This document shows positions 1-64,000 of a DNA stretch of 64,000 nt, piece by piece. Source of the stretch: Bradyrhizobium sp. 132 (GTDB lineage Bacteria; Pseudomonadota; Alphaproteobacteria; Rhizobiales; Xanthobacteraceae); contig NZ_JADPKY010000103.1 in NCBI RefSeq assembly GCF_023074185.1, positions 62,001 through 126,000 on the forward strand. Reading direction: 5' to 3'. How positions within the stretch are numbered: the stretch's first letter is position 1; the number at the start of each line of letters is the position of its first letter. The notes beneath the pieces were generated by a model that was not told where the DNA came from, did no database searches, and saw only the letters and a list, made by a program, of their open reading frames with translations. Position numbers and translations under genes: made by a program.

Positions 1-1
1 C

Positions 2-634
2 GCGCTCGGTCTTGCCCTGCTCGCGGGCGCGGCAGAAGCGCAGACGGCGCCGCCGACCCGCGACGACATCGTCGCCAAGCTCAACCATTTCGAACAACCC
101 GCTGAGATCGATATCCCCGCGCTGAAGCTGCAGGTGATGGAGCGGGCCAAGGCCAGGATCAAGAACGATCCGGGTCCGGTGAACCGGCCGCTGATCGCGC
201 CGGATCTGGCCAATTTGCCGACCTTCACCGCGCAGATCCAGTTCGACGCCGACACGCCGATCATCCAGCCGGCGTCCTACCAGGCCGTCGGCCGCATTGC
301 CGACGCGCTGGTCCATGCCTCGCTGCTGCCCTACACCTTCCTGATCGTCGGCCATGTCGAATCCAACGTGAAGACGCGCGAGGCTAACGCGATCCTGAGC
401 CAGCGCCGCGCGGACGCGATCCGCGACGTGCTGGTGAACACGTTCAAGATTTCGACCAAGCGGCTGCATCCGATCGGCCTCGGCGAGGAGCAGTTTCTCG
501 ACCGGGCCAGGCCGACTTCGGCCGCCAACGGCCAGTTGCAGATCCAGACCTTTGCCAAGCTGCCGGAGGACGAGCCTGCGCGCCCGGCTGCGGCGCCTGC
601 GCCTGCGACGAAAAAGCCGGCCAGGAAGCACTGA
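2..634 (+). CDS. OmpA-family C-terminal domain protein, 5' end outside the window
   Basis: The reading frame is open from the first bases, so the start lies upstream. The first visible residues (ALGLALLAGAAEAQ) look like the end of a signal peptide with an AEA-Q cleavage site, which suggests an exported protein. The C-terminal half resembles the OmpA/MotB peptidoglycan-binding fold: a beta strand with IQFDADTPII, then a helix containing LSQRRADAIRDVLV and the following GLGEEQ segment. In the family this domain holds meso-DAP of the cell wall. The tail is rich in Ala, Pro and Lys. An internal GTG at 134 is an alternative start but would remove the signal peptide. Periplasmic or outer-membrane location is inference. 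Confidence 0.75.
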   Translation, partial: ALGLALLAGAAEAQTAPPTRDDIVAKLNHFEQPAEIDIPALKLQVMERAKARIKNDPGPVNRPLIAPDLANLPTFTAQIQFDADTPIIQPASYQAVGRIADALVHASLLPYTFLIVGHVESNVKTREANAILSQRRADAIRDVLVNTFKISTKRLHPIGLGEEQFLDRARPTSAANGQLQIQTFAKLPEDEPARPAAAPAPATKKPARKH

Positions 635-788
635 GCGCATGCGCCCCGGCGCCTGACGGAACCCTTTGAAGTGTTGCCGTTTTGTGACCTGTCTCACAGC
701 GCGACAGACCGGCTTTGCGCGACAATAACGCCGGTTTGTGCACCGCGCTATCAGGTGCTATAGGCTTTTTTCGCCCTTCCCCGACCCC

Positions 789-1325
789 ATGCTGCACGAG
801 ACCGAGATGGCCAGTTATTTTCAACGCCAACTGGCCGACTACGTCGAATATCATCGCGATCCCTGGAATTGCGCGATGCACGTGGTCGGCATCCTCCTGC
901 TCTTCACCGGCGCCGTACTGCCGCTGACCCTGGTGCACGTCCCGCTGTTCGGGATCGAGGTGAGCCTGGCCGTGATTTTTGCCCTGCCCGTGCTGGTCTA
1001 CTGGCTGATGCTGGACGCCGGGATCGGGCTCGGCATCCTCGCCTCGATGATCGTGCTGCTTTCTGTCGCAACCGCGATCGGCAATCAGGTCTCGATCGTC
1101 ATGATGTGGTCGATTTTTGCGGTGCTGATCGGGTCTGGCGTCGCATCGCAGATCGTCGGTCACAAGGTTTTTGAGGAGCGGCAGCCGTCGATGGTTGACC
1201 ACCCCGCCCATTTCTTGCTCGGACCGATGTTTGTCATGGCGAAATTATTCATTGCATTGGGCTTCCGTCGCGACCTTGCCGCGATTCTGGCGCCTCTTCC
1301 GACCAATTCCCTTTCAACCCGATAG
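789..1325 (+). CDS. DUF962/Mpo1-like integral membrane protein
   Basis: About 178 residues with an N-terminal soluble stretch (YFQRQLADYVEYHRDPWN), a conserved His/Asn/His pattern (YHRDPWNCAMH) and four hydrophobic segments. A second His motif, DHPAHFLLGP, lies near the C-terminus. This is the layout of the DUF962 family, whose yeast member Mpo1 is an iron-dependent dioxygenase acting on 2-hydroxy fatty acids. The bacterial substrate is unknown. I chose ATG 789; ATG 807 is equally possible because neither has a strong ribosome site. The upstream 150 bases show no clear gene. Confidence 0.7.
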   Translation: MLHETEMASYFQRQLADYVEYHRDPWNCAMHVVGILLLFTGAVLPLTLVHVPLFGIEVSLAVIFALPVLVYWLMLDAGIGLGILASMIVLLSVATAIGNQVSIVMMWSIFAVLIGSGVASQIVGHKVFEERQPSMVDHPAHFLLGPMFVMAKLFIALGFRRDLAAILAPLPTNSLSTR

Positions 1326-1354
1326 TTCTAGACGCGAAACAAGCAAACCTCTGC

Positions 1355-2386
1355 ATGGCTCTCGTACTGGTTACCGGTGGCAGCGGCTTCATCGGACATC
1401 ATCTCGTAGAAGTGCTCCGCGCCCGTGGGCAGCGGGTGCGTGTTCTCGATGTGCGTGCGCCGGCGACGGCGAATGCCGACGTTGAATATGCCCATGGCTC
1501 GGTGCTGGACGGCGCCGCGGTCGATGCAGCGATCATGGGCGTCGATCAGGTCTATCACCTCGCCGGCCTGCCCGGCATGTGGGTCGCCGACAAGCAGGCC
1601 TTTCACGACGTCAATTGCCGCGGCACAGAGATCGTGCTCGCGGCGGCGATGAAGCGCGGCGTCTCCCGCTTCCTGCACTGCTCGACGGAATCGATCCTGT
1701 TCCCGTATTCTGACCTGGGCGGTGTTCCCGCCGAAGAAGCGCTGCAGCCGGCTGATGCGATGCCGGGCGCCTACACGCGGTCGAAATCGCTGGCCGAGCA
1801 TTGCGCCGCGAAGGCCGCGGCTGAAGGTTTTCCGCTGGTGATCGGCACGCCGACCATGCCGATCGGTGCCGCCGACCACAATCTGACGCCGCCGACCGCG
1901 ATGCTGTGGTACTTCCTCCAGAAGAAGGTGCAGCCGCACCTCAACTTCCTGGTCAATCTCGTCGACGTCCGCGACGTGGCCATGGGCCTCGTGCTGACCA
2001 TGGAACGCGGCCGCATCGGCCAGCGCTACATCCTCGGCGGCGATTGCGTTCCGCTCGGCCAGATCCTGCGAATGATGTCCACGATGAGGGGCCGCCGGCA
2101 GTTCCCGGTCGTCGTTCCCGGCAAGATTGCCGAGCTCTCCGCGATCATGCTCGAATATCTATCCGATCACGTCACGCGCCGGCCGCCCAACGGCACCGCC
2201 GAGGGCGTGCGCATCGCGCTCGCCGCGAGCGACCTCTCGATCGACAAGGCGCGCACCGAGCTCGGCTACTCGCCGCGCCCGGTCGAACCGGTCCTGCGCG
2301 AAACCATCACCCATCTTCTCGCCCGCGGCGGCGCGCTTGCCTCCAGCGCCATCGAGCATCACGCGCTCTCCTCGCGCGCCAGCTGA
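1355..2386 (+). CDS. NAD-dependent epimerase/dehydratase (extended SDR)
   Basis: 343 residues. The N-terminal Rossmann motif GGSGFIG (residues 8-14) and the catalytic Ser (STES, near 112) with YTRSK near residue 143 mark an extended short-chain dehydrogenase/reductase. Such enzymes epimerise or dehydrate NDP-sugars or reduce beta-hydroxy ketones (3-beta-HSD-like). The fold resembles hopanoid-associated HpnA-type epimerases, but no hopanoid gene is adjacent, so I do not assign that name. The following methyltransferase gene starts 29 bases downstream on the same strand, so the two may be cotranscribed. Substrate unknown. Confidence 0.85.
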   Translation: MALVLVTGGSGFIGHHLVEVLRARGQRVRVLDVRAPATANADVEYAHGSVLDGAAVDAAIMGVDQVYHLAGLPGMWVADKQAFHDVNCRGTEIVLAAAMKRGVSRFLHCSTESILFPYSDLGGVPAEEALQPADAMPGAYTRSKSLAEHCAAKAAAEGFPLVIGTPTMPIGAADHNLTPPTAMLWYFLQKKVQPHLNFLVNLVDVRDVAMGLVLTMERGRIGQRYILGGDCVPLGQILRMMSTMRGRRQFPVVVPGKIAELSAIMLEYLSDHVTRRPPNGTAEGVRIALAASDLSIDKARTELGYSPRPVEPVLRETITHLLARGGALASSAIEHHALSSRAS

Positions 2387-2415
2387 GCTGCCGCCAACCC
2401 AAAGAACCTTTCCGC

Positions 2416-3042
2416 ATGTCCTTCGATTTCAGCAAGCTTCTCTCTGTCGCCTGGGGTGGTTGGACCACGACCTGGCCGACGCAACTGCTCGCCCTGATCT
2501 GGCTCGCCTGGCTCGCAAGCTGGGTCGGCGCCTCGTTCTGGCAAGGCCGCACCCAGAAGCAGGTGATGACGCTGGAGTCCGGGCGCTATCGCATCCCGAT
2601 CCTGGTCGGCGGCATCCTGTTCACGCCGTGGACCGCGGAAGTGCTCGGTGAGAAGCCGCTCTGGGTGTTCAGCAATACCGCTGTCTACATCACGGCCCTG
2701 ATCGTGCTGGCCGGTATCTCCTTCACCTGGTGGGGACGGCTGCATCTCGGACAATTTTGGTCCAACACCATCACTCACAAGCAAGACCACCGCGTCATCG
2801 ACACCGGCCCGTACGGCATCGTGCGCCATCCGATCTACACCGGCCTGATCCTCGGCATGCTGGTAACCGGCATCGCGGTCGGCACGGTGACTGCGATGCT
2901 CGGCGCGATCCTGATCTCGCTCGGCATGTGGCAGAAGGGCCGGATGGAAGAGGTGTTCCTGTCCAAGGAGCTCGGCGAAGACGCCTACGGCGCCTATTGC
3001 CGCCGCGTGCCGATGATCATCCCGTTCCTGGCGCCGCGGTGA
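2416..3042 (+). CDS. Isoprenylcysteine carboxyl methyltransferase-family membrane protein
   Basis: 208 residues with several hydrophobic segments and the family's C-terminal signature: DTGPYGIVRHPIYTG (about residues 131-145), followed by a hydrophobic helix and a charged EEVFLSKELGEDAYGAYCRRV segment. In ICMT-like enzymes this part binds S-adenosylmethionine at the membrane face. Bacterial members mostly have unknown acceptors, and some act on small lipophilic amines or phenols. The gene follows the SDR gene closely, which hints at a shared lipid or isoprenoid substrate, but this is only inference. Confidence 0.8.
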   Translation: MSFDFSKLLSVAWGGWTTTWPTQLLALIWLAWLASWVGASFWQGRTQKQVMTLESGRYRIPILVGGILFTPWTAEVLGEKPLWVFSNTAVYITALIVLAGISFTWWGRLHLGQFWSNTITHKQDHRVIDTGPYGIVRHPIYTGLILGMLVTGIAVGTVTAMLGAILISLGMWQKGRMEEVFLSKELGEDAYGAYCRRVPMIIPFLAPR

Positions 3043-3050
3043 AATTCAGT

Positions 3051-3192
3051 CTCGTGTCCCGGACGCGTTGCAATGCTCTTGCGTTGCGACGCAGAGCCGG
3101 GACCCAGATGGCGAGGCATGCACTGTCGTAAGATGGGCCCTGGCTCAGCAGCGCACCGCGGAAGGCGCGCTGCGTTGCGTCCGGGGCACGAG
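3051..3192. repeat. Intergenic palindromic repeat, CCGGGAC family
   Basis: The ends are near-perfect inverted copies: CTCGTGTCCCGGAC at 3051 and GTCCGGGGCACGAG ending at 3192. The inside also has paired GAGCCGGGACCC and GGGCCCTGGCTC blocks. A shorter relative lies at 34413-34468. Such elements are common between genes in Bradyrhizobium genomes as I know them. It is non-coding. Confidence 0.7.
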
Positions 3193-3274
3193 CGCACAGC
3201 CCGACGCGCTAAGGAACCGCCTCTCCACTCGTCCGTTAGCCCTCGACACCTGCACTGACCGCAGAGCATCGAGC

Positions 3275-3484
3275 ATGTCCGACGCCTACGATTATTTTCG
3301 CGAGCACGCGATCGCTGCCGTCCGCAAGGCGCGGGCACTGCCGCCCGGGCAGTCGAAGCAGAAGCAGCGCACGGTGGCGCGAGTCTATCAGCTCCTGTCC
3401 AAAGAGGCTGCGCTCGCGCCGACCATCCATCATCTGGATGATTTTCGCGCTGCGCGCGGGCGGGAGCGGCAGATCGGCCGCTGA
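3275..3484 (+). CDS. Small hypothetical protein, 69 aa
   Basis: ATG at 3275 gives a 69-residue, basic, mostly helical protein starting MSDAYDYFREHAIAAVRKA, with a KQKQRTVARVYQLLSKEA segment and a C-terminal HHLDDFRAARGRERQIGR. No signal peptide, membrane segment or cofactor motif is seen. The alternating charged and hydrophobic pattern looks like a real protein rather than a shadow frame, and nothing else overlaps it. I recall similar unnamed proteins in bradyrhizobia. Function unknown. Confidence 0.6.
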   Translation: MSDAYDYFREHAIAAVRKARALPPGQSKQKQRTVARVYQLLSKEAALAPTIHHLDDFRAARGRERQIGR

Positions 3485-3626
3485 TCTCCGGGCACAGCCC
3501 GTCGGCGGTCGTCCCATGCAAATTCGAACGGCTGCCATTCCACGGGAATAGAGCCCGACGGCGTGCCACACAGGTTGACGTCTGCCCCGTCAGCCAGTTG
3601 GATGCGCGCGCAAACAGGGGCTTCTC

Positions 3627-4931
3627 ATGACTTTTTCCAGCATCTTTGCGCAGTTCGTTGCGCTCCTCGGTGGCATCGCGCTGCAATGGCGGAAGCTGTC
3701 GGGCACCGTGCCCGCGCCGGCCTGGGGTCAGTCGCCCGCCATTCCCCAAGCAAAGCCGCAAGGCGCCATCCCGACATTGAAGATGCCGACGGCGCGCGGC
3801 TGGAGCGAGGGACAGAAGCCGACGGTCGCTCCCGGGCTCAAGGTCAATGCGTTCGCGACCGGCCTCGACCATCCGCGCTGGATCGAAGTGCTGCCCAATG
3901 GCGACGTGCTGATTGCGGAAGCGACGCAGATCGCGGGCGCGCCGAGGTCGGTGTTTCATTACGCGATGCAGGCGACGATGCGGCGCGCCGCCGCGCTCGG
4001 CGTCAGCGCCAACCGCATCACGCTGCTGCGCGACAAGGACGGCGACGGCGTCGCGGATTATCGCGGCGCGTTCATGGAGAACCTCAGCCAGCCGTTCGGC
4101 ATGGCGCTGGTCGGCGACACCTTCTATGTCGGCAACACCGATGGCGTGATGGCCTTCCCGTACGTGGCGAACGCCGACCGCATCACCGCGCCGGGCAAGC
4201 GCCTCACCACATTCAAGCCGAACGGCCACTGGACGCGCAGCCTGCTGGCAAGCCCCGACGGCAAGAAGCTTTATGCCGGCGTCGGCTCGCTCAGCAACAT
4301 CGCCGAGATGGGCATGGAGGTCGAGCAAGGCCGCGCCGGGGTCTACGAGCTCGATCTCGTCGCCGGGACGCACCGCATCTTCGGTGCCGGCCTGCGCAAT
4401 CCGGTCGGATTGGCCTGGGAGCCAAACACGAACGTGCTCTGGACCGTCGTCAACGAGCGCGACGGCCTCGGCGACGAGACGCCGCCGGACTATCTGACCT
4501 CGGTGCGCGACGGCGGCTTCTACGGCTGGCCCTATTGCTACTGGGGCAAGACGGTGGACGATCGCGTGCCGCAGGATCCGACGCTGGTCGCCAAGGCGCT
4601 CACGCCGGACTATGCGCTCGGCGGACACACCGCTTCGCTCGGCCTGTGCTGGATGCCGGCGGGTACACTGCCCGGCTTCCCGGACGGCATGGCGATCGGC
4701 CAGCACGGCTCGTGGAATCGCAGCAAGCTGTCCGGCTACAAACTGGTGTTCATCCCGTTCGAGAACGGAAAGCCCTCCGGTCCCGGTCGCGACATCCTGT
4801 CGGGCTTCCTGGCCCCGGACGAGAAGGAATCCTACGGCCGCCCGGTTGGCGTCGTGATTGGCCCCGATAAGAAGTCGCTGCTGATGGCCGACGACGTCGG
4901 CAACGTGATCTGGCGCGTGACGGGCGCGTGA
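3627..4931 (+). CDS. PQQ-dependent sugar dehydrogenase (sorbosone dehydrogenase family)
   Basis: 434 residues with an N-terminal hydrophobic stretch, probably a signal peptide or anchor, and a six-bladed propeller fold typical of soluble glucose/L-sorbosone dehydrogenases. Blade motifs seen include GLDHPRWIEVLPNGDVLIAE (about 77-96), the calcium-like DKDGDGVADY, the conserved GLRNPVGLAW and the C-terminal LLMADDVGNVIWRV. Family members oxidise sugars or aldoses in the periplasm with PQQ. No PQQ genes are in the window. It converges on the aspartate dehydrogenase gene with a 3-base gap. The precise substrate cannot be told. Confidence 0.85.
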   Translation: MTFSSIFAQFVALLGGIALQWRKLSGTVPAPAWGQSPAIPQAKPQGAIPTLKMPTARGWSEGQKPTVAPGLKVNAFATGLDHPRWIEVLPNGDVLIAEATQIAGAPRSVFHYAMQATMRRAAALGVSANRITLLRDKDGDGVADYRGAFMENLSQPFGMALVGDTFYVGNTDGVMAFPYVANADRITAPGKRLTTFKPNGHWTRSLLASPDGKKLYAGVGSLSNIAEMGMEVEQGRAGVYELDLVAGTHRIFGAGLRNPVGLAWEPNTNVLWTVVNERDGLGDETPPDYLTSVRDGGFYGWPYCYWGKTVDDRVPQDPTLVAKALTPDYALGGHTASLGLCWMPAGTLPGFPDGMAIGQHGSWNRSKLSGYKLVFIPFENGKPSGPGRDILSGFLAPDEKESYGRPVGVVIGPDKKSLLMADDVGNVIWRVTGA

Positions 4932-4934
4932 AGG

Positions 4935-5759
4935 TTACGTTCCGACGCAGAGCGTGGCGCGCTGCTTGCGGAGCAGCGCGATCACGGACAGCGCCGTGAT
5001 CAGGCCGGTCTTGGGATTCTCGGACGGGATGTTCTCGATCGACATCGAGAACCGCGCCGAATCCGCCTCGACCTCGAGGCGGTGAACATTGCGTGTCACG
5101 GTCGGGTCGGCCCAGATCTGCACCAAGGTGCGGTCCGGCCCGACGCCCGCGAGCGACAGCGCGACCGCGACGTTGAGATTGGCCGGAAAACCCTTTGCAG
5201 CCTCGCGCGCGGAGCCTTCGAACAGCTTGAGCGGCTCGCGCAGATTGTCGATATCGATATTGTTCTCGACGATGAACGGCGCGCCCCGCAAGCCGTCGAT
5301 CGGCTTGCGCGTCACCATCTTCACCGAATGAATGGTGCCGATGGCGGCGGCGTTGACGGCGTCGAGTCCGATCAGCGCGCCGGTAGGCACCAGGATGCGG
5401 CCGCCATTGGCGCGGGCGAGATCGACAAGATCGAAATTGTCGAGCAGCCCACCGACGCTGACGACGACCGCGGCCTTGCCGCGCTTCACCGCGGGCTCGA
5501 CGATCGCGCGCAACTGGCTGCTCGGCGCACACTCCACCACAATATCGGCGGCGTCCCCGAGTTGGTCGATCGGCATGATTTGCGGCGGATGACGCAGGCC
5601 GGAGAGGAATGTCTGATGCTTTGCGGGATCGCGCACCGCCACGGCAGAGAGAGTCAGGCCCTCGATGCCCTGATCGAGCGCGGTTGCGATCTTGGTGCCG
5701 ATCGAGCCGAGCCCTGCGATGGCAACCCGCAATTCGTCCGAAGCTCGCCGTTCAGTCAT
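4935..5759 (-). CDS. nadX: L-aspartate dehydrogenase
   Basis: 274 residues with a Rossmann motif GLGSIG at residues 16-21, the aspartate dehydrogenase core (VVECAPSSQLR, SVGGLLDN, PTGALIGLDAVNAAAIG) and a NVHRLEVEADSARF segment carrying the likely catalytic His. The enzyme converts L-aspartate to iminoaspartate with NAD(P) and can feed NAD synthesis. I chose ATG 5759 over ATG 5789 because GAGAGGG lies about eight bases upstream. The gene follows the LysR gene on the same strand 36 bases downstream, so it is probably cotranscribed. No other NAD-biosynthesis gene is near, so a catabolic role with the tartrate genes is possible. Confidence 0.85.
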   Translation of the reverse strand: MTERRASDELRVAIAGLGSIGTKIATALDQGIEGLTLSAVAVRDPAKHQTFLSGLRHPPQIMPIDQLGDAADIVVECAPSSQLRAIVEPAVKRGKAAVVVSVGGLLDNFDLVDLARANGGRILVPTGALIGLDAVNAAAIGTIHSVKMVTRKPIDGLRGAPFIVENNIDIDNLREPLKLFEGSAREAAKGFPANLNVAVALSLAGVGPDRTLVQIWADPTVTRNVHRLEVEADSARFSMSIENIPSENPKTGLITALSVIALLRKQRATLCVGT

Positions 5760-5795
5760 CGCATCCACCCTCTCGCCAGCCGATGTCATAGCCGC

Positions 5796-6713
5796 TCAGG
5801 CGTCGCGCGCATAGCTGCGCAGGCGCGTCTCGAGCACCGACAGCATCGCGTCGCGGGCCGGGTCGCGCGAGCCGCGCAGCCATACGGCAGCGAGCGGCAG
5901 CCGGCCGACGGGACCGATCTGCTTGGGCCGCAGCGGCACGAAGCGCACGCCTGATACCGCCATCCGCGTAGTCCAGCGCGGCACGATCGCAACCCCGAGC
6001 TTCGTTGCGACGAGATTGATGATGGTCTGCTTCTCGTCGGCGACCTGCACGATGCGCGGCGTCAATCCGGCCTGCTCGAACAGTTTTATCGTGAGGTCGT
6101 GGCTGTGCGGCCGCGAGCGGCGATCCGGCACCAGCATCGCCTCGTCGGCGATCTGGGACAGCGTGATCGCCTTGCGTTCGGCGAGCGCGTGGCGCTGCGG
6201 GAACGCCACGATGGCTGTCTCCTGCAGGAGATCGCGGAATTCGAGCCGCTTGTCCCGCTGATGGGGGGGACGCACGAAGGCGAGATCGAGCGCGCCGGTC
6301 AAAATCTTCGGCAGCAGCCGCACCGTCTTGTCCTCGAGAAGCTGCACCGCGACCTCCGGATGCTTTCCGCGAAAATCGCGGAGTAACGCCGGCAGAAGTC
6401 CTGCTGCGGCACTGTCGATGGCACCGACCCGGAGTTTTCGAGCAGCCCCCGCGCGCGAGCGATTGCGCAGATTGCTCTCGACCGCCTCGACGCGGGCGAG
6501 GATGGCACGCGCATCGCGCAGCAGAGTCGCGCCATCTTCCGTCAGCGACACCGCACGCGTCGTCCGCGCGAACAGCCGCGTGCCCAGATCCTCCTCAAGC
6601 AGCCTGATCTGGCGGCCGAGCGCGGAAGGCAGCATCTGGAGATGCTGCGCCGCGCGGCCGAAATGCAACTGCTCGGCCGCCGCCACGAAGCATCGAAGCT
6701 GATGCAATTCCAT
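5796..6713 (-). CDS. LysR-family transcriptional regulator
   Basis: 305 residues. The N-terminal helix-turn-helix (MELHQLRCFVAAAEQLHFG to about residue 60, including LPSALGRQIRLLEEDLGTRLF) is followed by a two-lobed effector domain (about 90-300). It is divergent from the MFS/tartrate dehydrogenase pair and upstream of nadX. The intergenic region holds a TTATA-N11-TATAA palindrome, the usual LysR binding shape, so it probably controls both sides. The effector is unknown; tartrate, malate or aspartate are reasonable guesses from the neighbours. Confidence 0.92.
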   Translation of the reverse strand: MELHQLRCFVAAAEQLHFGRAAQHLQMLPSALGRQIRLLEEDLGTRLFARTTRAVSLTEDGATLLRDARAILARVEAVESNLRNRSRAGAARKLRVGAIDSAAAGLLPALLRDFRGKHPEVAVQLLEDKTVRLLPKILTGALDLAFVRPPHQRDKRLEFRDLLQETAIVAFPQRHALAERKAITLSQIADEAMLVPDRRSRPHSHDLTIKLFEQAGLTPRIVQVADEKQTIINLVATKLGVAIVPRWTTRMAVSGVRFVPLRPKQIGPVGRLPLAAVWLRGSRDPARDAMLSVLETRLRSYARDA

Positions 6714-6746
6714 TCCCTATCCTCTCGTCCCGCTCCCCCGAGACGA

Positions 6747-6767
6747 TTATATCATTTTTTTGTATAA
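6747..6767. promoter_or_regulatory. Probable LysR operator, TTATA-N11-TATAA
   Basis: A perfect 5-base inverted repeat (TTATA at 6747-6751, TATAA at 6763-6767) with an 11-base AT-rich spacer. It lies 34 bases upstream of the LysR start and about 100 bases upstream of the MFS gene. The T-N11-A geometry fits LysR sites, and it is the most AT-rich stretch of the region. Confidence 0.65.
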
Positions 6768-6869
6768 ACCAGCGCCAATTGAGTCCCGGGCCTTCCTCCG
6801 CCTAGGCTCCTTGTCGGCATGGACCACCGGGTCTGCCGATAACGAGAAAAACGGGACAGGGAGGCTGGG

Positions 6870-8168
6870 ATGGCGAGCGAGATTCAGACGCGCGTGCTGC
6901 GCAAGATCACATGGCGCATCGTTCCGTTCATCATGCTGCTCTACTTCGTGGCCTTCATCGACCGCGTCAATATCGGCTTCGCTTCGCTGACGATGAACAA
7001 GGACATCGGCCTGTCGCCGACCGTCTACGGTTTTGGCGCCGGCATCTTCTTCTGGGGCTACTTCCTGTTCGAGGTGCCCTCCAACATCATCCTGCACAAG
7101 GTCGGTGCGCGGATCTGGATCGCGCGGGTGATGATCACCTGGGGCATCGTCTCGGCCGCGATGGCCTTCGTGCAGGGCCCGACCAGCTTCTATGTGCTTC
7201 GCTTCCTGCTCGGCGTCGCCGAGGCCGGGTTCTTTCCCGGCATCATCCTCTATCTCTCCTACTGGTTCCCAGCGCGCCAGCGTGCCGCGGTGACCGCGCT
7301 GTTCATGGCGGCGGCGCCGCTCTCGACCGTGCTGGGCTCGCCAGTCTCCGGCGCGCTCCTGGAGATGGACGGAATGCTCGGCTTCAAGGGCTGGCAATGG
7401 CTGTTCGTGCTGGAAGCGTTTCCGGCCGTGCTGCTCGGCTTCGTCGTGCTGGCATTCCTCACCGACCGCCCGGAGAAAGCCAAATGGCTCGCGGATGACG
7501 AGCGGCGCTGGCTGGTCGAGACCATGAACGTAGAGAGCACCAGCAAGGCTGCGACCTCGAAGCATAGCATCTGGCGCGGGCTCGCCGATCCGCGCGTGCT
7601 GGCGCTGGCGCTGATCTATTTCGGCACTTCGGCCGGCCTCTACACGCTCGGCGTCTGGGCGCCGCAGATCATCAAGCAGTTCGGCCTGTCCACGCTCCAG
7701 GTCGGGTTCCTCAATGCGTTGCCGGCGAGCGCCGCCGTCGTCGCCATGGTGCTGTGGGCGCGGCATTCGGACCGCACGGGCGAACGCACCTGGCACGTCG
7801 TGCTGGCCTGCCTGCTCGCGGCCGCGGGGCTTGCGTTTGCCGGACTTGCGACCGGCGTCGTGACCGTGCTGGTCGCGCTGACACTCGTCAATATCGGCAT
7901 CTCCTCGGCAAAACCGCCGCTCTGGAGCATGCCGACGCTGTTCCTGTCGGGCCCTGCGGCCGCAGCCGGCATCGCCACGATCAACTCGATCGGCAATCTC
8001 GGCGGCTTCGTCGGTCCCGCCATGATCGGGTGGATCAAGGAGCAAACCGGCAGCTTCGTTGGCGGGCTCCACTTCGTCGCCGGCCTGCTCGTTCTCTCCG
8101 CGGTCCTGACCCTGCTATTGTCGCGCGTGAAGACCGCGCCCGTCGAACCCGTCACACAATCCCATTGA
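6870..8168 (+). CDS. MFS transporter, anion:cation symporter-like (organic acid uptake)
   Basis: 432 residues with twelve predicted membrane helices. Its N-terminal region (FIDRVNIGFASLTMNKDIGLSP is split here by its first helices) and GVAEAGFFPGIILYLSYWFP are typical of the ACS family, which takes up tartrate, phthalate, glucarate and similar acids. A strong ribosome site, GGGAGG, precedes ATG 6870. The next gene, a tartrate dehydrogenase-like enzyme, starts 20 bases downstream, so this is most simply the importer of its substrate. Substrate assignment is by context. Confidence 0.88.
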   Translation: MASEIQTRVLRKITWRIVPFIMLLYFVAFIDRVNIGFASLTMNKDIGLSPTVYGFGAGIFFWGYFLFEVPSNIILHKVGARIWIARVMITWGIVSAAMAFVQGPTSFYVLRFLLGVAEAGFFPGIILYLSYWFPARQRAAVTALFMAAAPLSTVLGSPVSGALLEMDGMLGFKGWQWLFVLEAFPAVLLGFVVLAFLTDRPEKAKWLADDERRWLVETMNVESTSKAATSKHSIWRGLADPRVLALALIYFGTSAGLYTLGVWAPQIIKQFGLSTLQVGFLNALPASAAVVAMVLWARHSDRTGERTWHVVLACLLAAAGLAFAGLATGVVTVLVALTLVNIGISSAKPPLWSMPTLFLSGPAAAAGIATINSIGNLGGFVGPAMIGWIKEQTGSFVGGLHFVAGLLVLSAVLTLLLSRVKTAPVEPVTQSH

Positions 8169-8188
8169 TATCTGAAACGGAGCACCCC

Positions 8189-9262
8189 ATGCGCAGCCAT
8201 TCGATTGCAGCGATCCCCGCCGACGGCATCGGCCCCGAAGTCATCTCCGCCGGCGTTCGCGTGCTGGAGGCGCTGGCCAAACGCAGCGGCGATCTCGCCT
8301 TCAACATCAAAACCTTCGACTGGGGCTCGGACTATTACAAGAAGCACGGCGTGATGATGCCGGCTGACGGCCTTGCCGAGCTCAAGAAATTCGACGCGAT
8401 CTATTTCGGCGCGGTCGGCGCGCCCGACGTGCCCGATCACATCACGCTGTGGGGCCTGCGGCTGCCGATCTGCCAGGGCTTTGACCAATACGCCAATGTG
8501 CGGCCGACCAAGATCTTGCCGGGCGTCGCCTCGCCGCTGCGCAATGTCGGCGTCGGCGATCTCGACTGGGTGATCGTGCGCGAGAATTCGGAGGGCGAGT
8601 ATGCCGGCATGGGCGGCCGCGCCCACAGGGGTCTCCCCGAAGAGGTCGGCACCGAGGTCGCGGTGTTCACCCGCGTCGGCGTGACGCGGATCATGCGCTA
8701 CGCGTTCAAGCTCGCGCAGTCGCGGCCGCGCAAATTCCTGACGGTCGTGACAAAGTCGAACGCTCAGCGGCACGGCATGGTGATGTGGGACGAGATCGCC
8801 GCCGAGGTCGCGGCCGAATTCCCTGATGTCACCTGGGACAAGATGCTGGTCGACGCCATGACCGTGCGCATGACGCTGCATCCCAAGAGCCTCGACACCA
8901 TCGTGGCAACCAACCTGCACGCCGACATCCTCTCCGACCTCGCCGGCGCGCTGGCCGGCAGCCTCGGCGTGGCGCCGACCGGCAACATCGATCCGGAGCG
9001 CCGCTTCCCCTCGATGTTCGAGCCGATCCACGGTTCGGCCTTCGACATCACCGGCAAGGGCATCGCCAACCCGGTCGCGACGTTCTGGACCGGCGCGCAG
9101 ATGCTGGAGCATCTCGGCGAGAAGGACGCTGCAATCCGATTGATGGCGGCCGTCGAGCGCGTCTGCGCGGCCGGCGTCCTGACGCCCGATGTCGGCGGCA
9201 AGGCGACGACACGGGAAGTGACCGACGCCGTGATCGACGCGATCCACGGATCGAACGCTTAA
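8189..9262 (+). CDS. ttuC: Tartrate dehydrogenase/decarboxylase-like enzyme (isocitrate/isopropylmalate dehydrogenase superfamily)
   Basis: 357 residues. The family core is visible: IPADGIGPEV at the N-terminus, the substrate-binding Arg region, VRENSEGEYAG (about 130-140), the DAMTVRMTLHPKSLD metal-ligand region, ATNLHADILSDLAG and EPIHGSAFDITGKGIANPVA. Tartrate dehydrogenases use NAD and Mn2+ to oxidise tartrate and decarboxylate malate. The family is hard to tell from D-malate dehydrogenase (dmlA) by sequence alone, so the symbol is tentative. A GGAG ribosome site precedes ATG 8189. It forms an operon with the MFS gene and is probably controlled by the divergent LysR protein. Confidence 0.82.
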   Translation: MRSHSIAAIPADGIGPEVISAGVRVLEALAKRSGDLAFNIKTFDWGSDYYKKHGVMMPADGLAELKKFDAIYFGAVGAPDVPDHITLWGLRLPICQGFDQYANVRPTKILPGVASPLRNVGVGDLDWVIVRENSEGEYAGMGGRAHRGLPEEVGTEVAVFTRVGVTRIMRYAFKLAQSRPRKFLTVVTKSNAQRHGMVMWDEIAAEVAAEFPDVTWDKMLVDAMTVRMTLHPKSLDTIVATNLHADILSDLAGALAGSLGVAPTGNIDPERRFPSMFEPIHGSAFDITGKGIANPVATFWTGAQMLEHLGEKDAAIRLMAAVERVCAAGVLTPDVGGKATTREVTDAVIDAIHGSNA

Positions 9263-9297
9263 GATCGCTGCCTCCAATTGAGGTTAGTCTTGCGGCA

Positions 9298-9434
9298 GAT
9301 TCGCTGCACTTCTCCCGCTTGCGGGGGAGCTCGACGCGCGAAGCGCGGCGGGTGGGGGCTCTCTCCTCTGGGGGGTTCTCGATCGCGGAGGCACCCTCTC
9401 CCCACCCCGCTCCCGCACGCGGGAGAGGGAGCGC
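9298..9434. repeat. Intergenic inverted repeat, CTCCCGCTTGCGGG family
   Basis: The left half, starting CTTCTCCCGCTTGCGGGGG, and the right half, ending CCCGCACGCGGGAGAGGGAG, are inverted relatives. A GC-rich, less conserved middle separates them and includes the pair GCGGGTGGGGGC / CCCCACCCCGC. It fills the gap between convergent genes and may act as a transcript end. It is non-coding. Confidence 0.6.
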
Positions 9435-9466
9435 ACGGCCGCCGTGGTCGCGATGAGACCAGGCTT

Positions 9467-10399
9467 CTACCTCCGCCCAGCAGGCGGAGTTGCCATCGCC
9501 GCAGCCGGCGCGGGCGGCGTCAGATGGCGCGGGACGATGATGGACTGGCCGGGGGTGAGCTGTGCGTTCTCCGCCAGCGAATTGCTCTGCGCGAGCGACC
9601 ACAGCGGCACGCGATTGGCTGCGGCGATGCTCTCCATGGTGTCGCCCCTGCGCACCGGTAGACGCACGCCGCTGTCCCACAATTCGACCAGCGTATTCGC
9701 CGGCACGAGATAACGCAGCGGCACGGCATCGATTTGGGTCTGGGGCGGGATCCGCGGCAACTGCGTGACCATCTCGATGATCTGACGATGGATGTCGTCG
9801 GACTTCTCGATGTTGATGTGCGAGACTCGCGAATTCTCCTTCAGGTCGTAGCTCGCATAATGACCGCGATAGCCCGGCACGGCCACCACGTTGCCACCGC
9901 CGAGCACGCTGTCGGAGAGGAAGATGTTGATGAAGCGCTCGACATTGAGCGGCACGTCGCCGGTCGCATGCGCGGGATCGATGGTGATGACGAGGCTGAT
10001 CGGGATGTTCTCCTTGGCCGCCATCTCGGAGATGACGATCGAGCACAGCCCCCCCATCGAATGCCCGATCAGCACGATCGGCGCCGGTGCCTCCTTGTAG
10101 CTGGAGATAGCGCGGTCACCGATCCATCGGCAGATGGTGAATTCATAGACGTTGGCCGAAAAGCCGGCCTGCGTCAGCTTCTCTTCGAGCCGGTCCATGC
10201 CGGTGGAGAAGAACGGCCCCATGGCGCCACGAAAGAGGTAGATTTTCGGCGGCGCCAATGGCTCGAACGGTGGGGGCGGTGGCGCGGCGGGTGCGGCCGC
10301 AATGGGCTTCGATTTGGCGGGTGAGGCAACGGCCATGCCGTGGCTGAGGGCGAGCAGCGCAACCGCTGCCAGCACGACTGGTCGCCTCAAATCCATCAT
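9467..10399 (-). CDS. Exported alpha/beta hydrolase with C-terminal LysM domain
   Basis: 310 residues from the MMDLRRPVV start. A signal peptide (VVLAAVALLALSHGMAVA) is followed by a proline/alanine-rich linker and an alpha/beta hydrolase-like domain. Its nucleophile elbow is GHSMGG; the probable acid is in VITIDPAHATG and the probable His in SRVSHINIEK. A LysM domain follows (VRRGDTMESIAAANRVP to LTPGQSIIVP), which in this family binds peptidoglycan or other GlcNAc polymers. I reject the upstream in-frame extension because it lacks coding character. The protein is probably periplasmic. A paralogue without LysM lies at 11072-11788. Substrate unknown. Confidence 0.8.
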   Translation of the reverse strand: MMDLRRPVVLAAVALLALSHGMAVASPAKSKPIAAAPAAPPPPPFEPLAPPKIYLFRGAMGPFFSTGMDRLEEKLTQAGFSANVYEFTICRWIGDRAISSYKEAPAPIVLIGHSMGGLCSIVISEMAAKENIPISLVITIDPAHATGDVPLNVERFINIFLSDSVLGGGNVVAVPGYRGHYASYDLKENSRVSHINIEKSDDIHRQIIEMVTQLPRIPPQTQIDAVPLRYLVPANTLVELWDSGVRLPVRRGDTMESIAAANRVPLWSLAQSNSLAENAQLTPGQSIIVPRHLTPPAPAAAMATPPAGRR

Positions 10400-10545
10400 C
10401 AGTCCAGCAGTCCCACCACGGAAGGCAGCAGCCTCCCCCGGGGGCTTAATGACCACCGATTGGGTGGATTTTGGGGCACGGAACCGGCCCCTGCGGAAAC
10501 TCGACCACGCGCCTCGCTTTTGCCGGGGGCCGTCCGCGAGCTTAA

Positions 10546-10969
10546 AGCGGCAGAAGCAAGCTGCACCACAAGCCGGAGCTGGCCCGCAACGCGTTCGGGG
10601 AAGGGCTGCGTTATGATTCACCAGTGCAGACGTTCTTTCGCACCACCTCGCGCGATCGAAATCGGCGGCGGCGTGATCCCCGCACACCGCAAGGCGCTGC
10701 TGTTCATCGCCTCCGCCAATCGCGACACCGCGCGCTGGGACAGACCCGACCGCTTCGACGTCGAACGGCTCGCGACCGGGCATGTCGGTTTCGGCGCCGG
10801 CATCCACGCCTGCGTCGGCCAGATGATCGCACGTCTGGAGGGCGAATTGATCTTCAGCGAGCTCGCAAGGCGTGTGAAGACCATCGAGCTCACGGCAGAG
10901 CCGAGGCGCAGACTCAATAATTCCCTGCGTGGGCTTGAGAGTATGCCCGTGCGGGTGACGGCCGCCTAG
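10546..10969 (+). pseudogene. Cytochrome P450 C-terminal remnant, truncated and frameshifted
   Basis: From 10561 one frame reads like a P450 meander region (HHKPELARNAF, LRYDSPVQTFFRTTSRD). At 10656/10657 the frame shifts and continues EIGGGVIPAHRKALLFIASANRDTARWDRPDRFD, then the haem-binding loop FGAGIHACVGQ with its Cys ligand, to a stop at 10969. An in-frame stop at 10543 ends homology upstream. Some 280 N-terminal residues that a P450 needs are missing. The shift looks like a two-base loss before the Glu codon. It is surely non-functional and lies between two related hydrolase genes. Confidence 0.8.
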
Positions 10970-10975
10970 TGCATA

Positions 10976-11071
10976 ATCGGTTCTGATTGAATCAGAACCG
11001 AAGCTCTCTAGATTCTCTTTTTTGACGCGTTTTCTTCCCGCGAACCGGTGCGCACTTCGCTCGAAAACGCG
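10976..11071. repeat. Alphaproteobacterial intergenic repeat with 11-bp palindrome
   Basis: CGGTTCTGATT at 10978-10988 and AATCAGAACCG at 10990-11000 form a perfect palindrome around one base. They are followed by TTTTTTGACGCGTTTTC, the block GCGAACCGGTGCGCACTTCGC and CGAAAACGCG. Inverted shorter relatives lie at 25147-25191 and 61709-61734. This is a widespread rhizobial intergenic element in my experience. Confidence 0.72.
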
Positions 11072-11788
11072 CTAGTTCCTGGCCGGAGCCATTGCCGCCG
11101 CCGACCGTGCCGGCCTGGGCCTGCCGGGCTCGGCAACCGGAGCAGGTGCGCGCGAGTGCATGATTGCGGCGTCGATCTCGGCAATCACGCGGCGCTGGAT
11201 CGCCTCGTTCTTGTCGATCGAGATGTGGCCGACGCCGGACCCGCGGACGTCGACATTGTCGAGCTTGCCGCGGAAACCGTCCGCGCGCTTCACCGGTTCG
11301 CCGGGGCCGTCGCCGATGTAGATGTTGATGTAACGCTCCGCGCCGGTCGAGAGCTTGGTCTTGAACACGGAGTCGAGCCCGATCGCGAGCTTCACGGGAA
11401 CGCCAAGACGGTTGAGCTTGGCGATCATGTCCGGCAGCGCGGTCGCGCCGGAGGAGTGCCCGACCAGCACGATGGTCTTGAGCCGCCCGGCCTTGTAGGC
11501 GATGGCGGCTTCATCCGCGAGCGAGGACCAGGACACAAAGTTCGAGACGGTCACCGGGATGCCCTGCGCCTGGAGCCGGGCGCCGATCGTATCGAGCCCG
11601 AGCGAGAAGATGTTGAGCACGCCGCGGAGCAGGTAGACATGCGTGGTCGCGGCCGCGGACTGGCTCGGAGCCGCGTGGGCGGTGGTCGGGCTCATGGCAA
11701 CAGCTGACAGCAGGAGCAGGCTCATCGCCCACACACGGAGAGCAGACAACTGGCTGGTGCCGGCGGTGTGACGGCCGTTCGGTCTCAT
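11072..11788 (-). CDS. Exported alpha/beta hydrolase-like protein, no LysM domain
   Basis: 238 residues from ATG 11788, which has a purine-rich ribosome site (GGGGAAAAG). A signal peptide (LSALRVWAMSLLLLSAVAM ending near AHA) leads into a domain that aligns with the 9467-10399 protein: VYLLRGVLNIFSLGLD against IYLFRGAMGPFFSTGMD, GHSSGA against GHSMGG, GLDSVF against TIDPAH, and GVGHISIDKNE against RVSHINIEKSD. All three likely triad residues are kept. The C-terminus is an Ala/Pro/Arg-rich tail in place of LysM. The two genes arose by duplication and now flank a P450 remnant. Substrate unknown. Confidence 0.78.
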   Translation of the reverse strand: MRPNGRHTAGTSQLSALRVWAMSLLLLSAVAMSPTTAHAAPSQSAAATTHVYLLRGVLNIFSLGLDTIGARLQAQGIPVTVSNFVSWSSLADEAAIAYKAGRLKTIVLVGHSSGATALPDMIAKLNRLGVPVKLAIGLDSVFKTKLSTGAERYINIYIGDGPGEPVKRADGFRGKLDNVDVRGSGVGHISIDKNEAIQRRVIAEIDAAIMHSRAPAPVAEPGRPRPARSAAAMAPARN

Positions 11789-12076
11789 CGATCTTTTCCC
11801 CGGGGAATACGCTTCGCGATTGGCCGGAATCGTAGCCATGGCCTGCTCGCAGACGCAACAAAGAGCCGCGTGAACGACGATCTTAGCAGCAAGCCGTGAC
11901 CATCGCGCAACACTTGCCCGAAACCTGCCACGGAAGGGCCTGCTTTGAGACCATTTTTCTCTCGGCAATTGCAGCCGGGCAAGGGCATTCCTATCTGAGG
12001 GCTCCGCTGACCCGCCCTTCCCGGCTGGTTCCAGCCTCCCCTCCCCAGCATTCAGCCCCTCAGACTTGCGGCCATC

Positions 12077-12996
<920 letters not shown>

Positions 12997-13000
<4 letters not shown>

Positions 13001-13758
13001 ACTACCGGGCCGTCCGCGCCATCTATCTGTTCGAAATGGCGCGCACCTGGCGCACGCTGCTGCAAAGCATCGTCTCTCCGGTGGTCTCGACCTCGCTGTA
13101 TTTCGTGGTGTTCGGCGCCGCGATCGGCTCGCGCATCAGCCAGGTCGAGGGCGTCAGCTACGGCACCTTCATCGTGCCGGGCCTGATCATGCTCTCGGTG
13201 CTGACGCAGAGCATCGCCAACGCCTCGTTCGGCATCTACTTCCCGAAATTCACCGGCACGATCTACGAGATCCTGTCGGCGCCGATCTCCTATTTCGAGA
13301 TCGTGCTCGGCTATGTCGGCGCGGCCGCGACCAAGTCGATCATCCTCGGCCTGATCATCCTCGCCACGGCCGGCCTGTTCGTGCCGCTGCACATCCATCA
13401 TCCGGTCTGGATGCTGGCCTTCCTGGTGCTGACGGCGGTGACGTTCAGCCTGTTCGGTTTCATCATCGGCATCTGGGCCGACGGCTTCGAAAAGCTGCAG
13501 ATGATCCCGATGCTGGTGGTGACGCCGCTGACCTTCCTCGGCGGCAGCTTCTATTCCATCGACATGCTGCCGTCCGCCTGGCGCACGGTGGCGCTGCTCA
13601 ATCCGGTCGTTTATCTGATCTCCGGCTTCCGCTGGAGCTTTTACGAGATCGCCGATGTCAGCGTGTCTGTCAGCGTCGGCATGACGACGGCGTTCCTGAT
13701 GATCTGCCTGGTCCTGATCTGGTGGATTTTCCGGACGGGATATCGGTTGAAGAATTGA
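12997..13758 (+). CDS. ABC-2 type transporter permease
   Basis: 253 residues with six hydrophobic helices and the ABC-2 signature region: [21 protein letters not shown], then the conserved [16 protein letters not shown] and the AVVYLI-like [12 protein letters not shown]. It is the membrane partner of the ATPase at 12077 and resembles YadH. ABC-2 permeases export drugs, polysaccharides or lipids. The stop is 46 bases from the end of a convergent gene. Substrate unknown. Confidence 0.92.
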
Positions 13759-13804
13759 CCCTGGCCGTCATTCCGGGGCGCGCGCGCCTCGGAATTGCCA
13801 GCGG

Positions 13805-14128
13805 CTACCGATAGCAGTGGAAGCGGTGGTACCCGTCGTAATAGCCGCGGCAGCGTCGATGGCCGCGATGGGGAATGCCGAACACACCCTCGACCGCGCC
13901 AACGGCACCGCCGACACCGGCGCCGACGACGCCTCCGACTGCACCGCCCACCGGGCCGGCAATACGATTGCCTTCATAGGAGCCTTCCTGGGCGCCGCGC
14001 ACGATACCCTGGGCGTGGCCAGCTTGCGGCAGCGACAATAGCGCGAGGAGGATGGCGGCGGCTGCGAGCAGCAGGCGGAGGGGCAGACCCGCCGGCAATG
14101 ACGCGGCGGCGATGCGGGCTTTGTTCAT
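13805..14128 (-). CDS. Glycine-zipper secreted small protein
   Basis: 107 residues: a long signal peptide (LPLRLLLAAAAILLALLSLP, then AGHA-Q), a central glycine zipper (GPVGGAVGGVVGAGVGGAVGAVEGVFG) and a His/Arg/Tyr-rich tail (HRGHRRCRGYYDGYHRFHCYR). Proteins of this shape are common in bradyrhizobia and presumably insert in or span a membrane. Function unknown. In-frame sequence upstream of ATG 14128 has no coding character and was left out. Confidence 0.7.
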   Translation of the reverse strand: MNKARIAAASLPAGLPLRLLLAAAAILLALLSLPQAGHAQGIVRGAQEGSYEGNRIAGPVGGAVGGVVGAGVGGAVGAVEGVFGIPHRGHRRCRGYYDGYHRFHCYR

Positions 14129-14443
14129 CTTCAATCCCAAGGAAAATATAAAGGGTAACGGCGGCGGGCGCCGCCAGTCGAGCGTGGCCACAGTCAACGC
14201 ACCGAGCGGCCAAATGGTTGCGCCATTGTGACGAATTGTCGGCGTTGTGAACGCATCCCCGCTCGCGAAAATGTCAGCACCGCCGCTGGCTTTGCGGCAC
14301 AAAGCGGCCTTGCTTACGCCGGGCGTCCCGTTAACGATGGGCGAGGCAGGCCGCTGGAACGAAAGCCGGATTGCAGGCATAGTGCACGCCGGGGACGGAG
14401 AGCCGCGGCGCCTAGCGTGAACAGGCCGGAGGCCAGAAGTCAG
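14129..14443. other. Divergent intergenic region, no gene seen
   Basis: About 315 bases between the glycine-zipper gene and the L,D-transpeptidase gene. It holds the promoters of both by necessity. A GC hairpin (GGCGGC / GCCGCC, 14160-14175) lies in the leader of the minus-strand gene. No recognised operator or RNA was found. Confidence 0.5.
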
Positions 14444-15226
14444 ATGCGTTCGTTTTTTATTGTTTTCACCTCGCTGATGCTTTTGACCGCGGGCACCGCG
14501 CAAGCCAAGGTCGAGATCACCATCGACAAGGACAATCAGCAGATGACCGTCGCCGTCGACGGCGTCGCCCGCTACCACTGGCCGGTGTCGACAGGCATCC
14601 CCTCGCGCGAGACGCCAAACGGCGCGTTCCGCACCTTCCGCATGGAAGAGGATCACTACTCCAAGGAATTCGACGACGCGCCGATGCCGCACGCGATCTT
14701 CTTCACCAAGGTCGGGCATGCCATCCACGGCACGGACTCGGTCGGCCGGCTCGGCTCGCCCGCCTCCCACGGCTGCGTACGGCTGTCGCGCCAGAATGCC
14801 ACGACGCTCTACGCGCTGGTGCAGCAGCAGGGCGTGCTCAACACAACGGTGACGCTGACAGGATCGGCGCAGGTGGCGCTTGCGCGCAATCCGCGCGGCC
14901 GCAACCCCACAGCGGTGGCCCGCGCGCCGCAACCCGCCGAAGAGCAGTACGCCACATCAGGCGATCCCGTGAACCTGACGCCGCCGGCCGCACCCGCCCG
15001 CCGCTACATGCCGCAGGACGACAATTACATCTATCCCGCCGACGGCAGCGACAACGGCGCGCGCTATCCCGCGCCGCGCGCGACGAGCCGCCCGCTCTAC
15101 GACGCGCAGGTCTATCAGCAACAGCCGCAGCAATACTACAATCAGGGCAACGGCCAGCAGGGCAACTACTACCAGCCGCAGCCCCGGCAGGTTTATCAGC
15201 CGCGCGGCTATTACTATCAGAACTGA
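14444..15226 (+). CDS. L,D-transpeptidase (YkuD domain) with Gln/Tyr-rich tail
   Basis: 260 residues with a signal peptide (FFIVFTSLMLLTAGTAQA-K) and a YkuD domain (about 22-140). The active-site motif is complete: HGTDSVGRLGSPASHGCVRL, with the His and the Cys nucleophile. Such enzymes make 3-3 cross-links in peptidoglycan or attach proteins to it in the periplasm. The second half (about 150-260) is low-complexity, rich in Pro, Gln, Asn and Tyr, ending in repeated YYQ-like blocks. It has no catalytic motif and may be a wall or surface contact. ATG 14444 has GGAGG about 15 bases upstream. It converges on the M28 gene with a 2-base gap. Confidence 0.9.
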   Translation: MRSFFIVFTSLMLLTAGTAQAKVEITIDKDNQQMTVAVDGVARYHWPVSTGIPSRETPNGAFRTFRMEEDHYSKEFDDAPMPHAIFFTKVGHAIHGTDSVGRLGSPASHGCVRLSRQNATTLYALVQQQGVLNTTVTLTGSAQVALARNPRGRNPTAVARAPQPAEEQYATSGDPVNLTPPAAPARRYMPQDDNYIYPADGSDNGARYPAPRATSRPLYDAQVYQQQPQQYYNQGNGQQGNYYQPQPRQVYQPRGYYYQN

Positions 15227-15228
15227 CG

Positions 15229-15999
15229 TTATCTGAACGCGGCGTTGCCGCGCTCGACGATTTTTCGCGCAGCTTGGACGAAGGCACGGGCGACCGGCTC
15301 GAGGAGCTCGGGCCCGGTCGCGGGGAGATCGTCCGACGGCGTGTGGAAAGTCCGATGGCGGCCGGCCATGCCGAGGAAATTGGCGTAGCCCGCCGCATGC
15401 ACATCGCGCAGTTCGCCGACCGCCTGCTTCTCCGTCACCAGCCGTTTTGCATCGACCTTGGCGAAGGCTTCGTCAGTCAGCGCGACGGCGGATTTGCTCA
15501 GCACGAGATAACGCTCCTCCTCAGGCCGATCGGTGCGGGCGCCCTCCGCGAAGGCGTAGCAGGCGTTCGATGAGCCGAAGTGAATCCACGCCAGTGTTTC
15601 CTTCGGCGCGGGCGCTCCGTTCTTCAGGAACAGCTCCATGCCGCCATGGCCGATCTCATGGCCGATCTCATGGCCGGCGGTCGCGATGAAGACGACATGC
15701 GCCGGCCATTTTTCGGCAGCGACCGTGCGCGCCAGCGCAAGGAAGTTGGCAATGCCGGGGCCACGTTCGCACACGCAGCCAAGCACGACGGGCTGGGATC
15801 TGACCTCGAATCCGGCGGCCTTGAGCTCAGCGGCGATCCACTCGCCGGTGGCGCGATCGCCGGGCGAACCGAACCGGTGCAGACCGAAGGACGCATAACG
15901 CGTCACGTCTTCATAGAGGCTCGCACCCGAAAGCACATCCTTGGCTGCCGCCTGCCCGGCCATAAGAACCGCCATGATCGCGATGAACATATGCCGCAT
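15229..15999 (-). CDS. M28-family peptidase-like protein, probably internally shortened
   Basis: 256 residues with a signal peptide (FIAIMAVLMAGQAAA). The part that can be recognised is the catalytic Glu region (IATAGHEIGHEIGHGGMELF, about 106-125) and a downstream FHTPSDDLP His motif. The first zinc ligands (a His-x-Asp and a bridging Asp) that should come between the N-terminal domain and the Glu are not present: VVLG runs straight into CVCERGPGIANFLALAR. I recall related proteins well over 350 residues, so an in-frame deletion is likely. A 12-base tandem duplication doubles HEIG. It may be inactive or only a binding protein. Confidence 0.65.
   Translation of the reverse strand: MRHMFIAIMAVLMAGQAAAKDVLSGASLYEDVTRYASFGLHRFGSPGDRATGEWIAAELKAAGFEVRSQPVVLGCVCERGPGIANFLALARTVAAEKWPAHVVFIATAGHEIGHEIGHGGMELFLKNGAPAPKETLAWIHFGSSNACYAFAEGARTDRPEEERYLVLSKSAVALTDEAFAKVDAKRLVTEKQAVGELRDVHAAGYANFLGMAGRHRTFHTPSDDLPATGPELLEPVARAFVQAARKIVERGNAAFR
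15645..15676. repeat. 12-bp in-frame tandem repeat inside the M28 gene
   Basis: CATGGCCGATCT occurs twice in tandem (15645-15656 and 15657-15668) and then partly again (CATGGCCG). On the coding strand it duplicates four residues (HEIG) exactly at the catalytic Glu site. Confidence 0.85.
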
Positions 16000-16314
16000 G
16001 TGGGTTGCACCCGGTGCCGATCATTTTTTCTTGGCGGCCAGTTTCGGCCCTCCGCGGCCGTCGTCAACCGCCCTCGCCGAATCAAATCACTGCCGCGCTG
16101 GATGGACGCAGGCAGGATCCGACAAGAACCGCGGGGACAGAAGCGCCTCGCAAACGAGCCCAAGCACGGAAATCGCGCCAGCCTGTGCACGGATTGAGCA
16201 CTCGGACGACGCAGGAAAGCAACAGTCCCCAACCTTCAACGCTGCGGCGTTCCGGCCAAATTGACAACCAGTAGGTCGCCCGTATTGTCATTCTGATTGT
16301 TTCTGGGACATGAC
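16000..16314. other. Divergent intergenic region, no gene seen
   Basis: About 315 bases between the starts of the M28-like gene and the acyl carrier protein gene. Short frames here have no protein-like composition. It must carry the ACP promoter. The stretch just before the ACP start is somewhat AT-rich (GTATTGTCATTCTGATTGTTTC is split by T runs), but no operator was identified. Confidence 0.45.
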
Positions 16315-16569
16315 ATGACACGCGAGCAGATTTCGGATTTCTGCGTTACCGCCCTGGCGAATATCCTGCGAATTTCGAGGGACCGAGTTGACATCGGCAC
16401 AAAATTCAATCGTCTCGGCCTCGATTCGGCGATGTTGGTCTACCTGATGATGGAACTCGAGGAGAAGCTCGACCTCGAACTGTCGACGGACGACTTTTAC
16501 GACCATCCGACCGTTGAGGCCTTGTCGCGATTTCTCGCTGACAAGCGTGCAATCCGCCCCGCCGCCTGA
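16315..16569 (+). CDS. Stand-alone acyl carrier protein
   Basis: 84 residues with the phosphopantetheine attachment site LGLDSAM (Ser38) followed by an acidic helix (MELEEKLDLELSTDDFYDHP). Carrier proteins hold acyl groups as thioesters on this Ser arm. The fatty-acyl-AMP ligase gene starts 26 bases downstream on the same strand, so the ligase probably loads this carrier. An upstream TTG (16297) is possible, but ATG 16315 gives the usual ACP length. In a Dlt comparison this would be the DltC counterpart. Its sequence is unlike housekeeping AcpP (no GADSLD motif), which suggests a dedicated role. Confidence 0.9.
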   Translation: MTREQISDFCVTALANILRISRDRVDIGTKFNRLGLDSAMLVYLMMELEEKLDLELSTDDFYDHPTVEALSRFLADKRAIRPAA

Positions 16570-16570
16570 G

Positions 16571-16586
16571 GGCGGCTGAAGCCGCC
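16571..16586. other. Small hairpin between ACP and ligase genes
   Basis: GGCGGC-TGAA-GCCGCC starts two bases after the ACP stop codon and ends nine bases before the ligase start. There is no T-run, so it is more likely a processing or stability element that sets the ACP-to-ligase ratio than a terminator. Role is inference. Confidence 0.45.
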
Positions 16587-16595
16587 GCAATCCAC

Positions 16596-18296
16596 ATGGA
16601 AACCTTCCGCTCGCTGGTGGCACTGCTGGCCCGGCGTGCGGCGGAGCAGGCCGACGACCGTGCCTATGTCTTCGTCTCCGATCGCGGGACGGAGGAAGCT
16701 GTGCTCACCTTCCGCCAGCTGCATGACTCCGCATCTACGCTTGCGTCGCGCCTGACCGCGGCCGCACGGCCCGGCGACCGCGCCATCCTGGTGTTTCCGC
16801 CGGGCATCGAATTCATGGTGGCGTTCTTCGGCTGCCTGATGGCCGGCATCATCGCCGTGCCGATGATGATGCCGCGGCGAAACAGCGCGCGCGATGCCAG
16901 CGCCGCCATCCTCGCCAATTGCACGCCGGCGCTGGCGCTGACCAATTCGGCCGTCGCGCTCCGTGGTGAACTGAGAGCACGCTTCGCGCAGGAGAACATT
17001 CGCTGGATCGAGGCCGATCTCGCCGTGGCCGACGGTGAGACATTCGAACTTCCCGAGCCGGCGCCTGACGACACCGCCTTCCTGCAATATACCTCCGGCT
17101 CTACCTCCGAGCCCAAAGGCGTGATGGTGAGCCATGCCAATCTGCTCGCCAATCTCGAGATGATCCGGATCGCGCTCGGCAACACCCGGCAATCGACTTA
17201 CGTCAATTGGGTGCCGCTCTATCACGACATGGGGCTGATCCTGAACGCGCTGCAAGCACTCTATGTCGGCGCGACCTGCGTGCTGATGGCGCCGAACGCG
17301 TTCATGCAGCGGCCGCTCGGCTGGCTGCGCGCGATCTCGCACTATCGCGCGGAAGTCGCGTGCAGCCCGAACTTCGGCTTCGACCTCTGCGTCAACCGCT
17401 TCCGCGCCGATCAGATGGAGGGCATCGACCTGTCCTCGCTCAGGATCGCGCTGAACGGCGCAGAGCCGGTGCATGCGGGAACCATCGAACGGTTCATCCA
17501 GACATTCGCGCCGCACGGCTTCGATCCGCGCGCGATGTATCCCGCCTACGGCATGGCGGAAGCGACGCTCCTGATTTCCGGCGGACACCGCGGCGACGGT
17601 CATGTCACACGCAGCGTGAGCCGCACGGCGCTTCAGGCGCACGCGGCGGAGACGCCTTCCGATGCGGAAGACACGCAAGCCGCCGTCGGCTGCGGGCGCG
17701 CACTCACCGGCGAGCGGATCGCCATCGTGGACGCGGACGACCGCACACGCCTGCCCGCCGACCGCGTCGGTGAGATATGGGTGAATGGCGCCAATATTGC
17801 CCGCGCCTATTGGCGCAACGACGAGGCGACGCGCGAGGGGCTCAATGCGCAGATTGCCGGCGAAGGCGGGCCGTGGCTGCGCACAGGCGACCTCGGCTTC
17901 GTCGACGTCACAGGCGAACTGTTCGTCACGGGTCGGATCAAGGACCTCATCATCATCCGCGGCATCAACCATTATCCGCAGGACGTCGAGCGCACCGTGC
18001 AATCGCTCGACGGAGCTTTGCGCGAAAACTGCGGCGCGGCGTTCTCGGTGCAGGACGAGAGCGGCGAAGAGACGCTCGTCATCGTCCAGGAGATCGAGCG
18101 CACCGCGCGCCACTCGATCGACACCGATGCGATCAAGGGCCTGGTCCGCGAGGCTGTCGCCGACCACCACGAGCTCTCCGCGCGCCACATCGCGCTGATC
18201 CGTCCCGGCGCGCTGCCGAAGACCACCAGCGGCAAGATCCAGCGCAAGCTGGCGCGCAGGCTCTGGCTCGACGGTGGCTTCGAGGGGATCGGCTGA
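16596..18296 (+). CDS. Fatty-acyl-AMP ligase (FAAL, FadD32/DIP2-like)
   Basis: 566 residues of the adenylate-forming superfamily. The ATP loop is YTSGSTSEPKG (165-175). WVPLYHDMGLI, RTGDLGF and GRIKDLIIIRGINHYPQDVE are the pattern of fatty-acyl-AMP ligases rather than acyl-CoA ligases. The C-terminal Lys is in PKTTSGKIQRK. These enzymes activate a fatty acid with ATP and hand it to a carrier protein. The ACP gene directly upstream is the obvious partner. No polyketide synthase or peptide synthetase gene is nearby, which is where FAALs usually occur, so the acyl-ACP probably feeds the MBOAT system encoded just beyond on the other strand. Confidence 0.9.
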   Translation: METFRSLVALLARRAAEQADDRAYVFVSDRGTEEAVLTFRQLHDSASTLASRLTAAARPGDRAILVFPPGIEFMVAFFGCLMAGIIAVPMMMPRRNSARDASAAILANCTPALALTNSAVALRGELRARFAQENIRWIEADLAVADGETFELPEPAPDDTAFLQYTSGSTSEPKGVMVSHANLLANLEMIRIALGNTRQSTYVNWVPLYHDMGLILNALQALYVGATCVLMAPNAFMQRPLGWLRAISHYRAEVACSPNFGFDLCVNRFRADQMEGIDLSSLRIALNGAEPVHAGTIERFIQTFAPHGFDPRAMYPAYGMAEATLLISGGHRGDGHVTRSVSRTALQAHAAETPSDAEDTQAAVGCGRALTGERIAIVDADDRTRLPADRVGEIWVNGANIARAYWRNDEATREGLNAQIAGEGGPWLRTGDLGFVDVTGELFVTGRIKDLIIIRGINHYPQDVERTVQSLDGALRENCGAAFSVQDESGEETLVIVQEIERTARHSIDTDAIKGLVREAVADHHELSARHIALIRPGALPKTTSGKIQRKLARRLWLDGGFEGIG

Positions 18297-18302
18297 GCCG
18301 GC

Positions 18303-19316
18303 TCAGAAATCGATCTTCGCACCCTCCCCGTCGCGCAGGCTCGCTGCGATTCCCTGCTCGAGCTTACGCGCGTGGATTGCGCGGTAGTGGATGAAGTCGG
18401 CAAAATTGGAGCGGTCGCGCGTGAGATCGTTGTCGACGCGATAGCTGATGAAATTGCTGCGCGGCCGGCCCGCGACCACCTGTTTCAGCGCGGCGTCGCA
18501 GGCGCTGCGCTCCAGGGCGGTTTCTGTCCCGGGCTTCGGCACCGTGGTTGCGAGGGTCGGCGGCACGATGATCACGACGGGCACATCGGCCGGCAATGTC
18601 CTGACGGTATGTGCCAGCACAGCGATCTCGGGAAATGTCGCCCGCATCTTGGCGGACAAGGACGGCGCCGGATCCCTGGGCCAGCCGACTTCCTTGAATT
18701 GGCCCGGCGGCCAGATATCCTCGTAGCTGACAAAGCCGTCGGGGTTCATCCGTGGTCGCCGGCCGAGCCCGATACTGATCCGTTGAAAAGCCTGCTCGAT
18801 CGCCTGCCAGGAGATCAGACGGGCAGCGTAAGTGACGACGCTTCTGTCATAGAGCCAGTCGGGAAACGGGACGCCGCCCACCTCCTTCGCCCGCGCATGC
18901 TCGCACCAGCCGGGGTCGGCCACGATCACCAGTGCGCCGACCTCCCGGTGATTGCGGAGGAAGAACTCCAGCACCGCAAGCTCCTGGCGGGGAAACGCGC
19001 CGGTCATGTAGAGCTGCACGAATCGCAGGCCGGTCGCACGCGACAATTCCGTCGGCTCGATCATCTGCGCTGTCGAATTGCCCAGGATCGCAGCATTGAA
19101 ATCCGGATTCCTGGCGCGGCTCGCGGCCGTGATTTGGGTGAGCCGATTGTCGACGCCGTCGATGCCGAGCAGGCCGAGCTTGCCGCTGTCATAGGGATCG
19201 ACCGCCACCATCAGTGCGAGCACCAGCAGCGCAGCGCCGATCAGCGTGCCCAGGCACGCGAGCAGGCTCCGGCCCCAGCCGGGGTCGGTCTCAGAACTTG
19301 AAGTAGACGAAGTCAT
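18303..19316 (-). CDS. Membrane-anchored SGNH-like protein (DltD/AlgJ-like)
   Basis: 337 residues: one N-terminal membrane helix (about 17-39), then a periplasmic domain with a Ser in LGNSTAQ (Ser81) and a C-terminal DFIHY (Asp307, His310). This is the Ser...DxxH arrangement of SGNH esterase-like proteins such as DltD, AlgJ and AlgX. The start overlaps the end of the MBOAT gene by 26 bases, so translation is coupled. In Dlt and alginate systems the SGNH partner works with the MBOAT protein in acyl transfer to a polymer outside the membrane. Acceptor unknown. Confidence 0.75.
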   Translation of the reverse strand: MTSSTSSSETDPGWGRSLLACLGTLIGAALLVLALMVAVDPYDSGKLGLLGIDGVDNRLTQITAASRARNPDFNAAILGNSTAQMIEPTELSRATGLRFVQLYMTGAFPRQELAVLEFFLRNHREVGALVIVADPGWCEHARAKEVGGVPFPDWLYDRSVVTYAARLISWQAIEQAFQRISIGLGRRPRMNPDGFVSYEDIWPPGQFKEVGWPRDPAPSLSAKMRATFPEIAVLAHTVRTLPADVPVVIIVPPTLATTVPKPGTETALERSACDAALKQVVAGRPRSNFISYRVDNDLTRDRSNFADFIHYRAIHARKLEQGIAASLRDGEGAKIDF

Positions 19317-20673
19317 GGAGATCCCGACCACCCATGTGGAGCAGCAATGCGAATAGCCCAAGACCGAGCAGACCCGCGAGCCACGGATTGGGACGGCGCG
19401 TGAGCACCGCCACGATGTCCTGGCTCGCCGGCAGCAGGAAGGCGAAGAGCGGCGCTGCAATCAGCGGCCACAAATGCTTTCCGCGCGCGAGCGGCAGCGG
19501 CGAAACCAGTCCGGCAAAGACATGCCAGGCCGCTTCCACCGATCCCGCACGGAAGATCACGCCGGTCGCGAGCACGAACAGCACGGTAAGCGCCCAGCCG
19601 AGCGATGACGGCAAATCCGGGCCATAGCGGCGCCACAGCGTGCAGGCGACCAGCGCAAGCCCGTGCAGCACGCCCCACAGCACGAAGGTCCAACTCGCGC
19701 CGTGCCAGAGGCCGCACAGCGCCATAGTGATCATCATCGCGGCGAAAAACTGGACGGGAAGCCAGCGCCGCGGCAGCAGGCGCAGATTGACCAGCGGATA
19801 GAACACGTAATCGCGCAGGAACAGCATCAGGGTGATGTGCCAGCGCTGCCAGAAATCCTGGATGTTGGTCGAGCGCAGCGGCGCATTGAAATTGTACGGC
19901 AGCTGCACGCCGAACAGCAGGCCAAGGCCGATCGCGATGTCGGAATAGCCGGAGAAATCGAACAGGATCTGGAAGGAGAAGCAGAAGGCGAGCCAGGCAT
20001 CGCCGCTCGGGAGCGGCCCGTTCGCTGCCTGGGTGTAGATGGGATCGAGCAGATGCGCGATGCCGTCGGCGATCACGACTTTCTCGAACAGGCCGATCGC
20101 AATGAAGCAGGTCGCGACGCAGAACTGACGCTGCCAGCCCGGCACGTAGACCTGCCTGCCGAACTGATGCATCACCTCCGACCAGCGCGCCAGGGGGCCG
20201 GCGATCGCCTGCGGGAAGAAGGCGATGTAGAGCGCGTAGCGGTCGAGCGCATAGAGCGGCGCCCTGCCGCGCTTCAGATCGACCAGATACATGATGTGGT
20301 GGAAGGTGAAGAAGGAGATGCCGAGCGGCAGCCCGATGTCGAGCGCCGGCAGCGTCATACCGAGCACGAGGCCGAGATTGGCGAGAAGGAAGTTGGCGTA
20401 TTTGAACAGCGCCAGCACCGCGAGATCGAGCACGATCACGAGCGTCAGCAGCGTCGGCCACTTCACGCGCCCATAGGCGACCGAGGCAAGCCAATTGATC
20501 GCGATCGAGCCGATCAGGAGCAGGATGAAGGACGGGCTGCCCCAGGCATAGAAGGCGAGCGACAGCGCGACCTGCACGCCGATGCGCAAATGCGGATAGG
20601 GATCGGCCAGGCGGTAGGTCAGCAGCGCCGCCGGCAGGAAGACCAAGAGAAAGGGATAGTCGTTGAACAGCAT
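19291..20673 (-). CDS. MBOAT-family O-acyltransferase (AlgI/DltB-like)
   Basis: 460 residues with about ten or more membrane helices. The MBOAT signature is intact: FWQRWHITLMLFLRDYVFYPL (about 274-294) and the catalytic His324 in GLWHGASWTF, followed by WGVLHG. The fold passes an acyl group from a cytoplasmic donor through the membrane to an outside acceptor. AlgI uses acetyl, and DltB uses D-alanyl on a carrier protein. The overlapping SGNH gene, the nearby ACP and FAAL, and the desaturase upstream on the same strand (46 bases away) suggest that the donor here is a fatty acyl-ACP. No alginate or other polysaccharide synthase gene is adjacent. Confidence 0.9.
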   Translation of the reverse strand: MLFNDYPFLLVFLPAALLTYRLADPYPHLRIGVQVALSLAFYAWGSPSFILLLIGSIAINWLASVAYGRVKWPTLLTLVIVLDLAVLALFKYANFLLANLGLVLGMTLPALDIGLPLGISFFTFHHIMYLVDLKRGRAPLYALDRYALYIAFFPQAIAGPLARWSEVMHQFGRQVYVPGWQRQFCVATCFIAIGLFEKVVIADGIAHLLDPIYTQAANGPLPSGDAWLAFCFSFQILFDFSGYSDIAIGLGLLFGVQLPYNFNAPLRSTNIQDFWQRWHITLMLFLRDYVFYPLVNLRLLPRRWLPVQFFAAMMITMALCGLWHGASWTFVLWGVLHGLALVACTLWRRYGPDLPSSLGWALTVLFVLATGVIFRAGSVEAAWHVFAGLVSPLPLARGKHLWPLIAAPLFAFLLPASQDIVAVLTRRPNPWLAGLLGLGLFALLLHMGGRDLHDFVYFKF

Positions 20674-20719
20674 CGGTTCAAAGCTGAGCCATCGCCGGCG
20701 TTGCGCCGGCCGATGATGC

Positions 20720-21712
20720 TCAGCCCGTTTCCAGGTCGGGCGTCGCCTCGCCCGGCTGCCGCGACATGCGCCGGGCGATCTTCTCCTCGCTGGGCACCTT
20801 GACGTCCCAGGCTAGTCCGAGCGCTTCCAGTGCGCGGATGAAGATAAAGCCGGGATCGAACTCGAACCAGCGCAGGCCGAAGGCCGCGGAATACGGAAAG
20901 GCATGGTGATTGTTGTGCCAGCCCTCGCCCCAGGCGAGCCAGGCCATCACGCCGAGATTCCTGCTGCTGTCGTCACGGGTGACGAAGGGCTGCGCGCCAA
21001 AGCTGTGCATGACGGAGTTGATGGCGGACATGGTCTGCTCGACCACGAACATGCGCACCACGCCGCCCCAGAGCAAGCCGGTCAGCGCGCCCCACAGGCT
21101 CATGGTGGCAAGGCCGCCGATCGCGGCCGGCAGCACCAAGCCGAGACCGACCCAAGTGTAATAGTAGCTGTTGACGGCAACCAGCCTGCGATCCGCCATC
21201 AGATCCGGGACATAGTGCGCGACGTTGGGATAATCGTGCGCGATCATCCAGGTCAGGTGCGCGTGCAGGAAGCCGCGCAGGCGGCCGAACGGGCCGTCGC
21301 CATGCAGCCGCGGCGAATGCAGATCGCCATCGTGATCAGACAATTCATGATGCCGGCGGTGCATTGCCGCCCAGGACAGCATGGGACCGCGGCCTGCCAT
21401 CGATCCCATCACCGTCAGGATCGCGCTCATTGCCGTAGAGGTCGCGAAGGCGCGGTGGGTGAAGAGGCGGTGATAGCCGACGGTGAGGCCGAGGCCGGTG
21501 ACCAGCCAGAAGCCGAAGAACAGGCCGAACTCCATCGCGCCGATCGGGCGGTAGAACAGAAGGGCCAGTGCCACCAGCGTGCCGGCCAAGGGTAAAACGT
21601 CGAAAAGGATGAAATGCCGCCGCTGCATCCGATGAAAATGCCGGCTGCGGATAATGCGGTGATCGCGTTTCTGTTGCACGTCGGGATTCCAGGGCAGCTT
21701 CCATGAGTACAT
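20720..21712 (-). CDS. Fatty-acid desaturase, delta-9 type
   Basis: 330 residues from ATG 21712. It has hydrophobic helices and the three His boxes of membrane di-iron desaturases: HRLFTH (81-86), HRRHH (118-122) and HNNHH (about residue 267). The family puts a cis double bond into acyl-CoA or acyl lipids. A further basic N-terminus extends before the first helix. Its stop is 46 bases upstream of the MBOAT gene, in the same direction, so it probably heads a desaturase-MBOAT-SGNH operon and could set the unsaturation of the transferred acyl chain. It might instead be a general membrane-lipid enzyme. Confidence 0.87.
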   Translation of the reverse strand: MYSWKLPWNPDVQQKRDHRIIRSRHFHRMQRRHFILFDVLPLAGTLVALALLFYRPIGAMEFGLFFGFWLVTGLGLTVGYHRLFTHRAFATSTAMSAILTVMGSMAGRGPMLSWAAMHRRHHELSDHDGDLHSPRLHGDGPFGRLRGFLHAHLTWMIAHDYPNVAHYVPDLMADRRLVAVNSYYYTWVGLGLVLPAAIGGLATMSLWGALTGLLWGGVVRMFVVEQTMSAINSVMHSFGAQPFVTRDDSSRNLGVMAWLAWGEGWHNNHHAFPYSAAFGLRWFEFDPGFIFIRALEALGLAWDVKVPSEEKIARRMSRQPGEATPDLETG

Positions 21713-21839
21713 ACCCGCCGGGCGAGCGCAACCCAAGCCACCCCCCAAGGTTTCAACAGGCGCGAAAGCCTATAGAATGGATCCGCCGCGCCGAAATGCG
21801 TTCAGATTCGGCTCTTTTCCGCTTGCCCTGCGAGCCACC

Positions 21840-22841
21840 ATGCCATCACGTGCTGCGACAATCTTGACCGTGCTGTTACTTCTCATTGCGGGAAAGGCCA
21901 TGGGATCTGATTCGGGATTGGGATTCGACCTCGAGGCCCATCGCGGCGGGCGGGCACTGTTGCCGGAAAACACTCTTCCGGCCTTCGCCAATGCGCTGTC
22001 GATGGGCGTGGGCACGCTGGAGCTCGACGTCGGCATTACCGCCGACGGCGAGGTCGTTGTCTCGCATGAGCGCGGGCTGAATCCCGATCTGGCGCGGGAT
22101 GCGAGCGGCACCTATGTCGCCCCGCCCGGCACGCCTTTCGCAAGATTGCGTTTCGCCGAGGTCAGGACCTACGACGTCGGCCAGATCCGGCCAGACAGCC
22201 CTTACGCCAAGCAATTCCCCGACCAGCGCGCCGTGCCCGGGACACGCATTCCGACCTTGAGCGAGCTGTTCACGCTGGTGCGCAAATCCGGCAACACGCG
22301 CGTGCGCTTCAACATCGAGACCAAGATCGATCCGAACCATCCGGACGAGACGCTCGATCCGCAAGCTTTCGTCACCAAGCTGCTCGGGCTGATCGAAGCC
22401 GAAAAATTCTCCGACCGCGTCATGATCCAGTCGTTCGACTGGCGAACCCTGCAGCTCGTCCAGCAGCGGGCACCGAAGATGCCGACGGTGTACCTGACGC
22501 TCCAGCGCGGCTCGGGCCAGACGGTGGCGCTGGACAAGGCGACCAGCTGGACGGCGGGATTCAGCCCGGCCGACCACGGCGGCTCGCTGCCGCGAACGAT
22601 CAAGGCTGCGGGCGGCGCGATCTGGTCGCCCTATTTCGGCGATGTGACCACAGCGCTCGTCTCGGAGGCGCACGGGCTCGGGCTGCGCGTCGTGGTCTGG
22701 ACCGTCAACAAGCCGGAAGACATGGCGCGCATGATCGAGATCGGCGTCGACGGCATCATCTCCGACAAGCCTGACCTGCTGCGACAGGTCGCGGGCGAGA
22801 AGGGAATTGCGTTGCCCGCGGGGACACCGGTGGAGCCGTAG
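21840..22841 (+). CDS. glpQ: Secreted glycerophosphodiester phosphodiesterase
   Basis: 333 residues from ATG 21840, the start that gives a clean signal peptide (AATILTVLLLLIAGKAMG). The catalytic segment is AHRGGRALLPENTLPAF, then LELDVGITADGEVVVSHE, giving the His, Glu, Asp and second His of GDPD enzymes. They split glycerophosphodiesters into glycerol-3-phosphate and an alcohol, here in the periplasm. It diverges from the desaturase gene. A role in lipid-headgroup recycling is likely. The symbol is by family similarity. Confidence 0.85.
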   Translation: MPSRAATILTVLLLLIAGKAMGSDSGLGFDLEAHRGGRALLPENTLPAFANALSMGVGTLELDVGITADGEVVVSHERGLNPDLARDASGTYVAPPGTPFARLRFAEVRTYDVGQIRPDSPYAKQFPDQRAVPGTRIPTLSELFTLVRKSGNTRVRFNIETKIDPNHPDETLDPQAFVTKLLGLIEAEKFSDRVMIQSFDWRTLQLVQQRAPKMPTVYLTLQRGSGQTVALDKATSWTAGFSPADHGGSLPRTIKAAGGAIWSPYFGDVTTALVSEAHGLGLRVVVWTVNKPEDMARMIEIGVDGIISDKPDLLRQVAGEKGIALPAGTPVEP

Positions 22842-22850
22842 AAGCGGCCC

Positions 22851-25130
22851 CTACTCCCCGTCCCGCAAACGCCGGTACAGCGCGCCCAGAATATTGGAGT
22901 AATCGTCGGTCCAGACCCGCACCCTGTCGTCAGCTTCGGTCTGCTCCCAAACTTTCGACGATGCGAGCCTGCCGACATCTTCCTCCTCGCGGGCGGAGAT
23001 GACGACGTCGGTCGAGAAGATGTAGTCACCATCGCGGCCGGAATCCTCGTTGTAGACCCAGCTCTTGAGATCGTTGGCGTCGGCGATGCCGACCACGACG
23101 GTCTCGAGATCGAGGTGCCGGTTGGAGACGTGCATCACCACGGCGCCGTGCGGAGCGAGCTTGTCCTTGTAGATCTTCATCGCCTCTTCGGTCGCAAGAT
23201 GGATCGGGATGGCATCCGACGAATAGGCATCGACGATGATGAGATCGTAGGCACCGTCGGGCTCCTTCGCGAAGGTGAGGCGGGCATCGCCGATCACCGG
23301 CTTCAAATCCGGCAGGCAACTCGAGATATAGCGGAAATTCTTCGGATCACGGGCGGCATCGACCATGGACTGATCGATCTCGAAGAATGTCCAGCTCTCG
23401 CCGGGCTCGGCGGCGCAGGCGAGCGTGCCCGATCCGACGCCGATCGCGGCGACCTTCAGCGGCACGCCCTTGCGTTCCCGGATCGCGCTGACGGCCTGAC
23501 CGATGCCGCCGTCCTTGTGATAATAGGTGATCGGTTCGGGCCGCCCGGTGACCGGCGTGCCGTCATTGTTGAGGAAGCGCTCGGCGCCGTGGATCGTGGT
23601 ACCGTGCATCAAGACGTGGAAATAGCCGCCGGGCGTCACCACGATCTTGTGCACGCCGAAGAAACTGCGCACCGTGGTGACGCGGCCTTCGTCCGCCGGA
23701 TAAATGCGGATCAGCGCCAGCGCCAGCGCGACGGTGGCGAAGATCTTCCAGCGGCCGGCGTTGACCGCCAGGACCAGCAACGCGGCGAGTACGCCGACGC
23801 TACCGGCCACCCAGACGCGGTGATCCTCGAACCAGGCCGACAGCCCCCCCGTCGTAATGGACGGCGCAACGAGCACGACGGCGAGCGCGGCCAGCGCCAG
23901 CCAGTACCATTTGACGATGCCCGCCAGCCGCTCGCTCGCGGGCGGCCGGCACAGCGCGGCAAGCGCAACCAGGATCGGATATTCGGCGATCCAGGAGAAG
24001 GTAAAGGGCGCAACGAGCCCTGCAAACAGGCCGCCGACCATGCCGCCGAACGACAGCGCGACATAGAATCCGGTGAGATATTTGGCGGCCGGCCGGGTCC
24101 GCGCCAGTTCGCCGTGGCAGGCCATGGCGATGACGAAGAAGCACAATTGATGGCCGCCAAGCGTCAGCAGCAGGTTCTGTTCGCCGCCGAACGCCAGCAG
24201 GAAGACAACGCCCGCGATGGCGACCGGCTGGAGCATCAGCATCCATTTGTGCGGCAGCAGCGGCCGCGACTGGAACACCACCACCCAGGTCAGGAGGTAC
24301 AGCGACAGCGGCAGCACCCACAGCAATGGCGCCGCCGCAACGTCGGTCGAGATGTGCGCGGTGACGGCGATGAGCAGGCCGGACGGCACTCCGGCGAGAA
24401 AGATCCAGCGCAGCCGCGTCAGGAAACCCGGCGCCGGAGCATTCAGATCCTCGGTTTCCGCATCGACCATTGCGAGCTTCGGCGAGCGCAATAACAGCAC
24501 ACCGCATGCGGCGATCAGGAGGATCAGAATGCCATAACCGCCGGTCCAGAGCCGGTTCTGCGTGTGCAGCGTGAACATCGGCTCCAGCAGGAACGGATAG
24601 GATAGCAGGGCGAGGAAGCTGCCGATGTTGGAGGACGCATAGAGGAAATATGGGTCGTGTCCGGCAGGATGCCCGGTGCGGACGAACCAGGCCTGCAACA
24701 ACGGATTGTTGGCGGCGAGCGCGAAGAACGGCAACCCGATCGAGATCACGAACAGGCCGAGCAGCCAGATCGCGTAGCCCGAAGCGGGCGGATCGCCATA
24801 GGCGGAGGCGATGCCGAGCGGCAACGTGACGAACGCCGTAATCAGCAGCAGGAGATGCACCACCACCGGAACGATGCGGTTCCTCACCTGCATCAACAAA
24901 TGCGCATAGGCGTAGCCCGCCAGCAGCAGCGACTGGAAGAACACCATCGCCACCGACCACACCGCCGGCGAGCCGCCGAGCCGCGGCAGCACCATTTTCG
25001 TGAACAGCGGCTGCACCGAGAACAGCAGTAGCGCGCTAACGAAGATCGCGGCGGTGTAGACCGTCAGCAGCAGCCGGTTGCGTGACGAGGACGGCTGCTC
25101 CGTGGCGGCGGGTTGCACGATCGAATCCAT
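22851..25130 (-). CDS. MFS-like membrane protein fused to a spermidine synthase domain
   Basis: 759 residues from ATG 25130 (GGAG ribosome site). Residues about 20-510 form many hydrophobic helices, starting LLLTVYTAAIFVSALLLFSVQPLFTKM. The last 230 residues are a spermidine-synthase-like methyltransferase fold: IGVGSGTLACAAEPGE, FFEIDQSM, GDAR and VDAYSSDAIPIHLATEEA. Such fusions are common but poorly studied. The soluble domain keeps the catalytic-type Asp. It might make or move polyamines, but substrate and direction are unknown. It is divergent from the FAD oxidoreductase gene. Confidence 0.8.
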   Translation of the reverse strand: MDSIVQPAATEQPSSSRNRLLLTVYTAAIFVSALLLFSVQPLFTKMVLPRLGGSPAVWSVAMVFFQSLLLAGYAYAHLLMQVRNRIVPVVVHLLLLITAFVTLPLGIASAYGDPPASGYAIWLLGLFVISIGLPFFALAANNPLLQAWFVRTGHPAGHDPYFLYASSNIGSFLALLSYPFLLEPMFTLHTQNRLWTGGYGILILLIAACGVLLLRSPKLAMVDAETEDLNAPAPGFLTRLRWIFLAGVPSGLLIAVTAHISTDVAAAPLLWVLPLSLYLLTWVVVFQSRPLLPHKWMLMLQPVAIAGVVFLLAFGGEQNLLLTLGGHQLCFFVIAMACHGELARTRPAAKYLTGFYVALSFGGMVGGLFAGLVAPFTFSWIAEYPILVALAALCRPPASERLAGIVKWYWLALAALAVVLVAPSITTGGLSAWFEDHRVWVAGSVGVLAALLVLAVNAGRWKIFATVALALALIRIYPADEGRVTTVRSFFGVHKIVVTPGGYFHVLMHGTTIHGAERFLNNDGTPVTGRPEPITYYHKDGGIGQAVSAIRERKGVPLKVAAIGVGSGTLACAAEPGESWTFFEIDQSMVDAARDPKNFRYISSCLPDLKPVIGDARLTFAKEPDGAYDLIIVDAYSSDAIPIHLATEEAMKIYKDKLAPHGAVVMHVSNRHLDLETVVVGIADANDLKSWVYNEDSGRDGDYIFSTDVVISAREEEDVGRLASSKVWEQTEADDRVRVWTDDYSNILGALYRRLRDGE

Positions 25131-25146
25131 GGAAGCTCCAGCAAGA

Positions 25147-25191
25147 ACGTTTTCCAGCGAAATGGGCACCGGTTCGTGCGCGAAAACGCGT
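25147..25191. repeat. Short inverted copy of the 10976 repeat family
   Basis: AACGTTTTCCAGCGAAATGG, then GCACCGGTTCG and CGAAAACGCGTC, match the reverse complement of 11070-11023. It lies between two divergent gene starts, so it could touch their promoters. Confidence 0.62.
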
Positions 25192-25361
25192 CGGATTACT
25201 CCTCCGGCGGGCACCGGACGCGCGCAATGGAGCACACGGCGCCTGAACGGGCAATAAAGGGTGTCGTGATGTTGCAGCGGAGAATGCTTGATATACAGAT
25301 GTCATTCCGAACCTGGTCGTCAGACCGTCCCGGAATGAATGTGGAACAGCTTGGCGCCTTC

Positions 25362-26972
25362 ATGATCGAAACCGACGTCATCATCATCGGCGCTGGCCAT
25401 AACGGCCTGACCTGCGCGGCCTATCTCGCGATGGCCGGCTTGCGCGTGCGCGTGGTCGAGCGCCGCAAGGTGGTCGGCGGGGCCGCGGTCACGGAGGAGT
25501 TTCATCCGGGCTTCCGCAATTCGGTCGCTGCCTACACCGTGAGCCTGCTCAATCCGCAGGTGGCCCGTGACCTCAAGCTGGCCGAGCAGGGCCTGCGGGT
25601 CGTCGAGCGGCGCGCGCAGAATTTCCTGCCCGCGCCCGACGGCAGTTATCTCCTCACCGGTGAAGGACGGACGAAGGCGTCCGTCGCACGGCTGAGCGCC
25701 CATGACGCAAACGCGTTCGACGGATTTTCGCGCGAGCTGGAAGATATCGCCGACGTGCTCAGGCAATTCGTGCTGCGCGCGCCGCCCAATATGCTCGACG
25801 GTTTTGGCGCGCCTGCGATACGCGAGGCCGTGAATGCATTCCAGAGCGCCAACATCCTGCGCGGGCTGACGCTGGAGCAGAGCCGCAATCTGCTTGATCT
25901 CTTCACCCGATCGGCCGGCGAGATGCTGGACGAACGTTTCGAGCACGATCTGGTCAAGGCGCTGTTCGGCTTCGACGCCATCGTCGGCAACTACGCCAGC
26001 CCCTACGCCGCGGGCTCCGCCTATGTGATGCTGCATCACGCCTTCGGCGAGGTGAACGGCAAGAAGGGTGTCTGGGGCCACGCCATCGGCGGCATGGGCG
26101 CGATCACGCAAGCCATGGCGCGCGCCGCGCGCGACCGCGGCGTTGTGATCGACACCGATGCGGGCGTGCGCGAGGTCATCGTCGAGCGCGACCGCGCGGT
26201 CGGCGTGGCGCTGGAGAACGGGACGACCATCCGCGCGAAATATGTCGCGGCCAGCGTCAATCCGAAGCTGCTCTATACGCGGCTGATCGCCGCCGATGCC
26301 CTGCCCCAAAACTTCCTCGACCGCATCCGGCACTGGAAGAACGGCTCCGGTACCTTCCGCATGAACGTGGCGCTGGACCGTCTGCCCTCCTTCACGGCGC
26401 TGCCAGGCGACGGCGATCATCTCACCTCGGGCATCATCCTGGCCCCCAGTCTCGGCTACATGGACCGCGCCTTTCTCGATGCCCGCGCGCACGGCTGGAG
26501 CCGAGAGCCTGTCGTGGAAATGCTGATCCCCTCCACGCTCGACGAGACGCTCGCACCCGCAGGGCAACATGTCGCGAGCCTGTTCTGCCAGCATGTCGCG
26601 CCGGAGCTTCCCGATGGAAAGTCGTGGGACGACCATCGCGACGAGGTTGCCGACCTCATGATCGCAACCGTGGACAAATACGCGCCGGGTTTTGCGACAA
26701 GCGTGCTCGGCCGCCAGATCCTGTCACCGCTCGACCTTGAACGGCAGTTCGGCTTGTTGGGAGGCGACATATTCCACGGCGCGCTGACGCTGAACCAGCT
26801 GTTCTCGGCGCGGCCGATGCTGGGCCACGCCGATTATCGCGGGCCCCTGAAGGGCCTTTATCACTGCGGCTCCGGCGCCCACCCCGGCGGCGGCGTCACC
26901 GGCGCTCCCGGCCACAACGCCGCCCAGGCGATCCTGAGGGATCACCGATCGCTGTTCGGAAGCCGTGGATAG
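25362..26972 (+). CDS. FAD-dependent oxidoreductase, phytoene desaturase/PYROXD2-like
   Basis: About 536 residues. An N-terminal dinucleotide fold, VIIIGAGHNGLTCAAYLA, is followed by VVERRKVVGGAAVTEE, and the C-terminal FAD contact is GLYHCGSGAHPGGGVTGAPGHNAAQAIL in two adjoining motifs. This is the amine-oxidase/phytoene-desaturase superfamily, closest in style to PYROXD2-like proteins. Carotenoid genes are absent, so a carotenoid role is not supported. The start is uncertain: ATG 25335 or 25269 would add residues without a known domain. Substrate unknown. Confidence 0.8.
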   Translation: MIETDVIIIGAGHNGLTCAAYLAMAGLRVRVVERRKVVGGAAVTEEFHPGFRNSVAAYTVSLLNPQVARDLKLAEQGLRVVERRAQNFLPAPDGSYLLTGEGRTKASVARLSAHDANAFDGFSRELEDIADVLRQFVLRAPPNMLDGFGAPAIREAVNAFQSANILRGLTLEQSRNLLDLFTRSAGEMLDERFEHDLVKALFGFDAIVGNYASPYAAGSAYVMLHHAFGEVNGKKGVWGHAIGGMGAITQAMARAARDRGVVIDTDAGVREVIVERDRAVGVALENGTTIRAKYVAASVNPKLLYTRLIAADALPQNFLDRIRHWKNGSGTFRMNVALDRLPSFTALPGDGDHLTSGIILAPSLGYMDRAFLDARAHGWSREPVVEMLIPSTLDETLAPAGQHVASLFCQHVAPELPDGKSWDDHRDEVADLMIATVDKYAPGFATSVLGRQILSPLDLERQFGLLGGDIFHGALTLNQLFSARPMLGHADYRGPLKGLYHCGSGAHPGGGVTGAPGHNAAQAILRDHRSLFGSRG

Positions 26973-27132
26973 GCCTGTGGACAGGCTGTTGGTAGCGCGG
27001 TGGATGGGCGGTGAGTTGCCCGTCTCGAGCCGCCGGGTCAAGCCGGGTACAAGACGGTGGAAAATCTGGGGACGAACGGGGGATAAGGCCGTGGACAATG
27101 TCCGGAGAACGAGCGGATAGCCTGTGGGCATC
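26964..27132 (+). other. Cluster of TGTGGATAA-like 9-mers
   Basis: Five same-strand 9-mers match the DnaA-box consensus TGTGGATAA at seven of nine places: CGTGGATAG (26964), TGTGGACAG (26976), GGTGGAAAA (27056), GGGGGATAA (27078) and CGTGGACAA (27090). A sixth is weaker (27124). The region between the oxidoreductase stop and the Flp pilin gene otherwise holds no gene. It may be decayed repeat DNA; an origin role is not claimed. Confidence 0.3.
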
Positions 27133-27249
27133 TCCTTCGAAAACCAGTCCCCAAAACGACTTCGCCCGCCAGGGGCAATCCCCCGACGGGCGCTGGTCGA
27201 AATCAGTCTTATGAAGAAAGTAACGCCGCTGAAAAATGGGAGGCGGAAA

Positions 27250-27414
27250 TTACTTCAAGGAGGTGCTAATCGAAGTGAACTTCTCGTTCATCGTGGTACC
27301 CAGGCTGTTCACCACCGTGATGATCGCCAGCGCGATACCGGCTGCGATCAGGCCGTACTCGATTGCGGTTGCACCCGAATCGTCGGACCAGAACTTCAAA
27401 ATCATGCGCTTCAA
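27250..27414 (-). CDS. Flp/Fap-type pilin
   Basis: 54 residues: a short basic leader, then FWSDDSGATAIEYGLIAAGI and a hydrophobic helix ending VVNSLG. This is the Flp type IVb prepilin pattern, with prepilin peptidase cutting near Gly and the conserved Glu-Tyr after it. The start is decided by the ribosome site: on the minus strand GGAGG (27421-27425) stands six bases before TTG 27414, while ATG 27405 is 15 bases away. Flp pilins build Tad pili for adhesion. No tad/cpa assembly gene is in the window, so it is an orphan here. Confidence 0.85.
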   Translation of the reverse strand: MKRMILKFWSDDSGATAIEYGLIAAGIALAIITVVNSLGTTMNEKFTSISTSLK

Positions 27415-27569
27415 GTTTCGCCTCCATTTCCATTTCAAGCTGTGTTGGTTGACCTCAACGTCCGGAAATATACGGAGCACAACCTGCGGTCGGGTTAACC
27501 CCAAGATTGCAAGTTGTGCGAAAAATTGCGAACAAAAGTTCCAAAAATTGAACCGGACAGAACCCTAGG

Positions 27570-28457
27570 ATGCAGCCTTCCCCCACCCATCGCGCCAGCT
27601 TTTCGATCGGCAGCGAGATCGCCGCCAAGCGTGTTGTGGACGTGCTCAACGAGGTGTTTTTCGAGGGCGATGCCGCGGTCGCCGCCTTCGAGCAGCCGAA
27701 CGGACAATGGGACGTCGCGCTGCATTTCGCGGACGCGCCGGACCAGGCATGGCTGCGCGAACTCATTGCAACCTCAGCAGGAAACGAGTTCGCGGCAACG
27801 CTCGCCTTCGACACGATCGAGGCCAAGGACTGGGTCAAGGCGAGCCTGGAAGATCTCGTCCCGGTGCCGGCTGGGCGCTTCGTCGTCCATGGCAGCCACG
27901 ACCGCGACCGCGTGACGCCAAACAAGCTCGCCATAGAGATCGAGGCGGCCCTCGCCTTCGGCACCGGGCATCACGGCACCACGCGCGGCTGTTTACTGCT
28001 GCTTGACCATGTCCTGAAGAGTTCCCGGCCAAGGAACCTGCTCGACCTCGGCACCGGGACCGGCGTGCTGGGAATAGCGGCAGCGAAGGCGCTGCATCGC
28101 ACCGTGCTGGCCTCCGACATCGACCCGGCCTCGGTACGGGTAGCAGCCGAGAACGCCTCCCTGAATGAGGTTGGTCACCAAATGCGGCTGATCTGCGCCA
28201 CCGGCTTCGCCGCGCCTGATTTTGGCAGATGCGGCCCGTTCGACCTGGTGCTGGCCAACATCCTTGCCAATCCGTTACGGCAATTGGCGGGCCCGATGAC
28301 GGCCCACCTCGCGCCCGGCGGACGCGTCATCCTCTCCGGCCTGTTGACACACCAGGCCCCCGCCGTGATCGCCGCCTACCGCGCGCGCGGCCTCGTGCCG
28401 CTGAAGCATTTGCGGATCGAAGGGTGGAGCAGCCTGTTGCTGCGGAAGCTTTCGTAG
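27570..28457 (+). CDS. prmA: Ribosomal protein L11 methyltransferase
   Basis: 295 residues. The SAM-binding motif is LLDLGTGTGVLGIAAAK (about 155-171), preceded by the PrmA hallmark AFGTGHHGTT and followed by VLANILANPL, the family's substrate-binding motif in place of NPPY. The enzyme trimethylates lysines and the N-terminus of L11 in the cytoplasm. The annotated ATG 27570 has only a weak ribosome site. The downstream PepP-like gene on the same strand is separated by a small minus-strand gene. Confidence 0.93.
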   Translation: MQPSPTHRASFSIGSEIAAKRVVDVLNEVFFEGDAAVAAFEQPNGQWDVALHFADAPDQAWLRELIATSAGNEFAATLAFDTIEAKDWVKASLEDLVPVPAGRFVVHGSHDRDRVTPNKLAIEIEAALAFGTGHHGTTRGCLLLLDHVLKSSRPRNLLDLGTGTGVLGIAAAKALHRTVLASDIDPASVRVAAENASLNEVGHQMRLICATGFAAPDFGRCGPFDLVLANILANPLRQLAGPMTAHLAPGGRVILSGLLTHQAPAVIAAYRARGLVPLKHLRIEGWSSLLLRKLS

Positions 28458-28486
28458 GATGGATTGGCGCTGCGTTCGGCGCCGCG

Positions 28487-28660
28487 CTACTTCGCAGGCT
28501 TCTCGTCACGGCGCGTCGATGCGCGCAACGCCCGCTTTGCGCGGCGTTCGGCGAAACGGTCGATCATCTGGCTGAGGAGGCCGCGCGGCTTCTTCGGTGT
28601 CGCCGCAACCGGGGCGCGGCGCACCGGCGGCGGAATCTTCTCAAACGTGAACGCTGGCAT
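28487..28660 (-). CDS. Small basic conserved protein, 57 aa
   Basis: Read on the minus strand, ATG 28660 gives 57 residues: MPAFTFEKIPPPVRRAP, then PKKPRGLLSQMIDRFAERRA and a Lys/Arg-rich end, with stop TAG at 28487. A good ribosome site, GAGGGG, lies eight bases upstream. It has one amphipathic helix and a net positive charge, and no membrane segment. I recall similar short proteins with the same MPAFTFEKI start in bradyrhizobia, so it is likely real. Function unknown. Confidence 0.72.
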   Translation of the reverse strand: MPAFTFEKIPPPVRRAPVAATPKKPRGLLSQMIDRFAERRAKRALRASTRRDEKPAK

Positions 28661-28845
28661 CGTGTGTCCCCTCGCCGTTGAGACGAACCACTTGCTCGAA
28701 TTTCCCTGTTATCCGGACGAAGCGCAACTGCATCCTGTACTCCACTCAATTCGAATGGAACTTGTTCAAGCACAGTCCATGCCAGATGCGGCCTCGAATG
28801 CGTCTACATTGCGGACTGATCGTCATGATCCTAAAGTGATCCACC

Positions 28846-30675
28846 ATGTTCGAAGCGCATTTCCAGACATTCGAGGAGCCTGAGGCCGGCGTCGCATTGG
28901 CGGCCCGGCTGGCCATGCTCCGTGAAGAGCTCGCCCGCCGCAAGTTGACCGGCTTCGTGATCCCGCGCGCCGATCAGCAGCAAAATGAGTATGTGCCGCC
29001 CTCGGAAGAGCGTCTGGCCTGGCTGACCGGTTTTACTGGCTCAGCGGGATTGGCGGTGGCGCTAACCCACGAGGCCGCATTGTTCGTCGATGGCCGCTAC
29101 ACGATCCAGGCGGCCAAGCAGGTCGATGCAAGGGCCTGGACCGTGGAATCCCTGATCGATCCCCCGCCGGAAAGCTGGGTATCGGCACACCTGAAGGCAG
29201 GTGACCGCCTCGGATTTGATCCGTGGCTGCACACTTTTGCGGCAGCCGAGCGTTTGTCCGCCGCCTGCGCCAAGGCCGGCGCCGAGCTGGTTGCCGTCGA
29301 CAGCAATCCGGTGGATGCGATCTGGCAGGACCGGCCGCAGCCGCCGATTGCGCCGGTCGCGGTGCACGGGATGCAACATGCCGGCGTCACTGAAGCCGAG
29401 AAGCTGACGCGGATCAGGAGCGAGATCGGCAAGCTCGGCGCCGAGGCGCTGGTGCTGTCCGACAGCCATGCCGTGGCCTGGACCTTCAACATCCGCGGCG
29501 CCGACGTCGCGCATACGCCGCTGCCGCTGTCCTATGCGCTGGTGCCGAAGGACGGCCGGCCGACCATCTTCATCGACCACCGCAAGCTCTCCAATCTGAC
29601 CCGCGACCATCTCGAGCAGTCCGCCGACGTGCGCGAGCCCGACGCGATGGCGCCGACGCTGATGGCGCTCGCCAAGAGCGGTGCATCGATCGCACTCGAC
29701 AATGCGACTGCGGCCGACGCCCTCAGCCGGCTGATCACGGGCGCCGGCGGCAAGCCGGTGCGCGGCAGCGATCCGATTGCGCTGCTCAAGGCGGTCAAGA
29801 ACGCGACAGAGATCAAGGGCACGCAGACGGCGCACCGGCGCGACGCCGTGGCGCTGGCGCGCTTCCTCGCCTTCATCGACCGCGAGGCGGCAAGCGGCAA
29901 GCTCACCGAGATCGACGCGGTCGAGGCGCTGGAAACATTCCGCCGCGACACCGGCGCGCTGAAGGACGTGTCATTCCCGACCATATCAGGCACGGGCCCG
30001 AACGGTGCCATCGTGCACTACCGCGTCACCCGCAAAAGCAACCGGCGGATCGTCCCCGGCGATCTCCTGCTGATCGATTCCGGCGCGCAATATGAAGACG
30101 GCACCACCGACGTCACCCGCACCATGGCGGTCGGCGACCCCACCGGCGAGATGCGCGACCGCTTCACGCGCGTGCTGCGCGGACACATCGCGATCGCACG
30201 CGCGATCTTTCCCGACGGCACCACCGGCGCGCAGCTCGACACACTCGCGCGACAATATCTCTGGGCCGCCGGCGTCGATTTCGAGCATGGCACCGGCCAC
30301 GGCGTCGGCAGCTATCTCTCGGTGCACGAAGGACCGGCGAGGATTTCGAAGCTCGGCACCACAGCGCTGAAGCGCGGCATGATCCTGTCCAACGAGCCCG
30401 GCTACTACAAGACCGACGGTTTCGGCATCCGCATCGAGAACCTCGAACTGGTGGTCGAAGCCGACATCAAGGGCGCGGAGAAATCGATGAACGCGTTCGA
30501 GACTCTGACCCTGGCGCCGATCGACCGCCGGCTGATCGATGTGGCGATGCTGGGCAAGGACGAGCTCGACTGGCTCAATGCCTACCACGCGCGTGTGAGG
30601 GCCGAGGTCCGGCCGGCGCTGGACGAGGCGACCAAGGCCTGGCTCGATCAAGCGACGGCGGAACTAAAGGCGTAA
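28846..30675 (+). CDS. pepP: Xaa-Pro aminopeptidase (M24B, aminopeptidase P family)
   Basis: 609 residues in the long three-domain form. Two creatinase-like N-terminal domains (about 1-310) are followed by a pita-bread catalytic domain whose metal ligands are visible: LLIDSGAQYEDGTTDVTRT (two Asp), HGTGHGVGSYLSVHEGP (His), NEPGYY (Glu) and RIENLELV (Glu). It removes N-terminal residues before proline, using two metal ions, in the cytoplasm. All metal ligands are present, so activity is expected. It is transcribed alone. The symbol is a family symbol. Confidence 0.92.
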   Translation: MFEAHFQTFEEPEAGVALAARLAMLREELARRKLTGFVIPRADQQQNEYVPPSEERLAWLTGFTGSAGLAVALTHEAALFVDGRYTIQAAKQVDARAWTVESLIDPPPESWVSAHLKAGDRLGFDPWLHTFAAAERLSAACAKAGAELVAVDSNPVDAIWQDRPQPPIAPVAVHGMQHAGVTEAEKLTRIRSEIGKLGAEALVLSDSHAVAWTFNIRGADVAHTPLPLSYALVPKDGRPTIFIDHRKLSNLTRDHLEQSADVREPDAMAPTLMALAKSGASIALDNATAADALSRLITGAGGKPVRGSDPIALLKAVKNATEIKGTQTAHRRDAVALARFLAFIDREAASGKLTEIDAVEALETFRRDTGALKDVSFPTISGTGPNGAIVHYRVTRKSNRRIVPGDLLLIDSGAQYEDGTTDVTRTMAVGDPTGEMRDRFTRVLRGHIAIARAIFPDGTTGAQLDTLARQYLWAAGVDFEHGTGHGVGSYLSVHEGPARISKLGTTALKRGMILSNEPGYYKTDGFGIRIENLELVVEADIKGAEKSMNAFETLTLAPIDRRLIDVAMLGKDELDWLNAYHARVRAEVRPALDEATKAWLDQATAELKA

Positions 30676-30888
30676 GCACGCCGTCCCGAAGCCGCATGGC
30701 ACCACGCGATTTGCGCAAGGCTGCTTTCGCAACGGACTCTCATTCTGGCGCGAACCGCGCCCAATTGGTCGCCATCGCGCTGTTATCATAACCGTCCCGG
30801 AATCTGGATAGCCGCATTCCGAAACGCCGATATCCGTCTTGCGCGAGCACGCTACAGTCCGATTCGAATTTCCACGAGACGGACGCGC

Positions 30889-32163
30889 ATGCACGGCATA
30901 ATCAGCAAGCCGCCGGAAACGGCGAAGAACATCGCGACCTCGCGCCTGGTGTTGCTGCTGCTCGTCGTCATGACCGGGATCGCGCCGATCTCGCTCTATA
31001 TGCTGGTTCCGGCGCTGCCGGTGCTGGCGACAACATTTGGCAGTGACATCTCGGTCGCGCAGATGACGGTGTCGCTCTACATGGTCGGCATCGCGCTGTC
31101 GCAACTCATCATGGGCCCGCTGTCGGACCGGTTCGGGCGACGCCCGGTGGTGCTCGGAGGACTGGCGCTGATGGTGGTCGCCAGCATCGCCTGCATCTTC
31201 GCGGAAACCCTGCCGCAGCTGATCGCCGCGCGCTTCTTCCAGGCGCTGGGCGGCGCCGCCGGCATGGTGGTGAGCCGCGCCATCATCCGCGACATCTACG
31301 CGCGCGACCGCGTCGCCTCGATGATCAGCCTCGTGGTCGCGGCGCTGATGATCGGACAGATGGTCTCCCCGCTCACCGGCGGCCTGATCGAGACCGCATT
31401 CGGCTGGCGCGCGATCTTCTACGTCATCACCATCGCCGCGATCATTGTCGCCGTCGGCATCGCGGTCGCGCTCCCGGAGACGCGCCGCACCCGCGCCGCC
31501 AGCGGGGGGTTTCGCGGCGACGTCGGCATTCTCATTCGCAACCGCGCCTTCGTCGGCTACGTGATGTGCCAGGTGCTGGCCTCGCAGATCATCTTCACCT
31601 TCGCCGGCGGCGGTCCCTACATCGTGGTGACGCAGATGGGCAGGACCAGCGCCGAATACGGCGCGTGGTTTGCAACGACGGGCTTTGCGTATCTCGTCGG
31701 CAATCTGCTCTGCGTGCGCTTCGCGCCCAGGCATTCGCTGGAGAAGTTGATCTGGTTCGGCCTCGCGCTCCAGCTTTGCGGCAGCCTTTTGAACCTGCTC
31801 TGGAGCTTCACAGGCTGGAACGAGGCGCCGGCATGGCTGTTCGGCACGCAGATGATCGTGATGGCCGGCAATGCCTTCGTGATGGCGAACTCGGCCGCGG
31901 GCGCGATCAGCATCCGCCCGGAGGCCGCGGGTACCGCATCAGGCGCGATGGGCTTCCTCCAGCAAGGCATCGGCGCGCTGATGTCGCAGTTCGGCGCCTA
32001 TCTCGGCGGCCATTCCGCGACCACGCTGCCGCTCACTTCCGCCGTGCTGGCAATCTCCCTGCTCTGCGCCTGCACGATGATCTTCCTCGTCCCCCGCCGC
32101 GAGGTGGTGGTGAGCGAGACCTTGATCGAGCAGGCGGAGGAGGAAGAGAGCGGGATGATGTGA
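30889..32163 (+). CDS. Bcr/CflA-family drug efflux MFS transporter
   Basis: 424 residues, twelve predicted helices. Motif A is GPLSDRFGRRPVVLGG (about 72-87). The N-terminal ISLYMLVPALPVL and the antiporter motif region (GALMIGQMVSPLTGG-like) fit the Bcr/CflA drug:proton antiporters of the inner membrane. It stands alone, convergent to ligA, with no regulator beside it. The drug range cannot be inferred. Confidence 0.87.
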   Translation: MHGIISKPPETAKNIATSRLVLLLLVVMTGIAPISLYMLVPALPVLATTFGSDISVAQMTVSLYMVGIALSQLIMGPLSDRFGRRPVVLGGLALMVVASIACIFAETLPQLIAARFFQALGGAAGMVVSRAIIRDIYARDRVASMISLVVAALMIGQMVSPLTGGLIETAFGWRAIFYVITIAAIIVAVGIAVALPETRRTRAASGGFRGDVGILIRNRAFVGYVMCQVLASQIIFTFAGGGPYIVVTQMGRTSAEYGAWFATTGFAYLVGNLLCVRFAPRHSLEKLIWFGLALQLCGSLLNLLWSFTGWNEAPAWLFGTQMIVMAGNAFVMANSAAGAISIRPEAAGTASGAMGFLQQGIGALMSQFGAYLGGHSATTLPLTSAVLAISLLCACTMIFLVPRREVVVSETLIEQAEEEESGMM

Positions 32164-32204
32164 GGGGGCGGTATGCCGCCTCCCCGTCATTGCGAAGGAG
32201 AACC

Positions 32205-36144
<3,940 letters not shown>

Positions 36145-36157
36145 GGAATTCTATTTC

Positions 36158-37048
36158 CTAGCCGAGGCCCATTTTCTTGAAGGTCTTGCTAATCCAGGAC
36201 CCCTGATTCTCGCTCGGTTCGAGACCGCCTGATTTTACAAGATTATAGGCGTCCTTGTACCAGCGGCTGTCAGGAAAATTGTGCCCGAGCACGGCAGCGG
36301 CCGTCTGAGCCTCGCCGACGATGCCGATTGCCATATAGGCCTCGGTCAAGCGGTACAGCGCCTCCTCCACATGGCGGGTGGTCTGGTACTGCGTCACCAC
36401 GGCCTTGTAGCGGTTGATCGCCGCCGTGTAATCGCGCTTCTGCGCGTAGTAGCGGCCGACATTCATTTCCTTGCCGGCGAGCTGGTCGCGCGCACCCTCG
36501 ATCTTGGCCTTGGCCGAGGTCGCATATTCGGATGTCGGATATTTGCGCACCACCTCTTCCAGCGAGGCGATCGCCTTCTCGGTGCGGGTCTGGTCGCGGC
36601 TGATGTCCGGGATCTGGTCGTAATGCGAGGCGGCGATCAGGTATTGCGCATAGGCCGCATCCGGGCTGCCGGGATGCAGCGTGACGTAGCGGGTGGCCGC
36701 GCCGATGCAGCTGTCATAGTCGCCGGCCTGATAGGACGAATAGGCGGACATCAGCAGCGATTTGCGGGCCCAGTCGGAATAAGGATGCTGGCGGTCGACC
36801 TCTTCGAACTTCTTGTTCGCCGCCTTCATGTCCTTCTTCTCGTTCATGAGGTACAGGCCCTCATTGTAGATCTTGTCGGCGGGCTCCTCGACGAAGGTGT
36901 CGTCCTTGGCGGTGAACTTGTCCCAAAGCGCGCCGGTGCCGCAGCCGCCCAGCGGCAGCGCGAGTACGAAGAAGGTGGCAGCCTTGAGCGATCCACGGAC
37001 TCGAGACGAGACCTGGAGATATCCGCGCGTCATACGCTGTGCCGACAT
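36158..37048 (-). CDS. bamD: Outer-membrane assembly lipoprotein BamD
   Basis: 296 residues. The N-terminal helix ends in the lipobox LPLGGC (Cys36), so the protein is lipid-anchored. TPR repeats fill the rest, from EEPADKIYNEGLYLMNEKKD on, with the YSDWARKSLLMSAYSSYQAG repeat typical of BamD/ComL. It is the essential lipoprotein of the BAM complex that inserts beta-barrel proteins. ATG 37048 or 37033 could start it; both leave the lipobox intact. Confidence 0.94.
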   Translation of the reverse strand: MSAQRMTRGYLQVSSRVRGSLKAATFFVLALPLGGCGTGALWDKFTAKDDTFVEEPADKIYNEGLYLMNEKKDMKAANKKFEEVDRQHPYSDWARKSLLMSAYSSYQAGDYDSCIGAATRYVTLHPGSPDAAYAQYLIAASHYDQIPDISRDQTRTEKAIASLEEVVRKYPTSEYATSAKAKIEGARDQLAGKEMNVGRYYAQKRDYTAAINRYKAVVTQYQTTRHVEEALYRLTEAYMAIGIVGEAQTAAAVLGHNFPDSRWYKDAYNLVKSGGLEPSENQGSWISKTFKKMGLG

Positions 37049-37308
37049 GAGTATTGCCCTGACGCCCTATGGTGCGGTGTCCGCCAGCCCATGAACCGCG
37101 TCATGGGCGCGAAAAGTAGCCGTGGTGCCTGCCATGCGACTACGCCGGTGTAACCGAAAAACGATCTTGAACCAACCGGATAGGCAGGCATTTCGCCCGG
37201 ATTAAGGCGAACGCGCCGCGATCCTAGCCGATCATCGTTACCAGGAGTTTCCCGGGGTCGGCGGGTACAAGTGGCCGCGACGAGAGGTCGGTCAGGACAC
37301 GTCTCTCT

Positions 37309-38274
37309 TCAGGAAACGTCCGGCCCGTAGGCCGCGGCGATCCGGCCGCCGACGATGCCACGACCGACTTCGCCCACGGGACGCGCGGTGGTGCGGCGGG
37401 CCGCCTCGCCCTCGACCACCCGCCAGGCGGTCCGGTCGGCGAGCAGCGCGGTCAGGACGGCGTGGTTGAGCTTGTGGCCGCCACGGACCGAGCGATAGGC
37501 GCCAAGCAGCGGCAGACCGGCCAGCGCGAGGTCGCCGATCACGTCCAACACCTTGTGGCGGGCGCATTCGTCGGCGTAGCGGAGACCCTCGGTGTTGAGC
37601 AGCCGCTCCTCGTCGAACACGACGGTGTTGTCGAAGGAGGCGCCGAGCGCATAGCCGGCGCTCCAGAGTCGCGCGACGTCGCACATCAGACCGAAAGTCC
37701 GAGCCCGGCCGACTTCGCGGCGAAAACGCTCCGGGTTGAGGTCGAAGGCGTAGCTCTGCTGGCCGATGACAGGATTGGTGAAGTCGATCTCGACCTCGGC
37801 GCGGAACCCGTTGGCGTAGGGCCTGATCTCGCCGAAGGAATCGCCGACCTTGACCGAGATCGGCTTCAAAACCTGAATGAAGCGGCGCTGTGCCGATTGG
37901 GTCACGATGCCGGCCTGATCGATCGCTGCAATGAAGGCCGCGGCGCTGCCGTCCATGATCGGCACTTCCGGCCCGTCGATCTCGATAATGGCGTTGTCGA
38001 CGCCCATGCCCCGCAGCGCAGCAAGTACATGCTCGGCGGTGGAAACCAGCGGGCCGCTGCGATCGCCGAGGACGGTGGCGAAATCGGTCGCGATCACCTG
38101 CTCGGCGGTCGCCTGAACTTCGCGGTCACTTCCCTCGAGCCCTGTGCGGACAAAAATAAAACCCGCGTCGACAGAAGCGGGCCCAAGCGTGAGAGTGACG
38201 GGAAGACCGGAATGAACGCCGACGCCTGCCACGGAGGCTTGCGCACGAAGCGTTGTTTGCCGGCTAAATTTCAT
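37309..38274 (-). CDS. lpxC: UDP-3-O-acyl-N-acetylglucosamine deacetylase LpxC
   Basis: 321 residues from ATG 38274 (MKFSRQTTLRAQ), the usual start in the family; ATG 38298 would add eight residues. Zinc-site motifs are present: STAEHVLAAL (His), and YADECARHKVLDVIGDL with the His and Asp, then GHKLNHA. It commits UDP-GlcNAc-derived precursor to lipid A synthesis in the cytoplasm. It lies downstream of ftsZ but beyond a strong terminator, so it needs its own promoter in the 38275-38570 gap. Confidence 0.96.
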   Translation of the reverse strand: MKFSRQTTLRAQASVAGVGVHSGLPVTLTLGPASVDAGFIFVRTGLEGSDREVQATAEQVIATDFATVLGDRSGPLVSTAEHVLAALRGMGVDNAIIEIDGPEVPIMDGSAAAFIAAIDQAGIVTQSAQRRFIQVLKPISVKVGDSFGEIRPYANGFRAEVEIDFTNPVIGQQSYAFDLNPERFRREVGRARTFGLMCDVARLWSAGYALGASFDNTVVFDEERLLNTEGLRYADECARHKVLDVIGDLALAGLPLLGAYRSVRGGHKLNHAVLTALLADRTAWRVVEGEAARRTTARPVGEVGRGIVGGRIAAAYGPDVS

Positions 38275-38570
38275 CAGGAACCGCCCCACTACGACCATCG
38301 CGACTTATACTGAACCCGACTGACCGGCCAAGGCCGCCCGCTCCGAATCCGTATCCCCAAGTCACGGCGAACCATAGTCACTGCCTCAAACAGCGCCAAC
38401 TCACGCTTTTTTACCGATTGTTACCCCAAACCTGCCGTATTCGCGCCAAGGCTTAACCAAATTAGAGCGAAGTTCGGGACCGTTATCGGCAGTTTTACTG
38501 AACCATCGAATACGTAATTAATGATTTAAAATCAGCTACTTGGCGATGAAATCCGGATATGTACCGGACA
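38275..38570. promoter_or_regulatory. lpxC upstream region
   Basis: About 300 bases with no gene, lying after the ftsZ terminator in the direction of transcription. The part near 38505-38535 is unusually AT-rich (TACGTAATTAATGATTTAAA), a likely promoter site. TTAACCAA at 38453-38460 matches seven of eight bases of the CtrA half-site TTAACCAT. The exact start of transcription is not evident. Confidence 0.4.
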
Positions 38571-38578
38571 AAAAGAAA

Positions 38579-38611
38579 GGTCCCGGCAAGCTTCCCGCCG
38601 GGACCTTTTTT
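38579..38611 (-). terminator. Intrinsic terminator after ftsZ
   Basis: A perfect 9-bp stem GGTCCCGGC / GCCGGGACC with a 9-base loop. On the minus strand it is followed by TTTCTTTTTG, and on the plus strand by six T. It sits 24 bases beyond the ftsZ stop and should end the dcw transcript; the stem could work in both directions. Confidence 0.88.
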
Positions 38612-38634
38612 CATCTGCCTTATTGTAACAATCC

Positions 38635-40440
38635 TCAGGTCGCCTGCCGCCGCAGGAAGGCCGGGATATCAAGATGATCGTCTCCCTGTGGCGCCGGGGC
38701 AACAGGCGCGGGACGGCCATGCATGTCCAGGCCCTGCGGCGCGGGACGGCGGGCATACTCGGACACCGGCTCGTTGGACGCGATTTGCTGCGCCACGGTC
38801 TTCTGGGTCCGGCGATCGGGCAGCGGCGGCATCGCGGGACCGGCGGTACGAGCCGCGATCGGTGCCTCGCTCTCCTCGTCGCGACGGCCTAGGCCGACAT
38901 TGGCGAGGCGCTGGAGCAGCGACAGGCGGGTCTTCTGCGGGGTCTCTTCTTCAAGCTCGCCGCGGGCCTGGCGAAGCTCGGCCTGGGCCGGCATCGGCAG
39001 TTCTTCGATTCGCGGCATCCGCGGTGTGCGGACCGGCGCACGCTCCGCCTGCGGCGGGATGAAGGTTTCCGGCGTCATCTGCTCATGGATGGCCATCGGC
39101 GCCTGCTCAGGCTCCGGGAACAGCGTGGGCTTCTGCGCGATCGGGCGCACGGTGACGTCGCCATAGGTCTGCATCGGGGCGGGAGCCTGCGGCACGTCCG
39201 CAACGGCGGCAGCGATGGCGGCGAGCGCAGCGCGCTCGACGTTCGCACGCGGAGCCATGGGAGCGGCGGCAAACTGGCCCGGTGCGGCGGCCGGGATCTG
39301 CGTTTCCAGCTTCTGGGCGCGCTCGGCCATGCGCTGATTGTCGGCGCGCAGCCGCGCGGTCAGATCGGCGAGGCGGCTCTCGGCAACCGCGGCCGGAGCA
39401 GCGGGAGCCTGCTGTGCCTGCGGCGCCGCGTTCGCGACGGGAGCGCTGGTGGTCTGGCTGTTGCGGGCGATCGCGGCCTGTTCGATGCCGGTGGCGACGA
39501 CCGAGACGCGGATCAGGCCGTCGAGCGCTTCGTCGAAGGTTGCGCCGACGATGATGTTGGCGTCCTGGTCGACTTCCTCGCGGATGCGGGTCGCAGCTTC
39601 GTCGACCTCGAACAGGGTGAGATCCTTGCCGCCCGTGATGGAGATGAGGAGGCCCTTGGCGCCCTTCATCGAGCTATCGTCGATCAGCGGGTTGGCGATC
39701 GCGGCTTCAGCGGCGGTCAGCGCGCGCTTGTCGCCGGAGGCTTCGCCCGTGCCCATCATCGCCTTGCCCATTTCCTTCATCACCGCTCTCACGTCGGCGA
39801 AGTCGAGGTTGATCAGGCCTTCCTTGACCATCAGATCGGTGATGCAGGCAACGCCGGAGTAGAGCACCTGGTCGGCCATCGCGAAGGCGTCGGCGAAGGT
39901 GGTCTTCTCGTTGGCGACTCGGAACAGGTTCTGGTTCGGGATGATCAGGAGCGTATCGACGACCTTGTGCAGCTCGTTAATGCCCGCTTCCGCGGTGCGC
40001 ATGCGGCGGCCGCCCTCGAAGTGGAAGGGCTTGGTCACGACGCCGACGGTAAGGATGCCCATCTCGCGCGCGATCTTGGCAATCACGGGAGCCGCACCGG
40101 TGCCGGTGCCGCCGCCCATGCCGGCGGTGACAAACACCATGTTGGCGCCCGAGAGATGGTCGCGGAGTTCGTCCATCACTTCTTCGGCCGCGGCCGCGCC
40201 GACGACCGGCTGCGAGCCTGCGCCCAATCCTTGCGTCGCCGCCGTGCCCATCTGCACGATGCGCTGCGCCTTCGACATCGTCAGCGCCTGCGCGTCGGTG
40301 TTGGCGACGACGAAGTCGACGCCCTGAAGGCCCGCCGTGATCATGTTGTTGACGGCGTTACCACCGGCGCCGCCGACGCCGAACACGGTGATGCGGGGCT
40401 TCAGTTCGTGAATATCAGGAACATTGATGCTGATGGTCAT
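38635..40440 (-). CDS. ftsZ: Cell division protein FtsZ
   Basis: 601 residues, much longer than the 380-400 of enteric FtsZ. The GTPase core (about 14-320) has [11 protein letters not shown], the tubulin signature [10 protein letters not shown] (109-118) and the T7 loop NLDFADV (211-217). Next comes a disordered Ala/Pro/Gln-rich linker of about 250 residues, and the C-terminal peptide DIPAFLRRQ that binds FtsA. It forms the Z ring. A GAGAGG ribosome site precedes ATG 40440. It follows ftsA after 87 bases and ends at a strong terminator. Confidence 0.98.
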
Positions 40441-40527
40441 GTTTGCCTCTCGATCACGCGCGCGTGGGTTCGCCCCGGCCGACGGCCGCGGGAGTTGGTG
40501 AAATTCGAAGATTGCGGAACCGGTTCA

Positions 40528-41850
40528 TCAGAAGCCCTCGCGTAGCCATCGTCCGACCTTTCCAAAATAGCCGCCCGTCCCTGTCTTGACCTGCTGCCGC
40601 GTATGCCGCGGTTCGACATGTTCCTGGTGAACATATTGCGGGTAGACGAGAAGTCCGGCGGGCACCGCGAACGCGGCGTTCTTCGCCTCGTTGGGCAGCC
40701 GGCCGAAACCGAGCGGACGTCCGACCCGCACGGGCCGGCCGAGAATCTGCGTTCCCAGTTCGACGAGACCCGTGAGCTGCGAGGCCCCGCCGGAGAGCAC
40801 GACGCGGCCGTTGGGCTCCGAGGCGAAGGGCGAATCCTTCAGCTTGTCCCGAACCATTTCGAAGACTTCCTCGGCACGGTGCTTGACGATATTGGCGATG
40901 GTAGCGCGGGAGACGATCTGCGGCAGATCCTGTTCGTCACCGGCTGTCGGTACAGACATCAGCTCACGCGAGTCCGATCCGCCGGTGATGACGGTCCCGT
41001 ATAACGTCTTGATTCGCTCGGCATCGGCAATGGTCGCGGAGAGTCCGCGCGCCAGATCCATCGTGATATGTTGCCCGCCGACCGCAAAACCCGCGGCATG
41101 CACGAACCGGCCGCCGGAATAGACCGCGATCGTTGTCGTGCCCGCGCCCATCTCGACGACGGCCGCGCCCAGATCGGCCTCGTCGTCGGTCAGCACCGAC
41201 AGGCCGGCCACATAGGGGCTCGCCGCCATGGCTTCGACGTTGATGTGGCAGCGTTCGACCGCCAGCATCAGGTTGCGCGCCACGGTGGCGTCGCAGGTGA
41301 CGACGTTCATGTCGACGCCGAACTGATGCGCGACCATGCCGCGGGGATCGCGGATGCCTTTGACGCCGTCGAGCGTGTAGCCGACCGGCAGCGCGTGCAG
41401 CACCGTGCGGCCTTCGCCGGTGGCGTGGCGCATGCCGGTGGAGGTGACGCGGCTGACATCGGCCGGCGTCACGGCGCCACCGCGGATGTCGGCCGCAGCT
41501 TCGACCAGTTGGCCGGAGAGCCGGCCGCCGGAGACCGACAGCAACACGGACTCGACCCGCACCTTGGCCATTTTCTCCGCAAGCCCGACGGCCTGGCGCA
41601 CTGCCTGCTCGCATTCGCCTAGATCGACCACCGCGCCGGCCTTCATGCCGCGCGACTGGATCTGGCTGTAACCGATCAGTTCCACCGCATGGGTCCGATC
41701 GCGCAGGGCTTCGCTCGGCGCCGACGGCCTCAGCCGCGCGATCATGCAGGCGATCTTGCTGGTGCCGATGTCGAGGCAGGCGACGAGGCCGCTGCGCTTG
41801 TGCGACATCGGGCGTGTCTTCGGCGTCTGGGTGCGATCAAGACCGGTCAT
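40528..41850 (-). CDS. ftsA: Cell division protein FtsA
   Basis: 440 residues, actin-like fold. The phosphate-1 loop is ACLDIGTSKIACMIA (near residue 24), and VVEMGAGTTTIAVYSGG and VVLSGGASQLTGL form the other nucleotide-binding segments. The end (GYFGKVGRWLREGF) is the amphipathic helix that binds the membrane. FtsA tethers FtsZ. Its start overlaps the ftsQ stop by four bases (ATGA). Confidence 0.97.
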   Translation of the reverse strand: MTGLDRTQTPKTRPMSHKRSGLVACLDIGTSKIACMIARLRPSAPSEALRDRTHAVELIGYSQIQSRGMKAGAVVDLGECEQAVRQAVGLAEKMAKVRVESVLLSVSGGRLSGQLVEAAADIRGGAVTPADVSRVTSTGMRHATGEGRTVLHALPVGYTLDGVKGIRDPRGMVAHQFGVDMNVVTCDATVARNLMLAVERCHINVEAMAASPYVAGLSVLTDDEADLGAAVVEMGAGTTTIAVYSGGRFVHAAGFAVGGQHITMDLARGLSATIADAERIKTLYGTVITGGSDSRELMSVPTAGDEQDLPQIVSRATIANIVKHRAEEVFEMVRDKLKDSPFASEPNGRVVLSGGASQLTGLVELGTQILGRPVRVGRPLGFGRLPNEAKNAAFAVPAGLLVYPQYVHQEHVEPRHTRQQVKTGTGGYFGKVGRWLREGF

Positions 41851-42875
41851 GCGGCGTCCCCGGTCTTTTTCTTCTTCTTGTCCTTGAACAAATCTTCGCG
41901 CGCTTTGGCGGCGTCCTCGGACAGCTGCACCACGAGCCGATCGGACAGGCGCAGGTCGACGGCGACGATGTCGCGGGAGAACAGCCTGTCCTCCTTGTCG
42001 AGCCTGGACAGCATCGCAAGCGCGTTGCCGACGTCCTGCTCGGGCAGTCGGATATCGAGGCCATCCTTGAGCCTCAGGTTCCAGCGCCGCTCGCCGACGA
42101 AGATCGCGGCCTTGGTGATCGAATTGACTTGCGGATAGCGCGCCAGCAGCGCGAGGAAATCGCGGGCCTGCGTATCGGCACCCTTGCCGACCACGAGCGG
42201 CAGCGACAGGAACCGGCGCGAGACATAGGCCTCGAGCACGGCGCCGTCATCGGCGATGACGGAAAGCCGGCCGGCCTCCTGCCACAGCGCGAACGCCTTG
42301 CGCTCGGTGAGCTCGATCATGAGCTGGCCCGGATAGAGCTTCAGCACGGTCGCATCCGCGATCCAGGGATTGCCCTTGAGCTTGTCGCGCACGGCGTCGG
42401 CGTCGAGGAACAGCAGCGATGAGCGGCCGCTGACGCCGCCGATCGCCAGAATCTCATCCTGGCTGAGCTGCTTGCGGCCGTTGATCACGACGGAGGTGAT
42501 GCGGAAGCCCGCGGAATTGGCCAGCGCGTTGCGGGTGTCGTTGACCGCGGTGATGAAATCCTGGAGATGGCCGCCCTTGACGATACCGAAGCCGCAGCTT
42601 CCGATCAGGAGCAGCACCGTCATGCTGATCCCGACCCGGCGCGGCATAAAGCGCTCGACCAGCGCGACCACGCGCGGCGGCGGCTCGCGCTCGACGACGG
42701 CTTTGGCCTTGGTCTTGTCCCTGGCGGCCGCGCGGGCGCCGTGAAGTCTTTCCTCGCGCTTGTCCTGCACCCACTCGCGCAGAAGCACGACCGCTCCGAT
42801 AGCGGCCGCCTTCAGGTCAGCTTGGGGCCTCAGCGATCTGAAAAGCGACCGAGTGAGGCTTCCTGCTCCATCCAT
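41847..42875 (-). CDS. ftsQ: Cell division protein FtsQ
   Basis: 342 residues: an extended cytoplasmic N-terminus of about 75 residues rich in charged residues, one membrane helix (VGISMTVLLLIGSCGFGIVKG broken by a Cys), then a POTRA domain (FRITSVVINGRKQLSQDEIL) and an FtsQ-type C-terminal domain. It bridges the early and late divisome in the periplasm. It is preceded by a 350-base gap, unlike its tightly packed neighbours, so a separate promoter for ftsQ-ftsA-ftsZ is likely there. Confidence 0.93.
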   Translation of the reverse strand: MDGAGSLTRSLFRSLRPQADLKAAAIGAVVLLREWVQDKREERLHGARAAARDKTKAKAVVEREPPPRVVALVERFMPRRVGISMTVLLLIGSCGFGIVKGGHLQDFITAVNDTRNALANSAGFRITSVVINGRKQLSQDEILAIGGVSGRSSLLFLDADAVRDKLKGNPWIADATVLKLYPGQLMIELTERKAFALWQEAGRLSVIADDGAVLEAYVSRRFLSLPLVVGKGADTQARDFLALLARYPQVNSITKAAIFVGERRWNLRLKDGLDIRLPEQDVGNALAMLSRLDKEDRLFSRDIVAVDLRLSDRLVVQLSEDAAKAREDLFKDKKKKKTGDAA

Positions 42876-43225
42876 TGCACGAGCTCGTCAACAGTTTGCC
42901 CGCGACATCGCGCGGATCCTGGCGAATATGACGTCTCGGACTTGCCGGGCCGGGTGCTGGTCTTCAGCAGAAGAAAACCTCTCCCCTTCAGAGCGTTCGC
43001 TGGAGGTGACAACACCCGCAACGGTCCACGCGCCGGCAGCCAAAGCGTCATATGCGCCGCCAGCGTTAACCTTCGGACGTCCTGGTAAACAAAAGGTAAA
43101 GTTCGTTAACGGCGAGAGCTTTTTGCCCAGGCCGGTGAGGCATTTATGCCGCAATGTCCGGCATTTTACCGGTTTTGGGTTCCAAAACCGGCCGTTTCGC
43201 CACTTCGGCCGTTAACCAATCCTAA
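42876..43225. promoter_or_regulatory. Gap between ddl and ftsQ, probable ftsQAZ promoter region
   Basis: A 350-base stretch without a convincing gene; the short frames in it have shadow-like composition. It contains a perfect 10-bp hairpin (43169-43191), TTAACCAA at 43212-43219, which resembles a CtrA half-site, and direct repeats GTAAAC/GTAAAG spaced 11 bases (43085-43101). It is the longest gap inside the dcw cluster. Confidence 0.45.
43169..43191. other. Perfect 10-bp hairpin downstream of ddl
   Basis: CCGGTTTTGG-GTT-CCAAAACCGG lies about 35 bases after the ddl stop (minus strand). It has no T-run after it. It may be a weak terminator, an attenuator splitting mur from fts expression, or a protein-binding palindrome. 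Confidence 0.65.
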
Positions 43226-44212
43226 TTATTTTCGCACACCGGGCACGGCGAGCTCGACCAGGCCGCGCAGGAAGTCGACGAATTCGATGCCCTCGGCCTT
43301 CAGCGCCTTGGGATAGAGCGATGACTTGGTCAGGCCCGGCAGCGTATTGGTTTCGAGATAGACCAGGCCCTTGTCCGAGACGATGAAGTCCGAACGGGAA
43401 TAGCCGGTACAGGACATCGCCCGGTGCGCCAGCATCGATTGCTGCTTCAGTGCGGCGGTGATCTCCGCCGTGAAGCGGCCGGGGCAGATCTCCTGGGTCG
43501 ACTTCAAGAGATATTTCGCGGCGTAGTCGAAGCTACCCTCGCCCGGAATGATCTCGATCGGCGGCAGCGCGATGATCGACCCGTCCGGCCGCTCCAGCAC
43601 GCCGCAGGTCGCCTCGACGCCGGCGATGTAGGGTTCGATCACGTATTCTTCGTGCTTCGCCGCGTTGCGGACGGCGACGAGATCCTGCTTGGCGTTGACG
43701 AAGATCAGGCCGTAGCTCGAGCCATCCTTCGCGGGCTTTGCGATCAGCCGGCCGTATTCGGCGAACGCCTCGTCGATCTCGTCCAGCGCAACGTTGGCCG
43801 GCGGCGTCACGCCGCCGAGCGCGGCGAAATGCTTGGCCGCGATCTTGTCGAAGGCAAGATGCGAGGAGGCCGAGCCCGAGCCGGTGAAGGCCACGCCGCG
43901 CGCCTCGCACATCACCTGCAATTCGCCGTTCTCGGCACGCCCGCCATGCAGGCCGAGCACCAGCACGCGACCTTCGGCCTTGGCCTGGTCGAGCGCCTGC
44001 GCCAGCGGAATGCCTGATGTACCCGGCTTGAACTCGTCCTCGAACGGGCGGGCATGTTCGAGCAGCTGCTTGGACTGCACGACATGCACCTTGTCCTCGA
44101 CGTCCCACCACCAGAGATCGGCCTCGGGCAGCGCCTGATGCAGCGCCTGGGCTGACGCGACCGAAACCAGACGTTCGCGGTTGGAGCCGCCGAAGAGGAT
44201 GGTGATGCGCAT
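43226..44212 (-). CDS. ddl: D-alanine--D-alanine ligase, divergent form
   Basis: 328 residues of ATP-grasp fold from ATG 44212. The C-terminal Mg/ATP site is clear (SCTGYSRSDFIV and YLETNTLPGLTKSS), and the central ATP-binding KPAKDGSSYG is present. The N-terminal substrate region differs from textbook Ddl: FGGSNRERLVSVASAQ stands where GGxSxEREVSLxSG is usual, and LHGGRAENGELQ where LHGxxGEDGxxQ is usual. Its place between murB and ftsQ fits the standard Ddl position. It should join D-Ala to D-Ala (or another D-residue) for the MurF substrate. Confidence 0.87.
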   Translation of the reverse strand: MRITILFGGSNRERLVSVASAQALHQALPEADLWWWDVEDKVHVVQSKQLLEHARPFEDEFKPGTSGIPLAQALDQAKAEGRVLVLGLHGGRAENGELQVMCEARGVAFTGSGSASSHLAFDKIAAKHFAALGGVTPPANVALDEIDEAFAEYGRLIAKPAKDGSSYGLIFVNAKQDLVAVRNAAKHEEYVIEPYIAGVEATCGVLERPDGSIIALPPIEIIPGEGSFDYAAKYLLKSTQEICPGRFTAEITAALKQQSMLAHRAMSCTGYSRSDFIVSDKGLVYLETNTLPGLTKSSLYPKALKAEGIEFVDFLRGLVELAVPGVRK

Positions 44213-44234
44213 GTTCTCTCGTCGCTTGTCCAAA

Positions 44235-45155
44235 TTAGCGGGGAATTCCGATCCGCTTGATTTCCCAGTGTAGCTCAATTCCGGAATTTGCCTTCACCCG
44301 TTCACGCACGGTCTCGCCCAGCGTCTCGATGTCGTGCGCGGTGGCGTCACCCGTGTTGATCAGGAAATTGCAGTGCATCTCGGAGACCTCAGCCCCGCCG
44401 ACGCGCAAACCGCGGCAACCGGCGGCATCGACCAGCTTCCAGGCGGAATGGCCTTGCGGATTCTTGAAGGTCGAACCGCCGGTCTTTTCGCGGATCGGTT
44501 GCGCGGTCTCGCGATGAGTCTGCACCTCCGCCATGCGCGCGCGGATCGCCTCGGCATCCCTGATCTTGCCGCGGAAACCCGCGGAGGTGAAGATGATGGA
44601 GGAATCGACGCCGCTGTTGCGGTAGACGAACTTCATGTCGGCATTGGAGAAGACGTGCTTCGTGCCGTCGCGCCCGACGCCTCGCGCCTCGATCAACACG
44701 TCCTTGGTCTCACCGCCATTGGCGCCCGCATTCATGCGCAGCGCCCCGCCGATCGTGCCGGGAATGCCGAAGTAGAATTCGAGCCCGCCGATATTGGCGG
44801 AAGCGGCGACTTCCGCCACGCGCTTGTCGAGCGCGGCGGCTCCAGCTGTGACGACATCGCCACTCGCGCTCGCCTCGCCAAAGGCGCGCGGCGCCAGCCG
44901 GATCACCACGCCCGCTATGCCGCCGTCGCGCACGATCAGGTTGGAGCCGACGCCGACGACGTAGACGGGAATGTCGCTTGCGAGATGCGCGAGGAAATAA
45001 GCGAGATCGTCCTCGTCCGCCGGCGTGAACAGCACCTGCGCGGGACCGCCGACGCGAAACCAGCTGAGCTCGGCGAGCGACTGGTTCGCGAGCAGCCGGC
45101 CGCGAAGTTTCGGCATCGCGGCTTTGAGAGCGGGGGTGATGTCGGGAAAGCTCAC
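44235..45155 (-). CDS. murB: UDP-N-acetylenolpyruvoylglucosamine reductase MurB
   Basis: 306 residues. The FAD-binding domain has [19 protein letters not shown], and the catalytic segment is GGSTFKNP followed by [14 protein letters not shown], where the Ser donates the proton. It reduces UDP-GlcNAc-enolpyruvate to UDP-MurNAc with NADPH. It lies four bases after murC and 22 before ddl, in one operon. Confidence 0.97.
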
Positions 45156-45159
45156 TGCC

Positions 45160-46563
45160 TTACCCCAGCGCCTTCAATTCGCCGGGGAGCGCATACGCCC
45201 ATTGCGTGATGTTGCCGGCGCCCAGGCACACGACGAGATCGCCCGGCTTTGCGATTGCGTTGATGATGCCCGCAAGCTCCGGTGCCGCCGGCAGCGGAAT
45301 CACCTCGCGGTGGCCGTGCGCGCGAAGGCCTGAGACGAAATGGTCGCGGTCGATGCCTTCGATCGGCGTCTCGCCTGCGGCATAGACCTCGGCGACGATC
45401 ACCGCATCCGCATCATTGAAGCAGGTGCAGAATTCCTCGAACAGCGACTCCAGGCGGGTGTAGCGATGCGGCTGCACCACGGCGACGATCTTGCCGTTGG
45501 TGGACTCCCGCGCGGCCTTCAGCACCGCGGCGATCTCGACCGGATGATGGCCGTAATCGTCGATCACGGTGACGCCGTTCCACTCGCCGGTCTTGGTGAA
45601 GCGGCGCTTGACGCCGCCGAAGCCGGCGATCGCCTTGCGGATCGCCTCGTCCGACACCCCGAGTTCGCGCACGACCGCAATCGCGGCCGTCGCGTTGGAG
45701 GCGTTGTGGCGTCCCGGCATCGGCAGCATGAGATCGGCGATCTCGTGCACGCGGCCGGTCTTGCGATCGCGGAACCCGACCTTGAACTTCGATCCTCCGC
45801 CCATCGGTGTCAGATCGAGGAAACGCACGTCGGCCTGCGGATTCTCGCCATAGGTGATGATGCGGCGGTCCTCGATCTTGCCGACCAGGGTTTGCACCAC
45901 GGGATGGTCGATGCACATCACGGCAAAGCCGTAGAACGGCAGGTTCTCGACGAAGTTTCGGAACGCGTCCTGCACGGCCTCGAAGGTCTTGAAGTGATCG
46001 AGATGCTCGGGATCGACATTGGTGACGATCGCGACCTCCGTCGGCAGCTTCAGGAATGTGCCGTCGCTCTCGTCGGCTTCGACCACCATCCAGTCGCCCG
46101 CACCGAGACGCGCGTTGGAGCCATAAGCGTTGATGATGCCGCCGTTGATCACAGTGGGATCGAGGCCTCCGGCGTCGAGCAGCGTCGCGACCATCGTGGT
46201 CGTCGTGGTCTTGCCGTGGGTGCCGGCGATGGCGACACAGCTCTTCAGCCGCATCAGCTCGGCCAGCATCTCGGCGCGGCGCACCACGGGGATGCGCCGT
46301 TCGCGCGCCGCCATCAGTTCCGGATTGTCGCGCTTGATCGCGGTGGAGACCACGACGACCTCGGCGCCGTCGACGTTCTCCGCCATGTGGCCGACCGAGA
46401 CCTTCGCGCCGTTCTTGCGCAGACGGTCGAGATTGTAATTGTCGGACGCGTCCGAGCCCTGCACGGAATAGCCGAGATTGAGCAGCACTTCGGCGATGCC
46501 GCTCATGCCGATCCCGCCGATCCCGACGAAGTGGATGGGTCCGATCTCGCGCGGCAGTCTCAT
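45160..46563 (-). CDS. murC: UDP-N-acetylmuramate--L-alanine ligase MurC
   Basis: 467 residues from ATG 46563. The N-terminal UDP-binding [14 protein letters not shown], the ATP loop GTHGKTTTT and the DYGHHPVEI motif are those of MurC. It adds L-Ala to UDP-MurNAc in the cytoplasm. An AGGGA ribosome site precedes the start. The upstream gap to murG is 123 bases with no feature seen. Confidence 0.97.
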
Positions 46564-46686
46564 GCGTTGTTCCCTGACCTTGCCGCACTGCAAGAGCGGC
46601 TCTGGCGATGGTCACGGCCAAATCAGCCGCGGGCCTTTCCTACTGGATGCCCCGCTTTAGAAGGCGAAGACAAGGGCTTTTTCGCG

Positions 46687-47787
46687 TCAGATTCCCGCAA
46701 CTTTGACCACAAGATCCGCCAGCCGCTCGGCCGCGTCGAGCCGGCCGGCGCTGCGGGCGGCCTCGGCCATGGCGGCAAGACGCGCGGGCTCGGCGGCAAA
46801 GGCGGAGATCTCGGCGGCGAGGCGATCGGAGGAAAACTCGGTCTGCAGGATGCGGATCGCGCCATCGACCTTGGCCAGCACGCCGGCATTGGCGAACTGG
46901 TCCTGGTCGATCGCGCCGGGCAGCGGCACGAGGATCGAGGGCCGCCCGATCGCGGCGAGTTCGGCCACGGTGCCGGCACCGGAGCGCGACACCACCAGAT
47001 GGTTGGAGGCGAGCCTTGCCGGCAGATCTGTGAAGAACGGCGCAAGCTCGGCATTGATCTTGAGCTTGTCGTAGACCGCGCGCACGCGCGCCATGTCCTC
47101 GTCGCGCACCTGCTGGGTGAGAACGAGCCGGCTCCACAACGCAGGCTCGAGGCGCTCGATCGCGCCAGGCACGATGTCGGCCATGATGCGTGCACCCTGG
47201 CTGCCGCCGACGACGAGCAGGCGCAGCGGGCCGTTCACTTCAGGCGCAGCATATGGCACGTCGGCTGCGGCGAGAATTGCCGGTCGCATCGGCGTTCCGA
47301 CGGTCGTGGTCTTGCCGGATAGCGCCCGATCGCGGTCGAGCACGCCCGGCAACGACGTCGCGATGGCGCGGACGCGGCTCGACAGGAACCGGTTGGCGCG
47401 GCCGAGCACCGCATTGGCGTCATGGATGATGCCGGGCACGCCGGCGAATTTTGCCGCGACCAGCGGTGGCAGCGTCGGATAGCCGCCGAAGCCGACGACG
47501 GCGACCGGCTTCAATCGCTTGATCAGGCCGTAGGCGGACAGCGTGCCGGCGGCGAGCGTCAGGCCGGCATAGGCAAGCTGCAGCGGATTGCGGCCGCGCG
47601 CGGTCTCGCTCGATACGACATCGATCATGTCCTTGGTGAACAGCCCACTGTAGCGCAGCGCGCGCTCGTCGGTGACGAGGCGGACACGGAAGCCGCGCCG
47701 GATCAATTCGACGCCGAGCGCCTCGGCCGGAAACAGATGGCCGCCGGTGCCGCCCGCGGCGAGAAGAATCAGGGGGGATTTGTCCAT
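46687..47787 (-). CDS. murG: Undecaprenyl-PP-MurNAc-pentapeptide GlcNAc transferase MurG
   Basis: 366 residues of GT-B fold. It has the Gly-rich loop GGTGGHLFPAEAL (about 12-24), VVGFGGYPTLPP, VVGGSQGARI and the C-terminal sugar-nucleotide site with VSRSGAGTVAEL and PLPGAIDQDQFANA. It converts lipid I to lipid II on the inner membrane face. The upstream gap to ftsW is filled by a palindromic repeat. Confidence 0.97.
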   Translation of the reverse strand: MDKSPLILLAAGGTGGHLFPAEALGVELIRRGFRVRLVTDERALRYSGLFTKDMIDVVSSETARGRNPLQLAYAGLTLAAGTLSAYGLIKRLKPVAVVGFGGYPTLPPLVAAKFAGVPGIIHDANAVLGRANRFLSSRVRAIATSLPGVLDRDRALSGKTTTVGTPMRPAILAAADVPYAAPEVNGPLRLLVVGGSQGARIMADIVPGAIERLEPALWSRLVLTQQVRDEDMARVRAVYDKLKINAELAPFFTDLPARLASNHLVVSRSGAGTVAELAAIGRPSILVPLPGAIDQDQFANAGVLAKVDGAIRILQTEFSSDRLAAEISAFAAEPARLAAMAEAARSAGRLDAAERLADLVVKVAGI

Positions 47788-47848
47788 GGTGGGGGAGTTT
47801 TACAGTGTCTCCCTCGTTATTGCGAGCGAGCCGGCCAGACTGCCTGAT

Positions 47849-47952
47849 CCTCATCCTGAGGAGCGCATCTTCGCGCGTCTCGAAGGATGCAGGCCCGGCC
47901 GGTGGCCTCGCCCTTCGAGACGCCGCGCGTAGCGCGGCTCCTCAGGGTGAGG
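47849..47952. repeat. Palindromic repeat inside the dcw cluster (CCTCATCCTGAGGAG family)
   Basis: CCTCATCCTGAGGAGCGC at the left and GCGGCTCCTCAGGGTGAGG at the right are inverted ends. GCGTCTCGAAGGATGCAGG and its partner CCTTCGAGACGCCGC pair inside. It lies between ftsW and murG and ends two bases before the ftsW stop codon. The preceding 47815-47848 (ATTGCGAGCGAGCC, CCAGACTGCCTG) is a relic of the 59363 family. Confidence 0.78.
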
Positions 47953-47953
47953 G

Positions 47954-49105
47954 TCACGCGTAGCTGCGCATCGCCTCGGCGTGGCCGGTTGCCTCGACCT
48001 CCGTGCGCGAGCGCAGCCGCGTCAGCGCCAGCATCATGCCGACGCCATAGGCCAGCGACACGATCGAGGAGCCGCCATAGGAGATGAACGGCAGCGTCAT
48101 GCCCTTGGCGGGGATGAGCTGGAGGTTGACCGACATGTTGATCGCCGCCTGCACGCCGAACAGGATCGCGAGACCCGAGGCCGCAAAGCGCGAGAACATG
48201 TCCTCGTTGGCATAGGCGCGCGACAACGTGCGGATGACGACGAAGGCGAACAGCGCCAGCATGGCGAGGCACAGGATGATGCCGAACTCTTCGGCGGCGA
48301 CCGCGAACACGAAGTCTGTGTGGCTGTCCGGCAGGCTGCGCTTGGCGATGCCCTCGCCCGGTCCGAGCCCGAACCAGCCGCCGTTGTAGAAGGCTTCCAT
48401 CGCGGTATCGACCTGGAAGGTGTCGCCGGAGGCCGGATTCATGAAGCGCTTGATGCGGCCGGCGACGTGGGGGACGAACAGGTAAGCACTGAACAGTCCG
48501 GCCGCTCCGAGCCCGGCAAGGCCGAACACCCAGATCATCCGCATGCCCGCGATGAAGAACAGCGAGCCCCACACCATCAGGATCAGCATGGTCTGGCCGA
48601 AGTCCGGCTCCATCACCAGCAGCGACACCAGCATCAAGAGCAGCACCAGCGCCATCGAGGTCGCCGGCATTTCCGGACGCTTGGTCGATTCCGCGAACAG
48701 CCAGGCCGCGATGACGACGAAGGATGGCTTGGCCACTTCAGAGGCCTGGATATTGACGCCGAGCAGCGTGATCCAGCGCCGCGAGCCCTTGACCTCAGGG
48801 CCGATCGCGAGCGTCAGCACGATCAGGATGATGCTGACCGTGAAGATGATCAGCGCGCTGCGGCGGATCGCGCGCGGCGACAGGAAGGAGACCCCGAGCA
48901 GCACGATGCAGGACGGCACCAGGAACAGCACGTGACGGCTGAAGAAATGGAAGGGATCGAGCCCGATGCGGGTCGCAACCGGCGGGCTCGCCGCCAGCGA
49001 CAGGATCACGCCGGTCAGCATCAGCGCCAGGATGGCGCCCATCAGCGGCTTGTCGACGGTCCACCACCACTCGGAAAAGGGGGTGCGTTCTTCACGGGAG
49101 AGCAT
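47954..49105 (-). CDS. ftsW: Peptidoglycan glycosyltransferase FtsW
   Basis: 383 residues from ATG 49105 (MLSREERTPFSEWWW); a GTG three codons earlier is possible. About ten membrane helices, SEDA-family motifs GSRRWI and FQVDTAMEAFYNGGWFGLGPGEG (in two adjoining parts) with the conserved Glu/Asp loop, and SYGGSSIVS near the end. It polymerises lipid II at the septum together with FtsI. It follows murD after 161 bases. Confidence 0.96.
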   Translation of the reverse strand: MLSREERTPFSEWWWTVDKPLMGAILALMLTGVILSLAASPPVATRIGLDPFHFFSRHVLFLVPSCIVLLGVSFLSPRAIRRSALIIFTVSIILIVLTLAIGPEVKGSRRWITLLGVNIQASEVAKPSFVVIAAWLFAESTKRPEMPATSMALVLLLMLVSLLVMEPDFGQTMLILMVWGSLFFIAGMRMIWVFGLAGLGAAGLFSAYLFVPHVAGRIKRFMNPASGDTFQVDTAMEAFYNGGWFGLGPGEGIAKRSLPDSHTDFVFAVAAEEFGIILCLAMLALFAFVVIRTLSRAYANEDMFSRFAASGLAILFGVQAAINMSVNLQLIPAKGMTLPFISYGGSSIVSLAYGVGMMLALTRLRSRTEVEATGHAEAMRSYA

Positions 49106-49266
49106 GGCGGCCACTTTCGGACAGAGGTCGGTCCATTGGTCGCCGAGGTTGGTTTACGGGGGGTTAATGAATCGCGGATGTTTCGGGGAGTCCCACCTCA
49201 AATGCCCGTCATGCTGGATCGCCCGCCTGTGCGGACGACAGTGGAGAACAACGAGCCGGCCGCGCC

Positions 49267-50667
49267 CTACACCACCGGCTTCACACCCGGCAGTGCTTGC
49301 ACCAATTCGCGGAACCTGGTGCCGCGGATTTCGAAGTTGCGGTACTGATCGAAGGACGCGCAGGCGGGTGACAGCAGGACGACCGCGTCAGTGATGCCCG
49401 ACGCCTCCGCATCGCGCGCGGCATGCTCGACGGCGACGTCGAGGGTCTGGCTGATCTCGTGCGGAACTTGCGTGCCGAGCGTGCCGGAAAACTCCGGTGC
49501 GGCCTCGCCGATCAGATAGGCCTTGCGGATGCGCGGGAAGTAGCCGGTGAGCCCAGTGATGCCGCCCGCCTTCGGCTTGCCGCCGGCGATCCAGAAGATA
49601 TCGCCGAAGGACGACAGCGCATGTGCGGTGGCGTCCGCGTTGGTGCCCTTGGAGTCGTTGACGAACAGCACGTTGCCGCGGCGGCCGACCTGCTCCATGC
49701 GATGTGCAAGGCCCGGAAAGCTGCGCAGGCCGTTCTGAAGCACATCGAGGCTGATGCCCATCGCGAGCGCGGCGGCTGCGGCGCACGCCGCGTTCTGCGC
49801 ATTGTGCAGGCCGCGCAGCGAGCCGATGCCACCAAGTCTGGCAACCTCGCTGCGGGCGCCGCCCGAATTGCGCACGATGGTGCCGTGCTCGACATGGATG
49901 CCGCTCGCCAACGGGTTCTTGACGGAAATGCGCTCCACCTTCTTGCCTGCGCGATCGAGCCGGTCGGCGATGTCGCGGCAAAACCCGTCGTCGACACCGA
50001 CGATCGCGGTGCCGCCGCCCTGCACACCAGCAACGAGGCGTTCCTTCACCGCGGCGTAATGCGCGATGGTGCCGTGACGGTCGATATGGTCCTCGCTGAC
50101 ATTGAGCAAAATGCCGACGGAGGGATCGAGCGAGGGCGTGAGGTCGATCTGGTAGGACGACATCTCGATGACGTGGACGCGGCCCATGCGCGGCGGCTCC
50201 AGCGACAGGATCGCAGTGCCGATATTGCCGCCCATCTGGGTGTCGTAGCCGGCAACTTTCGTCAGGTGCGCGATCAGCGCCGTGGTGGTCGACTTGCCGT
50301 TGGTGCCGGTGATGGCGACCAACGGCGCGTCCGGCGCGTTCCGCCGCCGCTCGCGGCAGAACAGCTCGATGTCGCCGATCACCTCGACGCCCACCTCGCG
50401 CGCCTTCAGCACGCTCCAATGCGGGACCGGATGTGTCAGCGGCACGCCGGGCGCGAGCACCAGCGCCGCGAAATTCGCCCAGGAGACGTTTCGCAAATCA
50501 GCCGTGATGAAGCCCGCCTGCGCGGCCTTGGCGACGTTCTCGGCACTGTCGTCGGCGGCGATCACCTCGGCGCCGCCCGCTTTCAACGCGTGACAGGACG
50601 CGAGCCCCGAGCCGCCGAGGCCGAACACTGCGACCGTCTTGCCGGCAAAGGACGTGACGGGGATCAT
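49267..50667 (-). CDS. murD: UDP-N-acetylmuramoylalanine--D-glutamate ligase MurD
   Basis: 466 residues. The N-terminal [13 protein letters not shown] nucleotide fold, the ATP loop [12 protein letters not shown] and the C-terminal [11 protein letters not shown] and [19 protein letters not shown] (last motif with the DQ-FxxRG pattern) identify MurD. It adds D-Glu. It starts seven bases after mraY ends. Confidence 0.97.
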
Positions 50668-50674
50668 CGACCGG

Positions 50675-51778
50675 TCACCGCAGCTTCAAGGTCGACAAGC
50701 CCGCCAGCGCCAGCATCACCGAGATGATCCAGAAGCGAATCACGATCTGCGGCTCGGTCCAGCCGAGTTGCTCGAAATGGTGATGGATCGGCGCCATCCG
50801 GAAGATGCGTTTTCCGGTCATCTTGAACGACACCACCTGCACGATGACGGAGACCGCCTCCAGCACGAACAGGCCGCCGATCACCGCGAGCACGATCTCG
50901 TGCTTCACCGCCACCGCGATCGCACCCAGCATGCCGCCGAGCGCAAGCGAGCCGGTGTCGCCCATGAAGATCGAGGCCGGCGGCGCGTTGAACCAGAGGA
51001 AGCCGAGGCCGGCGCCCAGCAGCGCGCCGCAGAGCACCGCGAGTTCGCCGGTACCGGCGACATATTTGATCTGGAGATAATCGGCGAACACCGCGTTGCC
51101 GGCGAGATAGGCGATCATCGCAAAGCTCGCGGTCGCGATCATCACAGGCACGATGGCAAGGCCGTCGAGACCGTCGGTGAGGTTCACCGCGTTACCGGCG
51201 CCGACGATGACAAAGGCACCGAACACGATAAAGAACCAGCCAAAATGCAGCACCGTGTCCTTCAGGAAAGGAATCGTCAGCGCGGTCGACGCGGGATCGC
51301 GGTTCAGCCGCACCAGTGCGTAGCAGGCGACCAGCGCGATGGCCGCCTCGATCAGCAGGCGAAGCTTGCTGCCGAAGCCCGTCGTGGTCTGCTTGGTCAC
51401 CTTGAGATAATCGTCATAGAAGCCAACGAACCCGAAGCCGAGCGTCACTGCCAGCACGATCCAGACGTAGGGGTTGAGCGGATTGGCCCACAACACGGTG
51501 CCGACCGTGAGGCCAGACAGGATCATCAGCCCGCCCATGGTGGGCGTGCCTTTCTTGGCGAGATGCGATTGCGGGCCATCGGCCCGGATCGGCTGGCCCT
51601 TGCCCTGGCGGAGGCGCAGATGGTCGATGATCCAGGGCCCGAACAGGAACACGAACAGCGCGCCGGTGACGACCGCGCCGCCGGTGCGGAAGGTGATGTA
51701 GCGGAAGACGTTCAGGAAGGTGCGAACGGCACCGAAGCCCGGAAATGTGTTGGAGAGCTCGATCAGCCAGTAAAACAT
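50675..51778 (-). CDS. mraY: Phospho-MurNAc-pentapeptide transferase MraY
   Basis: 367 residues with about ten membrane helices. Active-site segments are present: [17 protein letters not shown] (Asp-Asp pair), [15 protein letters not shown] and [12 protein letters not shown] (His cluster). It makes lipid I on undecaprenyl phosphate. A 187-base gap separates it from murF; short frames there are not protein-like. Confidence 0.97.
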
Positions 51779-51965
51779 TCAGACGGTCCTATGGCGCTTT
51801 TCGCACGCGTTCTTGGCCGTGGTTATGGCCGTGTTCTTGGTATTGGACTCGACGTGCCTCACGCGCATTCGCTGGTCTTCATCATGGGGTCGGGCGACCT
51901 CTAAAGAAAACGGACGGTTTCGCGCCGCAAAGGGTGGGATTCGGGAGCAGCGCCTTCCAAGCAGT

Positions 51966-53345
51966 TTACGCCTTTGCCTGCAAGGCGGCCACTAGGCCCG
52001 GCACAAACTTGTTGACCCAGAACATCTTCTTGCTGCCCTTGACAACCACGACATCGCCTGCCCTCAGCAGATTTGCGACCTCGCCCGGCTTCAGCGTGAC
52101 GGGATCGTCGTGCCAGCCGAGACCCTTGCCGGCGGGGAGCACCTCGAAGAGGTGACGCATCAAGGGCCCGACGCAATAGACGCCGTCGATGCCGTTGAGA
52201 TGCTTGGCGAGGTCGGTGTGATAGCCCGGCGCGCCGTCGCCCAGTTCCAGCATGTCGCCGAGCACCGCAATGCGGCGGCCGCTTGTCATGTTGCGCGCCT
52301 GGAGGCTTTGCAGCGCAGCAGCAACGCTGGCCGGGTTGCCGTTGAAACTGTCGTCGATCACGGTAACGCCGCCGACCGCTTGCTCGACGCCGCGGCCGGT
52401 CATGATGCCGACGCGGTCGAGCTTGGTCGCAAGCGTCGCCGCATCGAGGTTCGCCGCACGAATCGAAGCAAGCGCGGCGAGCGCATTCTGCACACGGTGC
52501 GGCGCGCCCGGCGTCAGGCTGAAGGCGATCTCCTTCTTGCCGAGCGCGGCCACGACCTGCCAGCTGTCGCCATGCGGCGCGTGCGCGACCTCGTGCACTT
52601 CGGCTTTCTCGCCGAAGCGTGCGACCTTGCCCTTCCAGTCCGGCGCCTTGATCCCGGCGGGCAGCACCAGCACGCCGTCCGAGGACAGGCCGAGGGCGAT
52701 CGACACCTTCTCGCGGCGGATGGCTTCGAGCGAGCCGAGCTTCTCGAGATGCACCGGCTGGACGTTGACGACGAGCGCAACCGTCGGCCGCGTCAGTTCG
52801 CTGAGCCGCCCGATCTCGCCGGTCTGGTTCATGCCCATCTCGACGACCCAGAGACTGGCATCGGGCCGCGCATTGCACAGCGTCAGCGGCACGCCCCAGA
52901 AATTGTTGAAGCTCGCCGGACTGGCATAAGCGCCGGGATAGGCGGCCAGAAACTCCTTGGTGCTGGTCTTGCCGGCGCTGCCGGTGAGCCCGATGACTGG
53001 TCCTTTGAAGCGTGCGCGTGCGGCACGCGCGAGGCCCCAGAGACCGTCGATCAGCGTGTCCTTGACGACGATCTGGGGAATGCGGATGCCAGCGATCTGG
53101 TGCGGCACGATCATCGCGACCGCGCCGGAAGCTTCCGCCTTGTCCGCGAACTCCCAACCATCACGCGCGCTGGCGAAGGCCGAGATGAAGCCGCCACTCG
53201 GCGTGCCACTCAGCGCGACGAACAGGCTGCCCGGTTTCACCAGCCGGCTGTCCTGGGTGACGACATCGATCGGCGTGTCCGGGAATGATCCGGCAGCGCC
53301 CAGCGCATGTGCCACTTGAGCCACCGTCCATATTGGCGCACTCAT
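51966..53345 (-). CDS. murF: UDP-MurNAc-tripeptide--D-Ala-D-Ala ligase MurF
   Basis: 459 residues. The ATP loop GSAGKTSTKEF, SFNNFWGVPLTL and VVEMGMNQTGEI, plus IDDSFNGNPASV, are MurF motifs. It attaches the D-Ala-D-Ala made by Ddl. Its start overlaps the murE stop by four bases (ATGA), so the two are translationally coupled. Confidence 0.97.
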   Translation of the reverse strand: MSAPIWTVAQVAHALGAAGSFPDTPIDVVTQDSRLVKPGSLFVALSGTPSGGFISAFASARDGWEFADKAEASGAVAMIVPHQIAGIRIPQIVVKDTLIDGLWGLARAARARFKGPVIGLTGSAGKTSTKEFLAAYPGAYASPASFNNFWGVPLTLCNARPDASLWVVEMGMNQTGEIGRLSELTRPTVALVVNVQPVHLEKLGSLEAIRREKVSIALGLSSDGVLVLPAGIKAPDWKGKVARFGEKAEVHEVAHAPHGDSWQVVAALGKKEIAFSLTPGAPHRVQNALAALASIRAANLDAATLATKLDRVGIMTGRGVEQAVGGVTVIDDSFNGNPASVAAALQSLQARNMTSGRRIAVLGDMLELGDGAPGYHTDLAKHLNGIDGVYCVGPLMRHLFEVLPAGKGLGWHDDPVTLKPGEVANLLRAGDVVVVKGSKKMFWVNKFVPGLVAALQAKA

Positions 53346-54814
53346 GCAACCCTCGACGCTAGTGCGGCGGCGACCGCCTCGTGATCGCTGAAGGGCAAAA
53401 CCTCTCCGCCGACGATCTGCCCGGTCTCGTGTCCCTTGCCGGCGATGAGCAGCGCATCGCCGTCTTCCAATTCCTCGATCGCAATGCGGATCGCCGCGGC
53501 GCGGTCGCCGATTTCGCGCGCGCCTTTGGCGGCCGCGAGGATCTCGGCGCGGATGGCCTCCGGCTTCTCACTGCGCGGATTGTCGTCGGTGACGATGATT
53601 CCGTCGGCGTTGTCAGCGGCGATCTCGCCCATGATCGGACGCTTGCCGGCATCGCGGTCGCCGCCGGCGCCGAACACGACGACCAGCCTGCGCCTGGCGT
53701 AGGGACGCAACGCCTGCAGCGCCTTCGCCAGCGCATCGGGCTTGTGCGCGTAATCGACGAAGATCGGCGCGCCATTGCGTTCGCCGACGCGCTCCAACCG
53801 ACCCTTGGCGCCTTCGAGATGCTCCAGGCTTGCAAACACATTTGCGGCGTCGCTGCCGGTGCCGATGGCAAGGCCGGCCGACACCAGCGCGTTCTCGATC
53901 TGGAATTCGCCGACCAGCGGCAGCCGGATCGCATAGCGGTTGCCGCGATGCTCGAGCGCGAGCACTTGCGAAAACCCTTCGACTTCGGCACCAGCGAGAC
54001 GAATGCCCTCGCCTGCCCCGTCGCCGTTGCGACCGACCGCCATCACGCGCAAGCCGCGCGACTTTGCCGCGTCGATCGCCTCTGCCGAGCAATCATGATC
54101 GGCCGAAATCACCGCCGCGCCTCCAGGCTGAACCAGCTCACTGAACAGGCGCAGCTTGGCCGCGAGGTAATGCGCGACGGTCGGGTGATAATCCATGTGG
54201 TCGCGCGAGAGATTGGTGAAGCCGCCGGCGGAAATGCGCACGCCGTCGAGGCGATACTGATCGAGCCCGTGCGAGGACGCCTCGAAAGCGAGATGCGTGA
54301 CGCCCTCGCGCGCGATCTCGTCGAGCTGCCGGTGCAGCGCGATCGGATCGGGCGTCGTCAGCGAGCCGTAGACGGTGCGCTTGGGTGAAACGAGACCGAT
54401 GGTTCCGATGCTGGCGGAGGCATGCCCGAGCCGTTCCCAGATCTGGCGCGTGAACGCCGCGACCGAGGTCTTGCCGCTGGTGCCGGTCACCGCGGCGATG
54501 GTCGCGGGCTGCGTCGGAAAAAAACTTGCTGCGGCCAACGCCAGCGCACGGCGCGGATTGGCGACAGTGATGAACGGCACCTTGTCAGCCGCCGGCGCAT
54601 GGTCGCCGACCACCGCCACCGCGCCTGCGGCAATCGCAGCATCGATGAAGCGCGCACCGTCGGTCTTGCTGCCCGCAAGTGCGAAGAAGAGATCGCCCGG
54701 CTTGACCACGCGGCTGTCGAGGGCAACGCCGTTCACATCGAGCGCCGCGACAGCGGGCTCGAGTGCGGCATCATTGCCCAGAACATCCTGACCTAGGAGG
54801 TCGCGCAGCTTCAT
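53342..54814 (-). CDS. murE: UDP-MurNAc-L-Ala-D-Glu--meso-diaminopimelate ligase MurE
   Basis: 490 residues from ATG 54814 (MKLRDLLG). The ATP loop is GTSGKTSVAAF, and the DDNPRSEKP motif contains DNPR, the signature of enzymes that add meso-diaminopimelate, so the wall is of the DAP type. The GTG 54838 start used by the longest frame is less likely. It follows ftsI after 84 bases. Confidence 0.97.
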   Translation of the reverse strand: MKLRDLLGQDVLGNDAALEPAVAALDVNGVALDSRVVKPGDLFFALAGSKTDGARFIDAAIAAGAVAVVGDHAPAADKVPFITVANPRRALALAAASFFPTQPATIAAVTGTSGKTSVAAFTRQIWERLGHASASIGTIGLVSPKRTVYGSLTTPDPIALHRQLDEIAREGVTHLAFEASSHGLDQYRLDGVRISAGGFTNLSRDHMDYHPTVAHYLAAKLRLFSELVQPGGAAVISADHDCSAEAIDAAKSRGLRVMAVGRNGDGAGEGIRLAGAEVEGFSQVLALEHRGNRYAIRLPLVGEFQIENALVSAGLAIGTGSDAANVFASLEHLEGAKGRLERVGERNGAPIFVDYAHKPDALAKALQALRPYARRRLVVVFGAGGDRDAGKRPIMGEIAADNADGIIVTDDNPRSEKPEAIRAEILAAAKGAREIGDRAAAIRIAIEELEDGDALLIAGKGHETGQIVGGEVLPFSDHEAVAAALASRVA

Positions 54815-54898
54815 GGTCTTCCAGTCGACATGCCGCACCGGAGCGCCGAATCTTCAGAGAAATCCCGACTCAGCGGCGGCAACGGCCCACCCGGTTGA

Positions 54899-56653
54899 TT
54901 ACTGGGTTGTCCTGGATGCTGCAAGAATAAGGCGCTCGGACGGCGGCAGGTCGAACCGCGGCTCGATGCCCAGAAGCGGCGCGATCCGCTCGATCACCTT
55001 GCCGCCGGTCGGCACCGCGTTCCAACCGGAGGTGATGAAACCCTTCGTTTCAGGAATCGCCTGCGGCTCGTCGAGCATGATCAGGATCTGATATTTCGGA
55101 TCGTCGCAGGGCATGATCGCGGTGAAGGAGTTGAGCACGCGCTTCTTGGCATAGCGGCCGTTGATGACCTTTTCGGACGTGCCGGTCTTGCCGCCGACAT
55201 AGTAACCCTTGACGTCGGCGGTCTTGGCGGTGCCGATTTCGGCATTGAGCCGCATCAGGAACCGCATCTTGTCGCTGGTGTCCTGCTTGATCACGCGTTT
55301 CGCCATCGCCGCCGCTTCGGACTCCGTGCGCTTCATGAAGGTCGGCGGAATCAAATAGCCGCCGTTCACCAGCGCGTTGATGCCCATCACCGCCTGCAGT
55401 GGCGCCACCGACATGCCCTGGCCGAACGCGATGGTGACCGTGTTCAGCTCGCCCCAGCGGCGCGGTATCAGCGGAGCCGCGCTCTCCGGCAGCTCGGTGC
55501 GCAGCCGGGTCAACTGGCCCATCTTGGCGAGGAACGCCTTGTGCGCCTCGACGCCCTGGCCGAGCGCGATCCGCGCGGCACCGATGTTGGACGAGAACGT
55601 GAACACTTCCTTGGTGTTGATGAAACGTCCGAGCGAATGGCTGTCATGGATGGTGAACTTGCCGTAGTGCAGGTTTCCCCGTGCATCCCACATCGAGTTC
55701 AAATTGATCTTGCCGGAATCGAGCGCCATCGCCAGCGTGAACGCCTTGAAGGTCGAGCCCATCTCGTAGACGCCGGTGGTCAGGCGATTGATGCGGTCGG
55801 GGTCGTGCGCTTCCTTCGGATTGTTGGGATCGAAGTCCGGAAGGGAGACCATCGCCACGATCTCGCCGGTCTTGACGTTGGAGACGATGCCGGAGGCGGC
55901 CTTGGTGTGGTACTTCTCCTTGGCCTTCAGGAGCTCGTCGCGCAGGGCGTGCTCGACGCGCAGATCGACCGAGAGCTCGATCGGCTTTTGCAGCCGGTCG
56001 GTGGCAAAACCTGCGCGGTGGAGATCGGCCAGCCCTTGATTGTCGAGCCACTTCTCCATGCCGGCGATGCCCTGGTTGTCGATGTTGACGAGACCGATGA
56101 GGTGGGCGACCTCGTTGCCGGTCGGATAGACGCGCTTGTTCTCGCGCAGGAAACCGATGCCGGGAATGCCGAGCTTGTGGATGTCCTGCTGCTGCTTCGC
56201 CGTGATCTCGCGCTTGAGCCAGACGAAGCCCTTGCGCGACGACAGGCGCTCGCGAACCTCGACCTCGTCGAGATCGGGCACGGTGGCGGTCAGGAGCTCG
56301 ATCGCCTCATCCTTGTCGATGATGCGGCGCGGCTCGCCGAACAGGCTCGACGCTTTGACGTCGGTCGCGAGGATCGCGCCGTTGCGATCGATGATGTCGG
56401 GCCGCGCGGTCGCGACCACCTCCTGCGCCGCGGCGCGGCGCGCGCCGTGAGCGTCGGCGCCGATCGCGAACATCACGAGCCGGCCGCCGATGAGGGCGTA
56501 GACCGCGACGAAGGCGAGCATCGCCAGGCCGACGCGCGCGCGTGCCTTCGCGGCGCGATCGACGTTGCGCCCATAAAGCAGGCTGCGGATCAGCCGCTGC
56601 CGCCAGGGCTCAGTCGGCTTTGCTGCAGGTTTGGCCGGGGTCACAGCACTCAT
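54899..56653 (-). CDS. ftsI: Septal peptidoglycan transpeptidase FtsI (PBP3)
   Basis: 584 residues from ATG 56653. A short cytoplasmic part and one membrane helix (near 45-65) are followed by a PBP dimerisation domain and a transpeptidase domain with the SxxK site GSTFKAF, the SSN site FSSNIGAA and the KTG site GGKTGTSEK. It cross-links septal wall and pairs with FtsW. Its start overlaps the ftsL stop by four bases. Confidence 0.97.
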   Translation of the reverse strand: MSAVTPAKPAAKPTEPWRQRLIRSLLYGRNVDRAAKARARVGLAMLAFVAVYALIGGRLVMFAIGADAHGARRAAAQEVVATARPDIIDRNGAILATDVKASSLFGEPRRIIDKDEAIELLTATVPDLDEVEVRERLSSRKGFVWLKREITAKQQQDIHKLGIPGIGFLRENKRVYPTGNEVAHLIGLVNIDNQGIAGMEKWLDNQGLADLHRAGFATDRLQKPIELSVDLRVEHALRDELLKAKEKYHTKAASGIVSNVKTGEIVAMVSLPDFDPNNPKEAHDPDRINRLTTGVYEMGSTFKAFTLAMALDSGKINLNSMWDARGNLHYGKFTIHDSHSLGRFINTKEVFTFSSNIGAARIALGQGVEAHKAFLAKMGQLTRLRTELPESAAPLIPRRWGELNTVTIAFGQGMSVAPLQAVMGINALVNGGYLIPPTFMKRTESEAAAMAKRVIKQDTSDKMRFLMRLNAEIGTAKTADVKGYYVGGKTGTSEKVINGRYAKKRVLNSFTAIMPCDDPKYQILIMLDEPQAIPETKGFITSGWNAVPTGGKVIERIAPLLGIEPRFDLPPSERLILAASRTTQ

Positions 56654-57042
56654 TGCTTGTCCTCGGGCTGAGGCACGGAACCCGTCACCGTGTCGGGATC
56701 GCTCGCGGCTTCGATGGTGTTGAGCATGGCGCCGATCGGATCCGGCTCGCCCGGCCTGAACATCCGCGGCGGACGCTCGGGCAGGTTCTTCAGTGAATCG
56801 TACTGCGTGCCGTTGACCGGCTTGAGCTGCAGATGCCGGTCCGACAGGCCTTGCAGGCGCAGGGGCGCGTCGAGCTTGGCCCATTCGGAGCGGAGCGCCG
56901 CGATGGCGTCGCGCTGCTCGCGAATTTCGGCATGCAGCCGCAGCACCTTTTCGGTGCGCGCCGTGGAGTCCATCTTGATCCGGTAGACATAGGCCGCCGC
57001 AAAGACCAGCGCGCCGATGACGAGGAGGTGGATGAAGCGCAT
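56650..57042 (-). CDS. ftsL: Cell division protein FtsL
   Basis: 130 residues: a membrane helix at the very start (HLLVIGALVFAAAYVYRI), then a coiled coil (TEKVLRLHAEIREQRDAIAALRSE is split by Arg turns) and the LDAPLRLQGLSDRHLQLKPV segment typical of alphaproteobacterial FtsL. It forms the FtsQLB bridge. No ftsB is present in the window. It lies three bases after rsmH and overlaps ftsI. Confidence 0.92.
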   Translation of the reverse strand: MRFIHLLVIGALVFAAAYVYRIKMDSTARTEKVLRLHAEIREQRDAIAALRSEWAKLDAPLRLQGLSDRHLQLKPVNGTQYDSLKNLPERPPRMFRPGEPDPIGAMLNTIEAASDPDTVTGSVPQPEDKQ

Positions 57043-57045
57043 GCG

Positions 57046-58035
57046 CTAGCCGCCCCTCATGACGTCGGAGAGTTTTGGCCAGGGCGATTGCTCGCCATCA
57101 TCATGCGCAGGCGCCGAGGTGCGCTCGGCGGCGCGCAGTTTTGCAGACCGCGCGCGCGGGTTCTGCGCGACCTCGTCTTCACCTGCGATCACCGGCCGCC
57201 GCGTCAAAAGCTGGAAGCTGGGCACAGCCTGCGACACTTCCGGCAGATGCCGTGAGCCGCCACCGGTCTTGCTACGCTCGGCGAGAAAATTCTTGACGAT
57301 GCGGTCTTCCAGCGAATGGAACGAGACGACCACGAGGCGACCGCCGGGCTTGAGCACACGCTCCGCCGCGGCAAGCGCGGTCTGAAGCTCTTCGAGCTCT
57401 TCGTTGACGAAGATGCGCAGGGCCTGGAACGTCCGCGTCGCCGGGTGAATATCGCCGGGCTTGGAACGAACCACCCTGCCGACGAGATCGGCGAGCGCGC
57501 GCGTGGTCGTGAACGGCGTCTCCTGCCGGTCCGCGACGATGGCGCGGGCAACGCGGCGCGAATGCCGCTCTTCGCCGAGGAGATAAATGATGTCGGCGAG
57601 ATCGCCTTCGGAGGCACGCGCCACGACGTCGGCTGCGGTCGGTCCCGCCTGCCCCATCCGCATGTCGAGCGGACCGTCGAGACGGAAGGAGAAGCCGCGG
57701 CCGGCCTGGTCGAGCTGCATCGAGGATACCCCGACGTCCATCACGACGCCGTCGACGCCGTCGACGCCTTGAGCCGCGCAGACCTCGGCGAGGTTGGAGA
57801 AGCGATCTTCAACGAGCGTCAGCCGGCCCGCGGAGCGTTCGACCAGCCCGGCACCGCCTGCGATCGCAGTGCGGTCGCGGTCGATCGCGATCAGGCGGGT
57901 TCCCGGCACGTCGAGAATCGCGCGGCTGTAACCGCCGGCACCGAAGGTGGCGTCGACATAAAGGCCGCCTTCGCGCAGGGCGAGGCGGTCGACAGCCTCG
58001 CGGCCAAGAACGGGGATGTGCGGAGCCGAGTTCAT
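57046..58035 (-). CDS. rsmH: 16S rRNA m4C1402 methyltransferase RsmH (MraW)
   Basis: 329 residues from ATG 58035 ([15 protein letters not shown]). SAM site [14 protein letters not shown] (about 30-43), [11 protein letters not shown] and [14 protein letters not shown] are RsmH motifs. It methylates C1402 of 16S rRNA. It is the first gene of the dcw cluster here. The mraZ gene that often precedes it is not found; an amidase gene diverges instead. Confidence 0.96.
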
Positions 58036-58478
58036 GCGCCAAGCCTGCCGAGCGCCCCGCCGGACGTCCATGCGAGATCTGGGACGAACAAGCTCATAAC
58101 GCCTCGCATGATTCCGCGTCGCGGCGGTTCCACGACCCAACCCCCGTCCAGCATGGTTACCGAGCCCGGTGACCCTGAGCCGCCAACCCAGTGTTCCCAG
58201 TGGAATTTGTCGGGCAGCCATGGGATTTCAAGCCAAAATACGCTTTTGGCCGCCTCCGGACACGGGTCGGCTCTTCATCTCTCAGTAACGGCCCTTAGCG
58301 TTAAGAAAGCGTTGATCGGCTCGTGACAAGTCGAAAACCTGACGCGACGGTGATGCTGCATCCACACACATGCGCCAAAATGCACCCGTTAACCCCGTCT
58401 CCCGATTGCGCACGGTGGAGGGTAAAGAAATAGTAAAGAGAAGGGCTTGGCCCACTCTCTGTCTGTCTCGAGCTGTTT
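58036..58478. promoter_or_regulatory. Divergent promoter region of the dcw cluster and the amidase gene
   Basis: A 443-base gap between rsmH and the amidase. No gene is supported and no mraZ frame is seen. It holds GCGTTAAGAAAGCG (near 58299), GTTAACCCCG (58388) and the direct repeat GTAAAG-N5-GTAAAG (58422-58438) about 40 bases before the amidase start. The dcw promoter must lie here but cannot be pinned. Confidence 0.45.
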
Positions 58479-59342
58479 ATGTCGTCCGGTTCGTCCACGC
58501 CGTCTGGATCTGATTCGAAGCGTCAACGCGTTCTCCCGGTTCCCAAGGCCGCGGCGAACATGCGGACGTTCGAGCCGGATTCCTCGATCGTCTCCGACAT
58601 CATCCCCTCACCGAACCATGGCGACCGCAACAAGGGCCGGCAGCCCGATATGATCGTGCTGCACTACACCGGCATGCCCGACGTCGAAGGTGCATTGGCG
58701 CGGCTCTGCTCCGCGGGCACCGAGGTGTCAGCGCACTACGTCGTGCTGGAAGACGGCCGCATCGTACAATGTGTGCCGGAGGCCAGGCGCGCCTGGCATG
58801 CCGGCGTTTCGTCCTGGGGCGGCGAGGATGACATCAACTCCTGCTCGATCGGGATCGAGATCGTCAATCGCGGCCACGACTGGGGCTATCCGGAATACCC
58901 GCTGCGCCAGATCGCCGCCGTGATCGCGCTGTGCCGCGGCATCATGCTCCGTCGCAAGGTGCCCGCGCACCGGGTGCTCGGCCATTCCGACGTCGCGCCC
59001 GCGCGCAAGAAGGATCCCGGCGAAAAATTTCCGTGGCATTCGCTGGCCAATTCAGGCGTCGGCCACTGGGTCACGCCCGCGCCGGTCGTGCGCGGCGAGA
59101 GCCTGATGCTCGGCACCATCAGCGACGAGGTGTTGAGCCTGCAGCAGGCGCTCGCCAGATACGGCTACGGCGTTCCCCTGACCGGCAAATACGACGCCGG
59201 GACGATGGAAGTCGTCACCGCGTTTCAGCGGCACTTCCGGCCGGCGCGACTGGATGGAGTCGCGGATCACTCCACCCTGTCGACCTTGCAGGCGCTGTTG
59301 GGGAGTCTCCCCCAGGAGGCAACGACCATCGCGACGAAGTGA
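58479..59342 (+). CDS. N-acetylmuramoyl-L-alanine amidase with peptidoglycan-binding domain
   Basis: 287 residues. The Amidase_2 domain (about 45-195) has the zinc His in VLHYTGMPDVEGAL, the ARRAWHAG site, SIGIEIVNRG and the second His with KDPGEKFPW. The C-terminal 75 residues (LSLQQALARYGYGVPLTGKYDAGTM in two pieces, VVTAFQRHFRP) form a PG_binding_1 domain. It resembles AmiD and cuts the stem peptide from MurNAc. No signal peptide is evident in the Ser-rich N-terminus, so it may act in the cytoplasm on recycled wall or be exported unusually. Confidence 0.92.
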   Translation: MSSGSSTPSGSDSKRQRVLPVPKAAANMRTFEPDSSIVSDIIPSPNHGDRNKGRQPDMIVLHYTGMPDVEGALARLCSAGTEVSAHYVVLEDGRIVQCVPEARRAWHAGVSSWGGEDDINSCSIGIEIVNRGHDWGYPEYPLRQIAAVIALCRGIMLRRKVPAHRVLGHSDVAPARKKDPGEKFPWHSLANSGVGHWVTPAPVVRGESLMLGTISDEVLSLQQALARYGYGVPLTGKYDAGTMEVVTAFQRHFRPARLDGVADHSTLSTLQALLGSLPQEATTIATK

Positions 59343-59362
59343 GGGCGACTGCCACACACCCT

Positions 59363-59447
59363 GTCATTGCGAGCGAAGCGAAGCAATCCAGACTGCCTCC
59401 GCGGAAGCAGTCTGGATTGCTTCGTCGCAAGTGCTCCTCGCAATGAC
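59363..59447. repeat. Palindromic repeat, GTCATTGCGAG family
   Basis: Outer arms GTCATTGCGAG / CTCGCAATGAC and inner arms AAGCAATCCAGACTGC / GCAGTCTGGATTGCTT are perfect inverted copies. It fills the gap between the convergent amidase and sigma-factor genes. Half-relics occur near 32187 and 47815. Confidence 0.82.
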
Positions 59448-59464
59448 GGAGTATGAGGCAGGAA

Positions 59465-60697
59465 CTACTCCATCTCCCTCATCCTTCGCGCATATAGCCG
59501 TCGCAGCGGCTCCAACTGCGTCGCGTCCGTCGCCGCGCGATAGGCCTGGCGCGCCTCCTCATTCCGGCCAAGCCGCCGCAACAGATCCGCCCGCACCGCC
59601 GGCAACAGCTCGTAGCCATCGAGCCCGCCTCGGGCGGCGATCGCATCCACCAGATCGAGCGCGCGTGCCGGCCCGTCGACCATCGACACCGCCGCCGCGT
59701 GATTCAGTTCAACCACCGGCGACGGGTTGATACGCAGCAGGACCTCGTAGAGCCCGGCAATCTGCGGCCAGTCGGTCTGCTCATAGCTCGGCGCACGCGC
59801 ATGCAGTGCGGCGATCGCGGCTTGTACTGCATAGGGCTGCGGCCGGCCGGGCACGCGTAGCGCGTCGTCCACCAGACGCAGGCCCTCCTCGATCTGTGCA
59901 CGGTCCCACCGCGAGCGGTCCTGCTCTTCCAGCAGCACGATATCGCCGGCGGCGGTCTCACGCCCGGCGCGGCGCGCATCGTGCAGGAGCATCAGCGCCA
60001 GCAGGCCCTTGATGCCGGTCCGGTCGGGCAGCAGCCGGTCGAGCAAACGGCCGAGCCTGATAGCCTCGGCCGCAAGATCGGGCCGCATCAAATCCGCACC
60101 CGACGTCGCCACATAGCCTTCGGTGAACACGAGATAGATCACGGCGAGCACACCGTCGAGCCGCGGCACCAGCGTGTCGCGCTCGGGCACCTCATAGGGA
60201 ATGCCGGCGAGCCTGATCTTCTGCTTGGCGCGGACGAGACGCTGCGCCATCGCCTCCTCACCGACAAGGAAGGCGCGCGCCACCTGCGCGGTGGAGAGCC
60301 CGCAGACGGTGCGCAGCGTCAGCGCGACCTGGACCTCGGGCGCGAACGCGGGATGGCAGCAGGTGAAGATCAGCCGCAGCATGTCGTCGTCGAGCATCGC
60401 CGACGGCTCGTCGGTCGCCTGCGCGTTCAGCTCGAGCTCGTGCACAAGTGCCTGCTGCTTGCCGCGGAAGACGGCCTGCCGGCGAATCCGGTCGATCACC
60501 TTGTGCTTGGCGACATTGACCAACCAGGCGCGCGGGTTGTCGGGAAACTCGCCCGCCGGCCAGTGCTCCAGCGCAACCGCGAAAGCGTCCTGGAGCGCAT
60601 CCTCGGCGAGATCGAAATCGCCGACGAGGCGGATCAGCGTGGCCAGCGCCCGCCCCGCCTCGTCGCGGAAGATTTTGTCGATCTCGGACAGTGTCAT
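59465..60697 (-). CDS. ECF-type RNA polymerase sigma factor with long C-terminal domain (ECF42-like)
   Basis: 410 residues from ATG 60697. The sigma-2 region (LVGDFDLAEDALQDAFAVAL) and the sigma-4 helix-turn-helix (LRTVCGLSTAQVARAFLVG) are followed by about 220 extra residues with TPR-like helices (RVPGRPQPYAVQAAIAALHA, NHAAAVSMVDG). This layout, with a DGPF/YCII protein gene just upstream in the same operon, is that of the ECF42 group, which lacks a classical anti-sigma factor. The signal is unknown. Confidence 0.88.
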   Translation of the reverse strand: MTLSEIDKIFRDEAGRALATLIRLVGDFDLAEDALQDAFAVALEHWPAGEFPDNPRAWLVNVAKHKVIDRIRRQAVFRGKQQALVHELELNAQATDEPSAMLDDDMLRLIFTCCHPAFAPEVQVALTLRTVCGLSTAQVARAFLVGEEAMAQRLVRAKQKIRLAGIPYEVPERDTLVPRLDGVLAVIYLVFTEGYVATSGADLMRPDLAAEAIRLGRLLDRLLPDRTGIKGLLALMLLHDARRAGRETAAGDIVLLEEQDRSRWDRAQIEEGLRLVDDALRVPGRPQPYAVQAAIAALHARAPSYEQTDWPQIAGLYEVLLRINPSPVVELNHAAAVSMVDGPARALDLVDAIAARGGLDGYELLPAVRADLLRRLGRNEEARQAYRAATDATQLEPLRRLYARRMREME

Positions 60698-60719
60698 GCG
60701 CCGATGCGCGGCTGCGCCA

Positions 60720-61073
60720 TCACTTGTCGTAGACCCAGATCGGCCGCACCTCGATCGAACCGATGCGCGCCGACGGAATCCGGGACGCGATCTCGATCGC
60801 AGTATCGAGATCCTTGGCCTCCACGAGGTAATAGCCGCCGAGTTGCTCGCGCGTTTCGGCAAACGGGCCGTCGGTCGTCAGCGTCTTGCCGTCGCGCACG
60901 CGGACCGTCGTCGCGGTCGTGGTCGGCTGCAACCGGTCGCCGGCCTTGAAATTGCCGCTCTGGATGATGCCTTGCGTGAAGGCCTGGTATTCGCTCATCA
61001 TCTTCTGGGCCGTGGCAGCGTCGTTCTTCGCGTATTCGACCTCGTTCTGGTAGATCATCAGCAGATACTGCAT
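60720..61073 (-). CDS. YCII/DGPF-domain protein
   Basis: 117 residues from ATG 61073 with a good AGGAG ribosome site. It starts MQYLLMIYQNE and holds the motif TTDGPFAETREQLGGYY followed by a LDTAIEIASRIP helix, the DGPF/YCII-related fold. Such proteins are encoded with ECF42 sigma factors and are probably their targets or partners. The sigma gene starts 22 bases downstream. A biochemical role is not known. Confidence 0.9.
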   Translation of the reverse strand: MQYLLMIYQNEVEYAKNDAATAQKMMSEYQAFTQGIIQSGNFKAGDRLQPTTTATTVRVRDGKTLTTDGPFAETREQLGGYYLVEAKDLDTAIEIASRIPSARIGSIEVRPIWVYDK

Positions 61074-61185
61074 CGCTTCACTCCTGTGTGTTCGGGGGAT
61101 CACCGACATCCAGTCGAACGAGCCAGACCCCAAACGACATGTTCAGGATAAATTATCTGAAGGTCGCGTGCGCGGCGATATCGGC

Positions 61186-61214
61186 TTGACGGAACCGTCG
61201 CAAATGCTCCATGC
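61186..61214 (+). promoter_or_regulatory. rnpB: Probable rnpB promoter
   Basis: TTGACG at 61186-61191 and CCATGC at 61209-61214 are separated by 17 bases. This would start transcription close to 61222, which agrees with the predicted RNA 5' end. The -10 element is weak. Confidence 0.45.
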
Positions 61215-61221
61215 GTAAGCC

Positions 61222-61699
61222 GTCAGTCGGCCGGACGGCCGCTCCGGCAAGTGCCGAAAGGCCGCCGGGGAGGAAAGTCCGGGCTCCCTTGACATACGGT
61301 GCCGGATAACGTCCGGCGGGGGCGACCCCAGGGAAAGTGCCACAGAGAACGAACCGCCCGCCTTCGCCCCTAACGGGGCTGTGGCGTGACAAGCCCGCAA
61401 GGCTCGCCACGCCGAAGCAGCGCAAGCTGCATAGGCGGGTAAGGGTGAAAAGGTGCGGTAAGAGCGCACCGCGGCTCCGGCAACGGCGCCGGCATGGTAA
61501 ACCCCACCGGGAGCAAAACCGAATAGGGACGGCGTAGCGGGCTGTTCGCGAAAGCGATAACGCCGCGGGGCGATGTCAGGCCCGCCGTCCGGGTAGGTTG
61601 CTCGAGGCCATGTGCAAACATGGTCCCAGAGGAATGGCCGTCACGTATCGTTCGCGCAAGCGGACGATGCCTTACAGAACCCGGCTTACAGGCCGGCTG
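61222..61699 (+). ncRNA. rnpB: RNase P RNA, bacterial class A
   Basis: Conserved class A blocks occur in order: GAGGAAAGTCCGGGCTCC (near 61270), GGCGACCCCAGGGAAAGTGCC with the CACAGAGA segment, GGGTAAGGGTGAAAAGGTGCG, the GTAAACCCCACC block, CCAGAGGAATGGCCG and CTTACAGAACCCGGCTTACA at the 3' end. The 5' AGTCGGCC and 3' GGCCGGCT pair as helix P1, so both ends are set within a few bases. It is the RNA subunit that processes tRNA 5' leaders. Confidence 0.95.
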
Positions 61700-61708
61700 A
61701 TATTCTAA

Positions 61709-61734
61709 AGCGTTTTCGAGCAGAAGAAAACGTG
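61709..61734. repeat. Compact relic of the 10976 repeat family
   Basis: AGCGTTTTCGAGCAGAAGAA followed by AACGTG keeps only the two ends of the element (CGTTTTCGAGC and GAAGAAAACG). It lies just beyond rnpB. Confidence 0.5.
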
Positions 61735-61750
61735 TCTACCAAGAAGTGAC

Positions 61751-61783
61751 GAGGGGTTCGATGCTGACCGCATCGGGCCCCTC
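61751..61783. terminator. Stem-loop between rnpB and the DUF983 gene
   Basis: GAGGGG-TT-CGATGC, loop TGACC, GCATCG-GG-CCCCTC: a 14-pair stem in RNA if the two G-U pairs are counted. On the plus strand it is followed by ACCATTTTGGGG, so the T-run is short. It may end rnpB or, in reverse, the DUF983 transcript. Confidence 0.5.
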
Positions 61784-61883
61784 ACCATTTTGGGGCTCGC
61801 TATCCACGATCTCTTGCAACACCGCCATCAGCGCCTCTGGCGCCGTGACGTTCGGAGTAGCGGCCAGTCGCGCGATGTAAACG

Positions 61884-62327
61884 CTACGGCCCGGAGGCCG
61901 CGCGCGCGTCCGCTTTCACGAAGACGGGCGCAAGCTGACCGGCCTCGCGCCGCAGTTTACCCGGCTCAAAACCGTGCATGCCGATCCGCCATTGCAGCCC
62001 GACGATGGCGCCCTTGGTCGGTTGCAGCAGCGCGAGCGAAGCGAACAGCGTCACCGGCAGCCACACCGCCAATTGCAACCAGACTGCCGGCGCGTAGGCG
62101 GTCTCGACCGCGAGGATCGCCGGGACCACGAGATGGCCGACGACGACCATCACGAGATAGGCCGGAAAATCATCGGCGCGCTGGTGAAACAGCTCCTCGC
62201 CGCAATGGTCGCAGGCGTCAGCCACTTTCAGGAAACGGCCGAACGCATGCCCTTCGCCGCAATTCGGGCATTTGCCCACGAAACCGCGCCACATCGCTTT
62301 CGTGAGAGAGACTGAACCGGTTGCCAT
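61884..62327 (-). CDS. DUF983 membrane protein
   Basis: 147 residues from ATG 62327 (ribosome site AGGAAGAGG). It begins with a Cys-rich part: KCPNCGEG and CDHCGEELFHQRADDFPAY, two CxxC pairs that could bind zinc. Two or three hydrophobic helices follow (AYLVMVVVGHLVVPAILAVE and LAVWLPVTLFASLALL). DUF983 proteins are widespread in alphaproteobacteria without a known role. It diverges from a MocR-type regulator and shares its operator region. Confidence 0.85.
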   Translation of the reverse strand: MATGSVSLTKAMWRGFVGKCPNCGEGHAFGRFLKVADACDHCGEELFHQRADDFPAYLVMVVVGHLVVPAILAVETAYAPAVWLQLAVWLPVTLFASLALLQPTKGAIVGLQWRIGMHGFEPGKLRREAGQLAPVFVKADARAASGP

Positions 62328-62351
62328 GACAGCACCTCTTCCTTTCCGCTG

Positions 62352-62381
62352 ATCCATACAATACTATCTTGTATCCATACA
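62352..62381. promoter_or_regulatory. MocR/GntR operator between divergent genes
   Basis: An inverted repeat ATACAA-N7-TTGTAT (62356-62374) overlaps a direct repeat ATCCATACA (62352-62360 and 62373-62381, 21 bases apart, two helical turns). It fills much of the 64 bases between the DUF983 and MocR starts. Both arrangements are typical of this regulator family. Confidence 0.72.
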
Positions 62382-62391
62382 TTCAAAGGAT

Positions 62392-63777
62392 ATGGGCTCA
62401 AATTGCATGGATTGGACCCCTACAATCTCGGAGCTGAATGGCCCGCGTTATCAACGCATCGTCGATACCATGGAGGCCGACATCGCCGCCGGCCGCCTCG
62501 TACGCGGGCAGCAACTCCCGACGCAGCGCGCCCTCGCAAAAGCGCTCGGCATTGACCTCACCACGGTGACGCGCGCCTACACCGAGGCGCGGCGCCGCGG
62601 CATCATGGAAGCCCGGGTCGGTCAGGGCTCGTTCGTGTCGGAGACCAGCGTGCGCCGCGCGGTCGATCTGCCGCATCCCGTCGCGATCGACCTCGCGATG
62701 AACGTGCCGCCGCATCCGCTCGAAGCGCAGCTGGACGAGCGAATCATCGCAGGGCTCGAGGCCATCCGCGCGCAATCGGGCCTGACCGCGCATCTCAACT
62801 ACCAGCCGCCCGGCGGCAGCGGCCATGAGCGCGCGGTCGCAGCGCGCTGGATGCGCGCACGCGTTCCGCACGCACATGCCGACAAGCTCGTGATCTTTCC
62901 CGGTACGCAGACGATCCTATTCAACCTGCTCGCCCATCTCGCCAGGCCCGGCGACGTGGTGCTGACGGAGGCCCTCACCTTCCCCGGCATCAAGGCCGCC
63001 GCGGCGCGGCTCGGCGTCAAGCTCGTCGGCATCGCCATGGATGACGGCGGCGTCCTGCCTGACGCGCTGGCGAAAGCGTGTCGCGCGCATAAGCCGAAAG
63101 CGGTCTACCTCATTCCGACGCTGCACAACCCAACCACCGCGACGCTTCTCCCCGAGCGCCGCAGCGCCATCGCAAGGATCATCAGCGATGCCGATACGAT
63201 GCTGATCGAGGATGACGCCTACGGTCTGCTCGACCGCTCCGCATTGCCGATCGCCAATCTCATTCCGGAGCGGACATATCTGGCGACCACGCTGTCAAAG
63301 TGCATCGCGCCGGCGCTACGGGTGGCCTATCTGGTGACGCCCGACGAGAGCTCCCAGCAGGAGATGCGCAACCATTTGCAGGCGACCGTGCAGATGCCGG
63401 CGCCACTTATGGTCGCCCTGGTGACGCATTGGATCGAGACCGGCATCGCCGATCGCATCATCACCGCCATTCGCAGCGAGGCGATCGGACGCCAGCAGCT
63501 TGCGCAACGGACACTGAAGGGTTTTCAATTTCTGGCCAAGCCCGCAGCTCATCATCTATGGCTGCGGCTGCCGGAGGGCCGCCCCGACGTCGCGGCGCAT
63601 CTGTTGCGAAATGGTCTCGCCATCGTCGCCGGCGAGGCCTTCACCGTCGACGGGACCGCGCCACACGCGGCACGCGTCTCGCTTGGCGCAGCGCGCAACA
63701 GAGCCGAATTGACCGAAGCGCTGCGCATCCTGGTCGGCGCGCTGCACAGGCCCGCCGACACCAGACAGATCGTCTAG
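62392..63777 (+). CDS. MocR-type transcriptional regulator (GntR HTH plus aminotransferase fold)
   Basis: 461 residues. A GntR winged helix (about 18-85: RYQRIVDTMEADIAAGRLV, LPTQRALAKALGIDLTTVTRAY) is linked to a fold-type I aminotransferase domain. The PLP Lys is in TTLSKCIAPALRVAY, and PTLHNPTTATL and IEDDAYG supply cofactor contacts. MocR regulators sense PLP or amino acids and usually control a divergent gene, here the DUF983 gene, through the operator at 62352-62381. ATG 62392 and ATG 62407 are both possible starts. Confidence 0.92.
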   Translation: MGSNCMDWTPTISELNGPRYQRIVDTMEADIAAGRLVRGQQLPTQRALAKALGIDLTTVTRAYTEARRRGIMEARVGQGSFVSETSVRRAVDLPHPVAIDLAMNVPPHPLEAQLDERIIAGLEAIRAQSGLTAHLNYQPPGGSGHERAVAARWMRARVPHAHADKLVIFPGTQTILFNLLAHLARPGDVVLTEALTFPGIKAAAARLGVKLVGIAMDDGGVLPDALAKACRAHKPKAVYLIPTLHNPTTATLLPERRSAIARIISDADTMLIEDDAYGLLDRSALPIANLIPERTYLATTLSKCIAPALRVAYLVTPDESSQQEMRNHLQATVQMPAPLMVALVTHWIETGIADRIITAIRSEAIGRQQLAQRTLKGFQFLAKPAAHHLWLRLPEGRPDVAAHLLRNGLAIVAGEAFTVDGTAPHAARVSLGAARNRAELTEALRILVGALHRPADTRQIV

Positions 63778-63783
63778 CAATAC

Positions 63784-64000
63784 TTATCGATGCTGGCGGC
63801 GATGGTGGTGGGAGCGAACAGCCGGCGCGACGGGGGACGGATAGGCCGCATAGGCCTCGCTCGGCGCAACGGTCTCGCCGCGGGCCCCGCGCGCGGCGGG
63901 CGTGAGCTGGCCGCCATTCAGAACATCGCGGTCCGGATGGGCAGCCTGATAGGCCGCAGGCTCGGAAAACTGCGCCTGCGCCATTGTCGGCATCAAAGTC
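63784..64000 (-). CDS. Secreted hypothetical protein, 5' end outside the window
   Basis: The frame is open to the window edge. The visible start, LMPTMAQAQ, looks like the end of a signal peptide cut after AQA, followed by FSEPAAYQAAHPDRDVLNGG and a His/Arg-rich end (RSHHHRRQHR). A start at 63996 inside the window is formally possible but would remove most of the signal peptide. I recall similar short exported proteins in bradyrhizobia. Function unknown. Confidence 0.6.
   Translation of the reverse strand, partial: TLMPTMAQAQFSEPAAYQAAHPDRDVLNGGQLTPAARGARGETVAPSEAYAAYPSPVAPAVRSHHHRRQHR

Follow-up and report, generated by a model that had tools for sequence, protein, structure and literature searches.

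A five-gene Bradyrhizobium cassette joining an ACP, a fatty-acyl-AMP ligase and a desaturase to an MBOAT-SGNH pair: a candidate trans-membrane fatty-acylation system

The window, a 64,000-nucleotide stretch of a contig from Bradyrhizobium sp. 132, harbors a compact block of five genes. Two of them, encoding an acyl carrier protein (ACP) and a fatty-acyl-AMP ligase (FAAL), lie on the forward strand and converge with a row formed by the desaturase, MBOAT and SGNH genes. The block and its landmarks are as follows:

16315..16569, + strand: ACP, stand-alone acyl carrier protein of 84 residues (PP-binding, 2.2e-15), with Asp37-Ser38 invariant in 13 rows
16426-16428, + strand: codon of the phosphopantetheine Ser38 of the ACP, in LGLDSAM
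16596..18296, + strand: FAAL of 566 residues (AMP-binding, 2.2e-70), starting 26 bases past the ACP stop
18303..19316, - strand: SGNH-fold protein of 337 residues with an N-terminal helix, Ser81 (19074-19076) and Asp307-xx-His310
19291..20673, - strand: MBOAT acyltransferase of 460 residues (MBOAT, 1.5e-19), with His279 and the catalytic-type His324 in GLWHGASW
19702..19815, - strand: MBOAT residues 287-324, an enlarged region at the place of DltB helix HC, without PLGG(S/N)
19294..19311, - strand: C-terminal FVYFKF of the MBOAT, an FxYxxF shuttle motif with Tyr457, encoded where the MBOAT and SGNH genes overlap
20720..21679, - strand: membrane fatty-acid desaturase of a JamB-like clade (FA_desaturase, 3.2e-22), with a likely GTG start

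All five genes lie where the first-pass annotation had located them. For the desaturase, that annotation began at an ATG at 21712; alignment with relatives suggests the GTG at 21679. The MBOAT and SGNH genes overlap by 26 bases, and the block is bordered in the window only by its flanking genes (ABC transporter, L,D-transpeptidase, GDPD and FAD-dependent oxidoreductase). His324 of the MBOAT and Ser81, Asp307 and His310 of the SGNH protein are invariant over 21 rows, the window's own included, as is Ser38 of the ACP over its 13 aligned rows. In the pairs tested for purifying selection, the cassette genes display dN/dS values of 0.04-0.23. These invariant residues and low ratios, together with a recurring gene order, indicate that the set is not a chance assembly. 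The longest open reading frame listed in the window is 794 residues long, so no megasynthase is present, in agreement with the earlier statement that polyketide synthases and peptide synthetases are missing.

The block belongs to a minority of the genus. A FAAL orthologue (E<=1e-120) is found in 23 of 146 Bradyrhizobium genomes, and an intact SGNH gene in the same 23; since only the best first-look candidates were scored per genome (9 for FAAL, 14 for SGNH), absences among the 146 are not exhaustive. All five genes occur in one order in every carrier (the window and 22 others opened), the desaturase match being split over two overlapping frames in one of them (L084). They are also together in 20/20 named loci, a count that overlaps the former, 11 of the 22 opened cassettes apparently being records among these loci. 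Flanks were compared over 43 loci (L027-L046 and L071-L093, of which L091 offers one side only and L093 has no cassette). At every locus whose contig covers both flanks, L089 excepted, the cassette sits between L,D-transpeptidase and spermidine-synthase-like genes; GDPD is unmatched in some of these loci. The names spermidine-synthase-like and, for another protein, M28-like are our presumptive labels, neither protein matching a Pfam family at 0.001. This recurring position, seen at nearly all loci, led us to reject the idea that the cassette is a recent mobile insertion. Outside the shared block, a 1,062-residue protein, which we take to be TPR/CHAT-like, is encoded near the cassette in L031 and L039, and a 285-residue protein, presumably alpha/beta-hydrolase-like, in L035.

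Beyond the genus, the two parts of the cassette are found apart. The triad of ACP, FAAL and desaturase occurs without an MBOAT in the stretch fetched at nine loci (L124, L125, L127-L132, L146); the triad genome G758 has no MBOAT match at E<=1e-20, and three Tistrella-type triad genomes carry an MBOAT on another contig. Reciprocally, MBOAT-SGNH pairs lacking FAAL, ACP and desaturase are seen at L015-L017, L019-L022 and L024-L026. Within Bradyrhizobium, the five-gene co-occurrence expected from the first reading holds, in the same 23 of 146 genomes, and the independent occurrence that would have contradicted it was not encountered; outside the genus the two modules do separate.

The ligase is named FAAL after its nearest relatives. 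Its best NCBIfam matches are mostly FAAL-type models, none reached at its own cut-off (e.g., NF004509, 455 of 775 bits), and no DltA model is among the best 25 of the 105 families matched. The closest solved chains are 7r7e-g, labelled polyketide synthase, then 3kxw, with FadD32 among the next. The ACP fails both DltC models (TIGR01688, 13.3 bits for a cut-off of 52.35; NF003464, 17.1 for 68). Furthermore, counting from the phosphopantetheine serine, Glu40 of DltC would correspond to Tyr43 of the ACP, a point against the acylation system proposed below. A FAAL tree that includes incomplete sequences for L129 and L131 and an apparently faulty L184 row, on a branch of length 6, is not counted as evidence; it weakly joins the window FAAL to those of the Thalassospira, Rhodococcus and Pseudonocardia triads (91/87, not starred) and places nearer still the FAAL of G082, whose gene has no neighboring desaturase.

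Among desaturases outside Bradyrhizobium, those with at least 38.7% identity lie within ~5 kb of FAAL and ACP genes in 7 of the 9 lineages opened, compared with none of the 6 lineages opened for more distant desaturases. The window desaturase falls in a clade (support 97/98) in which 14 of the 16 rows neighbor FAAL and ACP genes. Its nearest relatives there are those of the Rhodococcus and Pseudonocardia triads, and the clade also takes in a polyyne-type Streptomyces cluster (L132). Two near relatives, L138 and L145, show neither FAAL nor ACP in the stretch fetched. With these two genes close by in most kin, the window's ACP, FAAL and desaturase together resemble a single donor unit of the type known from JamABC (alkyne/polyyne). 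The desaturase had first been seen as an add-on shaping the chain; the gene is there, and its kin place it with the ACP-FAAL pair, as part of a JamABC-like triad.

Among solved structures, DltB comes nearest to the MBOAT profile (E 9e-51). The DltB model TIGR04091, the sole NCBIfam match of the MBOAT, gives 175.2 bits and does not reach its cut-off of 375. The distance between His279 and His324 is 45 residues in 22/22 cassettes, close to the 47 of DltB, and bears out the comparison with DltB that the first-pass annotation had proposed. In background MBOATs, taken as the 30 best-scoring matches of a wider search, it is 40 in 24 of the 25 that could be measured; the spacing pattern gave no value for the other 5, nor for 2 of 10 SGNH-paired MBOATs (L022 and L024), which display the same five-column gap in the alignment. 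The value of L159 is 40 by hand from the first Trp-His, the pattern's 53 having come from the second, and L155 of the background set and L026 of the SGNH-paired set are one gene. The carrier-free MBOATs measured combine the 40-residue spacing with a GG(S/N) motif, whereas the cassette MBOAT has 45 residues and no PLGG(S/N). One MBOAT-SGNH pair with no visible carrier (L168/L180, known from a 4.1-kb contig only) also has a long spacing, of 46 residues. In DltB, residues 302-317 of the HC region are contacted by DltC (PMC11035591). A carrier-binding region of DltB-like length thus seems to be present in the cassette MBOAT, which may use the ACP as its donor; the structure model being poor (pLDDT 57), a docking of the ACP is proposed from sequence alone.

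At its C-terminus, the MBOAT ends with the FxYxxF motif in 23/23 cassettes. The motif is also found in 29 of the 30 background MBOATs and does not discriminate by itself. An acyl-tyrosine shuttle mechanism has been described for PatA (PMC12148441), and with the motif fused to the MBOAT a DltX-like microprotein would not be needed.

At E 0.1, the SGNH protein has no match in Pfam or NCBIfam, DltD included, and no relative was met in a scan of viral contigs or by tblastn against plasmids. Its model (mean pLDDT 69, below 50 in the stretch 304-311 that holds Asp307 and His310) aligns to SGNH-fold enzymes, including PatB (Z 10.7). PAF acetylhydrolases stand slightly above PatB in the VIA-align comparison, with nearly tied Z values (11.6 to 10.7), and a Foldseek search yielded no SGNH match at E<=0.001, with a DltD match at E 0.024. 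An SGNH fold is thus supported, no particular subfamily being singled out.

Four genomes (the B group) carry a foreign SGNH gene, as compared to the others (the A group). Strictly fixed A/B differences amount to 42 in the SGNH protein and 6 in the MBOAT, and to none in the desaturase, FAAL and ACP, 57 of the 361 desaturase columns being left out for gaps. The only other consistent differences besides the SGNH gene are in the last 62 residues of the MBOAT; all 9 MBOAT sites outside the gene overlap are at residues 399-451. In this A/B comparison, FAAL phylogeny is incompatible with a B group (p-AU 0.0013). In the whole-MBOAT tree the B group forms a clade (99/99.7), and a test restricted to residues 1-395 fails to reject it (p-AU 0.084), so the exchange may reach further into the MBOAT. 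It is as if an acceptor module, made of the SGNH protein and the MBOAT tail, had been swapped while the donor genes and most of the MBOAT stayed constant. Such an exchange points to where the choice of acceptor may reside.

Compared with known systems, the cassette shares with Dlt (DltA-DltC-DltB-DltX-DltD) an adenylating enzyme, a carrier protein, an MBOAT with a docking region of near-DltB length, and an SGNH protein. It differs by the fatty-acid type of its ligase, by the added desaturase, and by the fusion of the shuttle tyrosine to the MBOAT, which in Dlt is borne by the separate microprotein DltX (PMC12148441). Moreover, the DltB and DltC cut-offs are missed and DltD finds no match. The initial description as a Dlt-like set with a fatty-acid ligase stands in outline; by the tests run, the cassette is Dlt-like in logic and not a member of Dlt. 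With PatA-PatB and AlgI-AlgJ/AlgX it has in common a C-terminal FxYxxF MBOAT and a separate SGNH protein, in 23/23 cassettes. Those systems are said to use acyl-CoA and no carrier protein (PMC12148441), whereas ACP and FAAL genes are present in all 23 cassettes; the carrier-free MBOATs measured, PatA and AlgI not among them, differ also by the 40-residue spacing and GG(S/N). The likeness to JamABC and polyyne clusters lies in the neighboring FAAL, ACP and membrane desaturase genes (a criterion taken from PMC8406139) and in the FAAL/ACP-associated desaturase clade. Unlike them, the cassette has a single desaturase, neither rubredoxin nor thioesterase gene in the block, a linked MBOAT-SGNH pair, and no PKS or NRPS in the window. 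The cassette appears to join two known enzyme modules in a way met in no searchable paper. Literature searches, covering few subscription papers, found no work joining MBOAT or DltB with a fatty acyl-AMP ligase, and none combining MBOAT, SGNH, fatty acid, ACP and polysaccharide; the accessible part of a review touching MBOAT, SGNH and long-chain acyl groups describes no such system.

We consider it probable that the five genes form a trans-membrane fatty-acylation system, in which the acyl group would pass from the ACP to an MBOAT tyrosine, then to the SGNH serine and an external acceptor. We infer every enzymatic step, as well as the chain length, where and how far the chain is unsaturated, and the acceptor. 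The FAAL would activate a free fatty acid with ATP and charge the ACP's phosphopantetheine arm with it, and the membrane desaturase, like JamB, would work on the tethered chain. The acyl-ACP would then dock on the MBOAT at its enlarged region, on the cytoplasmic face, and the MBOAT, aided by His324, would move the acyl to its own Tyr457 in the FVYFKF tail, on the periplasmic side. Finally, Ser81 of the SGNH protein would take the acyl and esterify with it a hydroxyl group on an acceptor outside the cytoplasm, most likely a glycan or glycolipid of the surface. In this scheme the donor half would comprise the ACP, the FAAL, the desaturase and most of the MBOAT, and the exchangeable acceptor half the SGNH protein and the MBOAT tail.

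Alternatively, the block might hold two separate neighbors, with the triad making a diffusible unsaturated or alkynyl fatty acid while the MBOAT-SGNH pair uses acetyl-CoA for the O-acetylation of a polymer, as in PatAB or AlgIJX. The PatA-type tail of the MBOAT is compatible with this, and triad and pair do occur alone outside the genus. The all-or-none linkage in 23/23 genomes speaks against it, as do the single row shared by desaturase, MBOAT and SGNH genes, with no extra genes up to the flanks, and an MBOAT of DltB-like spacing devoid of PLGG(S/N); we regard such independence as unlikely.

The nature of the acceptor might also differ, a membrane lipid or a secreted small molecule replacing the glycan polymer, with a lipid or natural product as outcome. 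The flanking genes are not polysaccharide genes, and the known partners of the FAAL-ACP-desaturase triad make natural products (PMC8406139, PMC4356899). However, envelope polymers are the substrates of the MBOAT-SGNH pairs studied to date (PMC12148441), and a replaced SGNH gene beside unchanged donor genes fits variable surface glycans; we regard such an acceptor as quite improbable. Very improbable is a role in linking the very-long-chain fatty acid of lipid A to a hopanoid (HoLA), with the FAAL activating the hopanoid carboxylate: the cassette genes are from Bradyrhizobium and the attaching enzyme was still unidentified in 2017 according to PMC5613085, but the same paper reports hopanoids in all strains of the genus analysed, against only 23 of 146 genomes with the cassette, and a desaturase has no evident role in hopanoid attachment.

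The trans-membrane fatty-acylation system proposed here would bring together a Dlt-type carrier and a tyrosine shuttle fused to the MBOAT as in PatA, and lipid-like chains would be put on exported molecules by an acyl-tyrosine relay known for acetyl and D-alanyl groups. More tentatively, and in our view doubtful, a JamABC-type donor feeding a DltB/PatA hybrid with an acceptor module swapped between strains might leave a surface glycan or glycolipid carrying a terminally unsaturated, possibly alkyne, acyl group. If true, this would be, to our knowledge, the first MBOAT-SGNH system for fatty-acyl groups, the first in which a carrier protein meets a tyrosine shuttle fused to the MBOAT, and a clickable cell surface made by nature. 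Other carrier-fed MBOATs might be recognised by the length of their docking region, a simple candidate marker.

Five linked genes at 16315-21712 of the window, which belongs to a genome of 8.46 Mb that its nearest named relatives place in Bradyrhizobium, form a cassette with two convergent arms:

16315-18296, + strand: a pair formed by the ACP and the FAAL genes
18303-21712, - strand: the desaturase, MBOAT, and SGNH genes, convergent to the ACP-FAAL pair

The open frames read in the window confirm the five genes where the first-pass annotation had placed them. That annotation had proposed a Dlt-like set fed with a fatty acid instead of D-alanine. Its core, a fatty acylation of the envelope type, is retained, and the set is best refined as a relay of mixed DltB/PatA type that a JamABC-like donor feeds and whose acceptor module can be exchanged. 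No paper pairing an MBOAT protein or DltB with a fatty acyl-AMP ligase was found among the searchable papers. The FAAL and SGNH genes are separated by 6 bases; SGNH and MBOAT share 26 bases, within which lie the final six MBOAT codons. Alignment with relatives places the likely start of the desaturase at a GTG at 21679, 11 codons downstream of the ATG initially chosen. The genes on either side (ABC transporter, L,D-transpeptidase, GDPD, and FAD-dependent oxidoreductase) give no clue to the chain length, to an alkene or alkyne product, or to the acceptor; a further neighbour is presumably spermidine-synthase-like. The gene at 15229-15999, which we take to be M28-peptidase-like, encodes 256 residues against 425 in locus L031, ~170 middle residues being absent. 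It has no Pfam match at 0.001, and no counterpart was matched in the loci of several relatives, such as L072-L074.

The SGNH protein, used as query against the species genomes of GTDB, found 20 loci, mostly named Bradyrhizobium, with one titled Frankia sp. RB7 and one Hyphomicrobiales MAG. SGNH identity ranges from 95% down to 59%, and all five genes are found in identical order and orientation in 20/20 loci. In a genus sample of 146 genomes, the SGNH profile matches 24, of which 23 are intact, including the window's own, and one is broken (G291). FAAL matches at E<=1e-120 occur in the identical 23 genomes. Besides the window's own, all 22 were opened and carry the full set in this arrangement; for 11 of them the records are likely those of the 20-locus set, and the two sets are hence not independent. 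Neither an intact SGNH nor a FAAL was found in the remaining genomes of this sample, for which the best first-look candidates per genome were scored. At the order level, 12 of 199 genomes hold an SGNH match; 11 are distant, at 23-31% identity, and the five other members of the genus in this sample gave no match. The dN/dS values are 0.04-0.23 for all five genes in the pairs tested. A recent mobile insert was considered and rejected, since the genes flanking the cassette are the same on both sides wherever visible, except in L089; the cassette is thus an old locus, kept in some lineages and absent from others.

Some loci depart from the common layout. In G291 (L093), a lone SGNH-like gene carries several stops, and the other cassette genes were not found in the 18 kb examined. 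For the cassette of G274 (L084:3518-4479), the match to the desaturase falls into two frames that overlap, which may reflect a frameshift or an error in the sequence. L089 possesses, ~2 kb from its cassette (13730-15990), a second MBOAT gene and an adjoining gene that we take to be SGNH-like, beside a presumably phage-terminase-like ORF.

The donor half has relatives well outside the genus. Among 72,556 plasmid records searched, 59 hold a desaturase match; in 13 the identity is 38.7-54.5%, and in the other 46 it does not exceed 35.5%. Seven of the 13 near matches were opened, the other six all being from Streptomyces. FAAL and ACP genes lie within ~5 kb of the desaturase in Thalassospira (its ACP known by annotation only), Pseudonocardia, Polaromonas, Rhodococcus, Streptomyces goshikiensis, and Tistrella; neither was found within that distance in Nonomuraea. 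A search of 398 phylum genomes matched three, the window's included: G758 has a near desaturase with FAAL and ACP, and G928 a near desaturase with neither found in the locus examined. Near relatives thus have both partners nearby in 7/9 lineages opened; among the 46 weaker matches, 0/6 opened have FAAL or ACP near. The near group forms one clade of 16 rows in the desaturase tree (support 97/98). There, the window's protein is nearest, outside its own genus, to those of Rhodococcus and Pseudonocardia, and shares a starred group of seven with that of Thalassospira. FAAL, desaturase, and ACP together are the criterion for JamABC alkyne cassettes in the available part of one paper (PMC8406139), and a second, in its available part, describes JamA loading an acid on JamC, with JamB modifying it before PKS priming (PMC4356899). 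The Streptomyces cluster L132 holds further desaturases and a rubredoxin, as do the polyyne clusters in the accessible text of PMC8406139.

Class-wide, FAAL matches occur in 7/289 genomes: the window's, G082, three of Tistrella type with the triad, and two whose FAAL sits within an open frame of great length. The G082 FAAL is ~53% identical to the window's and is followed by an ACP near the contig end (L123:8927-10932); searches of this genome with the cassette MBOAT (E<=1e-20) and desaturase (E<=1e-50) found nothing. The triads of Thalassospira (Alphaproteobacteria), Pseudonocardia, and Rhodococcus (Actinomycetota) named above are plasmid-borne (L128, L129, and L131). Two of these loci, which are annotated, show a methyltransferase, a P450, and an alpha/beta hydrolase between ACP and FAAL, in what looks like one natural-product cluster common to different phyla.

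Among solved structures the MBOAT profile comes closest to DltB (E 9e-51), but the cassette MBOAT reaches only 175 bits of the 375 that the DltB model requires. DltC contacts DltB at Met302, Val305, Ile306, Met309, Lys312, and Arg317, according to the available part of PMC11035591. In the profile alignment this stretch, between two conserved histidines, reads FMRLVIVLMRNKVFKNR in DltB and like FYPLVNLRLLPRR in the cassette MBOATs. The histidines are 47 residues apart in DltB and 45 in 22/22 cassette MBOATs. Among 30 class-wide background MBOATs, 25 have a measurable spacing, and 24 of these 25 (one corrected by hand) display 40 residues with a GG(S/N) motif. SGNH-paired MBOATs from the order and the window's genome have the 40-residue spacing in 8/8 measurable of 10. 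Cassette ACP and FAAL profiles found no match in the 30 background loci (~1.5 kb each side) or in 12 distant-SGNH loci, 10 of which carry an MBOAT.

The remaining background MBOAT, L168, has 46 residues and no GG(S/N) motif. This long-spacing, PLGG-less protein is encoded next to an SGNH-like gene (L180:1074-3629, the same locus) on a contig of just 4.1 kb that shows no carrier; it stands as an exception to the association of spacing with carrier and could serve to test the docking marker. Another contig of the window's genome bears a second MBOAT-SGNH pair (L026:7709-10251), its MBOAT 38-43% identical, with PLGGNR, the 40-residue spacing, and a FIYFRF tail. No FAAL, ACP, or desaturase match was found in the 19 kb examined, and by its sequence it would be an ordinary carrier-free pair.

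An F-x-Y-x-x-F C-terminus ends 23/23 cassette MBOATs (FVYFKF in the window) and 29/30 background ones. In the available part of PMC12148441, Dlt has its shuttle on a separate DltX, and non-Dlt pathways are said to have no carrier. The cassette therefore shares the carrier with Dlt, unlike it in the location of the shuttle, and the fused shuttle with PatA, whose class is said to be carrier-free (PMC12148441). Since a carrier is otherwise ascribed to Dlt only and the motif sits on the cassette MBOAT itself, the cassette appears to unite a Dlt-type carrier with a PatA-type fused shuttle.

Four cassettes (L088, L090, L091, and L092) carry a foreign SGNH, 47-51% identical to the window's and 76-82% among themselves, whereas their FAAL (82-91%), ACP (94-98%), MBOAT (86-90%), and desaturase (86-90%) remain close to it. 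Strictly fixed differences from 13 closely related A-type cassettes number 42 in SGNH, 6 in MBOAT, and 0 in desaturase, FAAL, and ACP; the groups being defined by SGNH, this test is valid only for the other genes. Sites with non-overlapping letters number nine in MBOAT, all within residues 399-451 of 460, and none in desaturase, FAAL, or ACP, gapped columns being skipped (57 of 361 in desaturase). The four form one clade in the SGNH tree (100/100) and in that of the whole MBOAT (99/99.7). FAAL data reject this clade (p-AU 0.0013); MBOAT residues 1-395 alone do not group the four, yet do not reject the clade (p-AU 0.084). The simplest reading is that recombination swapped both SGNH and the tail of the MBOAT while the donor genes stayed as they were. 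Such a swap would be expected under the proposed relay, in which the acyl group passes from ACP through MBOAT Tyr457 and SGNH Ser81 to an external acceptor, provided that the tail has to match its SGNH partner and that this partner, as we infer, picks the acceptor. L088, L090, and L092 keep both the L,D-transpeptidase and the spermidine-synthase-like neighbour, and L091 has GDPD on its one visible side.
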